Origin: Bordetella genomosp. 11
Lineage (GTDB): Bacteria; Pseudomonadota; Gammaproteobacteria; Burkholderiales; Burkholderiaceae_B
Direction of reading: 5' to 3'
NCBI RefSeq assembly: GCF_002261215.1
Contig: NZ_NEVS01000004.1
Coordinates: 2,604,001-2,668,000 of the forward strand
DNA length: 64,000 bases
The notes under the pieces were generated by a model, which was given only the letters and a program-made list of their open reading frames with translations, was not told the origin of the DNA and made no database searches. Shown piece after piece: positions 1 to 64,000 of this stretch (position 1 is the first letter of the stretch; the number at the start of each line of letters is the position of its first letter). The position numbers and the translations under genes were made by a program.

Positions 1-1141
1 TGCCGTTGACGCGAACCTGGTCGCCGCTGGCGACACGCTGCCCGATATGGGCCGGTTCGCCGTTCACGGAAACACGGCCCGCGACGATCAACTCTTCCAT
101 CTCGCGCCGCGAGCCGATGCCCGCATCCGCCAATACCTTGTGCAGCTTGGGCATCACGGCCTCGCTGTTCAGGTATTTGTTCAGGCGCTGCTCCATGCGG
201 GCGGTCTTTTCCAGGTAGGCGAGCGCCTGTTCCGCTTCCCGTTCGCCACCGGGCGACATGGCCTCGGGATCGACCGCGCCGGCACCCTGCGCCGGAGAAC
301 CTTGCGCGCCGGCGTCCCCGCCCGCCTCGGTGCCCGTCGCGGCATCGCCGCGACGGCGACGGAAAGGCGTGCGCAGTTTGCGGCCGCGTCCACGGTTGGC
401 GGTGGCACCATCCGCATCCGCCCCGGATACGCCGGACGGCGCCGCCCCGCCGGCATCGGCGGAAAAATCCGCCTGCGCGCCGGCGGCGTCAGTGTGATGA
501 TCCCGAGGCGCGGTATCACGCGGGCCAGCTTGGCGCGTGCCTTCCTGGCCGATCGCCGCTTCCATGCCGAAAGAACCGGCCGACCCGCTTTCGGCTGTCT
601 CCACCGGTTTGCGCTTGCGCGCGGAACGCTTCGCCGGCGCGGACGGCTCGGCTTGCGCCGCCTGGACGTCGGGGCCAGCCTGCCCTTCCAGGGGCAGCGA
701 ACCTTGCTCGCTTCCAGCGGTCGCGCGGGGCCTGCGGCCGCGGGCACGAGGCGCTGTTTGCTCGACCGCTGCCTCGCCTGCCGACGGCGGCGCGGCTACG
801 ACGGCCGGCACGGCGCTGGCCGGAGCAGGTACGGAAGCCTCCAGTTGCGCATCGGCGGTAGGTGCCTTGGCGGGCCGCGGGGAGCGCGGCTTGCGCGCGG
901 GCTTGGCCTCGACGGCTTGCGCCTCGCCCGCCACGCCGGAAGGCGCGGATTGCGGATCCACCGCAGCCGTGCCGGCCGCTTCGGCCTTGGCGCGCGACGG
1001 GCGTCGGGCGCGTGCGCGCGGCGCAGGGCTCACGTCCGCGCCCTCCGCCGGCGTAGCGTCGCCTGCGCGCGGCGACGCCGCGCCGACCGCCGTTTCACGC
1101 GGATCTATGACATCGTCCTGCACGTTCTTATTGATACTCAC
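1..1141 (-). CDS. rluB: 23S rRNA pseudouridine synthase RluB, N-terminal part (cut by window edge)
   Basis: RluB isomerises a uridine of 23S rRNA (U2605 in E. coli) during 50S assembly. About 380 codons lie in the window; the catalytic domain is beyond the left edge. The start is GTG at 1139-1141, behind a GGAG ribosome site and 17 nt after the scpB stop, so the two form an operon. Residues 1 to about 315 are a low-complexity Ala/Pro stretch with many Arg and Lys, far longer than the N-terminus of E. coli RluB. An S4 RNA-binding fold follows (EQRLNKYL, then [16 protein letters not shown] and VSVNG). A related large-subunit pseudouridine synthase is possible, but the scpB neighbour favours RluB. 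Confidence 0.85.
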
Positions 1142-1158
1142 TGGGACTACTCCAGAAT

Positions 1159-2445
1159 TCACTCTTTACGCGGCGCGCCAGGCGCGTCTTGTTCATTGTC
1201 GTTATCGGATGGGTCGGGAGGCACCTCTGGCATCTCTCCCGGTGCGGGCGGCGCGATTTCGGGCGCCGGCTCCGTGGGATCGATCTCAGGGGTCCCGCCG
1301 GGCGGAACAATTTCGGGATGCTGTCCGGGCGGGAGAATCTCCGGACGATGGCCTCCGGTGTCGGTGGTGTCCCGATCCGGCGCCGGGATCTCCGGCTGAT
1401 GGGGTGTCGGGCCGGTGGCCGCGAGGATCTCGCGGGAAGCGTCACGACGTATATCGTCCGATTGCTGTTCAACACCGTTTTCGCGCGAACCGGTATCGGG
1501 CGTTCCAGACTCTTCGGCACCAACCGGGCCAGACGGCGCGGTCTCGGGCGCCGCGTCCTGCTCCTGTCCGGCGTGCGCATGAACGGCATCCGACGCATCG
1601 TCCCGGCCGTCGAGCGCCTCAGCGCCAGGCATGTCGATGCCTTGTTCCGCATGGCCCGCGTCGGCGGGGTCGGCATCCACAGGCTCTGCATGGCTAGTAC
1701 CGACGGAATCGGCGTCCGCCGGCTCTTCCTGATCCGTGCCGGCCAGATCGGCCCCCGCCGGCTCTTTCTGAAGCGCGTCCGGATCGGTTTCCGCCGGTTC
1801 CGCATGACTCGTGCCGGGAAGGTCGGTGGCCGCCACGCCGCTCGCAGCCGCGGCGGAGTCGTCCTGCCCCTCGCCGTCGCCGGCATTGGCGCCGGTAAGA
1901 TCCAGCCCTTCGAGCGCGGCCATGGCGCCGCCAGCTTCAAGCGGCGGCAACTCGTCCAACGCCCGCAGGCCCAGGTCGTCCAGGAACTGCCGCGTGGTCC
2001 CGAACAGGGCAGGACGTCCGGGGGCGTCCCGATGACCGATGACTTCGATCCAGCCCCGGTCTTCCAGCGTCTTCACGATCTGCGAGGAAACGGTCACACC
2101 GCGTATGTCTTCGATATCACCGCGCGTCACCGGCTGCCGCCAGGCCACGATGGCCAGCGTTTCGAGCACCGCGCGGGAATACTTGGGCGGTTTTTCCGGA
2201 CTGAGGCGTTCCAGGTAGCGCTGCATGGCAGGACGACTCTGGAAGCGCCAGCCGCCAGCCAGCGATGTCAATTCCAGTCCGCGATCCTTCCATGCATCCT
2301 GCAGCGCTTCGAGCAAGCCATCCAGGCGGGCGTTGTCCACGCCGTCGTCCTCGGAAAACAGCCTGCGCAGCTCCGCACGCGGCATGGGCTGCGCCGCGCA
2401 CAGCAGTGCCGTTTCTATCACCAGTGTTGCCTCGCTATCGTTCAT
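1159..2445 (-). CDS. scpB: Segregation and condensation protein ScpB with long acidic tail
   Basis: ScpB is a winged-helix kleisin partner of the SMC-ScpA complex that compacts and segregates the chromosome. The ScpB core covers residues 1 to about 182 ([23 protein letters not shown], split here as LETLAIVAW and [14 protein letters not shown], is the family signature). I chose the ATG at 2443-2445 because a longer reading frame would run into the tRNA-fMet gene. The protein is 428 aa, about twice the usual length. Residues about 185-428 are an acidic, disordered tail with GTSHAEP repeats and a run of PEI-x-PP repeats (about 349-410). rluB follows directly. scpA is not in the window. Confidence 0.88.
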
Positions 2446-2525
2446 CGATATGTTCAATTCATCGTGGTAAGTAAGGCCCTGGCTTGCCAAGGCTGAAAAA
2501 CTGAAGTAATATCTCTTTCTCCAGA

Positions 2526-2602
<77 letters not shown>

Positions 2603-2618
2603 AACAGCAAACAGATCA

Positions 2619-2648
2619 GGCTTGGCGAATTCGCCAAGCCTTTTTTGT
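2619..2648 (+). terminator. Rho-independent terminator after tRNA-fMet
   Basis: A perfect 22-nt palindrome (GGCTTGGCGAA and its complement, 2619-2640) is followed by six T residues. It lies 16 nt after the tRNA CCA end. Confidence 0.92.
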
Positions 2649-3375
2649 TTTGCCGATGAAAACGACAAAGTCTGGCTCGACGACACAACCTGGCTGGGCG
2701 ACATAGCCGAAGACCGGGCCCCCGAAGCAGGCGACGAGATAAGCGAAGACATACGGCCTGGGCTCGAAGAACGCACCCTCGCCCGCGCCACATGCGCACG
2801 CATGCGTCCACGCCCATCCGGCGCCGGACAAGCGCGGCTCTGCCGCGCGGCACAGGCCTGCACGACACCGACACACGTCTGTGCGAAAGCAGCCGCGGAC
2901 TGCGGCTCGAACCAGAAAAACGCTTGCAAAAAAACCTCGGCCAATAAGGCTGGTCTGCGATACCCATGCGGCGCTCGGGCATGCGTAAGCAACCACGAAC
3001 CGCAAATGCCGAAAAGGAACGATATGGCAATGGACGACGGGCGGACAGTATCCGCGCACCCCTGACGGGGGATACCTGGCGCGGCGCCGATAAAGATTGA
3101 ACTGAGCCGTCCGGCATGACCCCGGGATTATCGGAGCGTCTTTTTATTGCCGATTAAACCTGCGTGATGACGGAAAGGCGAAGGCGGGTGAAAAATACGC
3201 GAACCACCCGAAACGGCCTGCCTGGGGCATGCCCATCTTTGGCCGTCTGTAATCAAGCCGAACCGCCTGCAGGAACCTACAAATTATACCCACATTAACG
3301 GTTCCATAGGGGAAAAAACGCGACACGCCATTGACACGGCCCTATCGGCGGGCCCCGGGGATTCGAGCGGCCCGC
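2649..3375. other. About 0.7 kb with no supported gene
   Basis: This stretch lies between the tRNA-fMet terminator and the convergent end of the CobW gene. Both strands carry open frames of 60 to 180 codons, but they overlap one another, are rich in Cys and Arg, begin inside the tRNA or terminator, and lack ribosome sites. The part around 3140-3330 is less GC-rich than its surroundings. I see no tRNA, repeat or transposon end here. It may be a decayed gene or untranslated spacer. Confidence 0.5.
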
Positions 3376-4428
3376 TCAGCCACCGCCCAATTGCCCTAGT
3401 CCGAGGTGCAAGCGAACCCGCTTGTCCAGTTCTTCCGCCGCCAGGCCGCGGGCAATAAAGACGAGCCGCGCATCGGACTCATCCTCCGGCCATTCGGATA
3501 GCGCCACGAAGGGATATAGCTGGTCGTGCACGGCATGCACCGCGCTGGGCGCCACATCGCCTTCGAAACGGACCAGTCCTTTCATGCGCAGCAGCGATGC
3601 CCCCAATTCGGCTTGCAAGGCCGACATCCCGCGCAGGAATGCGGCGCGCGATACCGATGCCGGCAGCGTCAGGACGGCCACGGCGACATCATGCGGCGCT
3701 CCCGCTGGCGCGGCACCGCGGGCGCCGGGCCACGCGCCACGGGTATAGCGCCCCAACCAAGGAGTGCCGTCCGCCGCGGCGGACGGCTGGCCGCGATATA
3801 GCCGCTGCGCCAGCAAGGCCGCCGGCGGCGGACCTTGAGGGTCCAGCACATGGACATGCGCGGCCGGGTTCAGGCGCAGCACCGCGTTGCTGGCGTCGCT
3901 GACCTGCGCAGGCGACACAAGGTCGGACTTGCTGATGACGATGTCGTCGGCCAGGGCCAGTTGCTGGGCGGCATCGGGTTCGGACGCGATCTGCCCGATC
4001 ACGCGCTGAGCATCGGCAACCGCGATGGTGCCTTCATAAACGTAGCGCTCGGTCAGGAAGTGTTCATGGCGCAGGGTGAACAGGACAGGCGCCGGGCTGG
4101 CCAGGCCGCTGGTTTCGATGAGCACATGGCGAAACGGCTGGATCGCGCGGCGCAGGGCCAGCAGGAAAAGATCGCGCAAGGTATCGGCCAGGCCGCCGCG
4201 CACCATGCAGCAGATGCAACCGCCCTCCACCACCCTGACGTTGTCCGCCACATGGCGGACCAGATGATGGTCGATGCCGATGCTGCCGAACTCGTTGATG
4301 ACCACCGCGGATTGCGCGAAACGCGGCTCGCGCACCAGGCGGTTCAGCAGCGTGGTTTTGCCGCTGCCGAGGAAACCGGTCAGCACCGTGACGCCGATAC
4401 GGGCGTCCGCAGGGCCTTGGGATGACAT
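3376..4428 (-). CDS. CobW/COG0523-family GTPase, putative metal chaperone
   Basis: G3E-family GTPases of the CobW group deliver metals such as zinc, or cobalt in B12 synthesis, to client proteins. The 350-aa product has a Walker A motif GFLGSGKT (18-25), the metal-binding GCICC motif (70-74) followed by MVRGGLADTLRDL, and an SKSD base-recognition motif, then a CobW C-terminal domain. The ATG at 4426-4428 shares its A with the RidA stop (TGATG), which points to coupled translation; an in-frame TTG nine nt upstream is the alternative. There is no cobalamin gene or visible Zur box nearby, so zinc handling is more likely than B12 synthesis, but the client is unknown. Confidence 0.85.
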   Translation of the reverse strand: MSSQGPADARIGVTVLTGFLGSGKTTLLNRLVREPRFAQSAVVINEFGSIGIDHHLVRHVADNVRVVEGGCICCMVRGGLADTLRDLFLLALRRAIQPFRHVLIETSGLASPAPVLFTLRHEHFLTERYVYEGTIAVADAQRVIGQIASEPDAAQQLALADDIVISKSDLVSPAQVSDASNAVLRLNPAAHVHVLDPQGPPPAALLAQRLYRGQPSAAADGTPWLGRYTRGAWPGARGAAPAGAPHDVAVAVLTLPASVSRAAFLRGMSALQAELGASLLRMKGLVRFEGDVAPSAVHAVHDQLYPFVALSEWPEDESDARLVFIARGLAAEELDKRVRLHLGLGQLGGG

Positions 4429-4808
4429 CACGGACAAAGCGCGACCGCGTTCACTTCGATCAAGGCGCCATAGTGCAACGCGGTAGTGGGCACAACGGTG
4501 CGTGCGGGCCGCGCGGCGCCCATGACGGATTCATATACCGCGTTGACCTCCGCCCATAGCGCCACGTCCGGGATGAAGATTTGCACGCTGACCAGGTTCT
4601 CCAGGGTGGTCCCGGCCGCATCCAGGATCGCCTGCAGGTTCTCCAGGCACTGCCTGGCCTGCGCCGCGATGCCGTCGGGCAGGATGCGCTTCGAACCCGG
4701 CGGGAACGGCAACTGCCCCGAGACGAAGACAAAGCCGTTGGCCTTGATGGCTTGCGAGTAATGGCCGGCCGGTAAAGGCGCGGCGGCGGTTTCGATACGT
4801 TCGATCAT
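4428..4808 (-). CDS. RidA/YjgF family protein
   Basis: RidA-type proteins hydrolyse reactive 2-aminoacrylate-like enamines or imines; many family members act on other small substrates. The 126-aa product spans one YjgF domain, with GHYSQAI near the N-terminus, FVSGQLP, and a C-terminal segment PARTVVPTTALHYG followed by IEVNAVA. This retains the Arg and Glu that form the RidA active site. I chose the ATG at 4806-4808 because homology begins there; upstream in-frame ATGs would add an unmatched leader. The gene overlaps the start of the CobW GTPase and is its promoter-proximal partner. Confidence 0.86.
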   Translation of the reverse strand: MIERIETAAAPLPAGHYSQAIKANGFVFVSGQLPFPPGSKRILPDGIAAQARQCLENLQAILDAAGTTLENLVSVQIFIPDVALWAEVNAVYESVMGAARPARTVVPTTALHYGALIEVNAVALCP

Positions 4809-4955
4809 GGTCGCCATGAGTGGGATGGGTCGTATGGTCATCATACCGTTTTCGTCCACACGGACCGTGCCGGGTCGCCCCGCGGGCTGCCATCGCGATT
4901 CGAGATGGTGGTTTTCCCAAAAACCACGCCGGGGCCGCGCATCCGCATGCATCAT

Positions 4956-4985
4956 TAGTCGCCGCGATGCCTGCCATCGCGACTA
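4956..4985 (+). promoter_or_regulatory. Inverted repeat just upstream of the binding-protein gene
   Basis: TAGTCGCCGCGATG (4956-4969) and CATCGCGACTA (4975-4985) form an 11-bp stem with a 3-nt bulge and a 5-nt loop. The AAAGGAG ribosome site follows within 10 nt. A second small hairpin, GTGGTTTT/AAAACCAC (4908-4927), lies upstream. It could be a regulator site, perhaps for the LysR protein at 11421-12335, or an mRNA structure over the leader. TAGTCGC also occurs at 12557-12563 upstream of that LysR gene, which may be chance. Confidence 0.4.
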
Positions 4986-5007
4986 AAACCAAGAAAGGAG
5001 ACAAAAC

Positions 5008-6030
5008 ATGAAGACGCTGTTGGCGGCTGCGCTTGGCGCCGCCGCGATCGTGTGCGGCACGGCCGCGGCACAATCGAAAATGCCCCCCGAAAAGAAGGAA
5101 GTGCACATCGGCGCGGCGTCCACGGGTATCACCTACCTGCCCGCCATCATCGCGAAGCAATTGGGCTACTTCCGCGACGAAGGACTGGACGTAACCATCG
5201 CGGCGTTTTCCGGCGGATCGAAAGCCCTGGAATCGATGCTGGGCGGAAGCACCGATATGACCGCGGGCGCGTACTCCAACACGCTGACCATGGCGACCAA
5301 GGGCCAGAAACTGGTCACCATCGCGGCGCAGGTGGTGTGCCCCGGATGGGTCTTCGGCGTATCCAAAAAGAACTTCGACAAAGTCAAATCGCCCGCCGAC
5401 CTCAAAGGCAAGCGGGTGGGCGTCAGCGCGCCCGGTTCGAGCACGCACATGGTCGTCAACTACATCCTGCACAAGGCCGGGCTGAAGCCGGACGACGTCT
5501 CCATCATCGGCGTGGGCCAGGCCGCCGGCGCGGTCGCGGCGGTGCGCGCGGGCCAGATCGATGCGCTGATCGTGAACGACCCCGTCGCCACCGTGCTGGT
5601 GGATGGTGGCGACCTGAAGCCTTTGGCGGAGATGCGGACGGCGGATGGCAATAAGCAGGTCTTCGGCTCGGACTACCCCGAGTCCAGCATCTACGCCACC
5701 AAGGCCTTCGTGGACAAAAACCCACGCACCGTGCAGGCGGTCGCCGATGCCATCGTACGCGCCGAACATTGGCTGGCGAAGGCAACCCCGCAGCAAGTGG
5801 TCGCCACGGTGCCGGCGGAATACCTGGTCGACAACAAGGACTTGTACGCCAAGTCCTTCGAGAACAGCCGCCGCTGCCTGTCGCCGGACGGCGTGATCAC
5901 GGACGACGGCGCGCGCACGGTACGCGACGTACTGGCCGCCTTCGATCCATCCATTGCCTCCGCGCATATCGACCTGGCGGCAACCTACGACAACCGCTAT
6001 GTCAAGAAGGCTGGAGAAACCGTGCGATGA
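5008..6030 (+). CDS. NitT/TauT-type ABC transporter substrate-binding protein (first copy)
   Basis: This is a periplasmic solute receptor of the SsuA/THI5-like family, the class that usually binds sulfonates, nitrate or pyrimidine-like compounds. The 340-aa product has a Sec signal peptide (about residues 1-21, ending AAAQS). The domain begins VHIGAASTGITYLPAII and contains LGYFRDEGLDV and GAYSNTLTMATKGQK. The start has a clear AAAGGAG site. It is about 60% identical by eye, almost without gaps, to the second receptor at 9473-10495. The ATPase gene overlaps its stop, so it heads the transporter operon. The ligand cannot be read from the sequence. Confidence 0.88.
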   Translation: MKTLLAAALGAAAIVCGTAAAQSKMPPEKKEVHIGAASTGITYLPAIIAKQLGYFRDEGLDVTIAAFSGGSKALESMLGGSTDMTAGAYSNTLTMATKGQKLVTIAAQVVCPGWVFGVSKKNFDKVKSPADLKGKRVGVSAPGSSTHMVVNYILHKAGLKPDDVSIIGVGQAAGAVAAVRAGQIDALIVNDPVATVLVDGGDLKPLAEMRTADGNKQVFGSDYPESSIYATKAFVDKNPRTVQAVADAIVRAEHWLAKATPQQVVATVPAEYLVDNKDLYAKSFENSRRCLSPDGVITDDGARTVRDVLAAFDPSIASAHIDLAATYDNRYVKKAGETVR

Positions 6031-6899
6031 GAGGAGCCATGCTGCGCAGTATCGACGACCCCGTGCATCGGGCGCGCCAGGAGACGGCCACGGCGCGGGA
6101 AGCCCTGCATTTCGACGGTGTGACATGCACCTTTGCCAGCAACGAGGGCCGCGGGCAGACCTACACCGCGGTACGCGACGTCAACCTGGCGATCCGCGAT
6201 GGCGAATTCGTCTCGGTGGTCGGCCCCACGGGATGCGGGAAATCCACGCTGCTGAATGTGGCGGCCGGATTGATGCGCCCGTCGGCGGGCACGCTGAGCG
6301 TATTCGGCCAGCCGCTGATGCAGGGTTTGAATAAAGAGGCGTCCTATCTGTTCCAGGTGGATGCGCTGATGCCATGGAAGACGGCGGAGGACAACATCGC
6401 CGCCGGCCTGATATTCCACGGCACGCCCAAGGCCAGGGCCCTGGAATCCGCCCGGGAATGGCTGGAACGCGTCGGCCTGACCGGGCATGGCAAGAAGTAT
6501 CCGCACCAGATGTCGGGCGGCATGCGCAAGCGTGCCGGCCTGGCCCAGGCGCTGGTCCTGAATCCGCGCATCCTGCTGATGGACGAGCCTTTCAGCGCGC
6601 TGGACATCCAGACGCGCCACCTGATGGAAGACGAACTGCTGCGCCTGTGGTCCGCCGATCGCAAGTCGGTGATCTTCGTCACGCATGATCTGGAAGAAGC
6701 GATTTCGCTGTCGGACCGTGTGATCGTCCTGTCTGCCGGTCCGGGCACCCGCCCCATCGCCGAATTCGAGATCGACCTGGAGCGACCGCGCGAAGTCGCG
6801 GAGATCCGCATGACCCAGCGCTTCCTGCAGCTGCACACCGAAATCTGGGAAGTACTCCGAGGGGAGGTATTGAAAAGCTATGCCAGCGCTCGCTCTTGA
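6027..6899 (+). CDS. NitT/TauT-type ABC transporter ATP-binding protein
   Basis: This is the ATPase subunit of the importer, on the cytoplasmic face. The 290-aa product shows Walker A GPTGCGKST, the ABC signature MSGGMRKRAGLAQAL, Walker B ILLMDEPF and the switch His in VTHDLEEA, the SsuB/TauB pattern. The ATG at 6027 overlaps the receptor stop (ATGA). An in-frame ATG at 6039 has its own AGGAG very close by and is a possible alternative. About 28 residues before the ATPase fold are unusual but short. The permease start overlaps its 3' end by 20 nt. Confidence 0.9.
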   Translation: MRGAMLRSIDDPVHRARQETATAREALHFDGVTCTFASNEGRGQTYTAVRDVNLAIRDGEFVSVVGPTGCGKSTLLNVAAGLMRPSAGTLSVFGQPLMQGLNKEASYLFQVDALMPWKTAEDNIAAGLIFHGTPKARALESAREWLERVGLTGHGKKYPHQMSGGMRKRAGLAQALVLNPRILLMDEPFSALDIQTRHLMEDELLRLWSADRKSVIFVTHDLEEAISLSDRVIVLSAGPGTRPIAEFEIDLERPREVAEIRMTQRFLQLHTEIWEVLRGEVLKSYASARS

Positions 6900-7686
6900 T
6901 CCACGCAATCGCATCCTGGTGCTGTCCACCCGCCTGCTGCTGCTCGCGGGCGCGATCTTCCTTTGGTGGCTGGGTACCAACCGGCAATGGCTGTCGCCCT
7001 TTTTCTTCGGCGATCCCGTCGGGGTAGCGCAGCGCATCGTGACCTGGTTCGCCAGCGGTTCGATTTTCATCCACCTGTACACCACGCTGATCGAAACGCT
7101 CCTGGCCTTCATCATCGGCACCGTCCTGGGCCTGGCCTGCGGACTATGGCTGGCGCTGAATCCCTTCCTGGCCGTGGTCACCGACCCGTTCATCAAGGCC
7201 TTCAACTCGATGCCGCGGCTGATCTTCGCGCCCATCTTCGCGCTGTGGTTCGGGCTGGGCATCTGGTCGAAGATCGCCCTGGGCGTCACGCTGGTGTTCT
7301 TCGTCGTCTTCTTCAACGTCTTCCAGGGCGTGCGGGAAGTCAGCCCGGCCGTGCTGTCCAACACGCGCATGCTGGGCGCGAGCTCGCGCCAGCTGATGCG
7401 GCATGTCTACATGCCGTCGGCGATGAGCTGGGTGTTTTCCAGCCTGCACAACGCGGTGGGCATCGCATTCGTGGGCAGCGTCGTAGGCGAGTACCTGGGG
7501 TCCGAGAAAGGCGTCGGCTACCTCATCCTGCTGGCCGAAGGCGTCTTCGATATCAACGCGGTGATCGCGGGCATTCTGCTGTTGACCGTGTTCGCGCTCG
7601 TATTGGACACCGCCGTGTCGCTGTTCGAGGATCACTTCATGCGCTGGCGTCCCGTGGCCGGCCAGACGGTCGCGGCCAGTGCCTGA
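6880..7686 (+). CDS. NitT/TauT-type ABC transporter permease
   Basis: This inner-membrane permease pairs with the preceding ATPase. The 268-aa protein has about six hydrophobic segments, starting with LLLLAGAIFLWWLG, and the EAA-type loop that contacts the ATPase lies around VSPAVLSNTRMLGASSRQLM. It begins inside the end of the ATPase gene, with GGGAGG ahead of the ATG, so translation is coupled. Only one permease gene is present, as expected for a homodimeric TauC/SsuC-type channel. Confidence 0.9.
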   Translation: MPALALDPRNRILVLSTRLLLLAGAIFLWWLGTNRQWLSPFFFGDPVGVAQRIVTWFASGSIFIHLYTTLIETLLAFIIGTVLGLACGLWLALNPFLAVVTDPFIKAFNSMPRLIFAPIFALWFGLGIWSKIALGVTLVFFVVFFNVFQGVREVSPAVLSNTRMLGASSRQLMRHVYMPSAMSWVFSSLHNAVGIAFVGSVVGEYLGSEKGVGYLILLAEGVFDINAVIAGILLLTVFALVLDTAVSLFEDHFMRWRPVAGQTVAASA

Positions 7687-7731
7687 CCACTTCTTCATCG
7701 CATTGAAAACCGCAATAAAAGGAACTGCATC

Positions 7732-8493
7732 TTGCAAACGAATTCAATCAATCTGAAAGACCGCGTCGCGGTGGTGACGGGCGGCGCGCAAGGCATCGGC
7801 CTGACGGTGGCGCGCCGCTTCCTGGATTCTGGCGCGCGCGTCGTCCTGTGGGACGTGAACACCGGCCTGCTGGCGAAAGTCAAAAAAGAACTCGGCGCGG
7901 AAGGCCACGACATTCATACCGAATCCGTGGATATCGCCGACTACGCCAGCGTCGAAGCCGGCGTGGCGGGTACGCTGCGCGCGATGGGCAAGCTGGATAT
8001 CCTGATCAACAACGCCGCCATTATCGGGCCCAACACCACCGTGGCGGAATATCCGCTGGACCAGTGGCGCAAGGTCATCGATGTCGACGTCAACGGCACG
8101 TTCTACTGCTGCCGCGCCGTCGCGCCCGTCATGATCGCGCAGAAGTACGGCCGCATCGTCAACGTGGCGTCGATCGCCGGCAAGGAAGGCAACCCCAACG
8201 CGGCGGCGTACAGCTCCGCCAAGGCCGCGGTGATCGCGCTGACCAAGTCGCTGGGCAAGGAGCTGGCTACCCACGATATCGCCGTCAATTGCGTGACGCC
8301 GGCGGTGGCGCGCACACCCGGCGCGATGGAGCAGTCGCCCGAGCATATCGCCTACATGCTCAGCAAGATTCCGCGTGGCCGTTTCCTTGAATTGCACGAA
8401 GCGGCGTCGATGATCGCCTGGCTGGTCAGCGAGGAAAACTCATTCACGACGGGCGCGGTTTTCGATCTGTCCGGTGGACGCGCCACGTACTGA
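7732..8493 (+). CDS. Short-chain dehydrogenase/reductase, probably acting on a sugar acid
   Basis: Classical SDR of 253 aa. Residues include the cofactor motif TGGAQGIG, NNAAIIGP, the catalytic Ser in NVASIAG and the YSSAK pair, and it ends with a typical FDLSGGRATY tail. The start is TTG at 7732, behind AAAGGA; no ATG fits. In L-fucose and L-rhamnose oxidation an SDR of this type oxidises a 2-keto-3-deoxy acid to the 2,4-diketo form that an FAH-family hydrolase then cleaves. The next gene is such a hydrolase, so I infer that pairing here. The substrate is unproven. Confidence 0.82.
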   Translation: MQTNSINLKDRVAVVTGGAQGIGLTVARRFLDSGARVVLWDVNTGLLAKVKKELGAEGHDIHTESVDIADYASVEAGVAGTLRAMGKLDILINNAAIIGPNTTVAEYPLDQWRKVIDVDVNGTFYCCRAVAPVMIAQKYGRIVNVASIAGKEGNPNAAAYSSAKAAVIALTKSLGKELATHDIAVNCVTPAVARTPGAMEQSPEHIAYMLSKIPRGRFLELHEAASMIAWLVSEENSFTTGAVFDLSGGRATY

Positions 8494-8573
8494 GAACGGC
8501 ACGAAGCGCGGACAGGGCTTTCCGCCGAATGGCGCCGGCCATCCGGCATTTCACACGCATAAGGAAGTTGAAG

Positions 8574-9416
8574 ATGAAGTTGCTACGCTACGGCGCCAAG
8601 GGTCAGGAAAAGCCGGGGCTGCTCGATGCGCAGGGCCGCATACGCGACCTGTCCGGCCATATCGCCGACGTCGACGCGGCCACGCTGTTGCCGGAAACGC
8701 TGGATCGGCTGAAAACGATCGACCCCGCCACTCTGCCGCTGGTTCCCGGCACGCCGCGCCTGGGCCCCTGCGTGACGGGCACCGGTAAGTTCATCTGCAT
8801 CGGGTTGAACTACTCCGACCACGCCGCCGAGACCGGCGCGACGGTACCGCCCGAACCGATTATCTTCATGAAGGCGACCAGCGCCATCACCGGACCCAAC
8901 GATCCTATCGAAATTCCGCGCGGTTCGGAAAAGACCGATTGGGAGGTCGAGCTTGGCGTGGTCATCGGCAAGCCCGCCAAGTACGTGGCGGAAAGCGATG
9001 CCATGGCACACGTGGCCGGCTATTGCCTGATCAACGATGTGTCGGAGCGTGCGTTCCAGGCGGAACGCCAGGGGCAGTGGACCAAGGGCAAATCGGCCGA
9101 CACCTTCGGCCCCATCGGTCCATGGCTGGTCACCCCCGACGAAATCGCCGACCCGCAGGCCCTGTCGATGTGGCTGGAAGTGAACGGCCATCGATACCAG
9201 AACGGCAGCACCGCGACCATGGTGTACGGCGTGCGTTACCTGGTGTCGTACCTATCGCAGTTCATGTCGCTGCAGCCGGGGGACATCATCTCGACGGGCA
9301 CGCCCCCCGGGGTCGGCCTGGGCCAGAACCCGCAGGTGTACCTGAAGCGCGGCGATGTCGTGACCCTGGGCATAGAAGGCCTGGGCACGCAGCGCCAGGA
9401 TGTCGTCCAAGGATAA
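8574..9416 (+). CDS. Fumarylacetoacetate hydrolase-family protein (diketo-acid hydrolase type)
   Basis: FAH-fold hydrolases split C-C bonds of diketo acids using a metal ion. The 280-aa product has the N-terminal domain MKLLRYG and the catalytic core with FICIGLNYSDHAAE, PPEPIIFMK, the metal-ligand Glu pair in DWEVELGVVIG, and STGTPPGVG near the C-terminus. The ATG at 8574 has an AAGGA site. By remembered family pattern it groups with proteins labelled 2,4-diketo-3-deoxy-L-fuconate hydrolase or ureidoglycolate lyase. The SDR upstream favours the former. No aldonate dehydratase is encoded nearby, so one step of such a route would have to be encoded elsewhere. Confidence 0.85.
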   Translation: MKLLRYGAKGQEKPGLLDAQGRIRDLSGHIADVDAATLLPETLDRLKTIDPATLPLVPGTPRLGPCVTGTGKFICIGLNYSDHAAETGATVPPEPIIFMKATSAITGPNDPIEIPRGSEKTDWEVELGVVIGKPAKYVAESDAMAHVAGYCLINDVSERAFQAERQGQWTKGKSADTFGPIGPWLVTPDEIADPQALSMWLEVNGHRYQNGSTATMVYGVRYLVSYLSQFMSLQPGDIISTGTPPGVGLGQNPQVYLKRGDVVTLGIEGLGTQRQDVVQG

Positions 9417-9472
9417 GAAGAACGGCGCTGCGCCTCGACGCGCCGCGCCGGATATACCAGGAGGAGAACAAC

Positions 9473-10495
9473 ATGATGATGCGATACGCCACGGCCGCGG
9501 TTTCCCTTGCATTGCTTGCCGGCGCGCCGCTGGCCGCACGGGCCCAGGGTGCCCCTGAAAAGCCCAAGCTGCACCTGGCGGCCGCCGGTGTCGGCTTTCC
9601 CTATCTGCCTTTCGTCATCGCCAGCAGCCGCGGCTACTTCAAGCAGGCGGGGTTGGACGTCGAAATCGGCGTCTACAGCGGCGGCGCCAAGGCCTTGCAG
9701 GCCTTGCTGGGCGGCAGCGCCGACTTCGTCGCCGGTGCCTACTCGAACACGATCACCATGGCGGTCAAGGGCCAGAAACTGGTGTCCTTCGCCATCCAGG
9801 CGAATTGCCCGGGCTTCGTGTTCGGGGTCACCAAGGCCAGCCATGACAAGATCAAGTCGTATGCCGACCTGAAAGGCAAGCGCATCGGCGTCAGTTCGCC
9901 GGGGTCCAGCTTCCATATGGGCACCAACTATCTGCTGAGCCGGGCCGGTGTGAAACCAGATGAAGTGTCCATCATCGGCGTCGGATCGTCTTCCGGCGCG
10001 GTGGCCGCCGCGCGTAGCGGGCAGGTGGATGCCATGATGTCCAACGATCCGGTGGCGACCATCCTGCAGGACAGCGGCGATCTGTTCCCGCTGGCGGCGA
10101 TGCGCAGCCCCGAGGCGACGCGCCAGGCCTTGGGCGGCAACTATCCGGAAGCCGCGGTGTATTCCACCAAGGCCTTCGTCGACAAGTACCCCAACACAGT
10201 CCAGGCCATCGCCACCGCCATCGTGCATGCGGAGCAATGGCTGGCGCAGGCCACGCCGGAGCAGGTTGCCGCGGCCGTGCCGCCGGAGTACGCGCTGGCC
10301 GACAAGGAAGTGTTCGCGCAGGCCTTCACCAATATGCGCGCCTGCCTGTCGCACGACGGTGTGATGACCGACGAGGCCGCCAAGACCGTGCGCAACGTAT
10401 TGGCCGCCTTCGACCCGCAGATCGCGGCGGCCAAGATCGACCTGGACGCGACCTACGACAACCGTTATGTCCAGAAGGTACCCAAACAGCAATGA
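9473..10495 (+). CDS. NitT/TauT-type ABC transporter substrate-binding protein (second copy)
   Basis: A second periplasmic receptor, also 340 aa, with a Sec signal peptide ending near AARAQG and the same landmarks as the first copy: YLPFVIASSRGYF, GAYSNTITMAVKGQK, DLKGKRIGVSSPGSS and a C-terminal TYDNRYV. Its ATG at 9473 follows GAGGAGAA. No second ATPase or permease accompanies it, so both receptors probably feed the one importer encoded at 6027-7686, perhaps with different ligands. It overlaps the SMP-30 gene by ATGA. Confidence 0.88.
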   Translation: MMMRYATAAVSLALLAGAPLAARAQGAPEKPKLHLAAAGVGFPYLPFVIASSRGYFKQAGLDVEIGVYSGGAKALQALLGGSADFVAGAYSNTITMAVKGQKLVSFAIQANCPGFVFGVTKASHDKIKSYADLKGKRIGVSSPGSSFHMGTNYLLSRAGVKPDEVSIIGVGSSSGAVAAARSGQVDAMMSNDPVATILQDSGDLFPLAAMRSPEATRQALGGNYPEAAVYSTKAFVDKYPNTVQAIATAIVHAEQWLAQATPEQVAAAVPPEYALADKEVFAQAFTNMRACLSHDGVMTDEAAKTVRNVLAAFDPQIAAAKIDLDATYDNRYVQKVPKQQ

Positions 10496-11430
10496 ACCCC
10501 GACACAGCGATGCAGGATTTCAAGGTCCTGGCGACCGGACTGCTTTTTCCGGAGGGGCCGGTGGCGCGCGACGACGGCTCGGTCGTGCTGGTGGAGATCC
10601 AGCGCGAAACGATCAGCCGCGTCGCGCCGGACGGCGGCGTGGAAGTGCTGGTCGAAACAGGCGGCGGACCCAACGGCCTGGCCGTCGGGCCGGATGGCGC
10701 CTTCTACGTGGCCAATAACGGCGGCTTCCTGTTCCAGACGATCGCCGGCTACAACCGCACGCGCGCCGGTATGCATCCGGACTACACCAGCGGCCGCATC
10801 GAACGTTACGACCCGCGCACCGGCGAGCTGCGCATGCTGTACGACCGCTGCGGCGACGCGCCGCTGTGCGGACCGAACGATCTGGTCTTCGACAGCCAGG
10901 GCGGTTTCTATTTCACCGACTTCGGCAAGAACCGCAAGCGGGATCGTGACCACGCCGGCCTGTACTACGCCCTGGCGGACGGATCGATGATCGTCGAAGT
11001 CGCGTATCCGCTGACCACGGCCAATGGCGTCGGCCTGTCGCCGGACGAAAAGGTGGTGTACGTATCCGAAACCGAAACCGGCCGCGTCTGGGCCTTCGAC
11101 CTGGACGCGCCGGGCAGGCCGCGCAAGCACCCCTTCCCTTCGCCCAACGGCGGCCGCCTGATATGCACGCTGCCGGGCTACCAGCGGCTGGACAGCATGG
11201 CGGTGGACGTGCACGGCAACATCTGCGTGGGCACCTTGATTACCGGCTGCATCACGGTGATCGCGCCATCCGGAGAAATCCTGCGGCAGGTGATGCTGCC
11301 GGATCCCATGGTCACCAATATCTGCTTCGGCGGGCCAGACCGCAGGACGGCCTACATCACCCTGTCTGGAACCGGCCAGTTGATCTCCATGCCCTGGCCG
11401 GACCAGGGCATGGCCCTGCCTTATGGCTGA
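10492..11430 (+). CDS. SMP-30/gluconolactonase family lactonase
   Basis: This family forms six-bladed beta-propellers that open sugar lactones using a divalent metal. The 312-aa product shows the entrance Glu in FPEGPVARDDG, repeated propeller strands (GGGPNGLAVGPDG, CGPNDLVFDSQGGFYFTDFG, ANGVGLSPDEKVVYVSE), and the Asn/Asp metal ligands within them. It has no signal peptide, so it is cytoplasmic. The ATG overlaps the receptor stop (ATGA); an ATG at 10510 is possible. As last gene of the operon it suggests a lactone intermediate or substrate. Its end overlaps that of the convergent LysR gene by 10 nt. Confidence 0.86.
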   Translation: MNPDTAMQDFKVLATGLLFPEGPVARDDGSVVLVEIQRETISRVAPDGGVEVLVETGGGPNGLAVGPDGAFYVANNGGFLFQTIAGYNRTRAGMHPDYTSGRIERYDPRTGELRMLYDRCGDAPLCGPNDLVFDSQGGFYFTDFGKNRKRDRDHAGLYYALADGSMIVEVAYPLTTANGVGLSPDEKVVYVSETETGRVWAFDLDAPGRPRKHPFPSPNGGRLICTLPGYQRLDSMAVDVHGNICVGTLITGCITVIAPSGEILRQVMLPDPMVTNICFGGPDRRTAYITLSGTGQLISMPWPDQGMALPYG

Positions 11431-12335
11431 CGACGCTTCGCCTGGCCTTCGCTATGTTCGCCCAGGTGCTTGAGCAGCAGCTGCACCGGGGCCGGCAGGG
11501 ACTCCGCATCGCGCACGCAGATCTTCCAGTGGCGCATGGCCCAGTCCTCGTCCAGGGGAACAGCGACCAGCGGCCCGGAGGCCACATAGCGCGCCGCGTG
11601 GTGTTCCGATACCAGCGCGATACCCAACCCGGCTTCGACCATGCTGCGCGCCGGCTCGAAACCGTTGACGCGGATGCGAAAGCGCAAGGGAAAGTCCAGA
11701 TCGGCGGCGGCGCGCAACACCAGGGAATTCAGGTAGCTACCCGGTTGCGGCCCTACCAGCTCATGTTCGGCGACCTGCCGGAAAGTCACCTTGCGCGCCT
11801 TGGCCAGCACGTGGTCCGAAGTCATTATGACGACGAGTCGGTCGCTATGGTACGGATAGACGCGCAGGCCGGGCACCAGTGCGTTGCCGCCGAAAATACC
11901 GATATCGGCCGCGTTTTCCGCGACCGCGCGCACCACTTCGGGGCTAAGGCTTTCCTGCAGGTCGATACGCAAGGCAGGATGCAGCGCCAGGAAGTCGCGG
12001 ATATCGTTCGCCAGATACTGGACGATGGTCGACAGGCTGGCATGCAGCCGTATCTGGCCGCGCAGGCCTTCGGCATGGTCGAACAGTTCGCTTTCCATCT
12101 GCGCCAGGTCGCGCAGGATGACGCGCGCGTGGTTAAGCAGCGAATGCGCGGCCGGCGTCAATTCCAGGCCCTTGTTGCTGCGCAGGAAAAGCGGCGTATG
12201 CAGCATGTCCTCCATCTGGGAGATGCGCTTGCTGACCGCGGACGGCGCGATGCTCTCGGCATCGGCCGCGCGTGAAATATTCAAGTGCTCGCAAACCGCG
12301 ACGAACAGTTTGAGCGACAACAGGTCGAACCGCAT
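11421..12335 (-). CDS. LysR-family transcriptional regulator
   Basis: A 304-aa LysR regulator with the N-terminal winged helix-turn-helix (LKLFVAVCEHLNISRAAD, then SAVSKRISQMEDML) and a C-terminal substrate-binding domain (LADIG-like AENAADIGIFGG). I chose the ATG at 12333-12335, which follows GGAGGAGG and starts the family homology. It converges on the lactonase gene rather than diverging from the operon promoter, so control of the 5008-11430 operon is only an inference. No other specific regulator is near that operon. Confidence 0.88.
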   Translation of the reverse strand: MRFDLLSLKLFVAVCEHLNISRAADAESIAPSAVSKRISQMEDMLHTPLFLRSNKGLELTPAAHSLLNHARVILRDLAQMESELFDHAEGLRGQIRLHASLSTIVQYLANDIRDFLALHPALRIDLQESLSPEVVRAVAENAADIGIFGGNALVPGLRVYPYHSDRLVVIMTSDHVLAKARKVTFRQVAEHELVGPQPGSYLNSLVLRAAADLDFPLRFRIRVNGFEPARSMVEAGLGIALVSEHHAARYVASGPLVAVPLDEDWAMRHWKICVRDAESLPAPVQLLLKHLGEHSEGQAKRRQP

Positions 12336-12708
12336 CAGCCTCCTCCAGAGCCGGGACGCGCCGACGCCCACGGATAGCCGGCATGGTGCCGGGCCCCGCC
12401 GGTAGTTCTTGCACGGGCGTGTAATCCTGGCGGCACCTGCGGCCGCGGGGCCCGGCTTCCCGGGACGCGGGGGCCGCCGGACCGGCCGGCGACGGCCGCC
12501 ACATGGCGTCAGCACTATACAACGCGAGGCGGGAATGGTATTCCAACGTCCGGGAGTAGTCGCTGACCATAGGACGGCTGAGACGCGGCCGTCGACACGA
12601 CCCTACGGATAAGAGCGCCATCCCTGTGCATTCCCCCCTGGAGAAAGCGGGAGTGGCGGCGCGCGGTTTGCTGCCGCACCCGGTTTCTACCGTCCACGGA
12701 GTCGCGCC
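12336..12708. other. Intergenic region between lysR and a small gene
   Basis: About 370 nt upstream of two divergent genes. Frames here are short, Arg-rich and unsupported. It contains a TAGTCGC heptamer at 12557-12563 that also occurs in the inverted repeat before the first receptor gene. I see no other convincing promoter or repeat. Confidence 0.4.
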
Positions 12709-12960
12709 ATGGAGCAGCATGAGCTATACATTGATCTGCGCAAGACAGACCTGCTGATAGCCGAATGCCGCCATCAGCTGGAGTGCCAGTACCGGTTGAT
12801 CGCCAGCCTGAAGCTGCAACGCGCTTTGGCGTGGCGCGAAAAACTGCAAGCGCGGGCGATGGAAAAGAAGATATCGGCGCTGTGCCTGCATCGCGACGCG
12901 CTGATCCGCGCGGCCGCCGCGACGCAGCGGCACATGGCGGACGGATCCGCGCGGGAATGA
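12709..12960 (+). CDS. Small hypothetical protein, probably helical
   Basis: An 83-aa unrecognised product with alternating charged and hydrophobic residues (DLRKTDLLIAECRHQLECQYR, given here as DLRKTDLLIAECRHQ and LECQYR, and LQRALAWREKLQARAMEKK). This predicts a long alpha-helix or coiled coil. It has two Cys residues in the middle and no signal peptide. GGAG precedes the ATG at a slightly long distance. It ends 6 nt before the convergent MFS gene stop. The composition looks protein-coding, but I know no family for it. Confidence 0.55.
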   Translation: MEQHELYIDLRKTDLLIAECRHQLECQYRLIASLKLQRALAWREKLQARAMEKKISALCLHRDALIRAAAATQRHMADGSARE

Positions 12961-12965
12961 TGGAT

Positions 12966-14177
12966 TCAGCAGGCCTGCCGGCTCGGCACACCGGTCAACG
13001 CCCTGGCGCGGCGACGCTGCAGCGTCACGGCGATCAGCCACAAGGGCATGCTGGCGATGGCCAGCATGCTGCCCACCCATCCGGTCGATGTCCATCCATA
13101 GCCCGCCGCGATCGCCAGGCCGCCCAGGAAGGGACCCAGCGCGTTCGCGGTATTGAAGGCGGAATGATTCAAGGCGGCCGCCAGTCCCTGGGCATCTTCG
13201 GCCACGTCCATCAAACGCGTCTGCAAGACCGTCGCCAGCGCGCCGCCGAGTCCGATCAGAAAGACACTCAGCATGATCAGCCACAGGTTAGCCGCCATCA
13301 GCGGAAACAGCGCCAGCACCGCGGCGGTCCATAACAGCAACAGCCCGGCGGTGCGCATGATGGCACGATCGGCATAGAGCGGAATCACCATGTTGCCTAC
13401 CGTCAGCCCCACGCCGAAGACGCTCAGGACCAGCGGCGCGGCGGCGGCCGACACATGGGTCACGGCAGCGAGCGTATCGGCCAGATAGGTGTACACGGCG
13501 AACAAACCGCCGAAGCCGACCGCACCGATGCCCAGCGTCAGCCAGACCTGCGAACGCCGTAGCGCGCTGAGTTCGCGCAAGGGACTGGACGCCGGATCGG
13601 CGGGCGTGTTCGGGGCGAACAGGCGCACACTGGTCATGGTCAACACCGCCAGCAGCGAGACCAGCGCGAAACTCCAGCGCCAGCCCACGGCCTGCCCCAG
13701 CCAGTTGGCAAGCGGCACGCCGACGATGGTGGCGAAGGTCAGTCCCAGGAAGACCCGCCCGACCGCCACCGTGCGGCGGTTCGCCGGCACCAGCGAACTC
13801 GCGACCAGCGAGGCGATGCCGAAATACGCGCCGTGCGGCAAGCCGCTGAGGAAACGCGCGGCCAGCATCGCATGGTAGTTGGGCGCCACGGCGCTCAAGC
13901 CGTTGCCGATGGCGAACAGGGCCATCAACAGGATCAGCAGCGTGCGCCGCGGCAATTTGGCGCCCAGCACCGCGAGCACGGGCGCGCCGACCACGACGCC
14001 CAGGGCATAGGCGCTGATGACGTGTCCGGCCGTCGGCGCATCGATATGCAGGCTGTCGGCGAACGACGGCAACAGGCTCATGGTGGCGAACTCGGTCGTC
14101 CCGATCGCGAAACTGCCCACGGCAAGGGCGAGAAGAACGAGGCCGAGCCGGTGAGGCACGGCGGGCTGGTCGGTCAT
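12966..14177 (-). CDS. MFS drug/sugar exporter, DHA1 (AraJ/YdhP-like) type
   Basis: A 403-aa protein with 12 predicted membrane segments. The N-terminal pattern SFAIGTTEFATMSLLP and the later ISAYALGVVVGAPVLA with LGAKLPRRTLL (MFS loop 2-3 motif) are typical of the DHA1 group that includes AraJ, YdhP and chloramphenicol-resistance proteins. It is probably a proton-driven exporter in the inner membrane. The substrate cannot be read from the sequence. It has no co-directional neighbour and no adjacent regulator. Confidence 0.86.
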   Translation of the reverse strand: MTDQPAVPHRLGLVLLALAVGSFAIGTTEFATMSLLPSFADSLHIDAPTAGHVISAYALGVVVGAPVLAVLGAKLPRRTLLILLMALFAIGNGLSAVAPNYHAMLAARFLSGLPHGAYFGIASLVASSLVPANRRTVAVGRVFLGLTFATIVGVPLANWLGQAVGWRWSFALVSLLAVLTMTSVRLFAPNTPADPASSPLRELSALRRSQVWLTLGIGAVGFGGLFAVYTYLADTLAAVTHVSAAAAPLVLSVFGVGLTVGNMVIPLYADRAIMRTAGLLLLWTAAVLALFPLMAANLWLIMLSVFLIGLGGALATVLQTRLMDVAEDAQGLAAALNHSAFNTANALGPFLGGLAIAAGYGWTSTGWVGSMLAIASMPLWLIAVTLQRRRARALTGVPSRQAC

Positions 14178-14378
14178 GGGGTGTCCAGAAGTGCAATGAT
14201 GAAAATGCTGCGGTGCAGCGCGCTATTGTACGCACGGCCGATGCCCACGAGGCAACGACGCCTGGTCCAGGTTGTGCCGAATCGCGCGCGCTCGCAGAGC
14301 CGTTGGCGTTGCGGTGCAAGCGCCGCTGTTGCGCTATGCTGGATTCGCCCGCTATACGGACAGTGTCAGGAGGCGCGT

Positions 14379-14561
14379 ATGTATCCCCGCAAATGGTTTC
14401 TTTCCCTGGCAGCCGCATGCATGCTCGGCATGCTGCTGACGGGCTGCGCCAACGATGGGCGCTTCGATCATCCCGGTCCGCCGCACCCCGGCGCCGCCGA
14501 CCCCTGGGCGAGCGATCGCGGCTGGGGACCCGGGCCGAATTATCCGGACACGGGAAGGTGA
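14379..14561 (+). CDS. Small putative lipoprotein
   Basis: A 60-aa product with a type II signal peptide: MYPRKWFLSLAAACMLGMLLTGCAND, split as MYPRKWFLSLAAACM and LGMLLTGC, with the lipobox LTGC at residues 21-24. The mature part is only about 37 residues, rich in Pro, Gly and Asp, and probably disordered. The start has a good AGGAGG site. I do not recognise the family. Residue Ala after the lipobox Cys fits outer-membrane sorting. Confidence 0.7.
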   Translation: MYPRKWFLSLAAACMLGMLLTGCANDGRFDHPGPPHPGAADPWASDRGWGPGPNYPDTGR

Positions 14562-14954
14562 TGATTCCGAAAATCGTCTCGAAGTACGTGTGCCCGAATT
14601 CAGCCACGCCGGATCGTTAAGCCATCGAGCGCGGGAGGCCGACCGGTGCGTATTGACGAGGGCATGCGCGGCGGTCGGAACCAGTGGCTTCGCTTTCACG
14701 ACTTGCGGCACACGTGGGCATCGTGGATCAGTTCCTCGTAACGGCAAAGCGCGCCTTGCGCTGGATTATCCCTGTCCGTCCATATCCTTGGCCTACCTGG
14801 ACATGCCGAAAATTTCGATTATTTGAGCCGGATCTTTTCAGAGATCCTCATCGAGCTCGCAGAATTGACTGTCGTAGCCTCTGCTGGGGCTTAATATCAG
14901 CCCCGACGAATGCCGAAGTGATAAAAAAGCGAAATTCCAGATTGGAGCGACATA
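14562..14954. other. Lower-GC intergenic patch with an integrase relic
   Basis: About 390 nt between the small lipoprotein and a secreted protein. Base composition falls below that of the surroundings, especially after 14800. The only recognisable content is a tyrosine-integrase fragment (14646-14741). No complete gene fits. Confidence 0.5.
14646..14741 (+). pseudogene. Relic of a tyrosine (phage-type) integrase
   Basis: In one frame this reads about 30 codons ending WLRFHDLRHTWASW, then ISSS and a stop. HDLRHTWASW is the conserved H-x-x-R box of phage-type tyrosine recombinases, which holds two catalytic residues. The first catalytic Arg region upstream and the catalytic Tyr region downstream are both missing, so it cannot be functional. 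It appears to be a scar of an integrated element. Confidence 0.7.
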
Positions 14955-15392
14955 ATGAAAATCCATCCCCGTTGTATCAGCAGCCATCTGTACGCCTTGG
15001 CATTTGCTGGATTCACGCTGATGACAATGACGACGGCAGCCCAGGCGGAACCGCACGTCTGTCCTGGCGGCGCGGGAAATGGTGAAGTTTTTCTCGGTAT
15101 GGATCCAGGTGGACCAGGGGTTGCCCCTGCACCTCTTTGTGATTGGGCCAGCCAAGGACCAGCTGCGGCACCCAAACCGCGCCGCGATCCCGAATACTGG
15201 GGAGACCCCAATCGCAAAACGGATCTACCAAAAGGTTGGACCGCCTCCGTAGAGGGGATCGATAAACCTGTGCTTGGAGTTGCTATGGGCAAGGCGAGCC
15301 GAAATGAGGCGATTAAAGCCGCAATGGAGGACTGTCGACGACAAGGAGCCACCCGGTGTGAGCTTCTGGCCGCAACTAACCCAGACGAGTAG
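14955..15392 (+). CDS. Secreted protein of unknown function
   Basis: A 145-aa product with a Sec signal peptide ending AAQA before EPHVCPGG. The middle is Pro/Gly-rich (MDPGGPGVAPAPLCDW). The last 40 residues (VLGVAMGKASRNEAIKAAM, EDCRRQGATRCELLAATN) faintly recall DUF4189-type domains, which carry paired Cys around such a helix. The resemblance is weak. GC content is visibly lower than in flanking operons, and the gene sits between an integrase relic and tRNA-Asn, which suggests acquisition by transfer. Confidence 0.65.
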   Translation: MKIHPRCISSHLYALAFAGFTLMTMTTAAQAEPHVCPGGAGNGEVFLGMDPGGPGVAPAPLCDWASQGPAAAPKPRRDPEYWGDPNRKTDLPKGWTASVEGIDKPVLGVAMGKASRNEAIKAAMEDCRRQGATRCELLAATNPDE

Positions 15393-15471
15393 GCGCGGGA
15401 ATCGCCCCCACCCGAAGCCATACCCGAAGCCATATTCGCGGGTTTGGCCACAGCAGGACGCCCAAAAAGAA

Positions 15472-15495
15472 AAAACCGCCGGCAAGGGCGGTTTT
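15472..15495 (-). terminator. Rho-independent terminator of tRNA-Asn, probably bidirectional
   Basis: AAAACCGCC and GGCGGTTTT form a 9-bp stem around a 6-nt loop. Read on the minus strand the stem is followed by TTTTTTCTTTTT, a strong signal below tRNA-Asn. On the plus strand a shorter T run could end the secreted-protein transcript. Confidence 0.85.
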
Positions 15496-15552
15496 AACTG
15501 GGTCTTACCTGATCGTTTTACCTGATCAACTGCTTGATTCTCTAACCAGATT

Positions 15553-15628
15553 TGGCTCCCCGAGCTGGGCTCGAACCAGCGACCTGCGGATTAACAGTCC
15601 GTCGCTCTACCGACTGAGCTATCGGGGA
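15553..15628 (-). tRNA. tRNA-Asn (GTT)
   Basis: A 76-nt cloverleaf with encoded CCA on the minus strand. The acceptor stem is TCCCCGA/TCGGGGA, the anticodon loop reads CTGTTAA (anticodon GTT), and the T loop is TTCGAGC. Its 3' end faces the lower-GC patch with the integrase relic, the usual geometry for tRNA-targeted integration. I found no repeat of its 3' end on the far side by eye. Confidence 0.96.
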
Positions 15629-15693
15629 TCTGTTAGAGAAGCGAGACTATATCATGATTTTTTTGGGCAGTGCAAATCCCGCTTCTCTCGTCA

Positions 15694-17022
15694 TTATGCG
15701 CGCGGCGCGTCGCGCTTGACCTTGATAAAAAACAGCACCAGCAAGGCCGCGCAGAGCTCCATCAGGCCGACGCTATACAGGCCCGAAGCGAGGCTGCCGG
15801 TCTTGTCCTTGAGCCAGCCCATCAGGTACGGCGCGGCGAAGCCGGCAAGGTTGCCGACGGAGTTGATCAGCGCGATGCCGCCCGCCGCGGCGGTGCCGGT
15901 CAGGAAAGCCGCAGGCAGCGACCAGAACACCGGGAAGGCGGCCAGGATGCCGATGGCGGCGAACGAGAGCGCATACATCGCCGCGACCGGGCTGCCCAGG
16001 AAATAGCCCGTCAATACCAGGCCGATGGCGGCGGCCAGGCTGGCCAGCACGCTATGCATGCGGCGTTCGCCGGTGCGATCGGAATGGATGCCGTTCATCA
16101 CCATGGCGACGGTGCCCAGGATGAAGGGAATCGCCGATACCAGGCCGATGTGGAAGTTGCCCTGCACGCCCAGTTCCTTGATGATGGACGGCGTCCAGAA
16201 CGCGATGGTGGCATTGCCGCTGACGATGCAGAAATAGATCAGCGCGCACAGCCATACCCGCCCGTTGAAGGCTTCGCGCAGCGACGAATGCTTGGCCGGG
16301 TCGCGCCGGTCCGCCTCCAGGTCGCGCGCCACGATCGCGCGTTCGCTGTCATTCAGCCACTTGGCGTCGGCGGGCTTTTCGGGCAACCAGGCCAGCACGG
16401 CGAAACCGGCCAGCACGGACGGAATGCCTTCGATCAGGAATAGCCATTGCCAGTTGGCCAATCCTTCGACACTGGACATGGCGCTCATGATGAAGCCGGC
16501 GATCGGGCCGCCGACCACGCCCGCGATGGCGAACGAGGTCATGAAATAGCCGTTGATCCGGGCGCGGCGATCCGACGGGAACCAGTACGTCAGGTACAGC
16601 ACCACGCCGGGAAAGAAGCCGGCCTCGAATACGCCCAGCAGGAAGCGCATCACGTAGAACTGCATGGGCGTCTTGACGAAGATCATCGCCATGGAAGCCA
16701 GCCCCCACAGGATGGTGATGCGCGCCAGGGTGCGGCGCGCGCCGATTTTCTCCAGCAGCAGATTGCTGGGCACTTCGAACAGGAAGTAGCCGATGAAGAA
16801 AATGCCGGCGCCCAGGCCATAGACCGTCTCGCTGAACTGCAGATCCTGCAGCATCTGCAGCTTGGCGAAGCCGATGTTGACGCGGTCTATCCACGCCAGC
16901 ACGAACAGGAAAACCAGGAAGGGGATCAGGCGCGTGGCGATCTTTCGATACGCGAGCGTGCGCTCCGCCGGGAACGGCGCGTGGGAGGCCCCACCCGGCG
17001 CCGGGGTAACGGTGGACGACAT
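15694..17022 (-). CDS. MFS transporter, anion:cation symporter (GudP/phthalate) type
   Basis: A 442-aa inner-membrane protein with 12 predicted segments. FLVFLFVLAWIDRVNIGFAKL followed by YGLGAGIFFIGYFLFEVPSN is the signature of the ACS group that imports organic anions such as glucarate, galactonate, phthalate or pantothenate with protons. (The first run is given as FLVFLFVLAWIDRVN plus IGFAKL.) It is the last gene of a four-gene minus-strand run GntR-DUF2848-amidase-MFS. It probably brings in the amide or acid those enzymes process. Confidence 0.88.
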   Translation of the reverse strand: MSSTVTPAPGGASHAPFPAERTLAYRKIATRLIPFLVFLFVLAWIDRVNIGFAKLQMLQDLQFSETVYGLGAGIFFIGYFLFEVPSNLLLEKIGARRTLARITILWGLASMAMIFVKTPMQFYVMRFLLGVFEAGFFPGVVLYLTYWFPSDRRARINGYFMTSFAIAGVVGGPIAGFIMSAMSSVEGLANWQWLFLIEGIPSVLAGFAVLAWLPEKPADAKWLNDSERAIVARDLEADRRDPAKHSSLREAFNGRVWLCALIYFCIVSGNATIAFWTPSIIKELGVQGNFHIGLVSAIPFILGTVAMVMNGIHSDRTGERRMHSVLASLAAAIGLVLTGYFLGSPVAAMYALSFAAIGILAAFPVFWSLPAAFLTGTAAAGGIALINSVGNLAGFAAPYLMGWLKDKTGSLASGLYSVGLMELCAALLVLFFIKVKRDAPRA

Positions 17023-17082
17023 GGAAATGCTCCGTGGATGAACGAGTGGATAGCCCCGCCCCGCGGCGGGGATGATGTTGAT

Positions 17083-18402
17083 TCAGTTCAAGGCAGGTTC
17101 GATCGCGCCCGCCACCTGGAGGATGCGCGCGTCCGCATCCCGCAGTCCGCAAACCGCCAGGCCGATGCCGGGCTGCCCGGTCGGCAGCGATACCCCGCAG
17201 CCATCCAGGAAATTGATCACGCTGGTATTGCGCAGGACCAGTGCATTGGTCGCGAAGAACGCCTCGTCCGTGCCCAGGTCGTCGACGCGCGGCGGCGGCA
17301 CGGCGACGGTCGGCATCAGCCATGCATCGGCATCCCGCAGGCGGTCCGCGGCCACCGCCATCAGGCGCGCGCGCTCGTCGAAGACGGTGATGTAGTCGGC
17401 CGCGGACTGTTTCTCGCCGCGGCGGATGCGCATGGCCACCCGCTGGTCGTACTCCTGCCCTTTGTCCGCCAGCAGTTGCCGATGCCAATGCCAGGCTTCG
17501 GCCGCCGTGAAACCGCCGCCGCCGTTGATGGTCGGCAGCTGGTGCAGCTCCGGGAATTCGAAGGGCACGATCTGCGCCCCGTGCGCGGACAGGCGCGACA
17601 CCGCCGATTCGAAAGCGGCCGCCACGGCGGCATCCACGCCGTCGAAGACGAAATCGCGCGTCACGTACAGACGCAATCCCTTCAGGGACGCCGGGCGCGT
17701 GTCCAGGGTTTCGCCGCTCAGGATGCGATCCAGGATGGCGCAGCAGTCGACGGAGTTGGCCAGCGGCCCGGCAGAATCCAGGGTGCGCGACAGCGGCACG
17801 CCGCCTTGCAGCGACACACGACGCGAGGTCGGCTTGAAACCCGTCAGGCCGCAGAAGGCGGCCGGAATACGGATGGAGCCGCCGGTATCCGTGCCCAGCG
17901 TAGCGACGGCCATGCCCTTGGCCACACTGACCGCGCCGCCCGACGTGGAGCCGCCGGCAACGCGGGATTCGTCGTGGGGCGCGCGCGGGGTGCCGTAGTG
18001 GGGATTCAAGCCCAATCCGGAAAACGCGAACTCGCTCATGTTGGTGCGGCCGAGCAACACCGCGCCGGCGGTGCGCAGCCGCGCCACGGCAACGGCGTCA
18101 TCGGCGGCCGGGGCGGACGAGGCCAGCGCGCGCGAGCCCGCCGACGTCACCTGGCCGCGCACGTCGAACAAATCCTTGATCGAAACAGGCAGACCGGCGA
18201 TGGGCGAAGGGACATTGCCCGCGCGGCGCGCGGCATCGCTGGCGCGCGCCGCCTGCAGCGCGGCATCGGCGTCGACGTGCAGATACGCCGCCCCGCCCGC
18301 CTTGCGATACGACTCGATGGCCGCCAGGCACTGCTCGACCAATTTCTCGCTGGTCGTGCGCCCGGCCTGCAGGTCGGCCTGCAATTGCTTGATGGTCTGC
18401 AT
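17083..18402 (-). CDS. Amidase-signature family hydrolase
   Basis: Amidase-signature enzymes hydrolyse amides through a Ser-cisSer-Lys triad. The 439-aa protein shows it complete: Lys76 in SIKDLFD, Ser152 in AGGSTSGGA and nucleophile Ser176 in TDTGGSIRIPA, spaced as in GatA and malonamidase. I chose the ATG at 18400-18402; a longer frame overlaps the DUF2848 gene. Length and neighbours rule out GatA, since gatB and gatC are absent. The substrate is probably a small amide imported by the adjacent MFS protein, but I cannot name it. Confidence 0.87.
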   Translation of the reverse strand: MQTIKQLQADLQAGRTTSEKLVEQCLAAIESYRKAGGAAYLHVDADAALQAARASDAARRAGNVPSPIAGLPVSIKDLFDVRGQVTSAGSRALASSAPAADDAVAVARLRTAGAVLLGRTNMSEFAFSGLGLNPHYGTPRAPHDESRVAGGSTSGGAVSVAKGMAVATLGTDTGGSIRIPAAFCGLTGFKPTSRRVSLQGGVPLSRTLDSAGPLANSVDCCAILDRILSGETLDTRPASLKGLRLYVTRDFVFDGVDAAVAAAFESAVSRLSAHGAQIVPFEFPELHQLPTINGGGGFTAAEAWHWHRQLLADKGQEYDQRVAMRIRRGEKQSAADYITVFDERARLMAVAADRLRDADAWLMPTVAVPPPRVDDLGTDEAFFATNALVLRNTSVINFLDGCGVSLPTGQPGIGLAVCGLRDADARILQVAGAIEPALN

Positions 18403-18430
18403 GGATGGATCCTTTTCCGGCGACGCCGGT

Positions 18431-19108
18431 TCAGTCGGTAACAGGCAGGACGCGCACACGGTACGCGTGGCGCAGGCTGCGGTTCAACACGGGGTCATGC
18501 AGTTCGACCTCGAACTGCTCGCCATAGCCGAGCTGGCCGATCACCGTCTGCGTACCGCAGTACATGGCGGTGCCCACCGGCAGCCCCTGCTTGCCCGCGT
18601 ATTTTTCGGCCAGCTCGCGCGGATCGCGCAGGCTGGTCATGGGGCCTTCCTGGTACAGCGCCCGCTGGCCGTCGCGTACCCGCCAGGTACGCGACACCAA
18701 TTGATCCCAATGGCCCGCCACCTCCTCGAAACGCCACAGCTCCCGGCTGACCGGCTTGGCGCACATCTGCTTGGAGACGGTCACATCGTAGGCCTCGACC
18801 TTGCGATCGGTGTGGTCAGAACCGATGCCGACCAACAGGCCGTCGGGCGTGGACAACAGCACGGCCTCCACCTCGCCGGAGGAATCCGCGCGCGGGACTT
18901 CAATTTCCTCGTCGGTGGTCAGCAGCGAGGCCGCCAGCGGGTAATAGCAGGGCACGGTCGACGGCGGCTTCACGCCGATTTCCTGCAACTCGCGGATATG
19001 GTGCTGCACGGCCGCCGCATCGCGGCCAGCCCAGCCGGCGATGACCAGGCGGTCGATAAGGATGGCGCGGTCGCCCAGCCCGGCGACGTGGAAATTCAAT
19101 TGCGGCAT
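18431..19108 (-). CDS. DUF2848 family protein
   Basis: A 225-aa cytoplasmic protein whose pattern matches DUF2848: LLVGIGSDHTDRKVEAYDV, SKQMCAKPVSRELW and a C-terminal GTAMYCGTQTVIG with EVELHDP. These stretches recall the FAH-like hydrolase fold, but the catalytic assignment is unknown. It sits between a GntR regulator and an amidase, 28 nt from the amidase start, so it probably takes part in the same catabolic route. It may act on the acid released by the amidase. Confidence 0.75.
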   Translation of the reverse strand: MPQLNFHVAGLGDRAILIDRLVIAGWAGRDAAAVQHHIRELQEIGVKPPSTVPCYYPLAASLLTTDEEIEVPRADSSGEVEAVLLSTPDGLLVGIGSDHTDRKVEAYDVTVSKQMCAKPVSRELWRFEEVAGHWDQLVSRTWRVRDGQRALYQEGPMTSLRDPRELAEKYAGKQGLPVGTAMYCGTQTVIGQLGYGEQFEVELHDPVLNRSLRHAYRVRVLPVTD

Positions 19109-19170
19109 GGCGATAAACCTCGTTTGATGCTGCGGCCGCGCGGGCCGCGATGAAAGTTCGCGCCCCGGCT

Positions 19171-19875
19171 TCAGATGGAGCGGATGATGTTCTTGCGGAA
19201 TTCGTCGATGTGGGCTCGGATGGCCTCGCGCGCGCCCGGGATGTCGCGGCGCTCCAGCGCGTCCAGCACGGCCATATGCTCGTGGTAGACGTTGGCGAGG
19301 TGTTCGGGATCCTGCAAGGACAAAAACCAGAAGCGCGCCTGCTTTTCATGCAGTCCGCGCAGCAATTCGGCCAGCACGCGGTTGCGCGACGCAGCCGATA
19401 TGGCGTTATGGAACTTCAGGTCCAGCTGCATCAGCCCGTTGATGTCACGGTGCTCCAGCAGCGCGGCGGAACGCTCGACGATGTCGCGCATGGCGTGGAT
19501 GTCGCTGCCGTGGGCGCGTTCGGCGGCCAGCGTCACGCACAGCAGCTCGTTGCTCAGCCGGACCTCGATCATGTCCAGCACTTCGTTGAGCGAGAGCGGC
19601 GCGACCAGCACGCCCTTGCGCGGCAGGATGGACACCAGGCCGTCGCTTTCCAGGCGGTGCAGCGCCTGGTGTACCGGCGTGCGGCCCAGGCCAAGCAAGG
19701 CGCCCACCTGGGATTCGTTGATGGCCTCGCCGGGGCGGAATTCGCACGAAATGATGCGCCGCTTGATCTCGGCATAGGCGAGCTCGCGCAGCGCGGCGCC
19801 GGAAGACGCGCGACTGCCCGCGGCGGGCGGCGCGGCGGTGTCCTGGCTGGGAAGCTGGATGGAATGTCGAGCCAT
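19171..19875 (-). CDS. GntR-family regulator, FCD (FadR) subgroup
   Basis: A 234-aa regulator. The winged helix spans residues about 28-90 (YAEIKRRIISCEFRPGEAI, LLGLGRTPVHQALHRLESDGL), followed by an all-helical FCD effector domain with the metal-binding His pattern (DLKFHNAIS, HEHMAVLDAL). It is the first gene of the GntR-DUF2848-amidase-MFS run and probably represses it until the substrate or product binds. Two inverted repeats lie just upstream and could be its operators. Confidence 0.88.
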   Translation of the reverse strand: MARHSIQLPSQDTAAPPAAGSRASSGAALRELAYAEIKRRIISCEFRPGEAINESQVGALLGLGRTPVHQALHRLESDGLVSILPRKGVLVAPLSLNEVLDMIEVRLSNELLCVTLAAERAHGSDIHAMRDIVERSAALLEHRDINGLMQLDLKFHNAISAASRNRVLAELLRGLHEKQARFWFLSLQDPEHLANVYHEHMAVLDALERRDIPGAREAIRAHIDEFRKNIIRSI

Positions 19876-20246
19876 GAATATCGATCACTAAAACGCAAGT
19901 GATAATACTCTGATATATCACACCGCCCGTATCAGGGATTACCCGCGACCGCCTGCGAACAACCGCCCGCATATCGCCGCGGCGCGCCTCGAACGGCGAC
20001 CGCGCCGTCCGGAGACGACCCGCGGCCAGCGGGGCGCCGAGGCACTTTCCGTGTATCCAGAAACTCTGATATGATCTCGGTCTTTTCCGGGACAGCCATC
20101 CTGGAAGCGGTTCAAGATGTCTGTATGACGTCGACGAATCGCCAGCGGTAAAGCAGTAGATGTGGCGGTAGATGTGGACGGTAATTGCGCAGTCGGTTGC
20201 GCATACGGTGCGCATGCCAGGGGCAACCCGGCCGCGATATCTTTCA
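19876..20246. other. Intergenic region between gntR and tRNA-Thr
   Basis: About 370 nt holding the start region of the GntR operon and, presumably, the promoter of tRNA-Thr. CTCTGATAT occurs twice (near 19908 and 20065). A TATGAT hexamer at 20071-20076 could be a -10 element. No gene is supported. Confidence 0.4.
19884..19920. promoter_or_regulatory. Two inverted repeats upstream of gntR (candidate operators)
   Basis: ATCACT (19884-19889) and AGTGAT (19898-19903) are exact inverted arms around 8 nt. TGATATATCA (19911-19920) is a perfect 10-bp palindrome. Both lie within 45 nt of the GntR start codon. FCD-type GntR proteins bind short palindromes near their own promoters, so self-regulation is plausible. 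Confidence 0.45.
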
Positions 20247-20322
20247 GCCGGCATAGCTCAGTTGGTAGAGCAGCGCATTCGTAATGCGAAGGTCGTAGGT
20301 TCGACTCCTATTGCCGGCACCA
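20247..20322 (+). tRNA. tRNA-Thr (CGT)
   Basis: A 76-nt cloverleaf with encoded CCA. The acceptor stem is GCCGGCA/TGCCGGC, the anticodon loop TTCGTAA gives anticodon CGT, and the T arm carries GGTTCGACTCC. The first anticodon-stem pair is a G-A mismatch. A strong hairpin terminator follows. Confidence 0.95.
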
Positions 20323-20328
20323 GATCCA

Positions 20329-20358
20329 AAAAGGCCAACCCATACGGGTTGGCCTTTT
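20329..20358 (+). terminator. Terminator shared by tRNA-Thr and the convergent YetF gene
   Basis: AAAAGGCCAACCC and GGGTTGGCCTTTT form a 13-bp perfect stem with loop ATAC. Runs of T on either strand let it work in both directions, for tRNA-Thr and for the minus-strand gene ending at 20402. Confidence 0.9.
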
Positions 20359-20401
20359 GCTTTGCTGCCCTGCGCGTCTACGGCGCGCCTACTGCCCGGC
20401 C

Positions 20402-20893
20402 CTACTGCCCGGCCCGCTTGATCACGCTGACCGAACCGTCCGGTTCGATATACGCATGGCGCACCTGCGATATGTCCTCGATGCCCTTCTGCCGCAGCTC
20501 GCTCTTCAGCTCATCGACGGTAATGCTTTCGCGCCGCATCGCGCGTTTCTGCATCTGGCCGTCCTTCACGATGCACAGCTTGGGCGGAATAAGGAAAGGC
20601 CGCAGGACCGGGCATACATAGGCCACGCGGTCGATGACCACGCTCCAGAAGACGATTGTGGCGATCAGCACCATGCCGTCCGGCACCGATTTGTACTCGC
20701 CGGCCATGGCGTTCTGCGCGGCGTCCGCGATCAGCACCACCACCAGCAGGTCCGCCATGCCCAGCGAGCCGACGTCCCGGCGGCCTGCCACGCGCAGCAG
20801 AATAAAAATGAACCAGTAGGTCAACGTGCCGCGGATCGCGAGTTCGGCGGGCGACATGCTGAACGCAATGATGTCTTTCCATTGGATATCCAT
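20402..20893 (-). CDS. DUF421/YetF-like membrane protein
   Basis: A 163-aa protein of the YetF family. Three membrane segments near the N-terminus (TYWFIFILLRVAG, DLLVVVLIADAA, MVLIATIVFWSVVIDR) precede a soluble domain with IPPKLCIVKDGQ and ITVDELKSELRQKGI. The conserved RVAGRRDVGSLGMADLLV segment is present. I chose the ATG at 20891-20893 behind GGAGAAAG. The family is linked to envelope or spore-related functions in Bacillus, but its biochemical role is unknown. Confidence 0.84.
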   Translation of the reverse strand: MDIQWKDIIAFSMSPAELAIRGTLTYWFIFILLRVAGRRDVGSLGMADLLVVVLIADAAQNAMAGEYKSVPDGMVLIATIVFWSVVIDRVAYVCPVLRPFLIPPKLCIVKDGQMQKRAMRRESITVDELKSELRQKGIEDISQVRHAYIEPDGSVSVIKRAGQ

Positions 20894-21025
20894 GGGGCTT
20901 TCTCCTTGTGCGGTCGCGGGGCCGTCCATGTGCCGGCTCCGGTGCCGCATCCATCAGCCCATCCGTAAGCAACCTGCGCACCCGGGTCCGGAGGTTGCTC
21001 GCGCGTGGGCCGGGAGGAAACCATC

Positions 21026-21529
21026 ATGAATGCCATCGAGCGCGTCGCCGTATTCATGCGCGACAACGATCTGACGCTGGTCACCGCCGAATCCTGCACG
21101 GCGGGCCTGATCGCCAGCATGCTGGCCGATATACCCGGGGCGGGAGCACTGCTGGACTGCGCCTTCGTCGTCTATTCCCCGGACGCCAAGCGGCGCTGCC
21201 TGGGCCTTTCGCAACGCATCCTGGACACGCATAACCTGACCAGCGAAGCAATTGCGCGGGAAATGGCCATGGGCGCCGCCGCCCGCAGTCCCGCCAATGT
21301 GGCGATCGCCAATACCGGGCTGGCGGACGGCACGGATGACGGATTGCCCGCCGGCACGCAATGCTACGCCTGGGTCTTCAAGGCCAGTCCGGCCGATGCG
21401 GCGCCGGCGGTGTACACCGAGACCCGCAACTTCGACGGCGGCCGGCATGGCATCCGGAAAGCCGCCGCGGCCTATGCGCTGGAACGGATGCCGGCCTTGT
21501 ACCGGGAATGGCGCAAGGACGGCAGGTAG
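21026..21529 (+). CDS. CinA C-terminal domain protein, NMN amidase (PncC) type
   Basis: PncC-type enzymes deamidate nicotinamide mononucleotide, recycling NAD breakdown products. The 167-aa protein is the stand-alone CinA C-terminal domain, with TAESCTAGLIASMLADIPGA (split: TAESCTAGL, IASMLADIPGA), the YSPDAKRRCLGL segment and IANTGLADG. The ATG at 21026 has a GGAGGAAA site. It diverges from the YetF-like gene. The competence-linked N-terminal domain of full CinA is absent. The substrate assignment follows the family and is not proven here. Confidence 0.82.
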   Translation: MNAIERVAVFMRDNDLTLVTAESCTAGLIASMLADIPGAGALLDCAFVVYSPDAKRRCLGLSQRILDTHNLTSEAIAREMAMGAAARSPANVAIANTGLADGTDDGLPAGTQCYAWVFKASPADAAPAVYTETRNFDGGRHGIRKAAAAYALERMPALYREWRKDGR

Positions 21530-21742
21530 CCCGCCGCATTCCCGCACGTACTCATCCGTCGACGTTCCTTGCAACGCCGGCTCTGCCGCACATTGCCCCC
21601 CATGCCGTATCGACCCACCGTGCCCGGGCATGGCCCGTCGTGCGGCCGGCGCGCTCGCATGGCAGCCCCGCCCGGCCGCCCCTTCCGTCAGCCATGGGCA
21701 TAACAGTTGCAGCCCGAGCGGCTCTTTGCACGGAGAGGCCGC

Positions 21743-22579
21743 ATGAAACCGAAGACCGTCGACCCCGCATCGCGCCGGCAGGTGCTGAAGGCGATTACCG
21801 TCGGGCTGCCGGCCGCCGCGCTGACGGGCAAGGTATCGGCGGCGGACGGTCAGCCGCACGATACTGCCGCGACTGCGGCGCAGGCGGCAGCCAACCCCAC
21901 CTGGAAATTCTTCAATACCGAAGAGGCCGCCCTGATGGATGCGGTCGTCGCGCGGCTGATTCCGACCGACGAGCTCGGTCCCGGCGCGCGCGAGGCGGGC
22001 GTGACGGCATACATCGATCAGCAGTTGGCCGGCGCGTGGGGCGCCGGCGACCAGTTCTATCAATCCGGGCCGTTCGCGGCGGGCACGCCGCAACAGGGGT
22101 ATCAGCTTTCCTACACGCCCGCGCAGATGTTCCGCACCGGTCTGGCGCACCTGGCGCAAGCCGTGCGGCAAAGCCGGAACGGCAAGTCCTTCGCCGAACT
22201 GGACGCCGCGGCGCAGGATGAAACGCTGGCACTCATGGAAACCGGCAAGCTGGACTTTTCGCCGCTGCCCTCGGCGGTCTTCTTCGCCGCGCTGATGGAC
22301 GCCACCGTCGAGGGATTCTTCTGCGATCCCATCCACGGCGGCAACCGCGATATGGTGGGCTGGAAGCTGGTGCAGTTTCCCGGCGCCTACGCCAGTTATT
22401 CGAACGACATCGAACGGCACGGCGTGGCCTTCGTGCGGCCCCCGGTCTCCATCGCCAACAGCCCCGTCCACGATATGAAAATGGACGGCCAGCCGGCGGC
22501 CCCGATGAAGCGGGATGGCCCGCGCGATGTGCCCCGACCCCGCAGCGATCTGGGCACCGGCGCGAAGGAGACCGCATGA
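21743..22579 (+). CDS. Gluconate 2-dehydrogenase-type small subunit (subunit 3), Tat-exported
   Basis: The small gamma subunit of membrane-bound flavin dehydrogenases accompanies the flavoprotein across the membrane. The 278-aa product starts with a twin-arginine signal (SRRQVLKAI, residues about 10-18) and carries the subunit 3 pattern EEAALMDAVVARLIPTDELGPGAREAGV (given as EEAALMDAVVARLIP and TDELGPGAREAGV) with YIDQQLAG. The ATG at 21743 follows GAGAGG. Its stop overlaps the flavoprotein start (ATGA). Because the flavoprotein lacks a signal, the pair probably travels together through Tat. Confidence 0.87.
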   Translation: MKPKTVDPASRRQVLKAITVGLPAAALTGKVSAADGQPHDTAATAAQAAANPTWKFFNTEEAALMDAVVARLIPTDELGPGAREAGVTAYIDQQLAGAWGAGDQFYQSGPFAAGTPQQGYQLSYTPAQMFRTGLAHLAQAVRQSRNGKSFAELDAAAQDETLALMETGKLDFSPLPSAVFFAALMDATVEGFFCDPIHGGNRDMVGWKLVQFPGAYASYSNDIERHGVAFVRPPVSIANSPVHDMKMDGQPAAPMKRDGPRDVPRPRSDLGTGAKETA

Positions 22580-24348
22580 CCCGCACACTTCCCGCCGTGG
22601 ACGTCGCCATCGTGGGTGGCGGCTGGACCGGCTCGATCATCGGCAAGGAACTGGCGGCCAATGGCCAGAAGGTCGTCATGCTGGAGCGCGGCCAGCCGCG
22701 CTGGCCTTCCCCGGATTTCCAGGGCCCCATGGTGCATGACGAGGTCAAGTACGTCCGCAGGCATGCCTTGCACCAGAACGCCGCCACGGAGACCTTCACC
22801 TTCCGGAACAATATCAACCAGACCGCCCTGCCGATGCGGCGCTGGGCATTCGCCTATCCCGGCACGCATCTGGGCGGCGCCGGCAACCATTGGTCCGGCG
22901 CCTACTACCGCTTCGACGAAGTCGAGTTCCAGCTGCGATCGCACTACACCGGCAAGTACGGCGCCAAGATTTTCGATGAAGACATCACCGCGCAGGATTG
23001 GCCGGTGCGCTACGAGGAACTGGAACCCTTCTACGATCGCTTCGACCGCCTGATCGGTGCCTCGGGTTTCGCGGGCAACCTGAAGGGCCAGAAGCAGGAA
23101 GGCGGAAACCCGTTCGAGCCCTGGCGTTCGAACCCCTACCCCAACCCGCCGATGAAAGTACCCTACGCGCCGGCGTTGTTCGGCGAAGCGGCGCGCTCGC
23201 TGGGCTACCACCCCTACGTGCAGCCCTCGGCGTTGTGCACACGCCCGTACGTCAATTCCGAAGGGCTGCATATGAACGCCTGCGTGTACTGCGGCTTCTG
23301 CTCCAACTACGGATGCGAACATTTCGCCAAGGCTTCCCCGCAGGTGTGCGTTCTGCCGGTAGCGATGAAGCTGAGCAACTTCGAAGTGCGCACCGGCGCG
23401 CACGTGCTGCGCGTGGAGCTGGACCAGGACAGGAAGCGCGCGACCGGCGTGACCTACGTCGATGAAGCGGGAGAGGAAGTATTCCAGCCGGCCGAGCTGG
23501 TGTTCCTTTGCGCGTTCAGCATCAACAACGTCAGGCTGCTGTTGCTTTCGAAGATCGGCAAGCCCTACGACCCCAAGGCCAACGAAGGCGTGGTGGGACG
23601 CAACTACACGCACCAGACCACGTCCGGCGTGGGGCTCTTCTTCGACGAGAAGACGCCGATCAATCCTTTCATGGGTGCCGGCGCCGTGGCGGTGACGATG
23701 GACGACTTCTGTACGGATAACTTCGACCATGGCCCGCAGGGCTTCGTCGGCGGCGCGTATATCCAGATCCAGGTGGTCAGCGGCACGCCGATCAGCAACC
23801 ATCCCGTGCCGTCGGGTACGCCGAACTGGGGCGGCGAGTGGAAGAAGGCCGTCAAGCGCTACTACAACCACGCCATACCCATCACCATTACGGGATCGGC
23901 GCTGCCAACGCGCGGCAGCTACCTGGACCTGGATCCCACGTACAAGGATGCGTGGGGCCAGCCCCTGCTGCGCATCACCTACGACTTCCCGGACAACGAC
24001 ATCCGCATGTCGCGCTTCGTCACGGCGAAGGGCGACGAGATCGGCAAGGCGATGCGTGGCGTCGTTCGTACCGAACCCGCGCCGCGCAGCCGGCCTTATT
24101 CGTCGGCCAGCTACCAGTCCACGCACCTGACCGGCGGAGCCGCGATGGGCGCGGACCCGCGCACCAGCGTGGTCAACCGGTACGGGCAATGCTGGGACGT
24201 CCCCAACGTGTTCGTCACGGGAGCCTCGCTGTTCCCGCAGAACTCCTGCTACAACCCCACCGGCACGGTCGGCGCCACCGCGTATTGGATCGTCGATGCC
24301 GTCAAGCGCGATTACCTGAAGGCTCCCGGCCCGCTGGTGAAAATATGA
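22576..24348 (+). CDS. GMC-family flavoprotein dehydrogenase, large subunit
   Basis: This FAD subunit resembles membrane-bound gluconate, 2-ketogluconate or sorbitol dehydrogenases and oxidises a sugar or alcohol in the periplasm. In 590 aa it has the FAD-binding motif VAIVGGGWTGSIIGKEL, a GGAGNHWSGAYYRF loop, a Cys-rich patch CVYCGFCSNYGCEHFAK that may hold structural disulfides or metal, and the C-terminal GMC motif with catalytic His (STHLTGG) and Asn (NPTGTVGATAYW). It overlaps both neighbours by ATGA and is the catalytic core of the three-gene operon. The substrate is unknown. Confidence 0.88.
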   Translation: MTRTLPAVDVAIVGGGWTGSIIGKELAANGQKVVMLERGQPRWPSPDFQGPMVHDEVKYVRRHALHQNAATETFTFRNNINQTALPMRRWAFAYPGTHLGGAGNHWSGAYYRFDEVEFQLRSHYTGKYGAKIFDEDITAQDWPVRYEELEPFYDRFDRLIGASGFAGNLKGQKQEGGNPFEPWRSNPYPNPPMKVPYAPALFGEAARSLGYHPYVQPSALCTRPYVNSEGLHMNACVYCGFCSNYGCEHFAKASPQVCVLPVAMKLSNFEVRTGAHVLRVELDQDRKRATGVTYVDEAGEEVFQPAELVFLCAFSINNVRLLLLSKIGKPYDPKANEGVVGRNYTHQTTSGVGLFFDEKTPINPFMGAGAVAVTMDDFCTDNFDHGPQGFVGGAYIQIQVVSGTPISNHPVPSGTPNWGGEWKKAVKRYYNHAIPITITGSALPTRGSYLDLDPTYKDAWGQPLLRITYDFPDNDIRMSRFVTAKGDEIGKAMRGVVRTEPAPRSRPYSSASYQSTHLTGGAAMGADPRTSVVNRYGQCWDVPNVFVTGASLFPQNSCYNPTGTVGATAYWIVDAVKRDYLKAPGPLVKI

Positions 24349-25220
24349 ACGCGAATATGGCCGCGCTTGCCAAAGGCGCCGCGACGGTCGGCGCGGCGTT
24401 CATCGTGCTGGTCGCCGGCGTATCGTCGCTGTTCCGTATTCCGCCGCATCGCGAAAATCCGCCGTCGCCCGGCGCCGGGAAAGCCGCCAGCGAATCGGCG
24501 CCGGCCCCCCAGGCGCCACCGCAGGCCGCGGCGCCCGGCGCGCCCGCACCGCAGGCTGCCGCCGCTCCGCCGACGCCGCCGCCGCGCAAGGCCACGGATT
24601 TCTCGTTCCCGCAGGCACGCTGGGAACAACTGCTGGCGCAGGATGCCAACGCGCCGATCGACGCCGCGCTGGCGAACGCCGGCAAACCGTCGGCCGGCGT
24701 CGCGGCCTGCGCGTCCTGCCATGGGGCGCAAGGCGTACCCGCGGCCGGGACGGTGTTTCCCATCCTGGCAGGCGCGCCGCCCGCGTATATCGCCAAGCAG
24801 TTGCTGGACTATCGCGACGGCACGCGCCAGCACCCCATCATGACCGGCATCGCCAAAGGATTGAACGACCAGGACATCGCGGCGGTGGCGCGCTATTACG
24901 GCAGCCTGCCGGCACCGGCGATCGCCGCGCCGGCCGCGAATCCGGCCGACCGAGGCCAGCGCCTGCATGGTTTCGGAGACAACGGCCTGGCGCTGGCCGC
25001 CTGCGCGAATTGCCATGGCGCCAATGGCGAGGGCGAAAGCCCCAGTCTGCCTCGCCTGGCCGGGCAGCCAGAAGCGTATGTCTCCGGACAACTGGAAGCG
25101 TTTCGCAATGGCCAGCGTACCAACGACGACCTGGGGACCATGCGCGATATCGCCAGGCGGTTGAGCGCGCAGGATACGGCCGCGCTGGCGAAGTACTACG
25201 CCGGAATGCGGCCGCAATGA
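24345..25220 (+). CDS. Diheme cytochrome c subunit of the dehydrogenase
   Basis: This is the electron-accepting subunit that would pass electrons to ubiquinone. The 291-aa product has an N-terminal hydrophobic segment (VGAAFIVLVAGVSSLF, about residues 13-28), then about 55 residues of Pro/Ala-rich linker, then two cytochrome c domains with heme motifs CASCH and CANCH. Each has a distal Met candidate (ITGIAKGLND context HPIMTGI, and DLGTMRDIARR). Gluconate-dehydrogenase cytochromes usually carry three hemes; this one has two. The first segment lacks a clear cleavage site and may be an anchor. Confidence 0.85.
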   Translation: MNANMAALAKGAATVGAAFIVLVAGVSSLFRIPPHRENPPSPGAGKAASESAPAPQAPPQAAAPGAPAPQAAAAPPTPPPRKATDFSFPQARWEQLLAQDANAPIDAALANAGKPSAGVAACASCHGAQGVPAAGTVFPILAGAPPAYIAKQLLDYRDGTRQHPIMTGIAKGLNDQDIAAVARYYGSLPAPAIAAPAANPADRGQRLHGFGDNGLALAACANCHGANGEGESPSLPRLAGQPEAYVSGQLEAFRNGQRTNDDLGTMRDIARRLSAQDTAALAKYYAGMRPQ

Positions 25221-25250
25221 AGCGGCCGCGCTGACTCGATGCCCGGGCTT

Positions 25251-25715
25251 TCAATGCCCGGGCTTGGTGTCCGGACCGCGATGGCCGGGTCCCTTGTCGC
25301 TATTGGCCGCGCTGCCCTTCGCGCTATCGCTCCCGTCCACCCCGCCTGGCGACGACGCGCCTGCCCTGCCGGGCGGGGTAGCGTTGCCGTGGTGTCCTTG
25401 CATATCGTCGTTCGTGCGGCCGGTGGCCGGAGAACGGCCGCCGGATGCGGGCGTGGCGTCGCGTCCCTGCCCCTGGCCTTCTCCCGGCCCCGTCGCGCTG
25501 GAGCCCCCCGGGCTGGTGGAACCGGACTCGGGATGCTTCCATTGGCCGCCGCCGGTTGACCCGCCGCCCTGCCCGCCCGCGCCGTGGCCGGCCTGGGCGA
25601 CGGACATTCCGGCCGCGTGCGGCGCGGCCCAGGCGGGACTCGCGGCGCACAGGGCGGCGCCGGACAGGACGATCGCGATGCGGCCGGCAATGGTGTTAGT
25701 CGTGCGTAGGTTCAT
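25251..25715 (-). CDS. Secreted Gly/Ser/His-rich disordered protein
   Basis: A 154-aa product with a Sec signal peptide (IVLSGAALCAASPAWAAP, about residues 12-31) and a mature part made almost entirely of Gly, Ser, Pro, Thr, Asp and His. Examples are AGHGAGGQGGGSTGGG and KGPGHRGPDTKPGH. No fold or family is recognisable. The ATG at 25713-25715 follows AAGGAGAA. It lies 17 nt after the alcohol dehydrogenase gene, so it is probably co-transcribed. Low complexity makes the function unreadable. Confidence 0.6.
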   Translation of the reverse strand: MNLRTTNTIAGRIAIVLSGAALCAASPAWAAPHAAGMSVAQAGHGAGGQGGGSTGGGQWKHPESGSTSPGGSSATGPGEGQGQGRDATPASGGRSPATGRTNDDMQGHHGNATPPGRAGASSPGGVDGSDSAKGSAANSDKGPGHRGPDTKPGH

Positions 25716-25732
25716 GGGGTTCTCCTTATCGG

Positions 25733-26941
25733 CTACGCCACCGGTGCCAGCGCTACCTTCATCCATCCCGGCTGCCGGGTGTCGAAGGCCTTGTAGGCGT
25801 CGATGACCGACGAAAGCGGCTCGCGCTTCGTCAGGATCGCCGCGGGATCCACCCGGCCCGACCGCACCAGCTCGATCAGCAGGGGGATGTACTTGCGGTG
25901 ATTGCAGTTGCCCATGCGCACCGTCAGGTTCTTGTTCATCGCCATCCCGATGGGGAATAGGTTATCGGAGGGCGGATACACGCCGATGATGGCCAGCGTT
26001 CCGGCCTTGGCCAGCGCCTGGACGGCCCAGTCCAAGGCCTGGGCGGGCGCATCTCCAGGGACCCAGTTTTCTCCATGGGGATGCGCATGCGGCGCCAACT
26101 GGCGCGATTGCGCCTCCTTGGCGGCATTCTCGTCCGGCTTGGACGCGGGGCCGTCATGCGGATGGACCGCATCCACCCCCACGGCGTCGATGGCACGATC
26201 CACGCCGATCCCGCCGGTCAGGCGCTTGATGGTCTCGACCGGATCTTCCGCATTGAAGTCTATGGTTTCGGCGCCCTGTGCGCGGGCCATGGCCAGGCGG
26301 TCCGGCACGGCATCGATGGCGAAAATACGCCCGGCGTGCATCAACTTGGCCGACGCAATCGCGAATTGCCCCACCGGCCCGCAACCGAACACCGCCACCG
26401 TGCGGCCGGGTTCGATCTGCGCCAGGTCGGCCCCGAAATATCCCGTGGGGAAAATATCGGAGAGCATGATCGCCTGCTCGTCGTCGATCTCGTCCGGAAG
26501 CTTGAGCAGATTGACGTGCGCGTAGGGGATTCTCGCCTTCTCGGCCTGCAGGCCGTTGAAGCCCCCGGTCTGGTCGGGCCCTCCGTAGAAGGCGGTGCCC
26601 GCGGATTTCCCATGCGGGTTGGCGTTATCGCATTGCGCGTAATAGCCCGCACGGCAATACGAACAATATCCGCAAGCGATCGTGGACGGAATCACGACGC
26701 GGTCGCCCACCTCCAGGTTACGGACGCCGGGGCCGATCTGCTCGACGATGCCCACGCCCTCATGGCCCAGGATCGTCCCCGGCTTCACCCCTTCCATCGT
26801 GCCGCGGATGAAATGCAGGTCGGTGCCGCAAATGGCACTGGCCACCAGCCGGACGATGGCATCGGTTTCTTCTTTCAGCTGAGGATCCGGTACATCGTCC
26901 AGCCTGATGTCCCCGATCCCGTGGAATACGACAGCTTTCAT
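25733..26941 (-). CDS. Zinc-dependent alcohol dehydrogenase (FdhA-like long form)
   Basis: A medium-chain dehydrogenase of 402 aa. Catalytic zinc ligands lie in ICGTDLHFIRG and GHEGVG. The structural-zinc loop CGYCSYCRAGYYAQC has four Cys, and the cofactor motif is FGCGPVGQFA. An insert near VDAVHPHDGPASKPDENAAK to HAHPHGENWVPG is like that of glutathione-independent formaldehyde dehydrogenases. The ATG at 26939-26941 starts the homology (MKAVVFHG); a longer frame has an Arg-rich leader without support. Formaldehyde or another short aldehyde/alcohol is the likely substrate. Confidence 0.85.
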   Translation of the reverse strand: MKAVVFHGIGDIRLDDVPDPQLKEETDAIVRLVASAICGTDLHFIRGTMEGVKPGTILGHEGVGIVEQIGPGVRNLEVGDRVVIPSTIACGYCSYCRAGYYAQCDNANPHGKSAGTAFYGGPDQTGGFNGLQAEKARIPYAHVNLLKLPDEIDDEQAIMLSDIFPTGYFGADLAQIEPGRTVAVFGCGPVGQFAIASAKLMHAGRIFAIDAVPDRLAMARAQGAETIDFNAEDPVETIKRLTGGIGVDRAIDAVGVDAVHPHDGPASKPDENAAKEAQSRQLAPHAHPHGENWVPGDAPAQALDWAVQALAKAGTLAIIGVYPPSDNLFPIGMAMNKNLTVRMGNCNHRKYIPLLIELVRSGRVDPAAILTKREPLSSVIDAYKAFDTRQPGWMKVALAPVA

Positions 26942-27164
26942 GAATGACTCCTTGCGAATGGCGCGGATAGCGCGCGGACGCCGGACGCGGCGCGGGCCGG
27001 CCGGGCGGCGCATCGGCGATGCGGCTGCCGGCTGCCGCAGCAAGCCGCATGCGCGCCACCGTGGAGCATCGCCCGGCAAGCCCGATGGCATAAGACCTGC
27101 TGAACGGCAATGCGGCCACCGCCGTGGCCGCTCGCCGCCCGGCGAGCAAACGCAAGGATCGGAC

Positions 27165-27767
27165 ATGGGAAACGAAATGCAGGACACCGGGGATGCCGCG
27201 CTGCGCATCCTGATGTACTTCATCATGCCGTTGTGGATCGCCGCCGGCGTCGCGGATTACCTTTGCCACCGCCGTACCGATATCGCGCACACGGCCGGGC
27301 CCAAGGAATCGGCGCTTCATCTGCTGATGTTCGCGGAAATCGGCATCCCCCTGCTTGCCTGCCTGTTCCTGCAGGTCAACGCCCTGGTCTTCCTGGTGAT
27401 GATCCTGGCCTTCATCGCGCATGAAGCCACCGCGCTCTGGGACGTGAGCTATGCGAGCCGGCGCCGCCACATCGGGCCGTTCGAACAGCACGTCCACAGC
27501 TTCCTGGAATTGCTGCCGCTGGCGGCGGGCATGCTGGTCGCCGTGCTTCATTGGCCGCAATTCCTCGCGCTGTTCGGGCTGGGGCCCGAGCCGGCGGGCT
27601 GGGACGTACGCTGGAAGGATCCACCGCTTCCCGCGGGGTACGTGGCTTTCGTCCTGCTGGCGGCCGTCGTGCTGGAATTTCTGCCTTATGTCGAGGAGCT
27701 GTGGCGCGGCCTGCGGGCGCGTGGCGCGACGGGAGGCGCACCGCGGAAAACGGAGGCAGACGTCTGA
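27165..27767 (+). CDS. Small multi-pass membrane protein of unknown function
   Basis: A 200-aa protein with about five hydrophobic segments: LMYFIMPLWIAAGVADYL, LLMFAEIGIPLLACLFLQ, LVFLVMILAFIAHEA, LLPLAAGMLVAVLHW and VAFVLLAAVVLEFLPYV. Several His residues (CHRRTDIAHT, HEATALWDV, HVHSFLELLP) sit near the membrane faces and could bind metal or heme. The ATG at 27165 follows AAGGA. It diverges from the alcohol dehydrogenase gene. I do not recognise a named family. Confidence 0.72.
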   Translation: MGNEMQDTGDAALRILMYFIMPLWIAAGVADYLCHRRTDIAHTAGPKESALHLLMFAEIGIPLLACLFLQVNALVFLVMILAFIAHEATALWDVSYASRRRHIGPFEQHVHSFLELLPLAAGMLVAVLHWPQFLALFGLGPEPAGWDVRWKDPPLPAGYVAFVLLAAVVLEFLPYVEELWRGLRARGATGGAPRKTEADV

Positions 27768-27830
27768 CGGGCGCCACGCGCGGCGCCGTTGCGCGTCACG
27801 CGCTTGCGGTGTATTCATATAAATCATATA

Positions 27831-27836
27831 TATAAT
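27831..27836 (+). promoter_or_regulatory. Candidate -10 element before the UTRA regulator
   Basis: A perfect TATAAT lies in a strikingly AT-rich stretch (27812-27839) about 60 nt before the regulator start. A TTGCGG at 27804-27809 is too far away (21 nt) for a normal -35, so the promoter is only partly convincing. Confidence 0.35.
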
Positions 27837-27898
27837 ATCCGCCACGAGCCGGATCCGGACCTCGCCTTACAATTCCGCGCCATCATTCTGGAAGCGAT

Positions 27899-28651
27899 AT
27901 GAATCATCAGCCGTCCTCGGCAGTGCCATTGGGCAGCCCGCTCTACGAACAGGTCAAAAAGGCAATGCTGACCGCGCTGGCTCACGGAGAATGGAAACAG
28001 GGCGAGGCCATTCCGCCAGAAAAAATCCTGGCCGAGCGGTTCGGCGTATCCATCGGCACGCTGCGCAAGGCGGTCGACGAGCTGGCCGCGGAGAATATCC
28101 TCGTGCGCCACCAGGGCCGTGGCACCTACGTCGCGGTCCACACCCGCAATTCGCATTTCTTCAAGTTCTTCCGCATCGTCCGGCAGGACGGCGATAAATC
28201 CTATCCCACCACCGAGCTGACGCGCTTTCGCCGCGTCCGGGCGACGCCGCTGGTGCGGGAAAAACTGGGCCTGCCCGCCGGCGGCCATGTCTTCGAATTC
28301 AATAACGTGCTGTCCCTGCACGGCGATGTCGTGATGTTCGATGAAGTCAGCCTGCCGGAAACGCTGTTTCCCGGCATGACGGAACGCCACCTGCGCGAAC
28401 GGCCGAGCACCTTGTATAGTCTCTACCAGGACATGTTCGGCGTGAATGTCATCGCAACCGATGAACGCCTGCGGACCTGCCGCGCCAGCGCCATCCACGC
28501 GCAGTGGCTGGGCGTTCCGGAGGGCGAACCGCTGCTGCAGATTCGCCGCGTGGCCTATTCCTATCACCGCCAGCCGGTGGAATGGCGCGTTTCCCACGTG
28601 AACACCGAAGCCTACGAATATCTCGGGCAGGAATACACGGGCGGCGCCTGA
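27899..28651 (+). CDS. GntR-family regulator, HutC (UTRA) subgroup
   Basis: A 250-aa regulator with an N-terminal winged helix (YEQVKKAMLTALAHGEW, then ILAERFGVSIGTLRKAVDEL, VRHQGRGTYV) and a C-terminal UTRA ligand-binding domain (RFRRVRATPLVREKLGL, VMFDEVSLPETLFPGM, EPLLQIRRVAYSY). UTRA domains sense small metabolites such as sugars or histidine derivatives. It lies 30 nt before a beta-hydroxyacid dehydrogenase gene, which it probably controls. It is also the nearest HutC-type candidate for the kdgD/garD operators 2-3 kb away. Confidence 0.87.
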   Translation: MNHQPSSAVPLGSPLYEQVKKAMLTALAHGEWKQGEAIPPEKILAERFGVSIGTLRKAVDELAAENILVRHQGRGTYVAVHTRNSHFFKFFRIVRQDGDKSYPTTELTRFRRVRATPLVREKLGLPAGGHVFEFNNVLSLHGDVVMFDEVSLPETLFPGMTERHLRERPSTLYSLYQDMFGVNVIATDERLRTCRASAIHAQWLGVPEGEPLLQIRRVAYSYHRQPVEWRVSHVNTEAYEYLGQEYTGGA

Positions 28652-28681
28652 TCGCCGGCCCTCCTGCTTCGAGGCATCGCC

Positions 28682-29557
28682 ATGCATATCGGATTCATTG
28701 GTCTGGGCAATATGGGCCGCGCGATCGCGGCCAATCTTATCAAGGGCGGACACACGCTGACCGTCTGGAACCGCTCGGCGCAAGCCGCCGCGCCGCTACG
28801 GGAACTTGGCGCGCGCGTGGCCGACAACGCGGCGCAAGCCTGCGAAGCGGACGTCGTGTTCAGCATGCTGGCCGACGACCGGTCCGTCGAACAGGTGTTC
28901 CTGGACGGCGGCGCGCTGTCCCGCATGCGCAAGGGTACCGTCCACGTCAACATGGCGACCATCTCCATCCCGGCGGCGCGCAGGCTGGCCGATGCCCACG
29001 CGGCACAGGGCGTGGGCTATGTCGCCGCGCCCGTGATGGGCAGGCCCGACGCGGCCGCCGCCGCCAAGCTGACGCTGCTGGTCGCGGGCGAAGCCGGCGC
29101 GGTGCGCATCGCCGAACCGCTCTTCGGACTGGTCGGTCACAAGACGGTGATGCTGGGCGATGCGCCGTACACCGCCAACGCCATGAAACTGACGGTGAAT
29201 TTCATCCTGACGAGCGCCGTGGAGGCCTTGGCGGAAGGCGCCGCCCTGGCCAACGCCTACGGCATCGGTACCGGTACGCTGGTCGACCTGCTGACCAGCA
29301 CCATCCTGCCAGGCCCGGTGCACACGGGTTATGGCGCCCTGATGACCAAGGGCAGCTACGAGCCTGCGAGTTTCCGCGCGCGGCTGGGATTGAAGGACGT
29401 GTCCCTGGCGCAGGAAGCCGCGCGGGAGGCGGGTGCCTCCCTACCCTTGGCGGATGTCGTCGCGGCGAGCATGCGCGAGGCCATCGACCAGGGACTGGGC
29501 GACCACGACCTGGCCGTCCTGGGCCAGGTGGCGCTGAATCGCAACAAGCGCCAGTGA
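28682..29557 (+). CDS. Beta-hydroxyacid dehydrogenase (3-hydroxyisobutyrate/tartronate semialdehyde reductase type)
   Basis: A 291-aa NAD(P)-dependent enzyme. The Rossmann motif is IGFIGLGNMG (3-12). The substrate loop VAAPVMGRPDAA and catalytic Lys in ANAMKLTVNFIL fit the family, which includes GarR, MmsB and GLYR. GarR would make sense beside galactarate genes, but this gene is separated from them by a terminator and opposite transcription. The loop differs from classic DAPVSGG of GarR, so the exact substrate is uncertain. It follows the UTRA regulator by 30 nt. Confidence 0.83.
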   Translation: MHIGFIGLGNMGRAIAANLIKGGHTLTVWNRSAQAAAPLRELGARVADNAAQACEADVVFSMLADDRSVEQVFLDGGALSRMRKGTVHVNMATISIPAARRLADAHAAQGVGYVAAPVMGRPDAAAAAKLTLLVAGEAGAVRIAEPLFGLVGHKTVMLGDAPYTANAMKLTVNFILTSAVEALAEGAALANAYGIGTGTLVDLLTSTILPGPVHTGYGALMTKGSYEPASFRARLGLKDVSLAQEAAREAGASLPLADVVAASMREAIDQGLGDHDLAVLGQVALNRNKRQ

Positions 29558-29632
29558 CCCCATGGCCCGGTGATCCAGCGGGTCATAGGTCCCCATCCGG
29601 GCCCCACATTGCCGAAGCCGCGTGCAAAGCAT

Positions 29633-29663
29633 AAGGGCCTGCTTCATGGGAAGCAGGCCCTTT
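29633..29663. terminator. Bidirectional terminator between the dehydrogenase and kdgD
   Basis: AAGGGCCTGCTTC and GAAGCAGGCCCTT form a 13-bp perfect stem with loop ATGG. A short T run follows on each strand. It separates the convergent genes ending at 29557 and 29685. Confidence 0.85.
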
Positions 29664-29684
29664 GCCATAGCCGGCCGATTGCGC

Positions 29685-30599
29685 CTACTGCGGTCCGAGC
29701 TTGCGGATCAGCGCGTCCAGCATGGCGCTTTCCTCTTCCGTCAGGTCCGTCAGCGGCGCGCGCACGGGGCCCGCGTCGCGGCCGACCAGGCGGGCGCCGG
29801 CCTTGACGATGCTGACCGCATAGCCGGCGCGCCGGTTGCGGATCTCCAGATACGGCAGGAAGAATTCATCCAGCAATTTGCCGACCGTGGCGTGATCGTC
29901 GGCGGCGATGGCGCGATAGAACTGCATCGCGGTCTTCGGGATGAAGTTGAATACGGCCGAGGAATACACCGGCACGCCCAGCGCCTTATAGGCCGCCGCA
30001 TAGACTTCGGCGGTGGGCAGGCCGCCCAGGTAGGCGAAACGGTCCCCCATGGCGCGGCGCACGCGCACCATGTTTTCGATATCGCCCACGCCATCCTTGA
30101 AACCGATCAGGTTGGGACAGCGGTCGGCGACGCGGCGCAGATGGTCCGGGCCCAGGCGCGAATTGGCGCGGTTGTACACGATGACGCCGATCTTCAGCGA
30201 CTTGCACACCTGCTCGACGTGTTCGGCGATGCCGTCCGCGCTGGCTTCCGTCAGGTAATGCGGCATCAGCAGGATGCCCTTTGCGCCCAGCCGCTCGGCT
30301 TCCTGCGCGTAGGCGATCGCCGTGCGGGTCGGCCCCCCCGCCCCGGCCAGGATCGGAACCTTGCCAGCGCAGGTATCGACCGCGGTACGGATGACATCCG
30401 CGTATTCGGCGGGCGCCAGGGAAAAGTACTCGCCGGTACCCCCGGCCGCGAACAGCGCGCTGGCGCCATACGGCGCGAGCCATTCCAGGCGCTCGATATA
30501 GGTGCGCGGACGGAAGTCGCCCTGCTCGTCGAAGTCGGTGATGGGGAAGGACAACAGGCCTTCCGAGATGATTTGCTTCAGTTCTAGCGGCGTGGTCAT
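29685..30599 (-). CDS. kdgD: 5-dehydro-4-deoxyglucarate dehydratase
   Basis: KdgD dehydrates and decarboxylates 5-dehydro-4-deoxyglucarate to 2-oxoglutarate semialdehyde in glucarate and galactarate breakdown. The 304-aa product belongs to the dihydrodipicolinate synthase family, with [17 protein letters not shown], the Tyr in VYNRAN and the Schiff-base Lys in [10 protein letters not shown]. The ATG at 30597-30599 fits the homology ([18 protein letters not shown]). It diverges from garD, whose product supplies its substrate. An operator-like site lies 46 nt upstream. A 2-oxoglutarate semialdehyde dehydrogenase is not in the window. Confidence 0.92.
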
Positions 30600-30645
30600 T
30601 GTGTGGGCGGTACCGGGGAGTTGCGAGGCAGATCGGATGTCATAC

Positions 30646-30658
30646 GTTATCGTACAAC
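30646..30658. promoter_or_regulatory. Operator-like palindrome facing kdgD
   Basis: GTTATCGTACAAC is an imperfect palindrome whose reverse complement GTTGTACGATAAC matches the garD-side site at 12 of 13 positions. It ends 46 nt before the kdgD start. The motif resembles GntR-family operators (TnGT-n3-ACnA pattern). Confidence 0.6.
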
Positions 30659-30741
30659 ACGCATCCCCGACCTGCCAGCGGTTTTTGGAACAGACGCTTG
30701 TCCGCCGCGGAATCCACTTGGCTGATAAGTTGGCAGAATAC

Positions 30742-30754
30742 GTTGTACGATGAC
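30742..30754. promoter_or_regulatory. Operator-like palindrome facing garD
   Basis: GTTGTACGATGAC matches the kdgD-side site in inverted orientation at 12 of 13 positions and ends 52 nt before the chosen garD ATG. The near-equal spacing suggests one regulator controls both genes. Confidence 0.6.
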
Positions 30755-30806
30755 AAACATCAATCCCATCATCGCACCGCTTAGCCGCCACTTTCACACC
30801 GACGCC

Positions 30807-32360
30807 ATGTCCGAGCCGCGAAATCCTCTCTATATACGCATCCACGACGACGACAATGTCGCGATCGTCGTGAACGACGGCGGCTTGCCCGCGGGCGCCG
30901 CGTTCGCCGATGGACTGGCCCTGCTGGAGGCCATCCCGCAAGGGCACAAGGTCGCGTTGCGCGATCTCGCGGAGGGAGACGCCATCGTGCGCTACGGCGT
31001 CGTGATCGGCTACGCCGCCCAGCCCCTGCCGCGCGGCAGTTGGGTCAACGAACGGGTCACCACCCTGCCGGAGCCGCCCGCGCTGGACCGATTGCCGATC
31101 GCCACGCGCGTCCCGCCCCAGCCCGAACCCCTGGAAGGCTACACCTTCCAGGGTTACCGCAACGCCGACGGCTCGGTGGGCACCCGCAATATCCTGGCCA
31201 TCACCACCACGGTCCAATGCGTGTCCGGCGTCGTCGAACACGCCGTCAAGCGCATCCGCGCCGAACTACTGCCGCGATATCCGAACGTGGATGACGTGGT
31301 GGGGCTGGAACATACCTATGGCTGCGGCGTCGCCATCGACGCGCCGGATGCCGTGATTCCCATCCGCACGCTGCGCAATATCGCGCTCAATCCGAACTTC
31401 GGCGGCACCGCCATGATGGTCAGCCTGGGATGCGAGAAGCTGCAGCCGGACCGCCTGATGCCGCCGGGCAGCATCCCCATCGCGGGCGGCGGCAACCGGG
31501 TCGATACGGTCACCCTGCAGGACGAGGCGCACGTCGGATTCGAATCGATGGTGGCGTCCATCATGCGGACCGCCGAGCGCCACCTGGCCAGGCTGGACGC
31601 GCGACGTCGCGTCGAATGCCCCGTCTCGGATCTGGTGGTGGGCGTGCAATGCGGCGGCAGCGATGCGTTTTCGGGCATCACCGCGAATCCGGCGGTCGGC
31701 TATGCCAGCGACCTGCTGGTACGCGCGGGCGCGACCGTCATGTTCTCGGAGAACACCGAAGTGCGCGACGGGATTGCGCAATTGACCGCGCGCGCGGCCA
31801 CGCCGGAGGTGGCGCAGGCCCTGATCCGCGAGATGGCCTGGTACGACGCCTATCTTGCGCGCGGCAATGCCGATCGCAGCGCGAATACCTCGCCCGGCAA
31901 CAAGAAAGGCGGCCTGTCGAACATTGTCGAGAAAGCCATGGGATCGATCGCGAAATCCGGCCGCTCGGCGATCTCGGGCGTGGTCGCGCCGGGCGAAAAG
32001 CTCGCGTCCAAGGGACTGGTGTACACCGCCACGCCGGCCAGCGACTTCATCTGCGGGACGCTGCAACTGGCGGCCGGCATGAACCTGCACGTATTCACGA
32101 CGGGTCGCGGCACCCCCTATGGACTGGCCGAGGTACCGGTCATCAAGGTAGCGACGCGCAACGACCTGGCGCGCCGCTGGCATGACCTGATGGACGTGAA
32201 CGCCGGCCGCATCGCGACGGGCGAGGCAACAATCGCCGATGTCGGCTGGGAACTGTTCCATACCATGCTGGACGTGGCCAGCGGCCGCAAGAAGAGCCGT
32301 GCCGAGGCACTGCGGCTGCACAATGCGCTGGCCTTGTTCAATCCGGCGCCGGTGACCTGA
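30807..32360 (+). CDS. garD: Galactarate dehydratase
   Basis: GarD removes water from meso-galactarate to give 5-dehydro-4-deoxyglucarate, the substrate of KdgD next door. The 517-aa product has the N-terminal SAF domain ([20 protein letters not shown]) and the UxaA/GarD catalytic body ([56 protein letters not shown]). I chose the ATG at 30807 because family homology starts right after it. An in-frame ATG at 30750 would sit inside the operator-like site. Length agrees with E. coli GarD (about 523 aa). Confidence 0.92.
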
Positions 32361-32381
32361 GGCGGCGCGGGACGGAACCGC

Positions 32382-33026
32382 CTAAGCCGCGTCGGGCTGG
32401 TTTTCCGGCGCGGCCTGCTCGAAGGCCGGCAAGGCGCGGCAAGCCGCATCGATGCGCGCGATGACCGGCATGGCGGACAAGTCGCAATCCAGCCGCCGCG
32501 CATTGAACAGCTGCGGAACCAGGCAGGCGTCGGCCAGCGTCGGGCTATCGCCATGGCAATACACGCCCGTGTCGGGCGAATCGGCCAGCATATGCTCCAG
32601 CGCGAGCAGGCCGGTTTGCACCCAGTGCCGGTACCAGGCGTCGCGCGCCGCGTCCGGCACATCCAGCTCTTTCTTCAGGTAACGCAGCACGCGCAGATTG
32701 TTCAGCGGATGAATGTCGCAGGAAATTCCCTGCGCCAGGGCACGCACCCGCGCCCGCGCGACCGGCGTGGAAGGCAGTAGCGGCGGCTGCGGGTGGGTTT
32801 CGTCCAGGTATTCGATGATGGCCATCGATTGCGTCAGCACGGCCGAGCCGTCGACCAGCGTCGGCACCATCGCCTGGGGATTCAGCCGCAGGTATTCGGG
32901 CTTGAGCTGCTGGCCGCCGTCCTTGAGCAAATGCACCGGCACATAGTCATACGCCAACCCCTTCAGGTTCAGCGCGATACGCACCCGGTAGGCGGCCGAA
33001 CTGCGGAAGTAACTATATAGCTGCAT
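32382..33026 (-). CDS. maiA: Maleylacetoacetate isomerase (zeta-class glutathione S-transferase)
   Basis: MaiA isomerises maleylacetoacetate to fumarylacetoacetate with glutathione in tyrosine/homogentisate or gentisate breakdown. The 214-aa protein has the zeta-class signature SSAAYRVRIALNLKGL with the active-site Ser pair (residues 9-10), the cis-Pro region MVPTLVDG and a C-terminal helical domain with SPTLADACLVPQ. The usual Cys of SSCS is replaced by Ala. No other tyrosine-degradation gene is nearby; the FAH-family gene at 8574 is distant. A maleylpyruvate isomerase function is possible. Confidence 0.82.
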   Translation of the reverse strand: MQLYSYFRSSAAYRVRIALNLKGLAYDYVPVHLLKDGGQQLKPEYLRLNPQAMVPTLVDGSAVLTQSMAIIEYLDETHPQPPLLPSTPVARARVRALAQGISCDIHPLNNLRVLRYLKKELDVPDAARDAWYRHWVQTGLLALEHMLADSPDTGVYCHGDSPTLADACLVPQLFNARRLDCDLSAMPVIARIDAACRALPAFEQAAPENQPDAA

Positions 33027-33050
33027 GCGGGCTCCTTGGGGGATGGCCGT

Positions 33051-34040
33051 TCAGCGCGGCGGCTGGTCGGATTCGGCGGGCTTGCGCGCCAGTCCCTTGG
33101 GCAGCGGAAACGCCACGTTCTCTTCCAGGCCCGGCATGGTCCTGACCGACACGGCGCCCAGCTCCTTGACGCGATCGATCACCTGGCGCACCAGGATCTC
33201 CGGGGCCGATGCGCCCGCGGTAATGCCGATGCGCTTGCGGCCTTGCAGCCACGAAGGATCGATGGCCTCAGCGCCGTCGACGAGGTAGGCGGTCACGCCC
33301 TTGCGTTCGGCGACTTCGCGCAGCCGGTTGGAGTTCGAACTGTTGGTGCTGCCCACGACCAGCACCAGATCGCATTCCGGCGCCAGCACCTTGACGGCGT
33401 CCTGGCGGTTCTGCGTCGCGTAGCAGATGTCGCTCTTGCGCGGTTCGATGATGGTGGGAAAACGCGAGCGCAGCGCCGCCGCGACTGCCGCCGCGTCGTC
33501 CACCGACAGCGTCGTCTGGGTCACGAAGGCAAGCTGTTCAGGATCGGCGACCCGCAGGGCGTGCACGTCTTCCACCGTCTCGACCAGGTACATGCCGTCC
33601 TTGGACTGCCCCAGCGTACCTTCCACTTCAGGATGTCCCTTGTGGCCGATCATGACGATTTCGCGGCCCGCCGCGCGCATCCGCGCGACTTCCACGTGAA
33701 CCTTGGTCACCAGCGGACACGTGGCGTCGAAGACGCGCAGGCCGCGCTGTTCGGCCTCTGCGCGCACCGCCTTGGATACGCCGTGCGCCGAAAACACCAC
33801 GATCGCGCCGGCGGGGGCGTCGTCCAATTCATCGATGAAGATCGCGCCCTTGCCGCGCAGGTCCGCGACGACGTAGCGGTTGTGGACGATTTCGTGGCGT
33901 ACGTAGATCGGGGCGCCGTGCAGTTCGAGGGCGCGTTCGACGATCTCGATGGCGCGGTCCACGCCAGCGCAAAAGCCGCGCGGCTGGGCCAGCAGGACTT
34001 CGGCCTGCGGAGCCGTCACGGAGGTGGAGGTCGCGGTCAT
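33051..34040 (-). CDS. ispH: 4-hydroxy-3-methylbut-2-enyl diphosphate reductase
   Basis: IspH is the last enzyme of the MEP isoprenoid pathway and makes IPP and DMAPP using a [4Fe-4S] cluster. The 329-aa protein shows the three cluster Cys in [11 protein letters not shown] (Cys24), [11 protein letters not shown] and ICYATQNRQ. It also has the catalytic Glu in EVEGTLGQ and the substrate-binding [11 protein letters not shown]. The start codon overlaps the fkpB stop (TGATG), giving the fkpB-ispH pair seen widely in proteobacteria. It is expected to be essential. Confidence 0.96.
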
Positions 34041-34504
34041 CAGAGCACCCCGAGAATCTGAACATCCAGCCGCAGCGCCGTGCCCGCCAATGGATGATTG
34101 AAGTCGAACAAGGCGCCGTCATCGTCCAGGGACTTCAGCACGCCCGAATAGCGGCCACCGTTGGGCGCCTGGAATTCCACCAGATCGCCCGGCTCGAAGC
34201 CGGCGTCCGCGCCGGCATGCTCGGCCAGCATGGCGCGGCTGACGCGCTGGATCAGTTCGGGATTGCGATCGCCATAGGCCTGTGCCGGCGGCAGCGTCAC
34301 GCTGAAGCTGCTGCCTTCGGGCTGTTCCAGCAGCGCGGCTTCCATGCCGGGCGCCCACTGGCCCGTTCCCAGTTGCAGCGTGGCGGGACGGCCGGTGAAG
34401 GTATCGGCGAAAACGGATCCTTCGCCCGGCCCGGAGGCAAGGACGATGCGGTAGTGCAGGGTGAGGTAGGAATCCGGACGGACAAAAACGTTCGTGCTGG
34501 GCAT
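34040..34504 (-). CDS. fkpB: FKBP-type peptidyl-prolyl isomerase, SlpA-like
   Basis: This is a cytoplasmic prolyl isomerase and chaperone. The 154-aa product has the split FKBP fold with the inserted flap domain typical of SlpA/Fkp[41 protein letters not shown] and [18 protein letters not shown] at the end. I used the ATG at 34504; an in-frame TTG 12 nt upstream is possible. It is translationally coupled to ispH and may help fold client proteins in the same transcript, though that link is unproven. Confidence 0.9.
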
Positions 34505-34611
34505 GGCGGTGCTCAAGATATGCCACCGTATCGGGCTGAATCCGCCATTTTAGTCCCAGGCGCGCGGGTGCCTTCGCATTACCCCGCCGCACCATGCCAG
34601 GAGTTGCCCTC

Positions 34612-35292
34612 ATGCCCACGCCCAAGCCATCGGATACGGACACGGAACGCCCCCGCGAACGGCTGCTGCGCCATGGCGCCTGCGTGCTGACCGACGCCGA
34701 GCTGCTGGCCGTCGTGCTGCGCACCGGCACGTCCGGGCGGCCGGTGCTTGCCCTGGCGCACGACGTCCTGGGCCACTTCGGCGGCCTGCGCGGGCTGTTC
34801 CGCGCAGGCGCGGACACGCTGGAACAGGTCCATGGCCTGGGCAGCGCCAAAATCTGCCAATTGCTGAGCGTGCTGGAACTGGCGCGCCGCGCCATGCGCG
34901 AAGACCTGGTGGAAGGCTGCGCGCTGGACCAGCCCAACCGTGTCAAGCAATACTGCGTCGCCCTGCTCGGCCATCACGACATCGAGTACTGCATTGCGCT
35001 CTACCTGGACAACCGCCTGCGGCTGATCGCCACCGGCGAAGTCGCGCGGGGCACGTTGTCCCAGGCTTCGGTCTATCCCCGTGAAGTCGTGCGCGATGCC
35101 CTGCGCCATCACGCCGCCGCGCTGATCCTGGCGCATAACCACCCCTCCGGCCTGGCGATTCCCAGCGACGCCGACGAGCGCCTCACCCGCCACCTCAAGC
35201 AGGCGCTGGCGCTGGTGGATGTACGGCTGCTGGACCACCTGATCATCGCCGGGGGCGCCGCGCTGTCGATGGCGGAACAGGGACGGATGTGA
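34612..35292 (+). CDS. radC: RadC family JAB-domain protein
   Basis: A 226-aa RadC-type protein. An N-terminal helix-hairpin-helix part (RERLLRHGACVLTDAELLAV, VHGLGSAKICQLLSVLELA) precedes a JAB metalloprotease-like domain with the metal motif HNHPSG and SDAD. The original role in DNA repair is doubtful, and the biochemical activity is unknown. The ATG at 34612 has AGGAG at a good distance, which favours it over the ATG at 34594. It diverges from fkpB-ispH. Confidence 0.9.
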   Translation: MPTPKPSDTDTERPRERLLRHGACVLTDAELLAVVLRTGTSGRPVLALAHDVLGHFGGLRGLFRAGADTLEQVHGLGSAKICQLLSVLELARRAMREDLVEGCALDQPNRVKQYCVALLGHHDIEYCIALYLDNRLRLIATGEVARGTLSQASVYPREVVRDALRHHAAALILAHNHPSGLAIPSDADERLTRHLKQALALVDVRLLDHLIIAGGAALSMAEQGRM

Positions 35293-35424
35293 CCCCGGGC
35301 CCAGGGCAAGCCCCTCCAGCCGGCCATACGGCCGAGGCTTGCGAACGGGCGGCGATCGGGCTAGAATGCCGAGTTCTTTCTGGATACGTGGTGGCAGCAC
35401 GAGTCCGAAAGCATGCCTGGCAGG

Positions 35425-35486
35425 TTTGGGCAACAACGGTTGGCAACAACGCAGTTTCGTTGGCAACAACGGTTGGCAGTACGCGG
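35425..35486 (+). repeat. Imperfect tandem repeats in the L31 leader
   Basis: TTGGCAACAACG-like units recur about 3.5 times: TTTGGGCAACAACGG (35425), TTGGCAACAACGC (35440), TTGGCAACAACGG (35460) and a diverged TTGGCAGTACGCGG (35473). The core GTTGGCAAC is itself a palindrome around one base. They lie 80-140 nt before the rpmE2 start and could be regulator sites or leader RNA structure. Confidence 0.6.
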
Positions 35487-35565
35487 TGGCGACACCGCGC
35501 AGGCAAGACCGGCCAAGGTATGCACGAATGGCGGCCACAGGCGACCCGCACTCCTAGGAAAATCC

Positions 35566-35832
35566 ATGAAACAGAATACTCATCCTGAATACCGCCAAGT
35601 GGTGTTCATGGACGTCCAGACGGGCGACAAGTTCATTATCGGTTCCACCATCAATACGCGTGAAACCATCGATGTGGACGGCACGACCTACCCGCTGTTC
35701 AAGTGCGACGTGACGTCCAAGTCGCATCCGTTCTACACCGGTGCGCAGACCCGCATCGTCGAGACCGGCCGCGTGGAAAAATTCCGCGCCCGTTTCGCCC
35801 GCACCACGGGTGCCGCCAAGTCGGCCTCCTGA
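35566..35832 (+). CDS. rpmE2: 50S ribosomal protein L31, type B
   Basis: An 88-aa ribosomal protein with the type B layout: MKQNTHPEYRQVVFMD, IIGSTINTRETI, YPLFKCDVTSKSHPFYTG and a basic tail. It has one Cys and lacks the CxxC zinc motif of type A L31, so it is zinc-independent. In many bacteria this form is induced under zinc limitation by Zur. Here I see no clear Zur box but a repeated motif in the leader. The ATG at 35566 has TAGGAAAA upstream. Confidence 0.95.
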   Translation: MKQNTHPEYRQVVFMDVQTGDKFIIGSTINTRETIDVDGTTYPLFKCDVTSKSHPFYTGAQTRIVETGRVEKFRARFARTTGAAKSAS

Positions 35833-35856
35833 TCGCCGGCACAGCGCGCGCACGAA

Positions 35857-35884
35857 GAAAGCAGCCTGCGGGCTGCTTTTTTTT
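35857..35884 (+). terminator. Rho-independent terminator of rpmE2
   Basis: GCAGCC and GGCTGC (extended by AAA/TTT) form the stem around TGCG, followed by eight T residues. It ends 52 nt after the L31 stop. Confidence 0.92.
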
Positions 35885-35983
35885 GCCGGCAGCAAGCGCC
35901 CCGACCGGCGCCGCGCGTTTTTTTCTTACGCTCGATCATTCCCAGACAGAAACGACGGTCATCTATCCGGTACAGTACGCCCC

Positions 35984-37720
35984 GTGTCCCCCTTATCCCG
36001 CACTACCCCCGCCCGGCTGACCGCGCCGGCAACCGTCAAACTGCCCCGGCTGGCATTGCTGGGGCTGGCGGTCGCCTATATCGTGTTCGGCCTGTTCATG
36101 CGGGATCCGTGGAAAACGGACGACGTGGTGGGACTGGCGACGATGCTCACCGCGGTGCGCGACGGCGGCCATACCTGGATGCTGCCGCAGGTCGGCGTCC
36201 TGGCGCATGCCGAGGAAGGCCCTCTTATCACGTGGGTGGGCGCCGCATCGATGTGGCTGTTCGGCCCGATCATGGGCGATATCACCGCGGGACGGCTGCC
36301 GAACCTGCTGTGGTTCTTCATTACCACCGCATCCCTGTGGTACGGCACCTACCTGCTGGGCCGCCGTCCGGAGGCCCAGCCGCTGGCCCTGCCCTTCGGC
36401 GGCGAACCGACGGTGCGCGACTACGGGCGTATGCTCGCCGACGCGGCGCTGCTGCTCCTGCTGGCGACGGTGGGCATTCTGCAGCGAGTACACGAAACCT
36501 CCGAAATTCCCGCCATCATGGCGACACAGGCCGCCGCCTTTTATTCGCTGGCGCGCATGCTGGACCGCCCACGCGTGGGCGCGGTCAGCCTGGGCGTGGC
36601 ATTGGCCGCCAGCTTCCTCGTGCGCGGCTGGGTCGGCGCCCTGCCCATCATGCTGGGCTGCCTGCTGGCCTTCCATCCCAAGAGCGGCCTGTGGGTCCGG
36701 CGCCGCTGGCTGCTGCTGGCCGCCGCGCTGTGCGCCGCGATCATGCTGGCGTGGTGGATACCTGCCTCGTTGACCAGCGAATACTGGATCCGCAACTGGA
36801 AGCTCTGGAATATCGATAACTACGCGCTGCCGGAAGTCGGCGACCTGCTGCGCACGCTACGCGACCTTCCCTGGTACCTGTGGCCCACCTGGCCGCTTGC
36901 CATCCTGGCCCTATCGCGCTGGTGGGCATGGCGCTACGCCCCCCACGTCTGGCTGCCGGTGGCCATGCTGGTCTGCCCGCTGATCCTAATCGCGTTCACG
37001 GACGAGCCTTCCGAAGGCGAATTCATCCTGCTGGTCCTGCCCTGCGCCTGCCTGGCCGCGTTTTCGCTGCCCACCCTGCGGCGGGCCGTGGTCAATACGC
37101 TGGACTGGTTCGCGGTCATGTGTTTTTCGCTGACCGCGGCCACGGTCTGGCTGGGATGGATCGCGCTGAATTTCGGTTTCCCCGCCAAAATCGCCCGCAA
37201 CATCCAGCGCCAGACCACCGGCTATGTGCCGGAAATCTCCTGGCTCGCCGTGGCGCTGGCCCTGGCCGTCACGGTGGGCTGGATCGTCCTGGTGGCATGG
37301 CGGCTGCGCGTGCGGCCGACCGCGCTGTGGCGCGGCACGGTCATGTCGGCGGCCGGACTCGCCGCCACCTGGATCCTGCTGGTCCTGCTGTGGCAGCCGC
37401 CCGTGGACTACGCGCGCAGCTATCGCAAGGTCTCCGGCGAACTGGCCGCGGCGCTGGCGCAGAATATGCGGCCGGGCGAGTGCGTGCGCGGGCTCGGACT
37501 GGGCAGCGGCCAGCGCGCATCCTTCCTGGTCTTCAACGACCTGAACTTCCCCTATGACAACCGCTGCACGCTGATTTTGCAGCAGACCTCGCGCAGCAGC
37601 CTGCGGGACGGGACGGCCGCCTACAGCGATGGCGCGGATGTGCTGTGGCAGGGCGGACGCCTGTCGGATCGCAGCGAAGTCTTCCGCCTCTTGCGCGTTC
37701 CCCCCACCACCCCGCGATGA
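35984..37720 (+). CDS. ArnT-like glycosyltransferase family integral membrane protein
   Basis: A 578-aa protein with about ten or more membrane segments. It resembles the GT83/ArnT and PMT group that moves sugars from polyprenyl phosphate carriers onto lipids or proteins at the periplasmic face. The first periplasmic loop carries the acidic pair in DPWKTDDVVG, with RLPNLLWFFITTASLW following. A soluble C-terminal part is short. The start is probably GTG at 35984 (MSPLSRTTPARL); no ribosome site precedes it, and a TACAGT hexamer at 35971-35976 leaves open a leaderless transcript. It is coupled to the MATE gene by ATGA. Confidence 0.8.
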   Translation: MSPLSRTTPARLTAPATVKLPRLALLGLAVAYIVFGLFMRDPWKTDDVVGLATMLTAVRDGGHTWMLPQVGVLAHAEEGPLITWVGAASMWLFGPIMGDITAGRLPNLLWFFITTASLWYGTYLLGRRPEAQPLALPFGGEPTVRDYGRMLADAALLLLLATVGILQRVHETSEIPAIMATQAAAFYSLARMLDRPRVGAVSLGVALAASFLVRGWVGALPIMLGCLLAFHPKSGLWVRRRWLLLAAALCAAIMLAWWIPASLTSEYWIRNWKLWNIDNYALPEVGDLLRTLRDLPWYLWPTWPLAILALSRWWAWRYAPHVWLPVAMLVCPLILIAFTDEPSEGEFILLVLPCACLAAFSLPTLRRAVVNTLDWFAVMCFSLTAATVWLGWIALNFGFPAKIARNIQRQTTGYVPEISWLAVALALAVTVGWIVLVAWRLRVRPTALWRGTVMSAAGLAATWILLVLLWQPPVDYARSYRKVSGELAAALAQNMRPGECVRGLGLGSGQRASFLVFNDLNFPYDNRCTLILQQTSRSSLRDGTAAYSDGADVLWQGGRLSDRSEVFRLLRVPPTTPR

Positions 37721-39117
37721 CGCAAACGCTGCCCACCGAAGCCCCTTTCGGGGCCTCCGTGCGCGCCATCGCGCGCCAGGCCTGGCCGGTCCTCATCAGC
37801 CAGTGGGCGGGCATCGCCTTCGGCGTCCTGGATACCGCCATGACGGGCCACGCCAGCCCGGACGACCTGGCCGCCATGTCGCTGTCGGCTTCCGTCTACA
37901 TTACCGTGTTCGTCGGGCTGATGGGCGTGATCCATGCGCTGATTCCCATCGTTGCCCAGCACTTCGGCGCGGGTCGCATGCGCGATGTCGGCGCGATGTG
38001 GGGCCAGGGCGTGTGGCTGGCCATCGGCCTGTCCGCGATAGGCGGCGCGCTGATGCTGTTTCCCGATGCGTGGCTGTCGATGTCGGGCAACGTCGCCCCC
38101 GACGTGCGCGCCCGCGTGGCCGGCTACCTGCAGGCGCTGACGCTGGCATTGCCGGCGGCGCTGGTGTTCCGCACGATCTATGCGCTGGGCACCGCCGTAT
38201 CGCGCCCCAAGCTGGTGATGGGAATCAACCTGGTCGCGGTGCTGTTCAAGGCCGTGTTCAACTGGCTGTTCATCTACGGCAAGCTGGGCCTGCCCGCCAT
38301 GGGCGCGACCGGTGCCGGCCTGTCGAGCGCCGTCGTATCGTGGATGAGCCTGGGCGCCGGCCTATGGATCCTGCGCCACGACAAGTACTACGCGCGCTTC
38401 AAGCTGCGCCTGGGCCGCCCGGACTGGACCGCGCAAAAGGAATTGCTGCGGCTGGGCCTGCCCATGGGCGGCTCCTACCTGGTGGAAGTCTGCGCCTTCA
38501 CCTTCATGGCGCTGCTGGTGGCGCGCGAAGGCACATTCGTGATCGGCGGACACCAGATCATGTCCAACCTGGCCGCGCTGTGCTACATGATGCCGATGGC
38601 GATCGGCGTGGCCAGCGCTTCCCTGACCGCGCAGGCCATCGGCGCGGGCCGGCCGGTACAGGCTCACCGCATGGGCATGGCCGGCCTGGCCCTGGGCCTG
38701 CTGGGCGCCACCTTCACCGCCTGCCTGCTATGGGTGGGCAAGCCGCTGATCCTGCGCGCCTACACCGACAATATGGAAGTCGCCGCCGTGGCCGCGACCC
38801 TTTTGCAGGTCATTCCGCTGTTCCACCTGTGCGACGCGATGCAGTGCATCAACTCCTATCTGCTGCGCGCATACAAGGTCGCGGTGGTCCCGCTGGTGCT
38901 GCAGGTGGCCGCACTGGGTTTGTTCGGCCTGGGCGGCGGATGGCTCTTCGGCTTCGGGCCCGCGCGCGGCCATCTGGATGCGCTGCGCACCCTGCTGCTG
39001 CCGGGCTCGCCCGTGGGCGCGGGCACGATGTGGCTCATGGCGATCTTCGGCCTGGGCCTTTCGGCCACGCTGCTGCATGCCTGGTACCGGCGCATCGTTC
39101 GCGCCAGCCTGGCGTAG
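37717..39117 (+). CDS. MATE-family efflux transporter
   Basis: A 466-aa inner-membrane exporter with 12 predicted segments and the internal duplication of MATE proteins. Landmarks are WPVLISQWAGIAFGVLDTAMTGH, split as WPVLISQWAGIAF and GVLDTAMTGH, with MGVIHALIPIVAQHFGAGR and, in the second half, QIMSNLAALCYMMPMAIGVA. NorM-type members export cationic drugs against Na+ or H+. The ATG overlaps the glycosyltransferase stop. A lipid-linked sugar flippase role, suggested by that neighbour, is possible but speculative. Confidence 0.86.
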   Translation: MTQTLPTEAPFGASVRAIARQAWPVLISQWAGIAFGVLDTAMTGHASPDDLAAMSLSASVYITVFVGLMGVIHALIPIVAQHFGAGRMRDVGAMWGQGVWLAIGLSAIGGALMLFPDAWLSMSGNVAPDVRARVAGYLQALTLALPAALVFRTIYALGTAVSRPKLVMGINLVAVLFKAVFNWLFIYGKLGLPAMGATGAGLSSAVVSWMSLGAGLWILRHDKYYARFKLRLGRPDWTAQKELLRLGLPMGGSYLVEVCAFTFMALLVAREGTFVIGGHQIMSNLAALCYMMPMAIGVASASLTAQAIGAGRPVQAHRMGMAGLALGLLGATFTACLLWVGKPLILRAYTDNMEVAAVAATLLQVIPLFHLCDAMQCINSYLLRAYKVAVVPLVLQVAALGLFGLGGGWLFGFGPARGHLDALRTLLLPGSPVGAGTMWLMAIFGLGLSATLLHAWYRRIVRASLA

Positions 39118-39136
39118 CCGCGCAGGCGCCGCGCCG

Positions 39137-40447
39137 CTACTTCGGCCGCTTGTCGACCACCCTGCGGGCCTTGCCGGTCAGGGTCCGCTCGACCTGACCG
39201 CATTCGAGCACCCGTACCGCCGCGCTGACGCCAATGTGCGCCTTGACCGCCTGGGCCAGCTGGCCGGCCAGCGCGGCGCGCGCTTCGTCGGCCATGCCTT
39301 CCAGTTCGGGCCTGGGTTCGGCGAGGATCTCCAGTTCGTCCAGGGCCCCGGCGCGTGTCAGCACCAATTGGTAGTGCGGCGCCAATTGGCCGGTTTTCAG
39401 CACAAGCTCCTCTACCTGGGTGGGGAACAGGTTCACGCCACGCACGATAAGCATGTCATCGCTGCGGCCCGTGATCTTGCCCATGCGCCGCATGCTGCGC
39501 GCGGTGGGCGGGAGCAATCGCGTCAGATCCCGCGTGCGGTAGCGAATGACCGGCATGGCCTGTTTGGTAAGCGAAGTGAAAACCAGCTCGCCGGGCTCGC
39601 CATCGGCCACCGGCAAGCCGCTGTCCGGATCGACGATCTCGGGATAGAAATGATCTTCCCAGATGACCGGTCCATCCTTGGCTTCCACGCATTCGTTGGC
39701 CACGCCCGGCCCCATGACCTCGGACAGTCCGTAGATATCCACCGCGTCGATGCCGGCACGTGCCTCCAGCTCTTCGCGCAGCCTGCCCGTCCACGGCTCC
39801 GCGCCAAAGATACCGATGCGCAAGGAGGATGCGCGCGGGTCCATGCCCTGCCGGTCCATTTCCTCGAGGATGTTGCAGAAGTACGAGGGCGTCACCATGA
39901 TGATGTCCGGCCGGAAATCCTGGATCAGCTGGACCTGTTTTTCCGTCTGTCCGCCGGACATCGGGATGACCGTGCAGCCCAGCCGCTCGGCGCCATAATG
40001 CGCGCCCAGGCCGCCGGTGAACAACCCATAGCCATAGGCGATGTGCACGATGTCGCCCGGCCTGCCCCCCGATGCGTGGATCGACCGTGCCACCAGGCCG
40101 GCCCAGTTATCCAGGTCCTCGCGGGTATAGCCCACCACGGTCGGCTTGCCGGTAGTGCCGCTGGACGCATGCACGCGCGCTATCTGTTCGCGTGGCACGG
40201 CGAACATGCCGAAGGGATAGTTGTCGCGCAGATCCTGCTTGGAGGTGAAGGGAAACCTGGCCAGGTCGGCCAGCTGCCTGAGATCCGTGGGGTGCACGCC
40301 CGCCGCGTCGAAGGCCTGGCGGTAGTGCGGCACATTCGCATACGCATGCGCGAGCGTCCATTGCAGGCGCCGCAACTGCAGCGCCTCGATTTCGTCGCGG
40401 CTGGCATGTTCGATGGGATCCAGTCCCGGCTTGCTTGGCGTGGCCAT
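39137..40447 (-). CDS. paaK: Phenylacetate-CoA ligase
   Basis: PaaK activates phenylacetate with ATP and CoA, the first step of the pathway. The 436-aa AMP-forming ligase shows the phosphate loop SSGTTGKPTVVGYT, YGYGLFTGGLGAHYG, FGAEPW and the GRSDDMLIVRGVNLFPTQVE hinge region. I chose the ATG at 40445-40447, where homology begins. It is the most distal gene of the minus-strand paa run and follows paaI by about 70 nt. Short length (about 436 aa) is normal for PaaK. Confidence 0.94.
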   Translation of the reverse strand: MATPSKPGLDPIEHASRDEIEALQLRRLQWTLAHAYANVPHYRQAFDAAGVHPTDLRQLADLARFPFTSKQDLRDNYPFGMFAVPREQIARVHASSGTTGKPTVVGYTREDLDNWAGLVARSIHASGGRPGDIVHIAYGYGLFTGGLGAHYGAERLGCTVIPMSGGQTEKQVQLIQDFRPDIIMVTPSYFCNILEEMDRQGMDPRASSLRIGIFGAEPWTGRLREELEARAGIDAVDIYGLSEVMGPGVANECVEAKDGPVIWEDHFYPEIVDPDSGLPVADGEPGELVFTSLTKQAMPVIRYRTRDLTRLLPPTARSMRRMGKITGRSDDMLIVRGVNLFPTQVEELVLKTGQLAPHYQLVLTRAGALDELEILAEPRPELEGMADEARAALAGQLAQAVKAHIGVSAAVRVLECGQVERTLTGKARRVVDKRPK

Positions 40448-40517
40448 GATGATGTCTCCGATTCTTTTATGCCGCGCGGCCGGTATCCGGCGGCCGCGTC
40501 GTCCTGCCCCCGGCGCC

Positions 40518-40991
40518 TCAATCGCCGAGGATCTGCCCCTTGATGCGATACGAGCGGCCGCGGAACAACGCCACCGCCTGGCCATCCTGGTTGGTGACGG
40601 TCACGTCATAGACGCCCGTGCGGCCGGCCAGCGATCGCTCGCGCGCCGTCGCGGTCAGCACATCGCCCTCGCGGGCCGGCGCCAGGAAATCGATGGTGCA
40701 GCCCGACGCCACGGTACTGACATTGCGTGAATTGCAGGCGAAGGCGAAGGCACTGTCCGCCAGCGAGAAAATGAAGCCGCCGTGGCAGGTGCGATGTCCA
40801 TTCAGCATGTCCGACCGCACGGGCATTGTCAGGCTGGCATGGCCGGGGCCGACATCGGCCAGGCGCATGCCCAGCGCCTGGCTGGCGGCATCGGCCGCGT
40901 ACATGGCGCCCGCCACCGCGCGTGCCAGCGCGGCGGGATCGGCCGGGTCGGCGGGCGTGGATGCGGGCATGGTGCGCGAGTCGTCCATCAT
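40518..40991 (-). CDS. paaI: Phenylacetyl-CoA-pathway thioesterase PaaI
   Basis: PaaI hydrolyses dead-end ring-hydroxylated phenylacetyl-CoA derivatives, freeing CoA. The 157-aa hot-dog fold protein has the active-site motif NGHRTCHGGFIFSLADSAF and the later TIDFLAPAREGD. Start ATG at 40989-40991 overlaps the paaG stop; an ATG 3 nt on is equivalent. The position between paaG and paaK is as in other betaproteobacteria. Confidence 0.92.
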   Translation of the reverse strand: MMDDSRTMPASTPADPADPAALARAVAGAMYAADAASQALGMRLADVGPGHASLTMPVRSDMLNGHRTCHGGFIFSLADSAFAFACNSRNVSTVASGCTIDFLAPAREGDVLTATARERSLAGRTGVYDVTVTNQDGQAVALFRGRSYRIKGQILGD

Positions 40992-41782
40992 CGTCCCTGG
41001 AAGCGTGGTTCGCGTTTTTCCAGGAAGGCCGCCACGCCCTCGGCGTAGTCCTGGCTACGGCCCAGTTCGCGCATCATTTGCACCTCCAGCGCAAGCTGTT
41101 CGTCCAGGGTATGGTCCATGCTGGCCAGCAGCGCGCGCTTGGTATATGCCAGGCCTTTGGTGGGGGCGGCGGCGAAATGCCGGCACAGGGTTTCGAGCGT
41201 GGCGTCGAAGGCATCGTCGGCGACACATTGCCAGATCAGCCCCCATTGCTCCGCCTGGCGCGCGTCGATCCGTTCGCCCAGCATGGCCATGCCCATGGCC
41301 CGCGCCCGTCCGACCAACCGCGGCAGGACATAGGTGCCGCCGGTATCCGGGATCAATCCCAAGCGGCAAAACACTTCGATGAAGCTGGCGGACTCTTTGG
41401 CGATGACGATATCGCCAGCCAGCGCCAGATTGGCGCCGGCGCCCGCCGCGACACCGTTCACGCCGACGACCACCGGCAGCGGCAACGCGTGCAGCCGCCG
41501 CACCAGGGGCGCATAGTATTTTTCGACGGTCTCGCCCAGGTCCACTTGCGGGGCGCCGGGCGCGGGACGGCGTTCGCTCAGATCCTGGCCGGCGCAGAAG
41601 CCGCGCCCCGCCCCGGTAATCAGCAGGACCCGGGCGGACGCGCTCTCTACCTGGTCCAGCGCGCTGGCCACCTCGCCATGCATGCGCGCGGTGAAGCAAT
41701 TGAGCTTGTCGGGGCGGTTCAAGGTGAGGCGGGCGATGCCGTCCTGCAGCGTGAACTGGATGTCTTCGTACGATGTCGTCAT
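40988..41782 (-). CDS. paaG: 1,2-epoxyphenylacetyl-CoA isomerase
   Basis: PaaG isomerises ring-1,2-epoxyphenylacetyl-CoA to the seven-membered oxepin-CoA. The 264-aa crotonase-fold protein shows the oxyanion-hole segments GAGRGFCAGQDLSER and NGVAAGAGANLALAGD, and SFIEVFCRLGLIPDTGGTYVLPR (split: SFIEVFCRLGL, IPDTGGTYVLPR) with the catalytic Asp. Its stop overlaps paaI, so the two are translationally coupled. Among crotonases the DTGGTY motif and context identify PaaG over PaaF. Confidence 0.93.
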   Translation of the reverse strand: MTTSYEDIQFTLQDGIARLTLNRPDKLNCFTARMHGEVASALDQVESASARVLLITGAGRGFCAGQDLSERRPAPGAPQVDLGETVEKYYAPLVRRLHALPLPVVVGVNGVAAGAGANLALAGDIVIAKESASFIEVFCRLGLIPDTGGTYVLPRLVGRARAMGMAMLGERIDARQAEQWGLIWQCVADDAFDATLETLCRHFAAAPTKGLAYTKRALLASMDHTLDEQLALEVQMMRELGRSQDYAEGVAAFLEKREPRFQGR

Positions 41783-41824
41783 GATGCGGACGGTCCTTGG
41801 GTTCGCGGAATCGGATCCGCGGTA

Positions 41825-43489
41825 TCAGATATGCCAGCGGGCCTGCACGACCCTGAAGCGGTTCGCCACATACGCGCTGTCGCACAGCGATGCATTTGCC
41901 GCCGGGTTGGCGCCGGTGCCATGGAAATCGCTGAATGCCGCCGATTGATTGACGAACACACCGCCCGTCAGATTAAGCGAAAGCGCCACGCCCGCGTCTT
42001 CCGAAGCATCGCGCACGGCCCGGGCGACCTCCGCATCGGTGGTATAGGCCGACAGCGTCAACGCCCCGTGCTCGCGCGCGCCGTCACGCGCCAGCGCGAT
42101 ACTTTGCGCCGTGCTCTCGGTTTCAACGACAAAGGCGATCGGGCCGAACCATTCCCGCTGAATGGCGGGGTGGCCGGCATCGGCCCGCAGCAGCAGCGGC
42201 GTGCGGATGCGCGCGCCATCGAACTGCGGATGGGTGACGGACCGGCTCTGCGCCAGCACCGGCAGGCCCAGGTCGCGTGCCTCGTCGAGGCGAGCCAGCG
42301 TGGCATCGGCCTGGATGCCGCCCAATAGGTCGGCGGCCTTGGCGTCGTCCGCCGTCAAGGCTTGCAACGCCGCCGCGATGGCACCGGCCACTTCATCGAA
42401 ACTGGCACGCCCCTGCGCCGTGCGGATACCGTCGCGCGGCACATGGATGTTCTGCGGCGCCGTGCACATCTGCCCGCTGTAGAGCGCAAGCGAAACCGCC
42501 AGATTGCGCGCCATGGCCTTCAGGTCGTCCACCGAGTCGACGATGACGGCGTTCACGCCGGATTTCTCGGTGTAGACCTGCGCTTGCCGGACATGCCGTT
42601 CCAGCCATTCGCCGTTCGCCTTGCTGCCGGTGAAATCGACGATTTTCACGTGGGGATCGGTGGCCAGGACCTGTGCCGTGTCATCGCCCGCGGGATGGGG
42701 CGCCAGCAATACCACGTCCGGGTCGTAGCCGGCTTCGGCCAGCGTCTCGCGGGCGATGCGCACGGTTATCGCGAGCGGCAGAATGGCGGTGGGATGCGGC
42801 TTGACGATCACCGTATTGCCGGTCGCCAGGCTGGCGAACAGGCCGGGATAGCTATTCCAGGTAGGAAAAGTGGAGCAACCGATCACCAGCGCGACACCGC
42901 GCGGTACCACGGTGAAATGCTTTTCCATGCGCAGCGGGTCCTGTTTGCCCTGCGGCTTCTCCCAGACGACCTGTTCGGGAATGCGCGCCATCTCGCGCCA
43001 GGCATAGGCCACGGCCTCCAGGCCGCGATCCTGGGCGTGCGGACCGCCCGCCTGGAAAGCCATCAGGTAGCCCTGGCCGGTCGTGTGCTGCACGGCGTGG
43101 GCGATTTCGAAACTGGCCCGGTTCAGACGCTGCAGGATTTCCAGGGATACCCCGGTCCAGGCACGCGGTCCCGCGCGGCGCCACTTCGCCAGCGCGCGCG
43201 CCGACGCCGCCACCGTGGCCTGCGGCGACAGGCGCGGATAGCTGATATGCAGATCGAAACCGAAGGGCGAACGCTCGCCGCCCGCCATCAGTGCCGCACC
43301 GTCTACCTGCAGGGGGAAATCGCCCCCCCGCAGCGCTTCGAAAGCCGCGCGCCCGGCATCGCCGGCGGTCTCGCCGTAATTGCGCGGGCTGGGCGACTCC
43401 GGAAACGGGCTCCAGTATTGACGGCTCTCGGCGGCCCGCACGGCCTGTTCGAGCAGATCGCGATGTCGTTCGAAAAAATCTGTGGTCAC
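41825..43489 (-). CDS. paaN: Phenylacetate degradation aldehyde-dehydrogenase-like protein PaaN
   Basis: PaaN-type proteins oxidise the semialdehyde made when the oxepin ring opens, the job of the dehydrogenase half of PaaZ. The 554-aa product has the aldehyde dehydrogenase body with VIGCSTFPTWNSYPGLF, GNTVIVKPHPTAIL, the Glu-like TEKSGVNAVIV segment and the catalytic Cys in LYSGQMCTAPQNI. The C-terminal MaoC-like hydratase domain of PaaZ (about 680 aa in E. coli) is absent. A separate ring-opening hydratase is then expected, but none is in the window. Confidence 0.9.
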   Translation of the reverse strand: MTTDFFERHRDLLEQAVRAAESRQYWSPFPESPSPRNYGETAGDAGRAAFEALRGGDFPLQVDGAALMAGGERSPFGFDLHISYPRLSPQATVAASARALAKWRRAGPRAWTGVSLEILQRLNRASFEIAHAVQHTTGQGYLMAFQAGGPHAQDRGLEAVAYAWREMARIPEQVVWEKPQGKQDPLRMEKHFTVVPRGVALVIGCSTFPTWNSYPGLFASLATGNTVIVKPHPTAILPLAITVRIARETLAEAGYDPDVVLLAPHPAGDDTAQVLATDPHVKIVDFTGSKANGEWLERHVRQAQVYTEKSGVNAVIVDSVDDLKAMARNLAVSLALYSGQMCTAPQNIHVPRDGIRTAQGRASFDEVAGAIAAALQALTADDAKAADLLGGIQADATLARLDEARDLGLPVLAQSRSVTHPQFDGARIRTPLLLRADAGHPAIQREWFGPIAFVVETESTAQSIALARDGAREHGALTLSAYTTDAEVARAVRDASEDAGVALSLNLTGGVFVNQSAAFSDFHGTGANPAANASLCDSAYVANRFRVVQARWHI

Positions 43490-43520
43490 GGTAGTCTCCT
43501 GCGCGAACGGCCCGCGCCGT

Positions 43521-44597
43521 TCAGTTTTCCTGGTCGAAATCCAGTACCAGCGTGTCGCTGACCGGATAGCTCTGGCAACTCAAGACGAAACCCCGGGCGA
43601 CTTCATAGTCCTCCAGGGCGAAATTCGCATCCATATCCACTTCACCTTCGACCACCTTGCAGCGGCAGGTGGAACAGACTCCGCCCTTGCAGGAATAGGG
43701 AAGCTCGATGCCCTGGGCCAGGGCGGCGTCCAGCACACTGTCGAGGTTCTTGTCGATGGTGAAGCTGCGCCGGTGTCCGTCCTGCACCACCGTCACGCGG
43801 CACTGGGATTGGCCCGCGACGAGGCCCCCCTGGCGCGGCCCGCGCGCCGCGCGCGGCGCGCCGAACAGTTCGAACTTGATGCGCTCGCGCGGGAAACCCA
43901 GGCGCTCCAGCGTGGGAACGACGTCCTCGATCATGGCCTGGGGCCCGCACAGGAAAACGTAATCGATATCCCGCACGCGCAGCCATCGCGTCAGCAGGCT
44001 TTCCACCTTCGCGCCATCCAGGCGTCCGTTGAAAAGTTCGACGTCCTGCGTTTCGCGGCTCATGACGTGACATAGCGAAAAGCGCGTCATGTAGCGGTTC
44101 TTCAAGTCTTCCAGCGCCTCGCGGAAGAGCACCGAAGACGAGGCTCGATTGCCGTAGAACAGCGTGAAGCGGCTGTCGGCCTCGGTGGCCAGCGCGGTCT
44201 TGATCAGCGAATACACCGGCGTGATGCCGCTGCCGACCGCGAACGCCACGTAGTGGCGGGCCTGGCCGGCCGCGAAGTCGACGGTGAATTCGCCGTCCGG
44301 CGGCATCACGTCCAGCACGGTGCCGGCCCGCAGCTCGCGATTGGCCCAGCTGGAGAATGCCCCGTCGTCCACCCGCTTGATCGCGACCTTCAGCGCGCCA
44401 TCCTGCGGCGACGAGCAGATCGAATAGGACCGCCGCAGCTCTTGCTCGCCCACGCGGGTACGCAAGGTCAGGTATTGCCCGGGCCGGAACGCGAAGTCCT
44501 GCGCCAGCGCCGGCGGCAGGTCGAAAGTGAGCACGACCGCATCGCGCGTATCGCGCGCCACGTCGACGACCCTCAAGGAATGGAAGGAACTGGCCAT
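43521..44597 (-). CDS. paaE: Phenylacetyl-CoA epoxidase reductase subunit
   Basis: PaaE passes electrons from NADPH through FAD and a plant-type [2Fe-2S] cluster to the diiron oxygenase PaaABC. The 358-aa product has a FAD domain (PGQYLTLR, RRSYSICSSP), an NAD(P) domain (VGSGITPVYSL, CGPQAMIEDV) and a C-terminal ferredoxin with cluster Cys in CKGGVCSTCRCKV and LSCQSYP. The ATG at 44595-44597 fits the family start. It follows paaD by 11 nt. Confidence 0.95.
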   Translation of the reverse strand: MASSFHSLRVVDVARDTRDAVVLTFDLPPALAQDFAFRPGQYLTLRTRVGEQELRRSYSICSSPQDGALKVAIKRVDDGAFSSWANRELRAGTVLDVMPPDGEFTVDFAAGQARHYVAFAVGSGITPVYSLIKTALATEADSRFTLFYGNRASSSVLFREALEDLKNRYMTRFSLCHVMSRETQDVELFNGRLDGAKVESLLTRWLRVRDIDYVFLCGPQAMIEDVVPTLERLGFPRERIKFELFGAPRAARGPRQGGLVAGQSQCRVTVVQDGHRRSFTIDKNLDSVLDAALAQGIELPYSCKGGVCSTCRCKVVEGEVDMDANFALEDYEVARGFVLSCQSYPVSDTLVLDFDQEN

Positions 44598-44608
44598 GGC
44601 GGGGCGAC

Positions 44609-45151
44609 TCAATGGGATTTGAAATAATCGAACGGCTCGCGGCAGCCGTTGCAGCGATACAGGGCACGGCAGGACGTGGCGCCGAAGCCGCTGAGCATGC
44701 GCGTGTCCATGGAGCCGCAATGCGGGCAGGCCACCGCGGGCGCCGCGCGCCGGGCAATGCCGGAGACGTCGATGGCGCGTTGCGCCGGCGGCGCGATGCC
44801 TTCGGCCAGCAAGGCCCGCCGGCCCCGCTCCGAGAGCCAGTCGGTCGTCCAGGCGGGCGCCAGCCGCGTGCGCACCGATACCGCCGGGATACCGTGGCCG
44901 CGCAACACCCATTCGATATCCTGAGTGATTTCACGCATGGCGGGACAACCGGAATACGTGGGCGTGATGGTGACCACGCAGACGGGAGCGGCATCCGGCC
45001 CTTCCCAGGCGATGTCGCGCACGATGCCCAGGTCGGTGACCGACAGCGCGGGCATTTCCGGATCCCGCACGGCATCCAGCCAACGCGCGATGCATTCCGG
45101 CGCGATCCGCGACGCCGGTGCCTGGGCCTGCGGCAGGACGGGCGCTACCAT
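44609..45151 (-). CDS. paaD: Phenylacetate degradation protein PaaD (Fe-S assembly type)
   Basis: PaaD is a DUF59/SUF-T-like protein thought to mature the PaaE or oxygenase metal centres. In 180 aa it has the N-terminal domain with AVRDPEMPALSVTDLGIVRD and TPTYSGCPAM, and a C-terminal zinc-ribbon-like part with CPHCGS and CNGCREPFDYFK. The ATG at 45149-45151 overlaps the paaC stop. The Cys in YSGCP is the conserved one of the family. Confidence 0.93.
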   Translation of the reverse strand: MVAPVLPQAQAPASRIAPECIARWLDAVRDPEMPALSVTDLGIVRDIAWEGPDAAPVCVVTITPTYSGCPAMREITQDIEWVLRGHGIPAVSVRTRLAPAWTTDWLSERGRRALLAEGIAPPAQRAIDVSGIARRAAPAVACPHCGSMDTRMLSGFGATSCRALYRCNGCREPFDYFKSH

Positions 45152-45909
45152 GCGGCCCCCGGATAAGCGCGTTGCAGGAACTGCATTTCGGCCAGCAAGG
45201 GCCCCAGCGCCTCGGTGTGCCGTCCCTGCCGTCCACCGCGATAGGCGGCGTGACGCGCCAGCGCTTCGTCCGGCAAGGCCAGGGTGGCTTCTTCCAGCAC
45301 CGCGCGTACCTGCGCCAGCCAGGGATCCCGCAGCTCGGCAAGCGGGCAGGCGATACCGCGCCGGCAGGCTTGCGCGTCGGTGTCGTCGTCGGCGAAGAGT
45401 TCGCCCGTATAGGGCCACGCGGCATCCACGGCCGCCTGCATGCGGCCGTGGCTTTCCGGCGTGCCATCGCCCAGGCGCACGACGATATCGGCGGAACGGC
45501 GCGCATGGTATGCCGCCTCCTTTACCGCTTTTTCCGCGATAGCCGCCACCCGAGGCTCGGACGACGACGACAGCCGGTCCAAAAGAAAGTAGTGCCAGGT
45601 ATCGAAAAAGAACTGGCGCGCCATCGTATCGCCATAGTCGCCATTGGGCCTTTCCACCAGCAGCGCATTGCGAAACTCATGGGCGTCGCGCAGATAGGCA
45701 AGCTGGTCTTCATCGCGCCCCGCCCCTTCCGCCTCGGCGGCCAGCGTCAGCCACAGGCGGGCCTGCCCCAGCAGGTCCAGCGCCGTATTGGTAAGCGCCA
45801 GGTCTTCTTCCAGGATGGGGCCGTGGCCGCACCAGGCGGACAGCCTTTGCGACAGGATCAGCGTCGTATCGCCCATGCGCAGCGCGAAATCGAACAGACA
45901 GCGGTCCAT
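45145..45909 (-). CDS. paaC: Phenylacetyl-CoA epoxidase structural subunit PaaC
   Basis: PaaC pairs with PaaA in the heterotetrameric core of the epoxidase but lacks a working metal site. The 254-aa ferritin-like four-helix protein shows LALTNTALDLLGQARLWL, DTWHYFLLDRL and KEAAYHARRSADIVVRLGDG. The stop overlaps paaD and it follows paaB by 10 nt, so stoichiometric production is likely. Confidence 0.94.
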   Translation of the reverse strand: MDRCLFDFALRMGDTTLILSQRLSAWCGHGPILEEDLALTNTALDLLGQARLWLTLAAEAEGAGRDEDQLAYLRDAHEFRNALLVERPNGDYGDTMARQFFFDTWHYFLLDRLSSSSEPRVAAIAEKAVKEAAYHARRSADIVVRLGDGTPESHGRMQAAVDAAWPYTGELFADDDTDAQACRRGIACPLAELRDPWLAQVRAVLEEATLALPDEALARHAAYRGGRQGRHTEALGPLLAEMQFLQRAYPGAAW

Positions 45910-45919
45910 CGTGGGATTC

Positions 45920-46207
45920 CTACATGTGCTTGACTTCGTCGGGCATCGGGAAAAAGGTCGGATGCCGGTAGACCTTGCCGCGGGCGGGATCGAACAGCGC
46001 CGCTTTGTCCGATGGATCGCTGGCCACGATGTCGCTGGCGCGCACCACCCAGATACTCATGCCCTCGTTGCGGCGTGTGTAGACATCGCGGGCATTCATC
46101 AGCGCCATTTCGGCGTCGGGTGCATGCACGCTGCCGACGTGCTTGTGGGCCAGGCCGTGCTGCCCGCGGATGAAGACCTCCCAAAGAGGCCACTGTGTGT
46201 CGTCCAT
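45920..46207 (-). CDS. paaB: Phenylacetyl-CoA epoxidase subunit PaaB
   Basis: PaaB is a small subunit that bridges the PaaAC core and the reductase. The 95-aa protein has the typical WEVFIRGQHGLAHKHVGS and RRNEGMSIWVVRASDI segments and ends MPDEVKHM. It lies between paaA (42 nt) and paaC (10 nt). The length is normal for the family. Confidence 0.95.
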   Translation of the reverse strand: MDDTQWPLWEVFIRGQHGLAHKHVGSVHAPDAEMALMNARDVYTRRNEGMSIWVVRASDIVASDPSDKAALFDPARGKVYRHPTFFPMPDEVKHM

Positions 46208-46249
46208 ACGATCCTCCGTTGCGGCCGCGCGTGTTCCGGGAAGCCGCCG

Positions 46250-47233
46250 TCAGGCGGCCTTGCGCGCCCGCTGTTTTTCGGCATGGGCAGCCATGGCGTC
46301 GCGCACCCAGGCGCCTTCTTCGTGTGCGCGCACGCGCGCCTGCAGGCGTTCGCGGTTGCAGGGCCCATGGCCATCCAGCACGACGCGGAATTCCGTCCAG
46401 TCGATTTCCCCGAAGTCGTAATGCCCTCGTTCCGCGTTCCAGCGCAAGGCCGGATCCGGAATCCGCAAGCCCAGGTATTCCGCCTGCGGCACCGACTGGT
46501 CGACCATCTTCTGGCGCAGCTCGTCATTGGAGAAAAGCTTGATGCGCCAGCGCGTGGAGCGCGCGCTGTTCGGCGATTCCGCGTCGGGCGGCCCGAACAT
46601 CATCAGGGCCGGCCACCACCAGCGATCCAGCGCATCCTGGCACATGGCTTTCTGTTCCGGCGTGCCGTGCAGGCACATCTGGATGAGCAGGTCATAGCCC
46701 TGCCGCTGGTGGAAGGATTCTTCCTTGCAGATGCGGACCATTGCGCGGGCATAGGGCCCGTACGAACAGCGGCACAGCGGAATCTGGTTGATGATGGCCG
46801 AACCGTCCACCAGCCAACCGATCATGCCGATGTCGGCCCACGACAAGGTGGGGTAATTGAAGATGCTCGAATATTTGGCCTTGCCGCTGTGCAGGTCCGC
46901 GATCATCGCGTCGCGCGAGGTGCCCAGGGTTTCGGCGGCGCTGTAAAGATATAGCCCGTGCCCGCACTCGTCCTGCACCTTGGCCAGAAGGATGGCCTTG
47001 CGCTTGAGGGTGGGTGCGCGCGATATCCAGTTGCCCTCCGGCAGCATGCCGACGATCTCGGAGTGCGCATGCTGCGAGATCTGGCGGATCAGCGTCCGGC
47101 GGTAGGCATCCGGCATGGCGTCCCGCGGCTCGACGCGTACGCCGGCGTCGATGCGCTGCTGGAATGCCTGCTCCGCCGGATCCGCATCGGCGACCGCATG
47201 GGAATGCCCGGTTTCTGGTGCGTGCGCGTCCAT
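46250..47233 (-). CDS. paaA: Phenylacetyl-CoA epoxidase catalytic subunit PaaA
   Basis: PaaA holds the diiron centre that epoxidises the aromatic ring of phenylacetyl-CoA. The 327-aa product has the metal-ligand segments [16 protein letters not shown] and [12 protein letters not shown] (E-x2-H pattern) and the substrate region [19 protein letters not shown]. It is the first gene of the minus-strand run and its promoter region holds a long inverted repeat shared with the divergent paaX. Confidence 0.95.
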
Positions 47234-47287
47234 GGTGCTTGTCTCCTGCCCGCGTCTTTGACGTCATGACGATGCAACGATTATTTA

Positions 47288-47322
47288 ATACAGAAATTTG
47301 TCTGTCAAACGTATTTCTGTAT
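47288..47322. promoter_or_regulatory. Long inverted repeat between paaA and paaX (candidate PaaX operator)
   Basis: ATACAGAAAT (47288-47297) and ATTTCTGTAT (47313-47322) are perfect 10-bp inverted arms around 15 nt. The site lies 54 nt upstream of the paaA start and 56 nt upstream of the paaX start. Known PaaX operators are also widely spaced inverted arms, though with a different E. coli sequence. A PaaX dimer bound here could block both promoters. Confidence 0.65.
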
Positions 47323-47378
47323 CACATTGGTTTTATGTATCATGTCGCGGTCGTCCATACAGGCCCGTCTTCCTTCCC

Positions 47379-48314
47379 ATGGCCCCTGCCGCGTCCGCGC
47401 TGGAACGCCTTACCGCCCGCCTGATCGCGGCCGACCCGCCGCGCGCCAAATCGCTCTGCGTCAGCCTGCTGGGCGACGCGATGGAGCCGCACGGCGGGGC
47501 GATCTGGCTGGGCGACCTGATCGCCTTGCTGCAGCCGCTGGGCATCAATGAACGACTGTTGCGCACCAGCGTATTCCGCCTGGTCGCCGAAGGGTGGCTG
47601 CACGCCGAACGGCATGGCCGCCGCAGCCTGTACCGGCTGTCCGCCCAGGGCGCGCGCCACACGTCGCATGCCGCGCAGCGTATTTACCAGGCGTCCGAAC
47701 CAGCCTGGAACGGCGAGTGGACGCTGGTCGTCATCCCGCGCACGAACAACGGGCTGGCCGAACGCGCCGAACTGCGGCGGGCGCTGGAATGGGAAGGCTA
47801 TGGCATGGTCGCGCCCGGCGTGTTCGCCCACCCCCGCGGGCAACCGGATGCCGCCGGAGGCATCCTCGAATCGCTGGGCATAGCGGACAAGGCGGTGGTG
47901 CTGGCCGGGCGCGATCTGCCCGGCGTGGGTGCCCTGCCCCTGGCAGCGCTGGCGTCGCAATGCTGGAACCTGGGCGAACTGGCGGACCAGTACCGCGAAT
48001 TCATCCACCAGTTCACGCCGCTGGAGAAAACGCTGAACGGCCAGGACCGGGTCGCGCCGCCGGCGGCGGCCGCTTTCGCCGCCCGTATGCTGCTGCTTCA
48101 CCGGTGGCGGCGCATCGTGCTGCACGATCCGCGCTTGCCCGCGGACATGCTGGCGCCGGACTGGCCGGGACATCCGGCCCGGGCCCTGTGCCGCAGCCTG
48201 TATTGGGGCCTGTTCGATGCCTCGGAGGCCCATCTGCAAACCATCGCTGGGCACGGCGATGGCCACTTCCGGCCCCTGGCGGCCGACGCACTGCGCCGTT
48301 TCGGGGGACGCTAG
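47379..48314 (+). CDS. paaX: Phenylacetate repressor PaaX
   Basis: PaaX represses the phenylacetate genes until phenylacetyl-CoA binds. The 311-aa product has an N-terminal winged helix (AKSLCVSLLGDAMEPHGGAI, RLLRTSVFRLVAEGWLHAE), the PaaX middle domain (WTLVVIP, LEWEGYGMVAPGVFAHPRG) and the C-terminal domain (LLLHRWRRIVLHDPRLPADM). The ATG at 47379 starts the family homology. It diverges from paaA across a palindromic site and is the only regulator near the cluster. Confidence 0.92.
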   Translation: MAPAASALERLTARLIAADPPRAKSLCVSLLGDAMEPHGGAIWLGDLIALLQPLGINERLLRTSVFRLVAEGWLHAERHGRRSLYRLSAQGARHTSHAAQRIYQASEPAWNGEWTLVVIPRTNNGLAERAELRRALEWEGYGMVAPGVFAHPRGQPDAAGGILESLGIADKAVVLAGRDLPGVGALPLAALASQCWNLGELADQYREFIHQFTPLEKTLNGQDRVAPPAAAAFAARMLLLHRWRRIVLHDPRLPADMLAPDWPGHPARALCRSLYWGLFDASEAHLQTIAGHGDGHFRPLAADALRRFGGR

Positions 48315-48362
48315 CGATGCGGGCCGGCGCGGCCGCCGTCCCGGGCGTTCGCCATGCCGGCG

Positions 48363-48908
48363 TCACACCTTGAGGAAATGCTCGCGGTAGTGCTTCAGCT
48401 CGTCGATGGAATCGTGGATGTCGGCCAGGGCTTCATGCCGGCTTTTTTTCTCGAAACTTTTGTAGACGTCCGGCCGCCAGCGGCGCGCCAGTTCCTTCAA
48501 AGTGCTGACATCCAGGTTGCGGTAATGGAAGAATTGCTCCAGCCGGGGCATATAGCGGAACATGAAGCGCCGGTCCTGGCTGATGGTGTTGCCGCACAGC
48601 GGCGACTTGCCGGCCGGGACGTGTTGCGACAGAAAGGCGATCAGGATGTCTTCGGCCTGGGCTTCGCTGATGGTGGACGCCTTCACCTTGTCGATAAGGC
48701 CGCTTTTCCCGTGAGTGGACTTGTTCCAATTGTCCATCGCGTCCAGCAGGCTGTCGGGCTGGTGTATGGCCAGCGCCGGCCCTTCGGCCACGATGGTCAG
48801 GTCCGGCTCCGTCACCACCACGGCCACTTCGATAATGCGTTCTTTTTCCGGATCCAGGCCCGTCATCTCCATGTCGAGCCAGACCAGGCGGTTCTCGTTC
48901 AGAGCCAT
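48363..48908 (-). CDS. orn: Oligoribonuclease
   Basis: Orn degrades dinucleotides and other very short RNAs, including pGpG from c-di-GMP turnover. The 181-aa DnaQ-fold exonuclease shows the DEDD-type acidic residues in [20 protein letters not shown], split as [10 protein letters not shown] and [10 protein letters not shown], plus [12 protein letters not shown] and [15 protein letters not shown] chose the ATG at 48906-48908 by homology. It diverges from the M48 protease gene. Confidence 0.95.
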
Positions 48909-48966
48909 ATAATTTGCCTTTTGAAAATCCGATTTTCTCATATCGGTTTCCCAGCCCGGACCATTC

Positions 48967-50217
48967 ATGCTGACACTGCTGTTCGTTGCACTCCTGCTCG
49001 TCGATATCGGCATCAGGCTCTGGCTGTCCACGCGGCAAATCCGCCATGTCGCCCGCCACCGGGACCGCGTGCCCTCCGAATTCTCCAGCCGCATCGGGCT
49101 GGCCAGCCACCAGCGGGCCGCCGACTACACGGTCGCGCGCGTCCGGCTGGGTATCGTGGAACGCGTTTTCGACGCCGCGGTGCTGATCGCCCTGACTTTG
49201 CTTGGCGGGCTCCAGGCCATCGACCTGTTTGCCGGGCGGCTGACGGACAACGACTTCCTGCGCCAGCTGCTGCTGCTGGTCATCACCGGACTGCTGCTGG
49301 GCGTGCTGGAACTGCCCTTCACCGTGTGGCGGCAGTTCAGGCTGGAAGCGCGCTTCGGGTTCAACCGGATGACGCCGGCCCTGTTCGTCTCGGACATGCT
49401 CAAGGGGATACTGCTGACCGCCGCGATCGGCCTGCCGCTGGTGGCTGCCATCCTCTGGCTGATGGGCAAGGCCGGCTCGCTGTGGTGGATCTGGGCCTGG
49501 GGTGTATGGGTGGGATTCAGCCTGCTGACGCTGCTACTGTTTCCCATGGTCATCGCTCCCCTGTTCAACAAGTTCACGCCGCTGGCCGACCAGGACCTGT
49601 CCGCCCGCATCCGGAAACTGGTGCAGCGTTGCGGGTTCGCCATCAACGGGCTATTCGTCATGGACGGATCGCGGCGCTCCGGCCACGGCAACGCGTATTT
49701 CACCGGCTTCGGCAAGTCCCGCCGCATCGTTTTCTTCGACACCCTGCTGGCGCGCCTGAACGGCGACGAGATCGAAGCGGTGCTGGCCCACGAACTCGGG
49801 CACTTCGCGCGGCGGCACATCACCCGCCGTATCGCGCTCAGCTTCGCTCTCGCCCTGGGATTCTTCGCGCTATTGGGATGGCTGGCCCGCCAGCCCTGGT
49901 TCTACGAGCAACTGGGCGTCCTGCCGCGCCTGGACGGCCGCAACGATGCGATGGCGCTGCTGCTCTTCTTCCTGGTCGTGCCGGTCTTCACGTTCCTGTT
50001 CACGCCCATCGCCAGTTGGTACTCGCGGCGCGACGAGTTCCAGGCCGACGACTACGCGGCACGCCAGAGTTCCGCCGACCAACTGGTGTCGGCGCTGGTC
50101 AAGCTGTATGACGACAACGCAGCCACGTTGACGCCGGATCCCGTGCATTCCGCGTTCTACGACAGCCATCCTCCGGCGGCGGTGCGCATCCGCCATCTGG
50201 CCGCGGCCGCTCGATGA
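48967..50217 (+). CDS. M48-family membrane metalloprotease (Ste24-like)
   Basis: A 416-aa inner-membrane protein with several membrane segments and the zinc site [10 protein letters not shown] (HExxH) plus the third ligand in [11 protein letters not shown]. The N-terminal [13 protein letters not shown] and [14 protein letters not shown] segments match CAAX-protease-like Ste24 homologues common in betaproteobacteria. A role in membrane protein quality control is likely; bacterial members do not process prenylated proteins. It is coupled to rsgA by ATGA and diverges from orn. Confidence 0.9.
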
Positions 50218-51242
50218 ACCGCCCCTATCGTCCTTCCCGCCCGGGCCGCCAGGATGCCGCCACCATCGCGCAAGCGGACAAGGCCAAACCCAGGATCCGG
50301 GAGACGGGCGAGGAAGCGGACCCCGGCGGCCCCGCTGGCGTTTCCCCCACCGGCCTGCTGGAAGGCCGCATCGTTGCCGCCCATGGACGGCATTATCTGG
50401 TCGAAATGGCCGACGGCGCGCTGCGGCAGTGTTTTCCACGCGGCAAGAAAGCCGGCGCTGCCGTGGGCGATCGGGTGCGCATCGCTCCGCAGGGCCGCGA
50501 CGAAGGCGCCATCGAGCAGATCCTGCCGCGCAGCAACCTGCTGTACCGCTCCGACGAGATGCGCGCCAAGCAATTCGCCGCGAATGTCGATCGGCTGTTC
50601 ATCGTCGTGGCCGTCCTGCCGACCTTCTCCGACGACCTCGCCGGCCGCGCGCTGGCGGGGGCGTGGAGCGCGGGCATCACGCCATTGATTGTCCTGAACA
50701 AGATCGATCTGCACGAGGGCCTGGACGAGGCACGCGCCAGGCTGGCGCCCCTGGCCCGCCTGGGGGTACCCGTGCTGGAAGTCAGCGCCCTGCAGCCCGA
50801 GGCGGCGCGCCAGACGCTATACCCGCATATGAAGGGACATGTCAGCCTGCTGCTGGGCCAGAGCGGCATGGGCAAATCGACGCTGCTCAATGACCTGATA
50901 CCCGGGACCAATGCCGCCACGCGCGAACATTCGATCGCCTTGGACATGGGCAGGCATACCACGACCAGCACGCGCCTTTACCATCTGCCCGAAGGCGGAG
51001 ACCTGATCGATTCCCCGGGCTTCCAGGCGTTCGGCCTGCAGCATCTGTCGCGCGAGGAAATCGAACGGGGTTTTCCGGAGTTCGCCCCCTACGCGGCGCA
51101 ATGCCGCTTCTACAACTGCACGCACCAGCACGAGCCCGGCTGCGGTGTCCTGCAAGCGCTTGCGGAAAAGCGGATCGACCCGGCCCGCCACGCCCTGTAC
51201 CTGCGCATCCTGAACGAAAACGCCGCGGCACCGCGCTATTGA
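50214..51242 (+). CDS. rsgA: Ribosome-assembly GTPase RsgA
   Basis: RsgA is a circularly permuted GTPase that checks late 30S subunit maturation. The 342-aa product has an OB-fold (GRIVAAHGRHYLVEMADG), the permuted GTPase motifs (NKIDLHEGL first, then GQSGMGKSTLLNDL, then DSPGFQAFGL) and a zinc finger near CRFYNCTHQHEPGCGV. The N-terminal 45 residues are basic and disordered. Its ATG overlaps the protease stop, an arrangement also typical of this family with orn nearby. Confidence 0.95.
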   Translation: MNRPYRPSRPGRQDAATIAQADKAKPRIRETGEEADPGGPAGVSPTGLLEGRIVAAHGRHYLVEMADGALRQCFPRGKKAGAAVGDRVRIAPQGRDEGAIEQILPRSNLLYRSDEMRAKQFAANVDRLFIVVAVLPTFSDDLAGRALAGAWSAGITPLIVLNKIDLHEGLDEARARLAPLARLGVPVLEVSALQPEAARQTLYPHMKGHVSLLLGQSGMGKSTLLNDLIPGTNAATREHSIALDMGRHTTTSTRLYHLPEGGDLIDSPGFQAFGLQHLSREEIERGFPEFAPYAAQCRFYNCTHQHEPGCGVLQALAEKRIDPARHALYLRILNENAAAPRY

Positions 51243-51275
51243 AGGCGGCGGGCGATCGCCCGCCTGCCCCGGCCT

Positions 51276-52019
51276 TTATTCGGGCGGGGTATCGCGCGCG
51301 GCGGGGTCGCACAGCATGTGATAAAGGTTGCGCAACATCGCCGCCGTGGCGCCCCAGATGAAATACCTGCCCCACGGCATCGAGTAGTACTTTCGCACAC
51401 GGCCGTCCGGGAGTTCGACGCGATGCAGGCGATGATTGGCCGGATCCGTGATGAAGGACAGCGGCACTTCGAAAATCTCCGCGACTTCGAAGGGGTCGGG
51501 CACGAGCTCGAAGCCCGGCCGAACCAGTCCCACCGCGGGGGTGATGGAAAACCCGGTGGACGTCAGATACGCGGGCATCGTGCCCAGCACCTCGACCCAT
51601 TCCGGCCCCAGGCCGGTCTCTTCCTGCGCCTCGCGCAGGGCAGCGGCGATCGGGCTGGCATCCGTGTCCTCGATCCGTCCCCCGGGGAAACTGATCTGCC
51701 CCGCGTGATCATGCAGATGGGCGGTACGCTGCGTCAGCATGACGCTTACGCCTTCCTCCCGCATCACCAGCGGGATCAGCACCGCCGCCAGCACGGGCGG
51801 CCCCTCGCGGCCCGGATAGCGCACATCGCCGTTCAGGGGCAGTTGCGCCGGCCAGCCGGCCGGATGCTGCAGCACCCGCCGCAATTCTTCCGCGGCCAGG
51901 GCCTGGGGCGGCACGGGAAGCAAGCCTTCGTTGGCCGCAACCCAGGGCTGCACAGCGGCGTCAAAGGCGGGTCGAACGATGGGACGGCGAGGACGCGACG
52001 AAGCGGGCTGGTCAGGCAT
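51276..52019 (-). CDS. Nudix hydrolase, CoA pyrophosphatase type
   Basis: This family cleaves coenzyme A and its esters to adenosine 3',5'-bisphosphate and phosphopantetheine. The 247-aa protein has the CoA-specific motif TQRTAHLHDHAGQISFPGGR immediately before the Nudix box GGRIEDTDASPIAAALREAQ with EETGLG. I chose the ATG at 52017-52019 (MPDQPASSRP). It lies after the rplS terminator on the same strand, so it probably has its own promoter. Confidence 0.9.
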   Translation of the reverse strand: MPDQPASSRPRRPIVRPAFDAAVQPWVAANEGLLPVPPQALAAEELRRVLQHPAGWPAQLPLNGDVRYPGREGPPVLAAVLIPLVMREEGVSVMLTQRTAHLHDHAGQISFPGGRIEDTDASPIAAALREAQEETGLGPEWVEVLGTMPAYLTSTGFSITPAVGLVRPGFELVPDPFEVAEIFEVPLSFITDPANHRLHRVELPDGRVRKYYSMPWGRYFIWGATAAMLRNLYHMLCDPAARDTPPE

Positions 52020-52087
52020 GAGGGGTAAAGCGCGGAGTGAACGAAAGACGACGATAGGATGCGGATTGAGAATACCCGCTTGAAAAC

Positions 52088-52114
52088 AAAAAGGCACCCG
52101 CTGGGGGTGCCTTT
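52088..52114 (-). terminator. Rho-independent terminator of rplS
   Basis: GGCACCC and GGGTGCC, extended by AAA/TTT, form the stem. Read on the minus strand it ends in TTTTTGTTTT. It lies about 40 nt after the L19 stop. Confidence 0.9.
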
Positions 52115-52151
52115 GCTGATGAGGGGCCGGCGGGCGGCACCATCATCGCGA

Positions 52152-52562
52152 TCAGGACGCTGCGGTCTCGGCAGCCTTGGCCGATTGCGCGGCAGCCTGA
52201 CGGCTGACCAGCTTTTCCTTGATACGAGCGGACTTGCCCGAACGGTCGCGCAGGTAGTACAGCTTGGCGCGGCGAACGTCACCACGGCGCTTCACCTCGA
52301 TAGAGGCGATCTGCGGCGAGTACAACTGGAAGGTCCGTTCCACGGCCTGGCCCGACGAGATCTTGCGCACGATGAAGGCGGAATTCAGCCCACGGTTGCG
52401 CTTGGCGATAACGACGCCTTCGAACGCCTGCACGCGCTTGCGCGTACCTTCGACGACATTGACGTTGACGATCACGGTGTCGCCGGGCGCGAAAGACGGC
52501 ATCGTCTTGTCGGCGGTCAGGCGCTTGATTTCTTCCTGTTCCAGGATATCGATAAGGTTCAT
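52152..52562 (-). CDS. rplS: 50S ribosomal protein L19
   Basis: L19 sits at the 30S-50S interface. The 136-aa product shows the family core [43 protein letters not shown] and [23 protein letters not shown] (split: [23 protein letters not shown]). A short Ala/Lys-rich tail follows. The usual upstream partners rpsP, rimM and trmD are not in the window on this side, so rplS stands alone here. Confidence 0.97.
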
Positions 52563-52688
52563 GAGAACTCCGAAATCATCGTGCCATGCGATTGTTATGA
52601 TGAAAACCTGCGCCGCATGCAGAGGATGACGTTTGGCAAACCGAGCATTCTACATCAAATCAGTAGCTTAGGTAAATCGACCGCCACC

Positions 52689-53042
52689 TCAGAAACCCGC
52701 GGCCGCGCCCAGCCACATCAATGCGGGAATCATCGCGCCCCACATGGCGACCAGCAGGATATCCACCACCATCTGACGCAGCGTAACGTCCTGGCCAGCC
52801 CCGGATGCAACCCCGGATATGGTCCCTGATATGGCCCCGGGCACAGCCCCGGATGTGGATCCGGCGCGCGGCAAGGATGCAGGCGAGGCCGGAAAAGCGC
52901 CAGGCAAAGGCATGACGCCCAGCGCCCCGTCGCGGCGTGCCCGGCGGAACGGCGACAGCAGGTGCCCCCATGCACGGCGCGCGGGCGGTGCGGGCGGAAA
53001 CGGCCATTTGGTCGGGAATTGCGGTTCGGCTGCGAGATTCAT
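52689..53042 (-). CDS. Small membrane protein in a putative SOS operon
   Basis: A 117-aa unrecognised protein. Residues 1-60 are Pro/Arg-rich with no signal peptide. Residues 61-84 are a run of short xxxG repeats (STSG, AVPG, AISG, TISG, VASG) encoded by a 12-bp tandem repeat. Residues 91-114 form a single strong membrane segment (MVVDILLVAMWGAMIPALMW). AAGGAGC precedes the ATG at 53040-53042. It lies 24 nt after the radical SAM gene with its own ribosome site and no terminator between, so it should be co-expressed from the LexA-box promoter. Small membrane proteins in SOS regulons can inhibit division or depolarise membranes; that role here is speculation. Confidence 0.68.
   Translation of the reverse strand: MNLAAEPQFPTKWPFPPAPPARRAWGHLLSPFRRARRDGALGVMPLPGAFPASPASLPRAGSTSGAVPGAISGTISGVASGAGQDVTLRQMVVDILLVAMWGAMIPALMWLGAAAGF
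52799..52858. repeat. Five-copy 12-bp tandem repeat inside the small membrane protein gene
   Basis: Units CCCCGGATGCAA, CCCCGGATATGG, TCCCTGATATGG, CCCCGGGCACAG and CCCCGGATGTGG follow without gaps. Each encodes four residues ending in Gly on the minus strand. The unit length keeps the frame, so copy-number change would alter only linker length. Confidence 0.85.
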
Positions 53043-53066
53043 GCGAGTGCTCCTTGGGAGACATAC

Positions 53067-54368
53067 TTAGTCGAATAGACCCAGCTGCCTCGCGGGCGCA
53101 GGTCCATGAGCAAAGCCCGGCCCCCTGGAACGGGAAAAAGGGGCCGGAGCAATAAATTGTTGGGTATCCAGTTGCAGGCGCCGACGGTTGAGCCCCGCCC
53201 GGCGTACCGCCACATCAAAGCGCTGGCGCAGCAGATCGGACCAGATGCCGGTACCGCGCATGCGGGTGCCGAAACGGGCGTCGTTGCGCTTGCCTTCCCG
53301 CATGTCTTCGATGCGGTGGAGGACGCGTTCGGCGCGATCGGGAAAATGCGCCTGTAACCATTCCTCGAAAACAGGCTTCACTTCCCAGGGCAGCCGGATC
53401 ACGGTATAGCTGGCGTAGTAGGCGCCCGCCTGGGCGGCCTCTTCGATGATGCGCTCGAGAAATTCGTCGTTGATGAAGGGAATGATGGGTGCAGCCAGCA
53501 CGCCCACCGGAACGCCGGCATCCGCCAAGGTTTTGACGGCCTGCAGCCGCCGCCAGGGCGCCGAAGCGCGTGGCTCCAGGCTACGCGAAAGATCGGCGTC
53601 CAGCGATGTGATGCTGATGTAGACCGCCACAAGGTTGCGCTGCGCGAGCGCCTTCAGGATATCCAGATCGCGTTCGATGAGGGCATTCTTGGTAACGATC
53701 GTCAGGGGATGCCCGGTTTCCAGGAGCAGTTCCAGCACGCCCCGTGTCAGGCGCCACGTACGTTCGATAGGCTGGTAGACGTCCGTGGCGGAGCCGATAT
53801 TGACCGGTTCCGCGCGGTACCCCGGGCGGGCGAGTTCCGCACGCAGGGCGTCCACCGCGTTGGCCTTGGCGATGAGCCGGGTCTCGAAATCCAGCCCGGG
53901 GGAATACCCCAGGTAAGCATGGGTGGGCCGGGCATAGCAGTATGCACAGCCATGTTCGCAGCCACGGTAGGTATTGATCGCCCGGTCGAAGGGAACATCG
54001 GGCGAATCGTTGCGCGACAGCAGCTTGCGCGCCTGTTCGACCATGACCTGCGTCGTGGGCCCGCGCTGGCTCGGCTCGCCGCCCTCGCCCGCGTCGGCAG
54101 CGATCGGATACACCGGGTATCCGGGGTGTCCGGACCGGGGTTGGCCGGGGGCGAACTGATAAATAGGGACTGAAGTAGGGGCAGAACCGGGGGGAGAACC
54201 GGGGACCGAGTCGGCCAGCGCCGGCTCGTCTGCCGGATCCGCTGCGCTGCGTTCATCGCGCTGGAAGCGATGCCGAACATTAGTAACCGCACCCCGACCG
54301 CGCAAGGCGGCGGGGGCGGCAGCCGGGGACCCAGAACCGGCAAAAACGGAATGATCGGTACGTGCCAT
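53067..54368 (-). CDS. PA0069-family radical SAM protein (SPL-like), probably SOS-regulated
   Basis: A 433-aa radical SAM enzyme of the spore-photoproduct-lyase-like PA0069 group, whose reaction is unknown but suspected to involve DNA damage. The cluster motif is CEHGCAYC (Cys137, Cys141, Cys144), followed by SPGLDFETRLIAKANA, IGSATDVYQPIE and VTKNALIERDLDIL. The first 110 residues are a Pro/Ser/Ala-rich extension. A LexA-type box and a matching promoter end just before the ATG at 54366-54368, and the predicted transcription start is that A, so the mRNA may be leaderless. Pseudomonas PA0069 is known to belong to the LexA regulon, which supports the call. Confidence 0.88.
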   Translation of the reverse strand: MARTDHSVFAGSGSPAAAPAALRGRGAVTNVRHRFQRDERSAADPADEPALADSVPGSPPGSAPTSVPIYQFAPGQPRSGHPGYPVYPIAADAGEGGEPSQRGPTTQVMVEQARKLLSRNDSPDVPFDRAINTYRGCEHGCAYCYARPTHAYLGYSPGLDFETRLIAKANAVDALRAELARPGYRAEPVNIGSATDVYQPIERTWRLTRGVLELLLETGHPLTIVTKNALIERDLDILKALAQRNLVAVYISITSLDADLSRSLEPRASAPWRRLQAVKTLADAGVPVGVLAAPIIPFINDEFLERIIEEAAQAGAYYASYTVIRLPWEVKPVFEEWLQAHFPDRAERVLHRIEDMREGKRNDARFGTRMRGTGIWSDLLRQRFDVAVRRAGLNRRRLQLDTQQFIAPAPFSRSRGPGFAHGPAPARQLGLFD

Positions 54369-54373
54369 GAAGA

Positions 54374-54393
54374 TACTGTACATCCATACAGTA
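54374..54393. promoter_or_regulatory. LexA (SOS) box upstream of the radical SAM gene
   Basis: TACTGTACATCCATACAGTA matches the E. coli LexA consensus (CTGT-N8-ACAG with TA flanks) at 17 of 20 positions, with perfect 6-bp inverted ends. It lies 5 nt before the start codon and covers the predicted -10 element, so bound LexA would block transcription. Confidence 0.88.
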
Positions 54394-54403
54394 CTTCTGG
54401 CAA
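54375..54403 (-). promoter_or_regulatory. Sigma-70-type promoter overlapping the LexA box
   Basis: On the minus strand TTGCCA (54403 to 54398) and TACAGT (54380 to 54375) are separated by exactly 17 nt. Seven nt further is 54368, the A of the radical SAM ATG. This predicts a leaderless transcript. Confidence 0.6.
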
Positions 54404-54535
54404 GAACCTGCCGCCTTTTTTTTCGGCGACGTCCCACTTTACCCCAACTTCGCCGGCCGCTGGGGGCAAACTCCCGGACTGTGGCTTTGTCGCAAAACCC
54501 GCATGAAATAAGGCTTTCCGGCCGATGGCATGGTA

Positions 54536-54562
54536 AAAGCGCCCGCCCGGGGGCCGCTTTAC
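54536..54562 (-). terminator. Possible terminator after cysN
   Basis: On the minus strand AAAGCGGCCC and GGGCGGGCGCTTTT can pair with a small bulge, ending in TTTT. It lies directly after the cysN stop. The imperfect stem makes this tentative. Confidence 0.45.
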
Positions 54563-54567
54563 CCGCT

Positions 54568-55866
54568 TCAGCGCAGCATGCCGGCCGCCGCGGTCTGATG
54601 CGTCGATTCGTCGATCAGAATGAACGCGCCGGTGGCCGCGACATCGTCGTAGCGATCGAGTATCAGCGGATCGCGCGTCGCGATCAGCACCTTGCCGATG
54701 TCGTTCATCCCGAGTGTCCCGACATCGCGATCGATCTCGCGCAACTCGTGAATGTCGCGGCGTGTCACGACCTCGCGGATCTTCGCCGTCGTAAGCCGGG
54801 TACCGTGCTTCAACAGATATCGGCGCGCCGGGTTGAGCGGCTGCGTGTCGAGCCAGCACAGTTCCGCTTCCAGTTCCTTGCCCACCCGTGCCGGCGCGGA
54901 GGCATGCGACAGCACATCGCCGCGCGACACGTCGACATCACGATCCAGCACCGCGATCACCGAATCGCCCGCCGTCGCGCCGGAGAGGATGCGATCGTGC
55001 GCGCGCACCTCGACCACGCGGGCCGTCGTCCCGGATGGCTGCACCGTGATCTCGTCTCCAGGCCGGAGGGTACCGCTGGCGATGCGCCCCGCATAACCGC
55101 GGAAATCCTGCGCGCTGCTGCCATCGTGGCGCACCACCCACTGCACCGGAAAACGCAGCGGAGCATGCGCGCCGGCCGCCGATGGATCCAGCGATTGCAG
55201 CAGGTCCAGCAGCGGGGGCCCGTCATACCAGGGCGTGTGCGCGGAAGCCGTTACGACATTGTCGCCGTTCAGCGCGGACACGGGCAGCACCTGGAAATCC
55301 GCGATGCCGATACGGCGCGCCAGGTCGGCATAGGCATCGCGGATACGTTCGAACACCGCGCGGTCCCACCCCGCCAGATCCATCTTGTTGACCGCGACGA
55401 CGATGTGGCGGATCCCCAGCAGCCGCGCGATGGTGCTGTGCCGCTTCGTCTGCGGCAGCAGCTGTCCGTCGGCCGCCCGCGTCGCATCGATCAGGATGAC
55501 CGCCACATCGGCGGTGGAGGCCCCGGTCACCATATTCCGCGTGTATTGCTCATGCCCCGGCGCGTCGGCGATGATGAACTTGCGGCGCGGCGTCGCGAAA
55601 TAGCGGTACGCGACGTCGATGGTGATGCCCTGCTCGCGCTCGGCTTCCAGCCCGTCCGTCAGCAATGCGAAGTCGATGCCGTCGCCGGCCACGCGCTTGT
55701 ACTTGGCCCGGGCGATGGCATCCAGCTGGTCGGCGTAGACGCTTTTGCTGTCGTACAGCAAACGTCCGATCAGCGTGGACTTGCCGTCGTCGACCGAGCC
55801 GGCCGTGATGAGCCGGATGACGGCCGTTTCGCCCGCGGGCAGGAAGGATTCGTTGATGGCATTCAT
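54568..55866 (-). CDS. cysN: Sulfate adenylyltransferase, GTPase subunit
   Basis: CysN couples GTP hydrolysis to sulfate activation by CysD, giving APS. The 432-aa protein has the translation-factor G domain: GSVDDGKSTLIGRLL, the switch EREQGITIDVAYRYF, DAPGHEQYTRNM and NKMD, followed by EF-Tu-like beta domains. It ends without the C-terminal APS-kinase (CysC) domain found in some fusions, consistent with a direct APS reductase upstream in the operon. It is the last gene of the sulfate operon. Confidence 0.95.
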   Translation of the reverse strand: MNAINESFLPAGETAVIRLITAGSVDDGKSTLIGRLLYDSKSVYADQLDAIARAKYKRVAGDGIDFALLTDGLEAEREQGITIDVAYRYFATPRRKFIIADAPGHEQYTRNMVTGASTADVAVILIDATRAADGQLLPQTKRHSTIARLLGIRHIVVAVNKMDLAGWDRAVFERIRDAYADLARRIGIADFQVLPVSALNGDNVVTASAHTPWYDGPPLLDLLQSLDPSAAGAHAPLRFPVQWVVRHDGSSAQDFRGYAGRIASGTLRPGDEITVQPSGTTARVVEVRAHDRILSGATAGDSVIAVLDRDVDVSRGDVLSHASAPARVGKELEAELCWLDTQPLNPARRYLLKHGTRLTTAKIREVVTRRDIHELREIDRDVGTLGMNDIGKVLIATRDPLILDRYDDVAATGAFILIDESTHQTAAAGMLR

Positions 55867-55888
55867 GCGGTGTGGCTCCGGTCCGGCT

Positions 55889-56797
55889 TCAGAAATAACC
55901 TTCTTTCTTGCGGCGCTCCATGGAGGCCTCGGAGGTCTGGTCGTCCATCCGCGTGGCGCCGCGCTCGGTGATGTCGCTCAACGCGGTCTCGGCGATGATG
56001 GCCTGGTTGTCCGCGGCATCGGAGGCCACCGGGCAGGTGCACGAGATGTCTCCCACGGTGCGGAACCGCACCGACAGGGTTTCCACCTGCTCGTCCGCCT
56101 GCGGGGGCGTCAGCGGCGTGACCGGCACCAGCAGGCCGCGCCGGCGCACCACCTGCCGTCGATGGCTGTAGTAGATCGATGGCAGCGCCAGGTTCTCGCG
56201 GGCGATGTATTGCCATACATCCAGTTCGGTCCAATTGGAGATCGGGAATACCCGCATGTTCTCGCCGCGATGCACGCGCGTGTTGTACAGGCTCCAGACT
56301 TCCGGACGCTGGCTCTTGGGATCCCACTGGCCGAATTCGTCGCGGAACGAAAAGATGCGCTCCTTCGCGCGCGCCTTTTCCTCGTCGCGCCGCGCGCCGC
56401 CGATGCAGGCATCGAAGCCGAATTCGGCGATCGCTTCCAGCAGGGTGACCGCCTGCGCGGCATTGCGCGAATCGGTTTCCTTGCGCAGCACCACCGAGCC
56501 GCGTGCCATCGAGTCTTCCACGCTGCGCACGATCAGCCGTTCACCCAGCTCCGCGGCGCGAGCGTCGCGAAACCGGATGACTTCCGGAAAATTGTGCCCC
56601 GTGTCGATGTGCATCAGCGGAAACGGGAAGCGGGCCGGCCGGAACGCCTTTTCCGCCAGGCGCAGCAGCACGCAGGAATCCTTGCCGCCGGAAAACAGCA
56701 GGACCGGCCTTTCGCATTCGGCCGCGACCTCGCGCATGATGAAAATCGCTTCGGATTCCAGCCAATCCAGATGGCTGCGGGTATGGACGATGGACAT
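55889..56797 (-). CDS. cysD: Sulfate adenylyltransferase, catalytic subunit
   Basis: CysD forms APS from ATP and sulfate. The 302-aa PP-loop protein shows LLFSGGKDSCVLLRLAEKAF, HIDTGHNFPEVI, GGARRDEEKARAKERIFSFR (within 20 residues) and NWTELDVWQYI. The tail SDITERGATRMDDQ and RRKKEGYF is typical. It lies 22 nt before cysN and 33 nt after cysH, all co-directional. Confidence 0.96.
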   Translation of the reverse strand: MSIVHTRSHLDWLESEAIFIMREVAAECERPVLLFSGGKDSCVLLRLAEKAFRPARFPFPLMHIDTGHNFPEVIRFRDARAAELGERLIVRSVEDSMARGSVVLRKETDSRNAAQAVTLLEAIAEFGFDACIGGARRDEEKARAKERIFSFRDEFGQWDPKSQRPEVWSLYNTRVHRGENMRVFPISNWTELDVWQYIARENLALPSIYYSHRRQVVRRRGLLVPVTPLTPPQADEQVETLSVRFRTVGDISCTCPVASDAADNQAIIAETALSDITERGATRMDDQTSEASMERRKKEGYF

Positions 56798-56830
56798 GGG
56801 ACTCTCGGTTGCTTCGGTAGAACGGGGGTA

Positions 56831-57601
56831 TCAAGCCTTGGCCGCGGCGGCATCCCCGACATGGCCGGCTGCCTGGTTGCCTGCATGCAGCCCGCATTCC
56901 TTGCTATCGGAGGACTCCCACCACCACCGCCCCGCGCGGACGTCCTCGCCCGGGCGGATGGCCCGGGTGCAGGGCTCGCAGCCGATAGACGGATAGCCGC
57001 GGTCGTGCAGCGGGTTATAGGGAATGTCGAGCACGCGGATCGCATTCCACACGTCGTCCTCGCCCCAGGCAGCCAGCGGATTGAATTTGTACAGGCCGAA
57101 AACCGCATCCCGTTCCGCTTCCGGCAGGCTGCCGCGCGTGGCCGCCTGGGCGCGTCGCTGGCCGGTAATCCAGGCGCCCCGCCCCGCCAGCGCGCGCGTC
57201 AGCGGCTCTACCTTGCGGATATGGCAACAGGCCTGGCGCAGCGCCCGGCTTTCATAGAACGCGAACATGCCGTGTTCCGCGACATGCACGTCGACGGCGT
57301 GCGGCAGCGGCCGGTACACCGTCGGCCGGCGGCCATAGCGCCCCTCGATGATGTCCAGCATGGCCAGGGTTTCCGCGTGCAGACGCCCGGTATCCAGCGT
57401 GAAGACCTCGATGGGCAAACCGCCGGTATGGATGGCGTGCGTCAGGACCATGTCCTCGGCCGCCAATGAGGAAGCCAGCGCCGCGTCCGGATAGCGCGCC
57501 GCGATATCGGTCAACTGCTGCAACAGCTCGGACCACCGCGTGGCAATGGCGGTGTCCGGATGTGCAAGGGATACGGTACGGGTCATCGTGGGCGCATTCA
57601 C
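56831..57601 (-). CDS. cysH: APS reductase (thioredoxin-dependent, [4Fe-4S] type)
   Basis: The enzyme reduces activated sulfate to sulfite. The 256-aa protein carries the cluster Cys residues of the APS-reducing branch: Cys125-Cys126 in QACCHIRK and Cys208/Cys211 in GCEPCTRAI, plus the nucleophile Cys236 in ECGLH. E. coli-type PAPS reductases lack the four cluster Cys, so APS is the likely substrate. The absence of cysC here agrees. The start at 57601 is used; an ATG five codons on is possible. Confidence 0.93.
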   Translation of the reverse strand: MNAPTMTRTVSLAHPDTAIATRWSELLQQLTDIAARYPDAALASSLAAEDMVLTHAIHTGGLPIEVFTLDTGRLHAETLAMLDIIEGRYGRRPTVYRPLPHAVDVHVAEHGMFAFYESRALRQACCHIRKVEPLTRALAGRGAWITGQRRAQAATRGSLPEAERDAVFGLYKFNPLAAWGEDDVWNAIRVLDIPYNPLHDRGYPSIGCEPCTRAIRPGEDVRAGRWWWESSDSKECGLHAGNQAAGHVGDAAAAKA

Positions 57602-57623
57602 AGGCTAATGGCAAGGACGGCGC

Positions 57624-58685
57624 TCAAGCGCCGGCGGGAAAAATCCGGCCCCGGCGCGGACGCGCCAGCAGCATCGCGCCTTCGCGCAGGTCCAGGCCGT
57701 GGTATTCGTCTTCGGACAACTGGGCCTCCAGCAGGGCGCCGTCTTCGCGCTGCAGTTCCAGGAAGGCGCTGGGCCCGGCCAGATAGGCATGGTTCAGCTT
57801 GACCGCGATACCCTCGCCGGAGGGCGCATAGGGCACGATGTCCAGCTCGTGCGGCCGCACATACGCCACGGCGCGCTGCTCGTCCAGGCCATCGAAGGCC
57901 GGCGCGGGCAGCGCGACGCCGTTGGCGCGCCACTGACCGCCGGCCGCGTGGCCCTCGATCTGGTTGACGTCGCCCAGGAAGCCGTAGACGAAAGGCGTCG
58001 CTGGATGCGTCCACACATCGCGCGGCGTACCCACCTGCTCGATGCGGCCCGCGTTCATCACGACGACACGGTCGGCGACTTCCAGCGCTTCTTCCTGGTC
58101 GTGCGTGACGAAGACGCTGGCGACGTGCAGCTCGTCGTGCAGACGGCGCAGCCAGCGGCGCAATTCCTTGCGCACCTTCGCGTCCAGCGCGCCGAAGGGT
58201 TCGTCCAGCAGCAGGACGCGCGGCTCGACGGCCAGCGCGCGCGCCAGTGCGATCCGCTGCCTCTGCCCGCCCGACAACTGGCCCGGATAGCGGTCGCCCA
58301 GCCAGTCCAGCTGCACCAGATCGAGTAGCGCGTGGACCTTCTGCCTGATGGCCGCCTCGCTGGGCCGCTGGCCGCGCGGCTTGATACGCAGACCGAAGGC
58401 GACGTTCTCGAAGACGGTCATGTGCCGGAACAAGGCATAGTGCTGGAAAACGAAGCCGACCTGGCGTTCACGCACATGCACCCCCGTGCTGTCTTCGCCG
58501 GAGAAATAAATGCTGCCGCTGTCCGGTGTCTCCAGGCCCGCGATGATGCGCAGCAAGGTCGTCTTGCCGCAGCCGGACGGTCCGAGCAGCGCGACGAGTT
58601 CGCCGGAGTCGATGTGCAGATTGACATCGCGCAGGGCCTGGAAAGCGCCGAAGCGCTTATTGACCGATTTGATCTCGATATCCAT
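57624..58685 (-). CDS. cysA: Sulfate/thiosulfate ABC transporter ATP-binding protein
   Basis: CysA powers sulfate import. The 353-aa product has Walker [13 protein letters not shown]-loop [20 protein letters not shown] (20 residues), signature [15 protein letters not shown], Walker [13 protein letters not shown] and the switch His in VTHDQEEA, followed by a regulatory TOBE-like C-terminal domain ([23 protein letters not shown]). It follows cysW by 27 nt and precedes cysH by 22 nt. Confidence 0.95.
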
Positions 58686-58712
58686 ATAGCTTTCCTCGAT
58701 TCTTTCTGGGTC

Positions 58713-59636
58713 TTAACGGCGCGCGGGCGCGTACAGGACAGGCAGGCGCGGGGCGCGGCCGTCCGCGGCCACCGCATCGGCATCGTCCTGGCGCGCCAAC
58801 GCATGCGCGTGCCGCCATTGCACCATGGTTTTTATGGCCAGCGTGACGAGGGCCAGCAGCGCCAGCAGCGAGGCGACGGCGAACCCGGCCTGGATCTGGT
58901 ATTCGTTGTAGAGAATTTCCACCTGCAGCGGGAGGGTATTGGTCAGGCCGCGAATATGGCCTGATATCACGGACACCGCGCCGAATTCGCCCATTGCGCG
59001 CGCATTGCACAGGATCACGCCATACAGCAGGCCCCAGCGGATATTGGGCAGGGTTACATGGAAGAACGTCTGCCAGCCGCGCGCGCCCAGCACGATGGCG
59101 GCCTCTTCCTCCTCGCTGCCCTGCGCCTCCATGAGCGGAATCAGCTCACGTGCCACCAGCGGCAGCGTCACGAACGCGGTAACCAGCACGATGCCCGGCA
59201 GGGCGAAGGCAATTTTCAGATCGTGAGCCATCAGCCATGGCCCTATCCAGCCCTGCGCGCCCACCACCAGCATGTAGGAAAGCCCGGCCACCACCGGGGA
59301 TACGGAAAATGGCAAATCTATCAGGCTGACGAGCAGGGCTTTGCCACGGAACTCGTGCTTGGCGACGGCCCAGGCCACCACGATACCGAAGACCATATTC
59401 AGGGGCACGCAGACGCACGCCGTCAGCAAGGTCAGCAGGATGGCGGCCCAGGAGTCGGGTTCGTTCAACGCGGACACGTAGGCGCCTACCCCTTTGCGCA
59501 AAGCCTCCAGGAACACCGTGCACAGGGGCAGCACGAGGAACAGCATCAGGAACGCAGCCGCCACGATGACCAGCAAGGCGCGCGCAAGTCCCCCGCTCCC
59601 CCTGGACGACGGCGAAATCGCCGCGGCCCCCGTCAT
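58713..59636 (-). CDS. cysW: Sulfate ABC transporter permease CysW
   Basis: One of two membrane permeases of the importer. The 307-aa protein has six predicted segments, the sulfate-permease signature DLPFSVSPVVAGLSYML and the EAA loop EEEEAAIVLGARGWQTFFHV (20 residues) that contacts CysA. The ATG at 59634-59636 overlaps the cysT stop by 4 nt, so translation is coupled. Confidence 0.94.
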   Translation of the reverse strand: MTGAAAISPSSRGSGGLARALLVIVAAAFLMLFLVLPLCTVFLEALRKGVGAYVSALNEPDSWAAILLTLLTACVCVPLNMVFGIVVAWAVAKHEFRGKALLVSLIDLPFSVSPVVAGLSYMLVVGAQGWIGPWLMAHDLKIAFALPGIVLVTAFVTLPLVARELIPLMEAQGSEEEEAAIVLGARGWQTFFHVTLPNIRWGLLYGVILCNARAMGEFGAVSVISGHIRGLTNTLPLQVEILYNEYQIQAGFAVASLLALLALVTLAIKTMVQWRHAHALARQDDADAVAADGRAPRLPVLYAPARR

Positions 59637-60550
59637 GGCCGTCCTCCGGCAAACGCACGGCGGCGCCATGCCTGCGCCGCATTGATGGCAAGCAACATCG
59701 CGAAGGACAGGCCCAGCAGCACCGAAGCGATAGCGGCCGCGCCGGCATAGTCGAACTGTTCGAGCTTGACCAGAATAAGCAGGGGAGCGATCTCGGACAC
59801 CATGGGCATATTGCCGGCGATGAAGATCACGGAACCATACTCGCCGATCGCACGGGCGAACGCCATGGCGAATCCGGCCAGCAGCGCGGGCGCGATGGTG
59901 GGCAGCAGCACACGGATGAATACCTGGACCGGCCTCGCGCCCAGGCTGGCTGCGGCCTCCTCCAGCGACCCCTCGATATCTTCCAGTACAGGCTGCACCG
60001 TGCGGACGACGAAAGGAATGCCGATGAAGATCAACGCGACCACGATGCCCGCGGGCGTATAGGCGATCTTGATGCCCAGTGGCGCGAGCAGCCCGCCGAT
60101 CCAGCCGTTCGGCCCCAGCAACGCGGCCAGCGCGATGCCGGCGACCGCGGTCGGCAGGGCAAACGGCAGGTCGACAAGCGCATCGAGCAGGCCCTTGCCG
60201 GGAAACCGGTAGCGCACCAGCACCCATGCCACCAGCAGACCGAAAACCAGGTTGACGAGTGCGGCAAGCAGCGATGCGCCGAAGGTGACGCGATAGGCGG
60301 CAAGCACACGCGGCGACGTGACGGCGGCGAGGAAAGCCTCCCAGCTCAGGCCCGCGGCCTTGATCAGCAATGCCGACAGCGGCAGCAATACCAGGATGCC
60401 CAGATACGCCAGCGATATCCCCAGCGTCAGGTTCAACCCCGGCATGACACGCGGGGTGCGCGCACCGCGCCTGGCCGGCGCCACGGGCGCCCCGGGCTCG
60501 CGCGGCGCGGGTATGCCGGCCGCGGGCAGTGTCAGGTCGGCCATCGCCAT
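59633..60550 (-). CDS. cysT: Sulfate ABC transporter permease CysT
   Basis: The second permease (also called CysU). The product of about 305 aa has six predicted segments, DLPFALPTAVAGIALAALLG and the EAA loop EGSLEEAAASLGARPVQVFI. The start is uncertain: ATGs at 60568, 60550 and 60544 are in frame. The first would overlap the sbp end and lacks a ribosome site; I used 60550. An Ala/Pro-rich N-terminal segment of about 35 residues precedes the first membrane segment. Confidence 0.92.
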   Translation of the reverse strand: MAMADLTLPAAGIPAPREPGAPVAPARRGARTPRVMPGLNLTLGISLAYLGILVLLPLSALLIKAAGLSWEAFLAAVTSPRVLAAYRVTFGASLLAALVNLVFGLLVAWVLVRYRFPGKGLLDALVDLPFALPTAVAGIALAALLGPNGWIGGLLAPLGIKIAYTPAGIVVALIFIGIPFVVRTVQPVLEDIEGSLEEAAASLGARPVQVFIRVLLPTIAPALLAGFAMAFARAIGEYGSVIFIAGNMPMVSEIAPLLILVKLEQFDYAGAAAIASVLLGLSFAMLLAINAAQAWRRRAFAGGRP

Positions 60551-60554
60551 GCGC

Positions 60555-61589
60555 CTACTGTTTGACATAGATCTGGTCGAATATGCCGCGCTCCGCGAAA
60601 TGCGCCTTGTCCACCTCGGGCCAGCCGCCCAGGTCGCGGATAGTGAACAGCTCCAGCGCCGGAAATTGCGCGGCGTAGGCGGCCTTGGCCTTGGCCCCGA
60701 TCGGCCGGTAGTAATTGCGGGCGATCAGGTCCTGCGCCTCGTCGGAATACAGATGCTTCAGATAGGCTTCGGCGACTTCGCGCGTGCCCTTGCGATCGAC
60801 GTTCCGGTCCACGACCGCCACGGAGGGTTCGCACAGCACGCTGAGGCTGGGAACGACGATTTCGAGCTCGCCCGCGCCGAATTCCTTCCGCGCCAGGAAG
60901 GCATCGTTTTCCCAGGAAATCAGCACATCCCCCACGCCCCGCTGCGCGAACGTGATGGTCGATCCGCGCGCGCCCGAATCCAGCACCGGCACATTACGGT
61001 AGAGCCTTTCGACGAAATCACGCGCACCCGCTTCGCCTGACTTGCGCCGCGCATGTTCCCATGCCGCGAGATAGTTCCACCGGGCGCCCGCCGATGTCTT
61101 GGGATTGGGCGTAATGACGGACACTCCGGGCTTGACGAGGTCGTCCCAGCCCTCGATGCCCTTCGGGTTGCCCTTGCGCACCACCAGAATGATGGTCGAC
61201 GTGTAAGGCGACGCGTTATCGGGCAGCCGGCTTTCCCACCCCGGTTTGACGAGGCCGCCATGGGTAACCAAGGCTTCGACATCCGGCGCGAGTCCCAGCG
61301 TCACCACGTCGGCATCGACACCGTCGATCACGCTGCGCGCCTGCTTGGAGGAACCTCCATGCGAATTCCTGATGAAAACATCCTGGCCCGTTTTGGCTTT
61401 CCAATACCGCGCGAACAAGGGGTTGTATTGCGCATACAGCTCGCGCGTGGGGTCGTATGAGACATTCAGCAGCTCGAGCGGCCGTGCCTGCGCCCGCGCC
61501 GCCGGCAGCAGTTGTGTCAGGCCCATGCAGGCAGAGGCCAAACCCAGCGCCCCTTTCAGGAAATCCCGCTTCTGCCTGTCGTGTGTCAT
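60555..61589 (-). CDS. sbp: Periplasmic sulfate-binding protein
   Basis: The receptor of the sulfate importer. The 344-aa product has a signal peptide ([20 protein letters not shown], about residues 10-29, ending AARAQA) and the Sbp/CysP family segments [48 protein letters not shown] and [11 protein letters not shown] chose the ATG at 61587-61589, where the signal begins. It heads the sulfate operon and probably has a CysB-controlled promoter, although I see no clear CysB site. CysP (thiosulfate-binding) is the alternative. Confidence 0.92.
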
Positions 61590-61788
61590 GAAGTCCGTAT
61601 CCGCGATATCGCGCGCCAGTGGCGCCGAATGTGATGGAGCGGCGAAGCCGCCTGCACGATGAAGCGGAATTGTGGAGGGTATGGGCGGCGCATCAAACGA
61701 AAATGTGCTTGTTTGCATATTTCCGGATTCGCTTTCGCCCCGGGGGCGGCGCGGCGGAAGGGGCTGGCGCGGTACGCCCCAACCGCGC

Positions 61789-61822
61789 AAAAAAAGAAAG
61801 CCGCCGGTTCACGGCGGCCTTC
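61789..61822 (-). terminator. Rho-independent terminator after the peroxiredoxin gene
   Basis: GCCGCCG and CGGCGGC form the stem with a 5-nt loop. Read on the minus strand it is followed by TTTCTTTTTTT. It lies about 23 nt after the peroxiredoxin stop and insulates the sulfate operon. Confidence 0.9.
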
Positions 61823-61844
61823 GCACGATGGGTTGCCGTTCTTA

Positions 61845-62486
61845 TTATTTATTGGGCTGGGGCGTGATGCGCAGGTAGGGCCGCACCGCCTTGTAGCCTT
61901 TGGGGAACTTCTGCTTGATGACCTCTTCGTCCTTCAGCGACGGGACGATGATGACGTCGTCCCCATCCTGCCAGTTCACCGGCGTGGCCACGCTATGGCT
62001 GTCGGTCAGCTGCAGAGAATCGATCACGCGAAGGATCTCGTTGAAGTTGCGTCCGGTACTGGCCGGATAGGTAATGATCAGGCGCACTTTCTTCGCCGGA
62101 TCGATGATGAACACCGAACGCACGGTAGCCGTGGCGCTGGCATTCGGGTGAATCATGTCATAGAGCTCCGACACCTTGCGATCTTCGTCCGCCAGGATGG
62201 GAAAGTTGACCTTCGTGCCCTGCGTGTCGTTGATGTCGTCGATCCACTTGGTGTGCGAATCGACGGGATCCACCGACAGGGCCAGCACTTTCACGTTGCG
62301 CTTGGCGAACTCGTCCGCCAGTTTGGCGGTGTAGCCCAGCTCCGTGGTGCATACCGGGGTGAAGTCGGCCGGGTGCGAAAAGAGGACGCCCCAGCTATTG
62401 CCCAGGTAGTCATGAAAACGGATGGGGCCGACGGAGGATTTCTGTTCAAAATCGGGCGCTTCATCGCCCAAACGTAGCTGTCCCAT
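61845..62486 (-). CDS. Peroxiredoxin, 1-Cys (Prx6) type
   Basis: Reduces peroxides through a single peroxidatic Cys. The 213-aa protein has SHPADFTPVCTTELG with Cys46, the catalytic Arg region in ATATVRSVFIIDPAKKVRL and the long C-terminal extension of the Prx6 group (TPVNWQDGDDVIIVPSLKDE). No resolving Cys is present. The ATG at 62484-62486 follows AGGATCGAG. It stands alone between a terminator and the acyl-CoA dehydrogenase gene. Confidence 0.93.
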   Translation of the reverse strand: MGQLRLGDEAPDFEQKSSVGPIRFHDYLGNSWGVLFSHPADFTPVCTTELGYTAKLADEFAKRNVKVLALSVDPVDSHTKWIDDINDTQGTKVNFPILADEDRKVSELYDMIHPNASATATVRSVFIIDPAKKVRLIITYPASTGRNFNEILRVIDSLQLTDSHSVATPVNWQDGDDVIIVPSLKDEEVIKQKFPKGYKAVRPYLRITPQPNK

Positions 62487-62629
62487 GCTCGATCCTATAT
62501 CCAGAGAAAACAAACGCCGGGCGCGAGATGCGATCCGGCGGACACACGGAATGGCGCCATGCCCCGACGCAATCCATTTGTGATTCTGGCATCAAACCCG
62601 GACGTCGAAAAGCCAGAATGCATATAACC

Positions 62630-64000
62630 TTATGCAATATCGGCGTAAGCGGCGCAAGTGTCCGCAACGGCGCCCGCCTGGACGACGGCCGACAGCGCGG
62701 CGGCACGCGGCAGGATATGCGCGCCAAAGAAGAACGCCGTCGCCAACTTGTTGCGCAGGAATTCCCGGGGCCATTCGGACGCGGCGTCCGCGCCTTCCAG
62801 GCGGCGATGGCAGACCACCGCCGCCCGCCCCATCTGCCAGCCCGCCATCAGTATCCCGCTGAGCATCAGGAAGGGCACGCTGCCGGCGAATACCGCGCGC
62901 ACGTTACCCATCGCCGTCCGCGCCATGAATTCCAGGGCCTGCTGCTGGGCCTGCATGGCCTGGGCCAGATTCCCCCGTAGCAACGCCAGGCCAGCCGCCG
63001 CCTCCGCGTCCGCGGTCGCCTCGGCGGCCTGCAACGCGTCAAGGGTGCCGCGCATTTCCTGCTGGATACGGCGGGCAGTCGCGCCGCCGTCGCGCAGCAG
63101 CTTGCGGCCGATCAGGTCGTTCGCCTGGATGGCGGTGGTTCCCTCATAGATGGGCAGGATGCGGGCATCGCGATAGTGTTGCGCGGCGCCCGTTTCTTCG
63201 ATGTATCCCATGCCGCCATGAACCTGCACCCCAAGCGAGGCGACCTCCACCGCGGACTCCGTGCAGAACCCCTTTACCACCGGAACCATGAATTCATAGA
63301 AAGCGCGATTGCGGTCGCGTGTTTCCGCGTCGGGATGGTGATTGGCCAGATCCAGGGCCGCGGCGGTCACATAGGACAGCGAACGTCCGCCCTCCGTCAG
63401 CGCCCGCATCGTCAACAGCATGCGTTGCACGTCGGGATGGCGGACGATGGCGACCGGTCCGCTGGAACCCTCCACGGCCCGGCCCTGCACCCGCTCGCGC
63501 GCATAGGCCAGTGCCTGCTGGGTGGCGCGTTCGGCCAGGGCCACGCCCTGCTGCCCCACGGCGTAGCGGGCCGCGTTCATCATGATGAACATGTACTCCA
63601 GCCCTCGGTTCTCCTCGCCCACCAGGTAGCCGATGGCCCCCTCTCCTACCTCGCCCTTACCGCCCCCGTATATCAGCACCGCGGTCGGGCTACCGTGGAT
63701 GCCCAGCTTGTGTTCCAGCGACGCGCACCACACATCGTTGCGTGTTCCTGGGGCGCCATCGGCCGCGGGCAGGAACTTCGGCACCACGAACAGCGATATT
63801 CCCTTCACCCCGCGCGGGGCATCCGGCGTGCGCGCCAGCACCAGGTGGACGATGTTCTCCGCCATGTCGTGCTCGCCGTAGGTAATGAAGATCTTCTGGC
63901 CCGACACGCGATAGCTGCCATCCGGTTGGGGCACGGCGCGCGTGGCGATCTGGGCCAGGTCCGAGCCGGCCTGCGGCTCGGTCAGATTCATCGTGCCGGT
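62630..64000 (-). CDS. Long-form acyl-CoA dehydrogenase, C-terminal part (cut by window edge)
   Basis: The 3' part of a flavin acyl-CoA dehydrogenase that runs off the right edge; about 456 codons are present. Landmarks are GTMNLTEPQAGSDL at the edge, the FAD region EHKLGIHGSPTAVLIYG, HGGMGYIEETGAAQHYRDAR, and the putative catalytic Glu in IYEGTTAIQANDLIGRKLL. A further C-terminal helical domain of about 120 residues marks the long DmdC-like form (about 600 aa) that includes 3-methylmercaptopropionyl-CoA dehydrogenases. The acyl substrate cannot be told from this part. Confidence 0.9.
   Translation of the reverse strand, partial: TGTMNLTEPQAGSDLAQIATRAVPQPDGSYRVSGQKIFITYGEHDMAENIVHLVLARTPDAPRGVKGISLFVVPKFLPAADGAPGTRNDVWCASLEHKLGIHGSPTAVLIYGGGKGEVGEGAIGYLVGEENRGLEYMFIMMNAARYAVGQQGVALAERATQQALAYARERVQGRAVEGSSGPVAIVRHPDVQRMLLTMRALTEGGRSLSYVTAAALDLANHHPDAETRDRNRAFYEFMVPVVKGFCTESAVEVASLGVQVHGGMGYIEETGAAQHYRDARILPIYEGTTAIQANDLIGRKLLRDGGATARRIQQEMRGTLDALQAAEATADAEAAAGLALLRGNLAQAMQAQQQALEFMARTAMGNVRAVFAGSVPFLMLSGILMAGWQMGRAAVVCHRRLEGADAASEWPREFLRNKLATAFFFGAHILPRAAALSAVVQAGAVADTCAAYADIA

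What the first reader, a model, noticed from the sequence alone, without database searches (positions are those of the whole stretch)
52689..54403. Two-gene SOS operon: PA0069-type radical SAM protein plus an undescribed small membrane protein
TACTGTACATCCATACAGTA (54374-54393) matches the LexA consensus at 17 of 20 positions and covers the -10 of the only promoter visible before the radical SAM gene. The membrane protein gene follows by 24 nt with its own AAGGAG. PA0069 of Pseudomonas is a known LexA-regulon member. A single-pass protein riding in the same transcript could be an SOS effector, such as a division inhibitor or membrane-active factor. That would be new.
Basis: partly seen in the sequence, partly recalled or inferred. 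Interest (0 to 1): 0.78.

Follow-up and report, generated by a model that had tools for sequence, protein, structure and literature searches.

The report
SOS-induced small membrane protein of Alcaligenaceae
A small protein with a single membrane-spanning helix, matching no known family, sits under DNA-damage (LexA) control in Bordetella and its relatives, and may be what halts cell division there while DNA is repaired.

Summary
The LexA box (54374-54393) is real, overlaps the only promoter-like site before a PA0069-family radical SAM gene, and a 117-aa gene with a C-terminal membrane helix follows after 24 nt. Relatives give the key evidence. A profile search finds the small protein in 72 of 150 related genomes. 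In 21 it directly follows the radical SAM gene; all 21 have a LexA box before that gene and none in between. In 50 it is not next to it (1 undecided, contig edge); there it usually lies before rplS, and all 51 testable loci have a LexA box of their own just upstream, mostly as a tandem pair. Background in the same loci: 1 hit in 247 kb. So the small protein is an SOS gene in its own right, not a passenger. Its helix is strictly constrained (pooled dN/dS about 0.05), and it matches no Pfam, NCBIfam, PHROG, PADLOC or PDB entry. None of the 72 genomes has a SulA match over a family cut-off (PF03846, NF041583). Best guess for function: a SidA/SosA/YneA-like late division inhibitor (about even odds); a membrane-active toxin is the main rival. 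I have no expression or phenotype data.

The parts
54374..54393 (.). LexA box TACTGTACATCCATACAGTA (palindromic), 17 of 20 to consensus, 8 of 8 in CTGT-N8-ACAG
   Evidence: a box at the same place before radical SAM genes of relatives
54375..54403 (-). promoter-like site TTGCCA-17-TACAGT overlapped by the LexA box
   Evidence: consensus match only
53067..54368 (-). PA0069-family radical SAM protein, 433 aa
   Evidence: NF033668 457 bits, cut-off 360; PF04055
53937..53960 (-). CEHGCAYC, the CxxxCxxC cluster motif of radical SAM enzymes
   Evidence: read; motif knowledge recalled
53050..53055 (-). ribosome-binding site AAGGAG of the small gene
52689..53042 (-). small SOS membrane protein, 117 aa, no known family
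   Evidence: homologues; no family
52992..53009 (-). KWPFPP motif (residues 12-17) in the presumed cytoplasmic part; [KR]WPF in 36 of 61 aligned members
52692..52763 (-). C-terminal membrane helix, residues 94-117 (D94, W101, I105, P106, W110, G112, G116, F117 most conserved)
   Evidence: dN/dS
52152..52562 (-). rplS (ribosomal protein L19), downstream neighbour here and in 47 of 51 stand-alone loci; not part of the unit
   Evidence: name by eye from the sequence

Best explanation
Shown by sequence: a two-gene unit with a LexA box, in which a PA0069-type radical SAM protein (probable DNA-damage enzyme) is followed by a small protein with one C-terminal membrane helix; the small protein belongs to an Alcaligenaceae family whose genes carry LexA boxes wherever they lie. 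Inferred: on DNA damage LexA is cleaved, the small protein is made, inserts with its N-terminus in the cytoplasm, and its conserved helix (D..LV..WGA.IP..MWLGAA.GF) binds a membrane partner. The most likely partner is the late divisome (FtsW/FtsI/FtsN), so that it delays septation during repair as SidA, DidA, SosA and YneA do, in genomes where no SulA is found. I put SOS control at about 0.95 and the division-inhibitor role at about 0.5.
For: SOS control: 51 of 51 testable loci not next to a radical SAM gene have a LexA-like site (at least 7 of 8 core, 13 of 20) just upstream: 50 of 50 in the count, 46 of them with two sites, plus L201 of genome G062 in the same call; 97 near hits in 15.5 kb against 1 far hit in 247 kb; reversed motif 0 near, 1 far. 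In the 21 adjacent genomes all 21 have a box before the radical SAM gene and none between the genes; where the first residues align, the box begins 25-26 nt before the ATG, as in the window. The other 22 radical SAM genes in small-gene genomes also all have a box upstream (20 plus G006, G052). In genome G058 (Bordetella sp. H567) 4 sites match TACTGTN8ACAGTA exactly; one is at recA and one is this operon, and a one-mismatch site is at imuA. Protein: pooled dN/dS 0.033/0.704 in the last 27 codons, 0.208/1.07 before them, 13 pairs; a helix 83-115, mean pLDDT 90-94 from residue 91 on; conserved W/P/G pattern. Role: no SulA over cut-off in the 72 genomes with PF03846 or NF041583; single-helix inhibitors of septal synthesis are called widespread in PMC13396833 (passages; also PMC4211646).
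Against: No expression, binding or phenotype data. No sequence relation to SidA, SosA or YneA was shown (no PDB match; I had none of their sequences to align). YneA needs an extracellular LysM domain besides its helix; this protein has nothing beyond its helix. One-sided conservation is weak (p about 0.017 for one chosen angle). In two Bordetella loci (L006, L008) the small gene lies about 0.46-0.58 kb behind the radical SAM gene with no box of its own, so co-transcription is less certain. An exact LexA-type match is no proof by itself: in G052 four exact sites (L160, L162, L164, L166) lie by genes that do not look like SOS genes, and the reversed-pattern control was not negligible. The NF041583 test is weak for SulA of other types (E. 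coli rings below its cut-off), 17 of the 72 genomes have matches below that cut-off, and SulA absence is shared with kin that lack the small protein.
Confidence: 0.55

Rival explanations
1. The small protein is a membrane-active SOS toxin of the TisB/DinQ kind that depolarises or slows the cell and favours dormancy, not a divisome inhibitor.
For: Very small, hydrophobic, SOS-controlled, and in 50 of 72 genomes not next to a radical SAM gene; two LexA sites in 46 of 50 loci would suit a product that must be kept off.
Against: The helix is conserved residue by residue (P106 and G116 in all 61 rows; D94, W101, G112 at 97-99 percent weight), more than a pore-former should need; no Rfam match over gathering score in 52000-56000; a variable N-terminal part with [KR]WPF in 36 of 61.
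Confidence: 0.2
2. The small protein is a membrane anchor or partner for the radical SAM protein, so the two form one repair or modification system.
For: Adjacent in 21 of 72 small-gene genomes, with no second LexA box in between.
Against: 29 of 72 small-gene genomes have no radical SAM match over the cut-off, and 29 of 72 radical SAM genomes lack a small-gene match; 26 of 26 Pseudomonas radical SAM loci have a LexA-like site but no homologue of the small gene, and no membrane ORF close behind except one weak 57-aa candidate in L073.
Confidence: 0.1
3. The LexA boxes serve rplS or another neighbour and the small ORF is a leader or spurious ORF.
For: rplS lies downstream on the same strand in 47 of 51 stand-alone loci, 41 of them within 600 nt.
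Against: dN/dS about 0.05 in the helix; in L001, L003, L004 and others rplS is more than 1 kb away, and in L115, L133, L140 and L143 minus-strand genes lie between, while the boxes stay with the small gene or its operon; rplS has a promoter-like site of its own in the window.
Confidence: 0.04
4. The small protein controls something else in the envelope under SOS, such as a transporter, a protease or lipid synthesis.
For: Nothing here identifies the partner; a conserved single helix fits any membrane target.
Against: The single-helix DNA-damage proteins with known targets named in PMC13396833 act on septal wall synthesis (passages).
Confidence: 0.2

Closest known systems
SidA (Caulobacter crescentus)
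   Same: SOS-controlled, very small inner-membrane protein of a Gram-negative bacterium (29 aa; inhibits division through FtsW; passages of PMC4211646)
   Different: No sequence relation shown; the family here is 40-172 aa with a variable N-terminal part, lies in Alcaligenaceae, and in one group of genomes shares an operon with a radical SAM gene
SosA (Staphylococcus aureus), YneA (Bacillus subtilis), ChiZ (Mycobacterium tuberculosis)
   Same: DNA-damage-induced small membrane division inhibitors; YneA binds FtsW through its helix (passages of PMC13396833; SosA also in the listing of PMC6851548)
   Different: YneA has an extracellular LysM domain and SosA an extended helix beyond the membrane part; here the chain ends at the helix
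DidA (Caulobacter crescentus)
   Same: 71-aa single-helix division inhibitor induced by DNA damage
   Different: DidA is SOS-independent; this family carries LexA boxes
SulA (Escherichia coli, Pseudomonas)
   Same: Would fill the same role, a SOS checkpoint on division
   Different: SulA is a soluble FtsZ inhibitor (recalled); this is an unrelated membrane protein
TisB and DinQ (Escherichia coli)
   Same: SOS-linked small membrane proteins (recalled; TisB as a membrane toxin in the title of PMC11575346, listing)
   Different: No antisense RNA identified here; helix conserved residue by residue
rSAM_PA0069 (NF033668)
   Same: The first gene of the operon is a member over cut-off; a LexA-like site precedes the gene in 26 of 26 Pseudomonas loci
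   Different: The downstream membrane gene is absent in Pseudomonas

Membership tests
LexA (SOS) regulon | LexA box overlapping or near the promoter | tested here: met
   same kind of box before recA and imuA in relative G058
LexA (SOS) regulon | Box conserved at orthologues in other genomes | tested here: met
   21 of 21 adjacent genomes (box before the radical SAM gene) and 51 of 51 testable stand-alone loci
LexA (SOS) regulon | LexA binding and DNA-damage induction | not testable with these tools
   needs gel shift and RT-qPCR
rSAM_PA0069 (NF033668) | HMM score over 360 bits | tested here: met
   457.2 bits
rSAM_PA0069 (NF033668) | CxxxCxxC cluster motif | tested here: met
   CEHGCAYC at 53960-53937
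Small SOS membrane division inhibitors (SidA/SosA/YneA type; a functional class, not one sequence family) | SOS control | tested here: met
   as above, by sequence only
Small SOS membrane division inhibitors (SidA/SosA/YneA type; a functional class, not one sequence family) | Single transmembrane helix | tested here: met
   one long helix, confident from residue 91; hydrophobic conserved segment; prediction only
Small SOS membrane division inhibitors (SidA/SosA/YneA type; a functional class, not one sequence family) | Inhibits division or binds FtsW/FtsN | not testable with these tools
   needs overexpression, two-hybrid and suppressor tests
Small SOS membrane division inhibitors (SidA/SosA/YneA type; a functional class, not one sequence family) | Sequence similarity to a known inhibitor | not tested
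   no sequences of those inhibitors were at hand; only PDB was searched, without match
SulA (PF03846, NF041583) | HMM match of the small protein | tested here: not met
   no Pfam or NCBIfam match of the window protein
TisB-type type I toxin | Antisense RNA against the toxin mRNA | tested here: inconclusive
   no Rfam family over gathering score in 52000-56000; an undescribed RNA is not excluded

The most novel reading that the evidence does not exclude
This is the SOS cell-division checkpoint of the Alcaligenaceae: an undescribed, fast-evolving family of single-helix proteins ending at their helix, standing in for SulA, which arrests septation through the FtsW/FtsI/FtsN complex, and which in the Bordetella branch came under the single LexA box of a neighbouring radical SAM repair gene and has no boxes of its own.
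Probability: 0.45. Interest if true: 0.85.

Novelty: new variant of a known kind. Interest (0 to 1): 0.73.

Why it matters
How Betaproteobacteria without SulA stop division during DNA repair did not complete by any paper that my ten searches listed (open-licence PMC papers only, and only some of the ten aimed at this). The finding names one candidate gene per genome (one genome has two), present in Bordetella, Achromobacter, Advenella, Orrella, Corticimicrobacter and Verticiella, with an unusually clean regulatory signature, and makes the question testable with one deletion and one overexpression. It also offers a natural either/or case in promoter evolution: own boxes when apart from the radical SAM gene, none when directly behind it.

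Tried and rejected
Rejected: (1) that the small gene is a passenger of the radical SAM gene, because copies elsewhere have their own LexA boxes. (2) That it is a general partner of PA0069 proteins: of the 80 loci only the 7 Bordetella and 2 Verticiella loci hold a homologue; a scan for any small membrane ORF close behind the radical SAM gene (80 loci plus L202 and L203, within 200 nt) missed L006 and L008, where the gene is further away, and otherwise gave only unrelated ORFs in L008, L015, L053, L073 and L080. (3) That it is a leader or spurious ORF. (4) That SulA is present in small-gene genomes: PF03846 matched 19 of 150 genomes, 14 over cut-off, none among the 72; that separation is confounded by kinship. 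NF041583 matched 40 of 150, 17 of them among the 72, none over cut-off (E. coli also rings only below that cut-off). Such hits are probably ImuA: the G058 hit lies inside its imuA and ImuA gives weak SulA-model matches; the other hits I did not check. (5) Phage or defence origin: no PHROG or PADLOC match of the small protein; the radical SAM protein matches phrog_13321 and, weakly, a PHROG called DNA repair photolyase.

Led nowhere or limited: the PDB search of the radical SAM protein found nothing. In one search only up to 27 candidates were scored per genome, so 72 of 150 is a lower bound. The order-wide profile search rang in 8 of 399 genomes, all handles already among the 72, with only 11 candidates scored per genome. 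A search of 16 genomes whose titles are not of Alcaligenaceae genera (three are unplaced Burkholderiales MAGs) found none (a 17th was not held; the tool warns that an empty answer alone shows nothing). The profile protein search scored only the 7998 candidates sharing most words. The AlphaFold model is confident only for the helix, so no fold search was made. Pfam matches of family members at E up to 0.1 were four single-member hits that I take as chance. The control of the G058/G052 pattern search (reversed pattern, one mismatch allowed) was 4 against 6 and 5 against 10 per strand, so I rely on exact matches and conservation.

Rows dropped or adjusted: L093 (genome G006, contig edge) could not be tested for a box, and whether its gene is adjacent is undecided. 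G049 has two copies and both were counted as loci. G062's match had stops inside; the match in the same place has none. In alignment A2 I cut the last codon of L148 (one residue follows the usual end there) and began L009 one codon late; L139, which also has one extra residue, was left out. Start codons of stand-alone copies are my choice by RBS score; for L102, L123, L134 and L145 the script picked an internal start that I do not believe, and these are not in A2. dN/dS used 13 hand-picked close pairs with two loci used twice; single pairs ran from 0 to 0.33.

Full report
WHAT IS THERE. On the minus strand, a LexA box (54374-54393) overlaps a promoter-like site; 5 nt after the box begins a 433-aa radical SAM gene (53067-54368), and 24 nt after its stop begins a 117-aa gene (52689-53042) with its own AAGGAG. 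The box is the only such site in 64 kb and is not expected by chance (0 in 100 shuffles). The radical SAM protein is a member of NF033668 rSAM_PA0069 (457 bits, cut-off 360). The small protein matches no Pfam, NCBIfam, PHROG or PADLOC model. No whole genome is held for the window, so I worked through relatives. The radical SAM protein is 62-76 percent identical (best segments) to named Bordetella proteins and 82 percent to that of genome G058.

THE SMALL PROTEIN IS A FAMILY. A single-sequence search gave 34 proteins, a profile search 81, with names from Bordetella, Achromobacter, Orrella, Corticimicrobacter and Advenella where named at all. A profile search of 150 genomes (G001, Bordetella genomosp. 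4, and relatives) rang in 72, one copy each except G049 with two. Sixteen genomes not titled as Alcaligenaceae gave none, and an order-wide sample gave only known handles, 8 of 399, at low sensitivity. The family looks restricted to Alcaligenaceae; this is a negative at limited depth.

TWO ARRANGEMENTS. In 21 of the 72 genomes the small gene follows the radical SAM gene directly on the same strand. Of the other 51, 29 have no radical SAM match over the cut-off, 18 have it on another contig or strand (one of them, G006, is undecided because the gene lies at a contig edge), and 4 have it far off on the same strand, two of those only 4.2 and 8.3 kb away. At the 51 stand-alone loci examined (L093 of G006 included), rplS lies downstream on the same strand in 47, within 600 nt in 41, and a peroxiredoxin gene lies upstream on the same strand in 27 (names by eye). 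A NUDIX gene, rsgA and an M48 protease gene often follow. In the window the order small gene, rplS, NUDIX, rsgA, M48 is the same, so this is one chromosomal spot.

LEXA BOXES. At stand-alone loci, 50 of 50 testable places have a LexA-like site 150-460 nt before the small gene's stop, that is, just before the gene, and 46 of 50 have two, most often 18 or 32 nt apart. G062 (L201) adds one more, making 51 of 51. Elsewhere in the same loci there is 1 hit in 247 kb; the reversed motif gives 0 near and 1 far. In the 21 adjacent genomes every radical SAM gene has a box before it and no box lies between the genes; where the first residues align the box begins 25-26 nt before the ATG, as in the window. 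The 22 radical SAM genes of small-gene genomes that are not known to be adjacent also all have a box (20 plus G006; G052). So both genes carry boxes wherever they lie, and the small gene lacks boxes of its own exactly where it stands directly behind the radical SAM gene. In the 80 radical SAM loci, 41 have a site in the stretch scanned upstream, among them 26 of 26 Pseudomonas and 0 of 5 Cupriavidus loci; 2 more Bordetella loci have it further up. As a yardstick, G058 has 4 exact TACTGTN8ACAGTA sites: before recA, before this operon, before a unit with a PF04120 iron permease-like protein, and one unassigned (L159); one-mismatch sites lie before imuA and before a UDG-linked radical SAM gene. 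Against this, in G052 exact sites also lie by genes that do not look like SOS genes, and the reversed-pattern control (one mismatch) was 4 against 6 and 5 against 10: single sites are weak evidence, conservation is the strong part.

THE PROTEIN. Lengths run from 40 to 172 aa (61 aligned members); the N-terminal part is variable, with [KR]WPF in 36 of 61; the last 24 residues are a conserved hydrophobic helix, D-x-x-L-V-x-x-W-G-A-x-I-P-x-x-M-W-L-G-A-A-x-G-F. The chain ends there in all 61 rows as aligned (one row had one residue cut by me, and L139, left out, also has one more). AlphaFold on A1 draws one long helix, residues 83-115, with mean pLDDT 90-94 from residue 91 on; the rest is of low confidence with two very short helices. 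Net charge of the 30 residues before the helix is positive in 43 of 61 and zero after it, which by the positive-inside rule suggests N-in, C-out (inference). Conservation shows modest one-sidedness (p about 0.017). Pooled over 13 close pairs, dN/dS is about 0.05 in the last 27 codons and about 0.19 before them, so the protein is real and its helix is the constrained part.

HOW IT MOST LIKELY WORKS. Shown by sequence: LexA boxes, a predicted single helix, strong constraint. Inferred: induction by DNA damage, insertion in the inner membrane, action through a helix-helix contact. The best parallel is the class of small membrane proteins that hold septal wall synthesis after DNA damage: SidA (29 aa, FtsW), DidA (71 aa, FtsN, SOS-independent), YneA, SosA, ChiZ (passages of PMC4211646 and PMC13396833; SosA also in the listing of PMC6851548). 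[quoted passage not shown] A need for such a protein is suggested by the lack of SulA: none of the 72 genomes has a match over cut-off with PF03846 (19 of 150 match, 14 over cut-off, none of the 72) or NF041583 (40 of 150 match, 17 of the 72, none over cut-off); this is weakened by kinship and by the fact that NF041583 does not score even E. coli over its cut-off. I give the division-inhibitor role about 0.5. A TisB-like membrane toxin is the main rival; nothing here excludes it.

NOVELTY. No paper in the library holds both LexA and PA0069. The three papers that hold PA0069 and those listed for Bordetella with LexA regulon or SOS terms do not, from their listings, concern this gene; Alcaligenaceae with SOS response and LexA gave none. 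Subscription papers are mostly not in the library, so a printed mention is possible. I file it as a new variant of a known kind: it works, on my reading, like the small SOS membrane inhibitors, but shows no sequence tie to any family that I could search.

Noticed in passing
window 54366-54403: If the predicted -10 (TACAGT, 54380-54375) is right, transcription would start at or next to the ATG at 54368, so the radical SAM mRNA would be leaderless; an in-frame ATG also lies inside the LexA box.
   Followed up: no
L165:1501-2357 (genome G058, Bordetella sp. H567): An exact LexA-type site lies 14 nt before a 108-aa ORF of no Pfam or NCBIfam family and close to a PF04120 low affinity iron permease-like protein: another possible SOS unit with a membrane protein.
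   Followed up: partly
L169:1501-2755 (genome G058): A LexA-like site (one mismatch) lies 14 nt before a TIGR03916 rSAM_link_UDG protein, so two different radical SAM repair-type genes may be SOS-controlled in this genome.
   Followed up: partly
stand-alone loci among L099-L150, tandem LexA boxes: Start-to-start spacing of the two boxes clusters at 18-19, 24-28 and 30-34 nt, with one case of 15; at 18 nt the 20-bp sites overlap. The sense of the different spacings is unknown.
   Followed up: no
G049: C67:28653-28799 and C82:13038-13151 (L106, L122): The only genome of the 72 with two copies of the small gene, both with LexA-like sites.
   Followed up: no
L006, L008: In Bordetella genomosp. 1 and 5 the small gene is about 0.5 kb behind the radical SAM gene without a box of its own, and the radical SAM frame is unusually long before the conserved part.
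   Followed up: no
L199 (G074:C33:28800-34600) and L200 (G044:C7:161900-171700): The radical SAM gene lies 4.2 and 8.3 kb upstream on the same strand with its own box while the small gene keeps tandem boxes: possible intermediates of the operon's making or break-up.
   Followed up: partly
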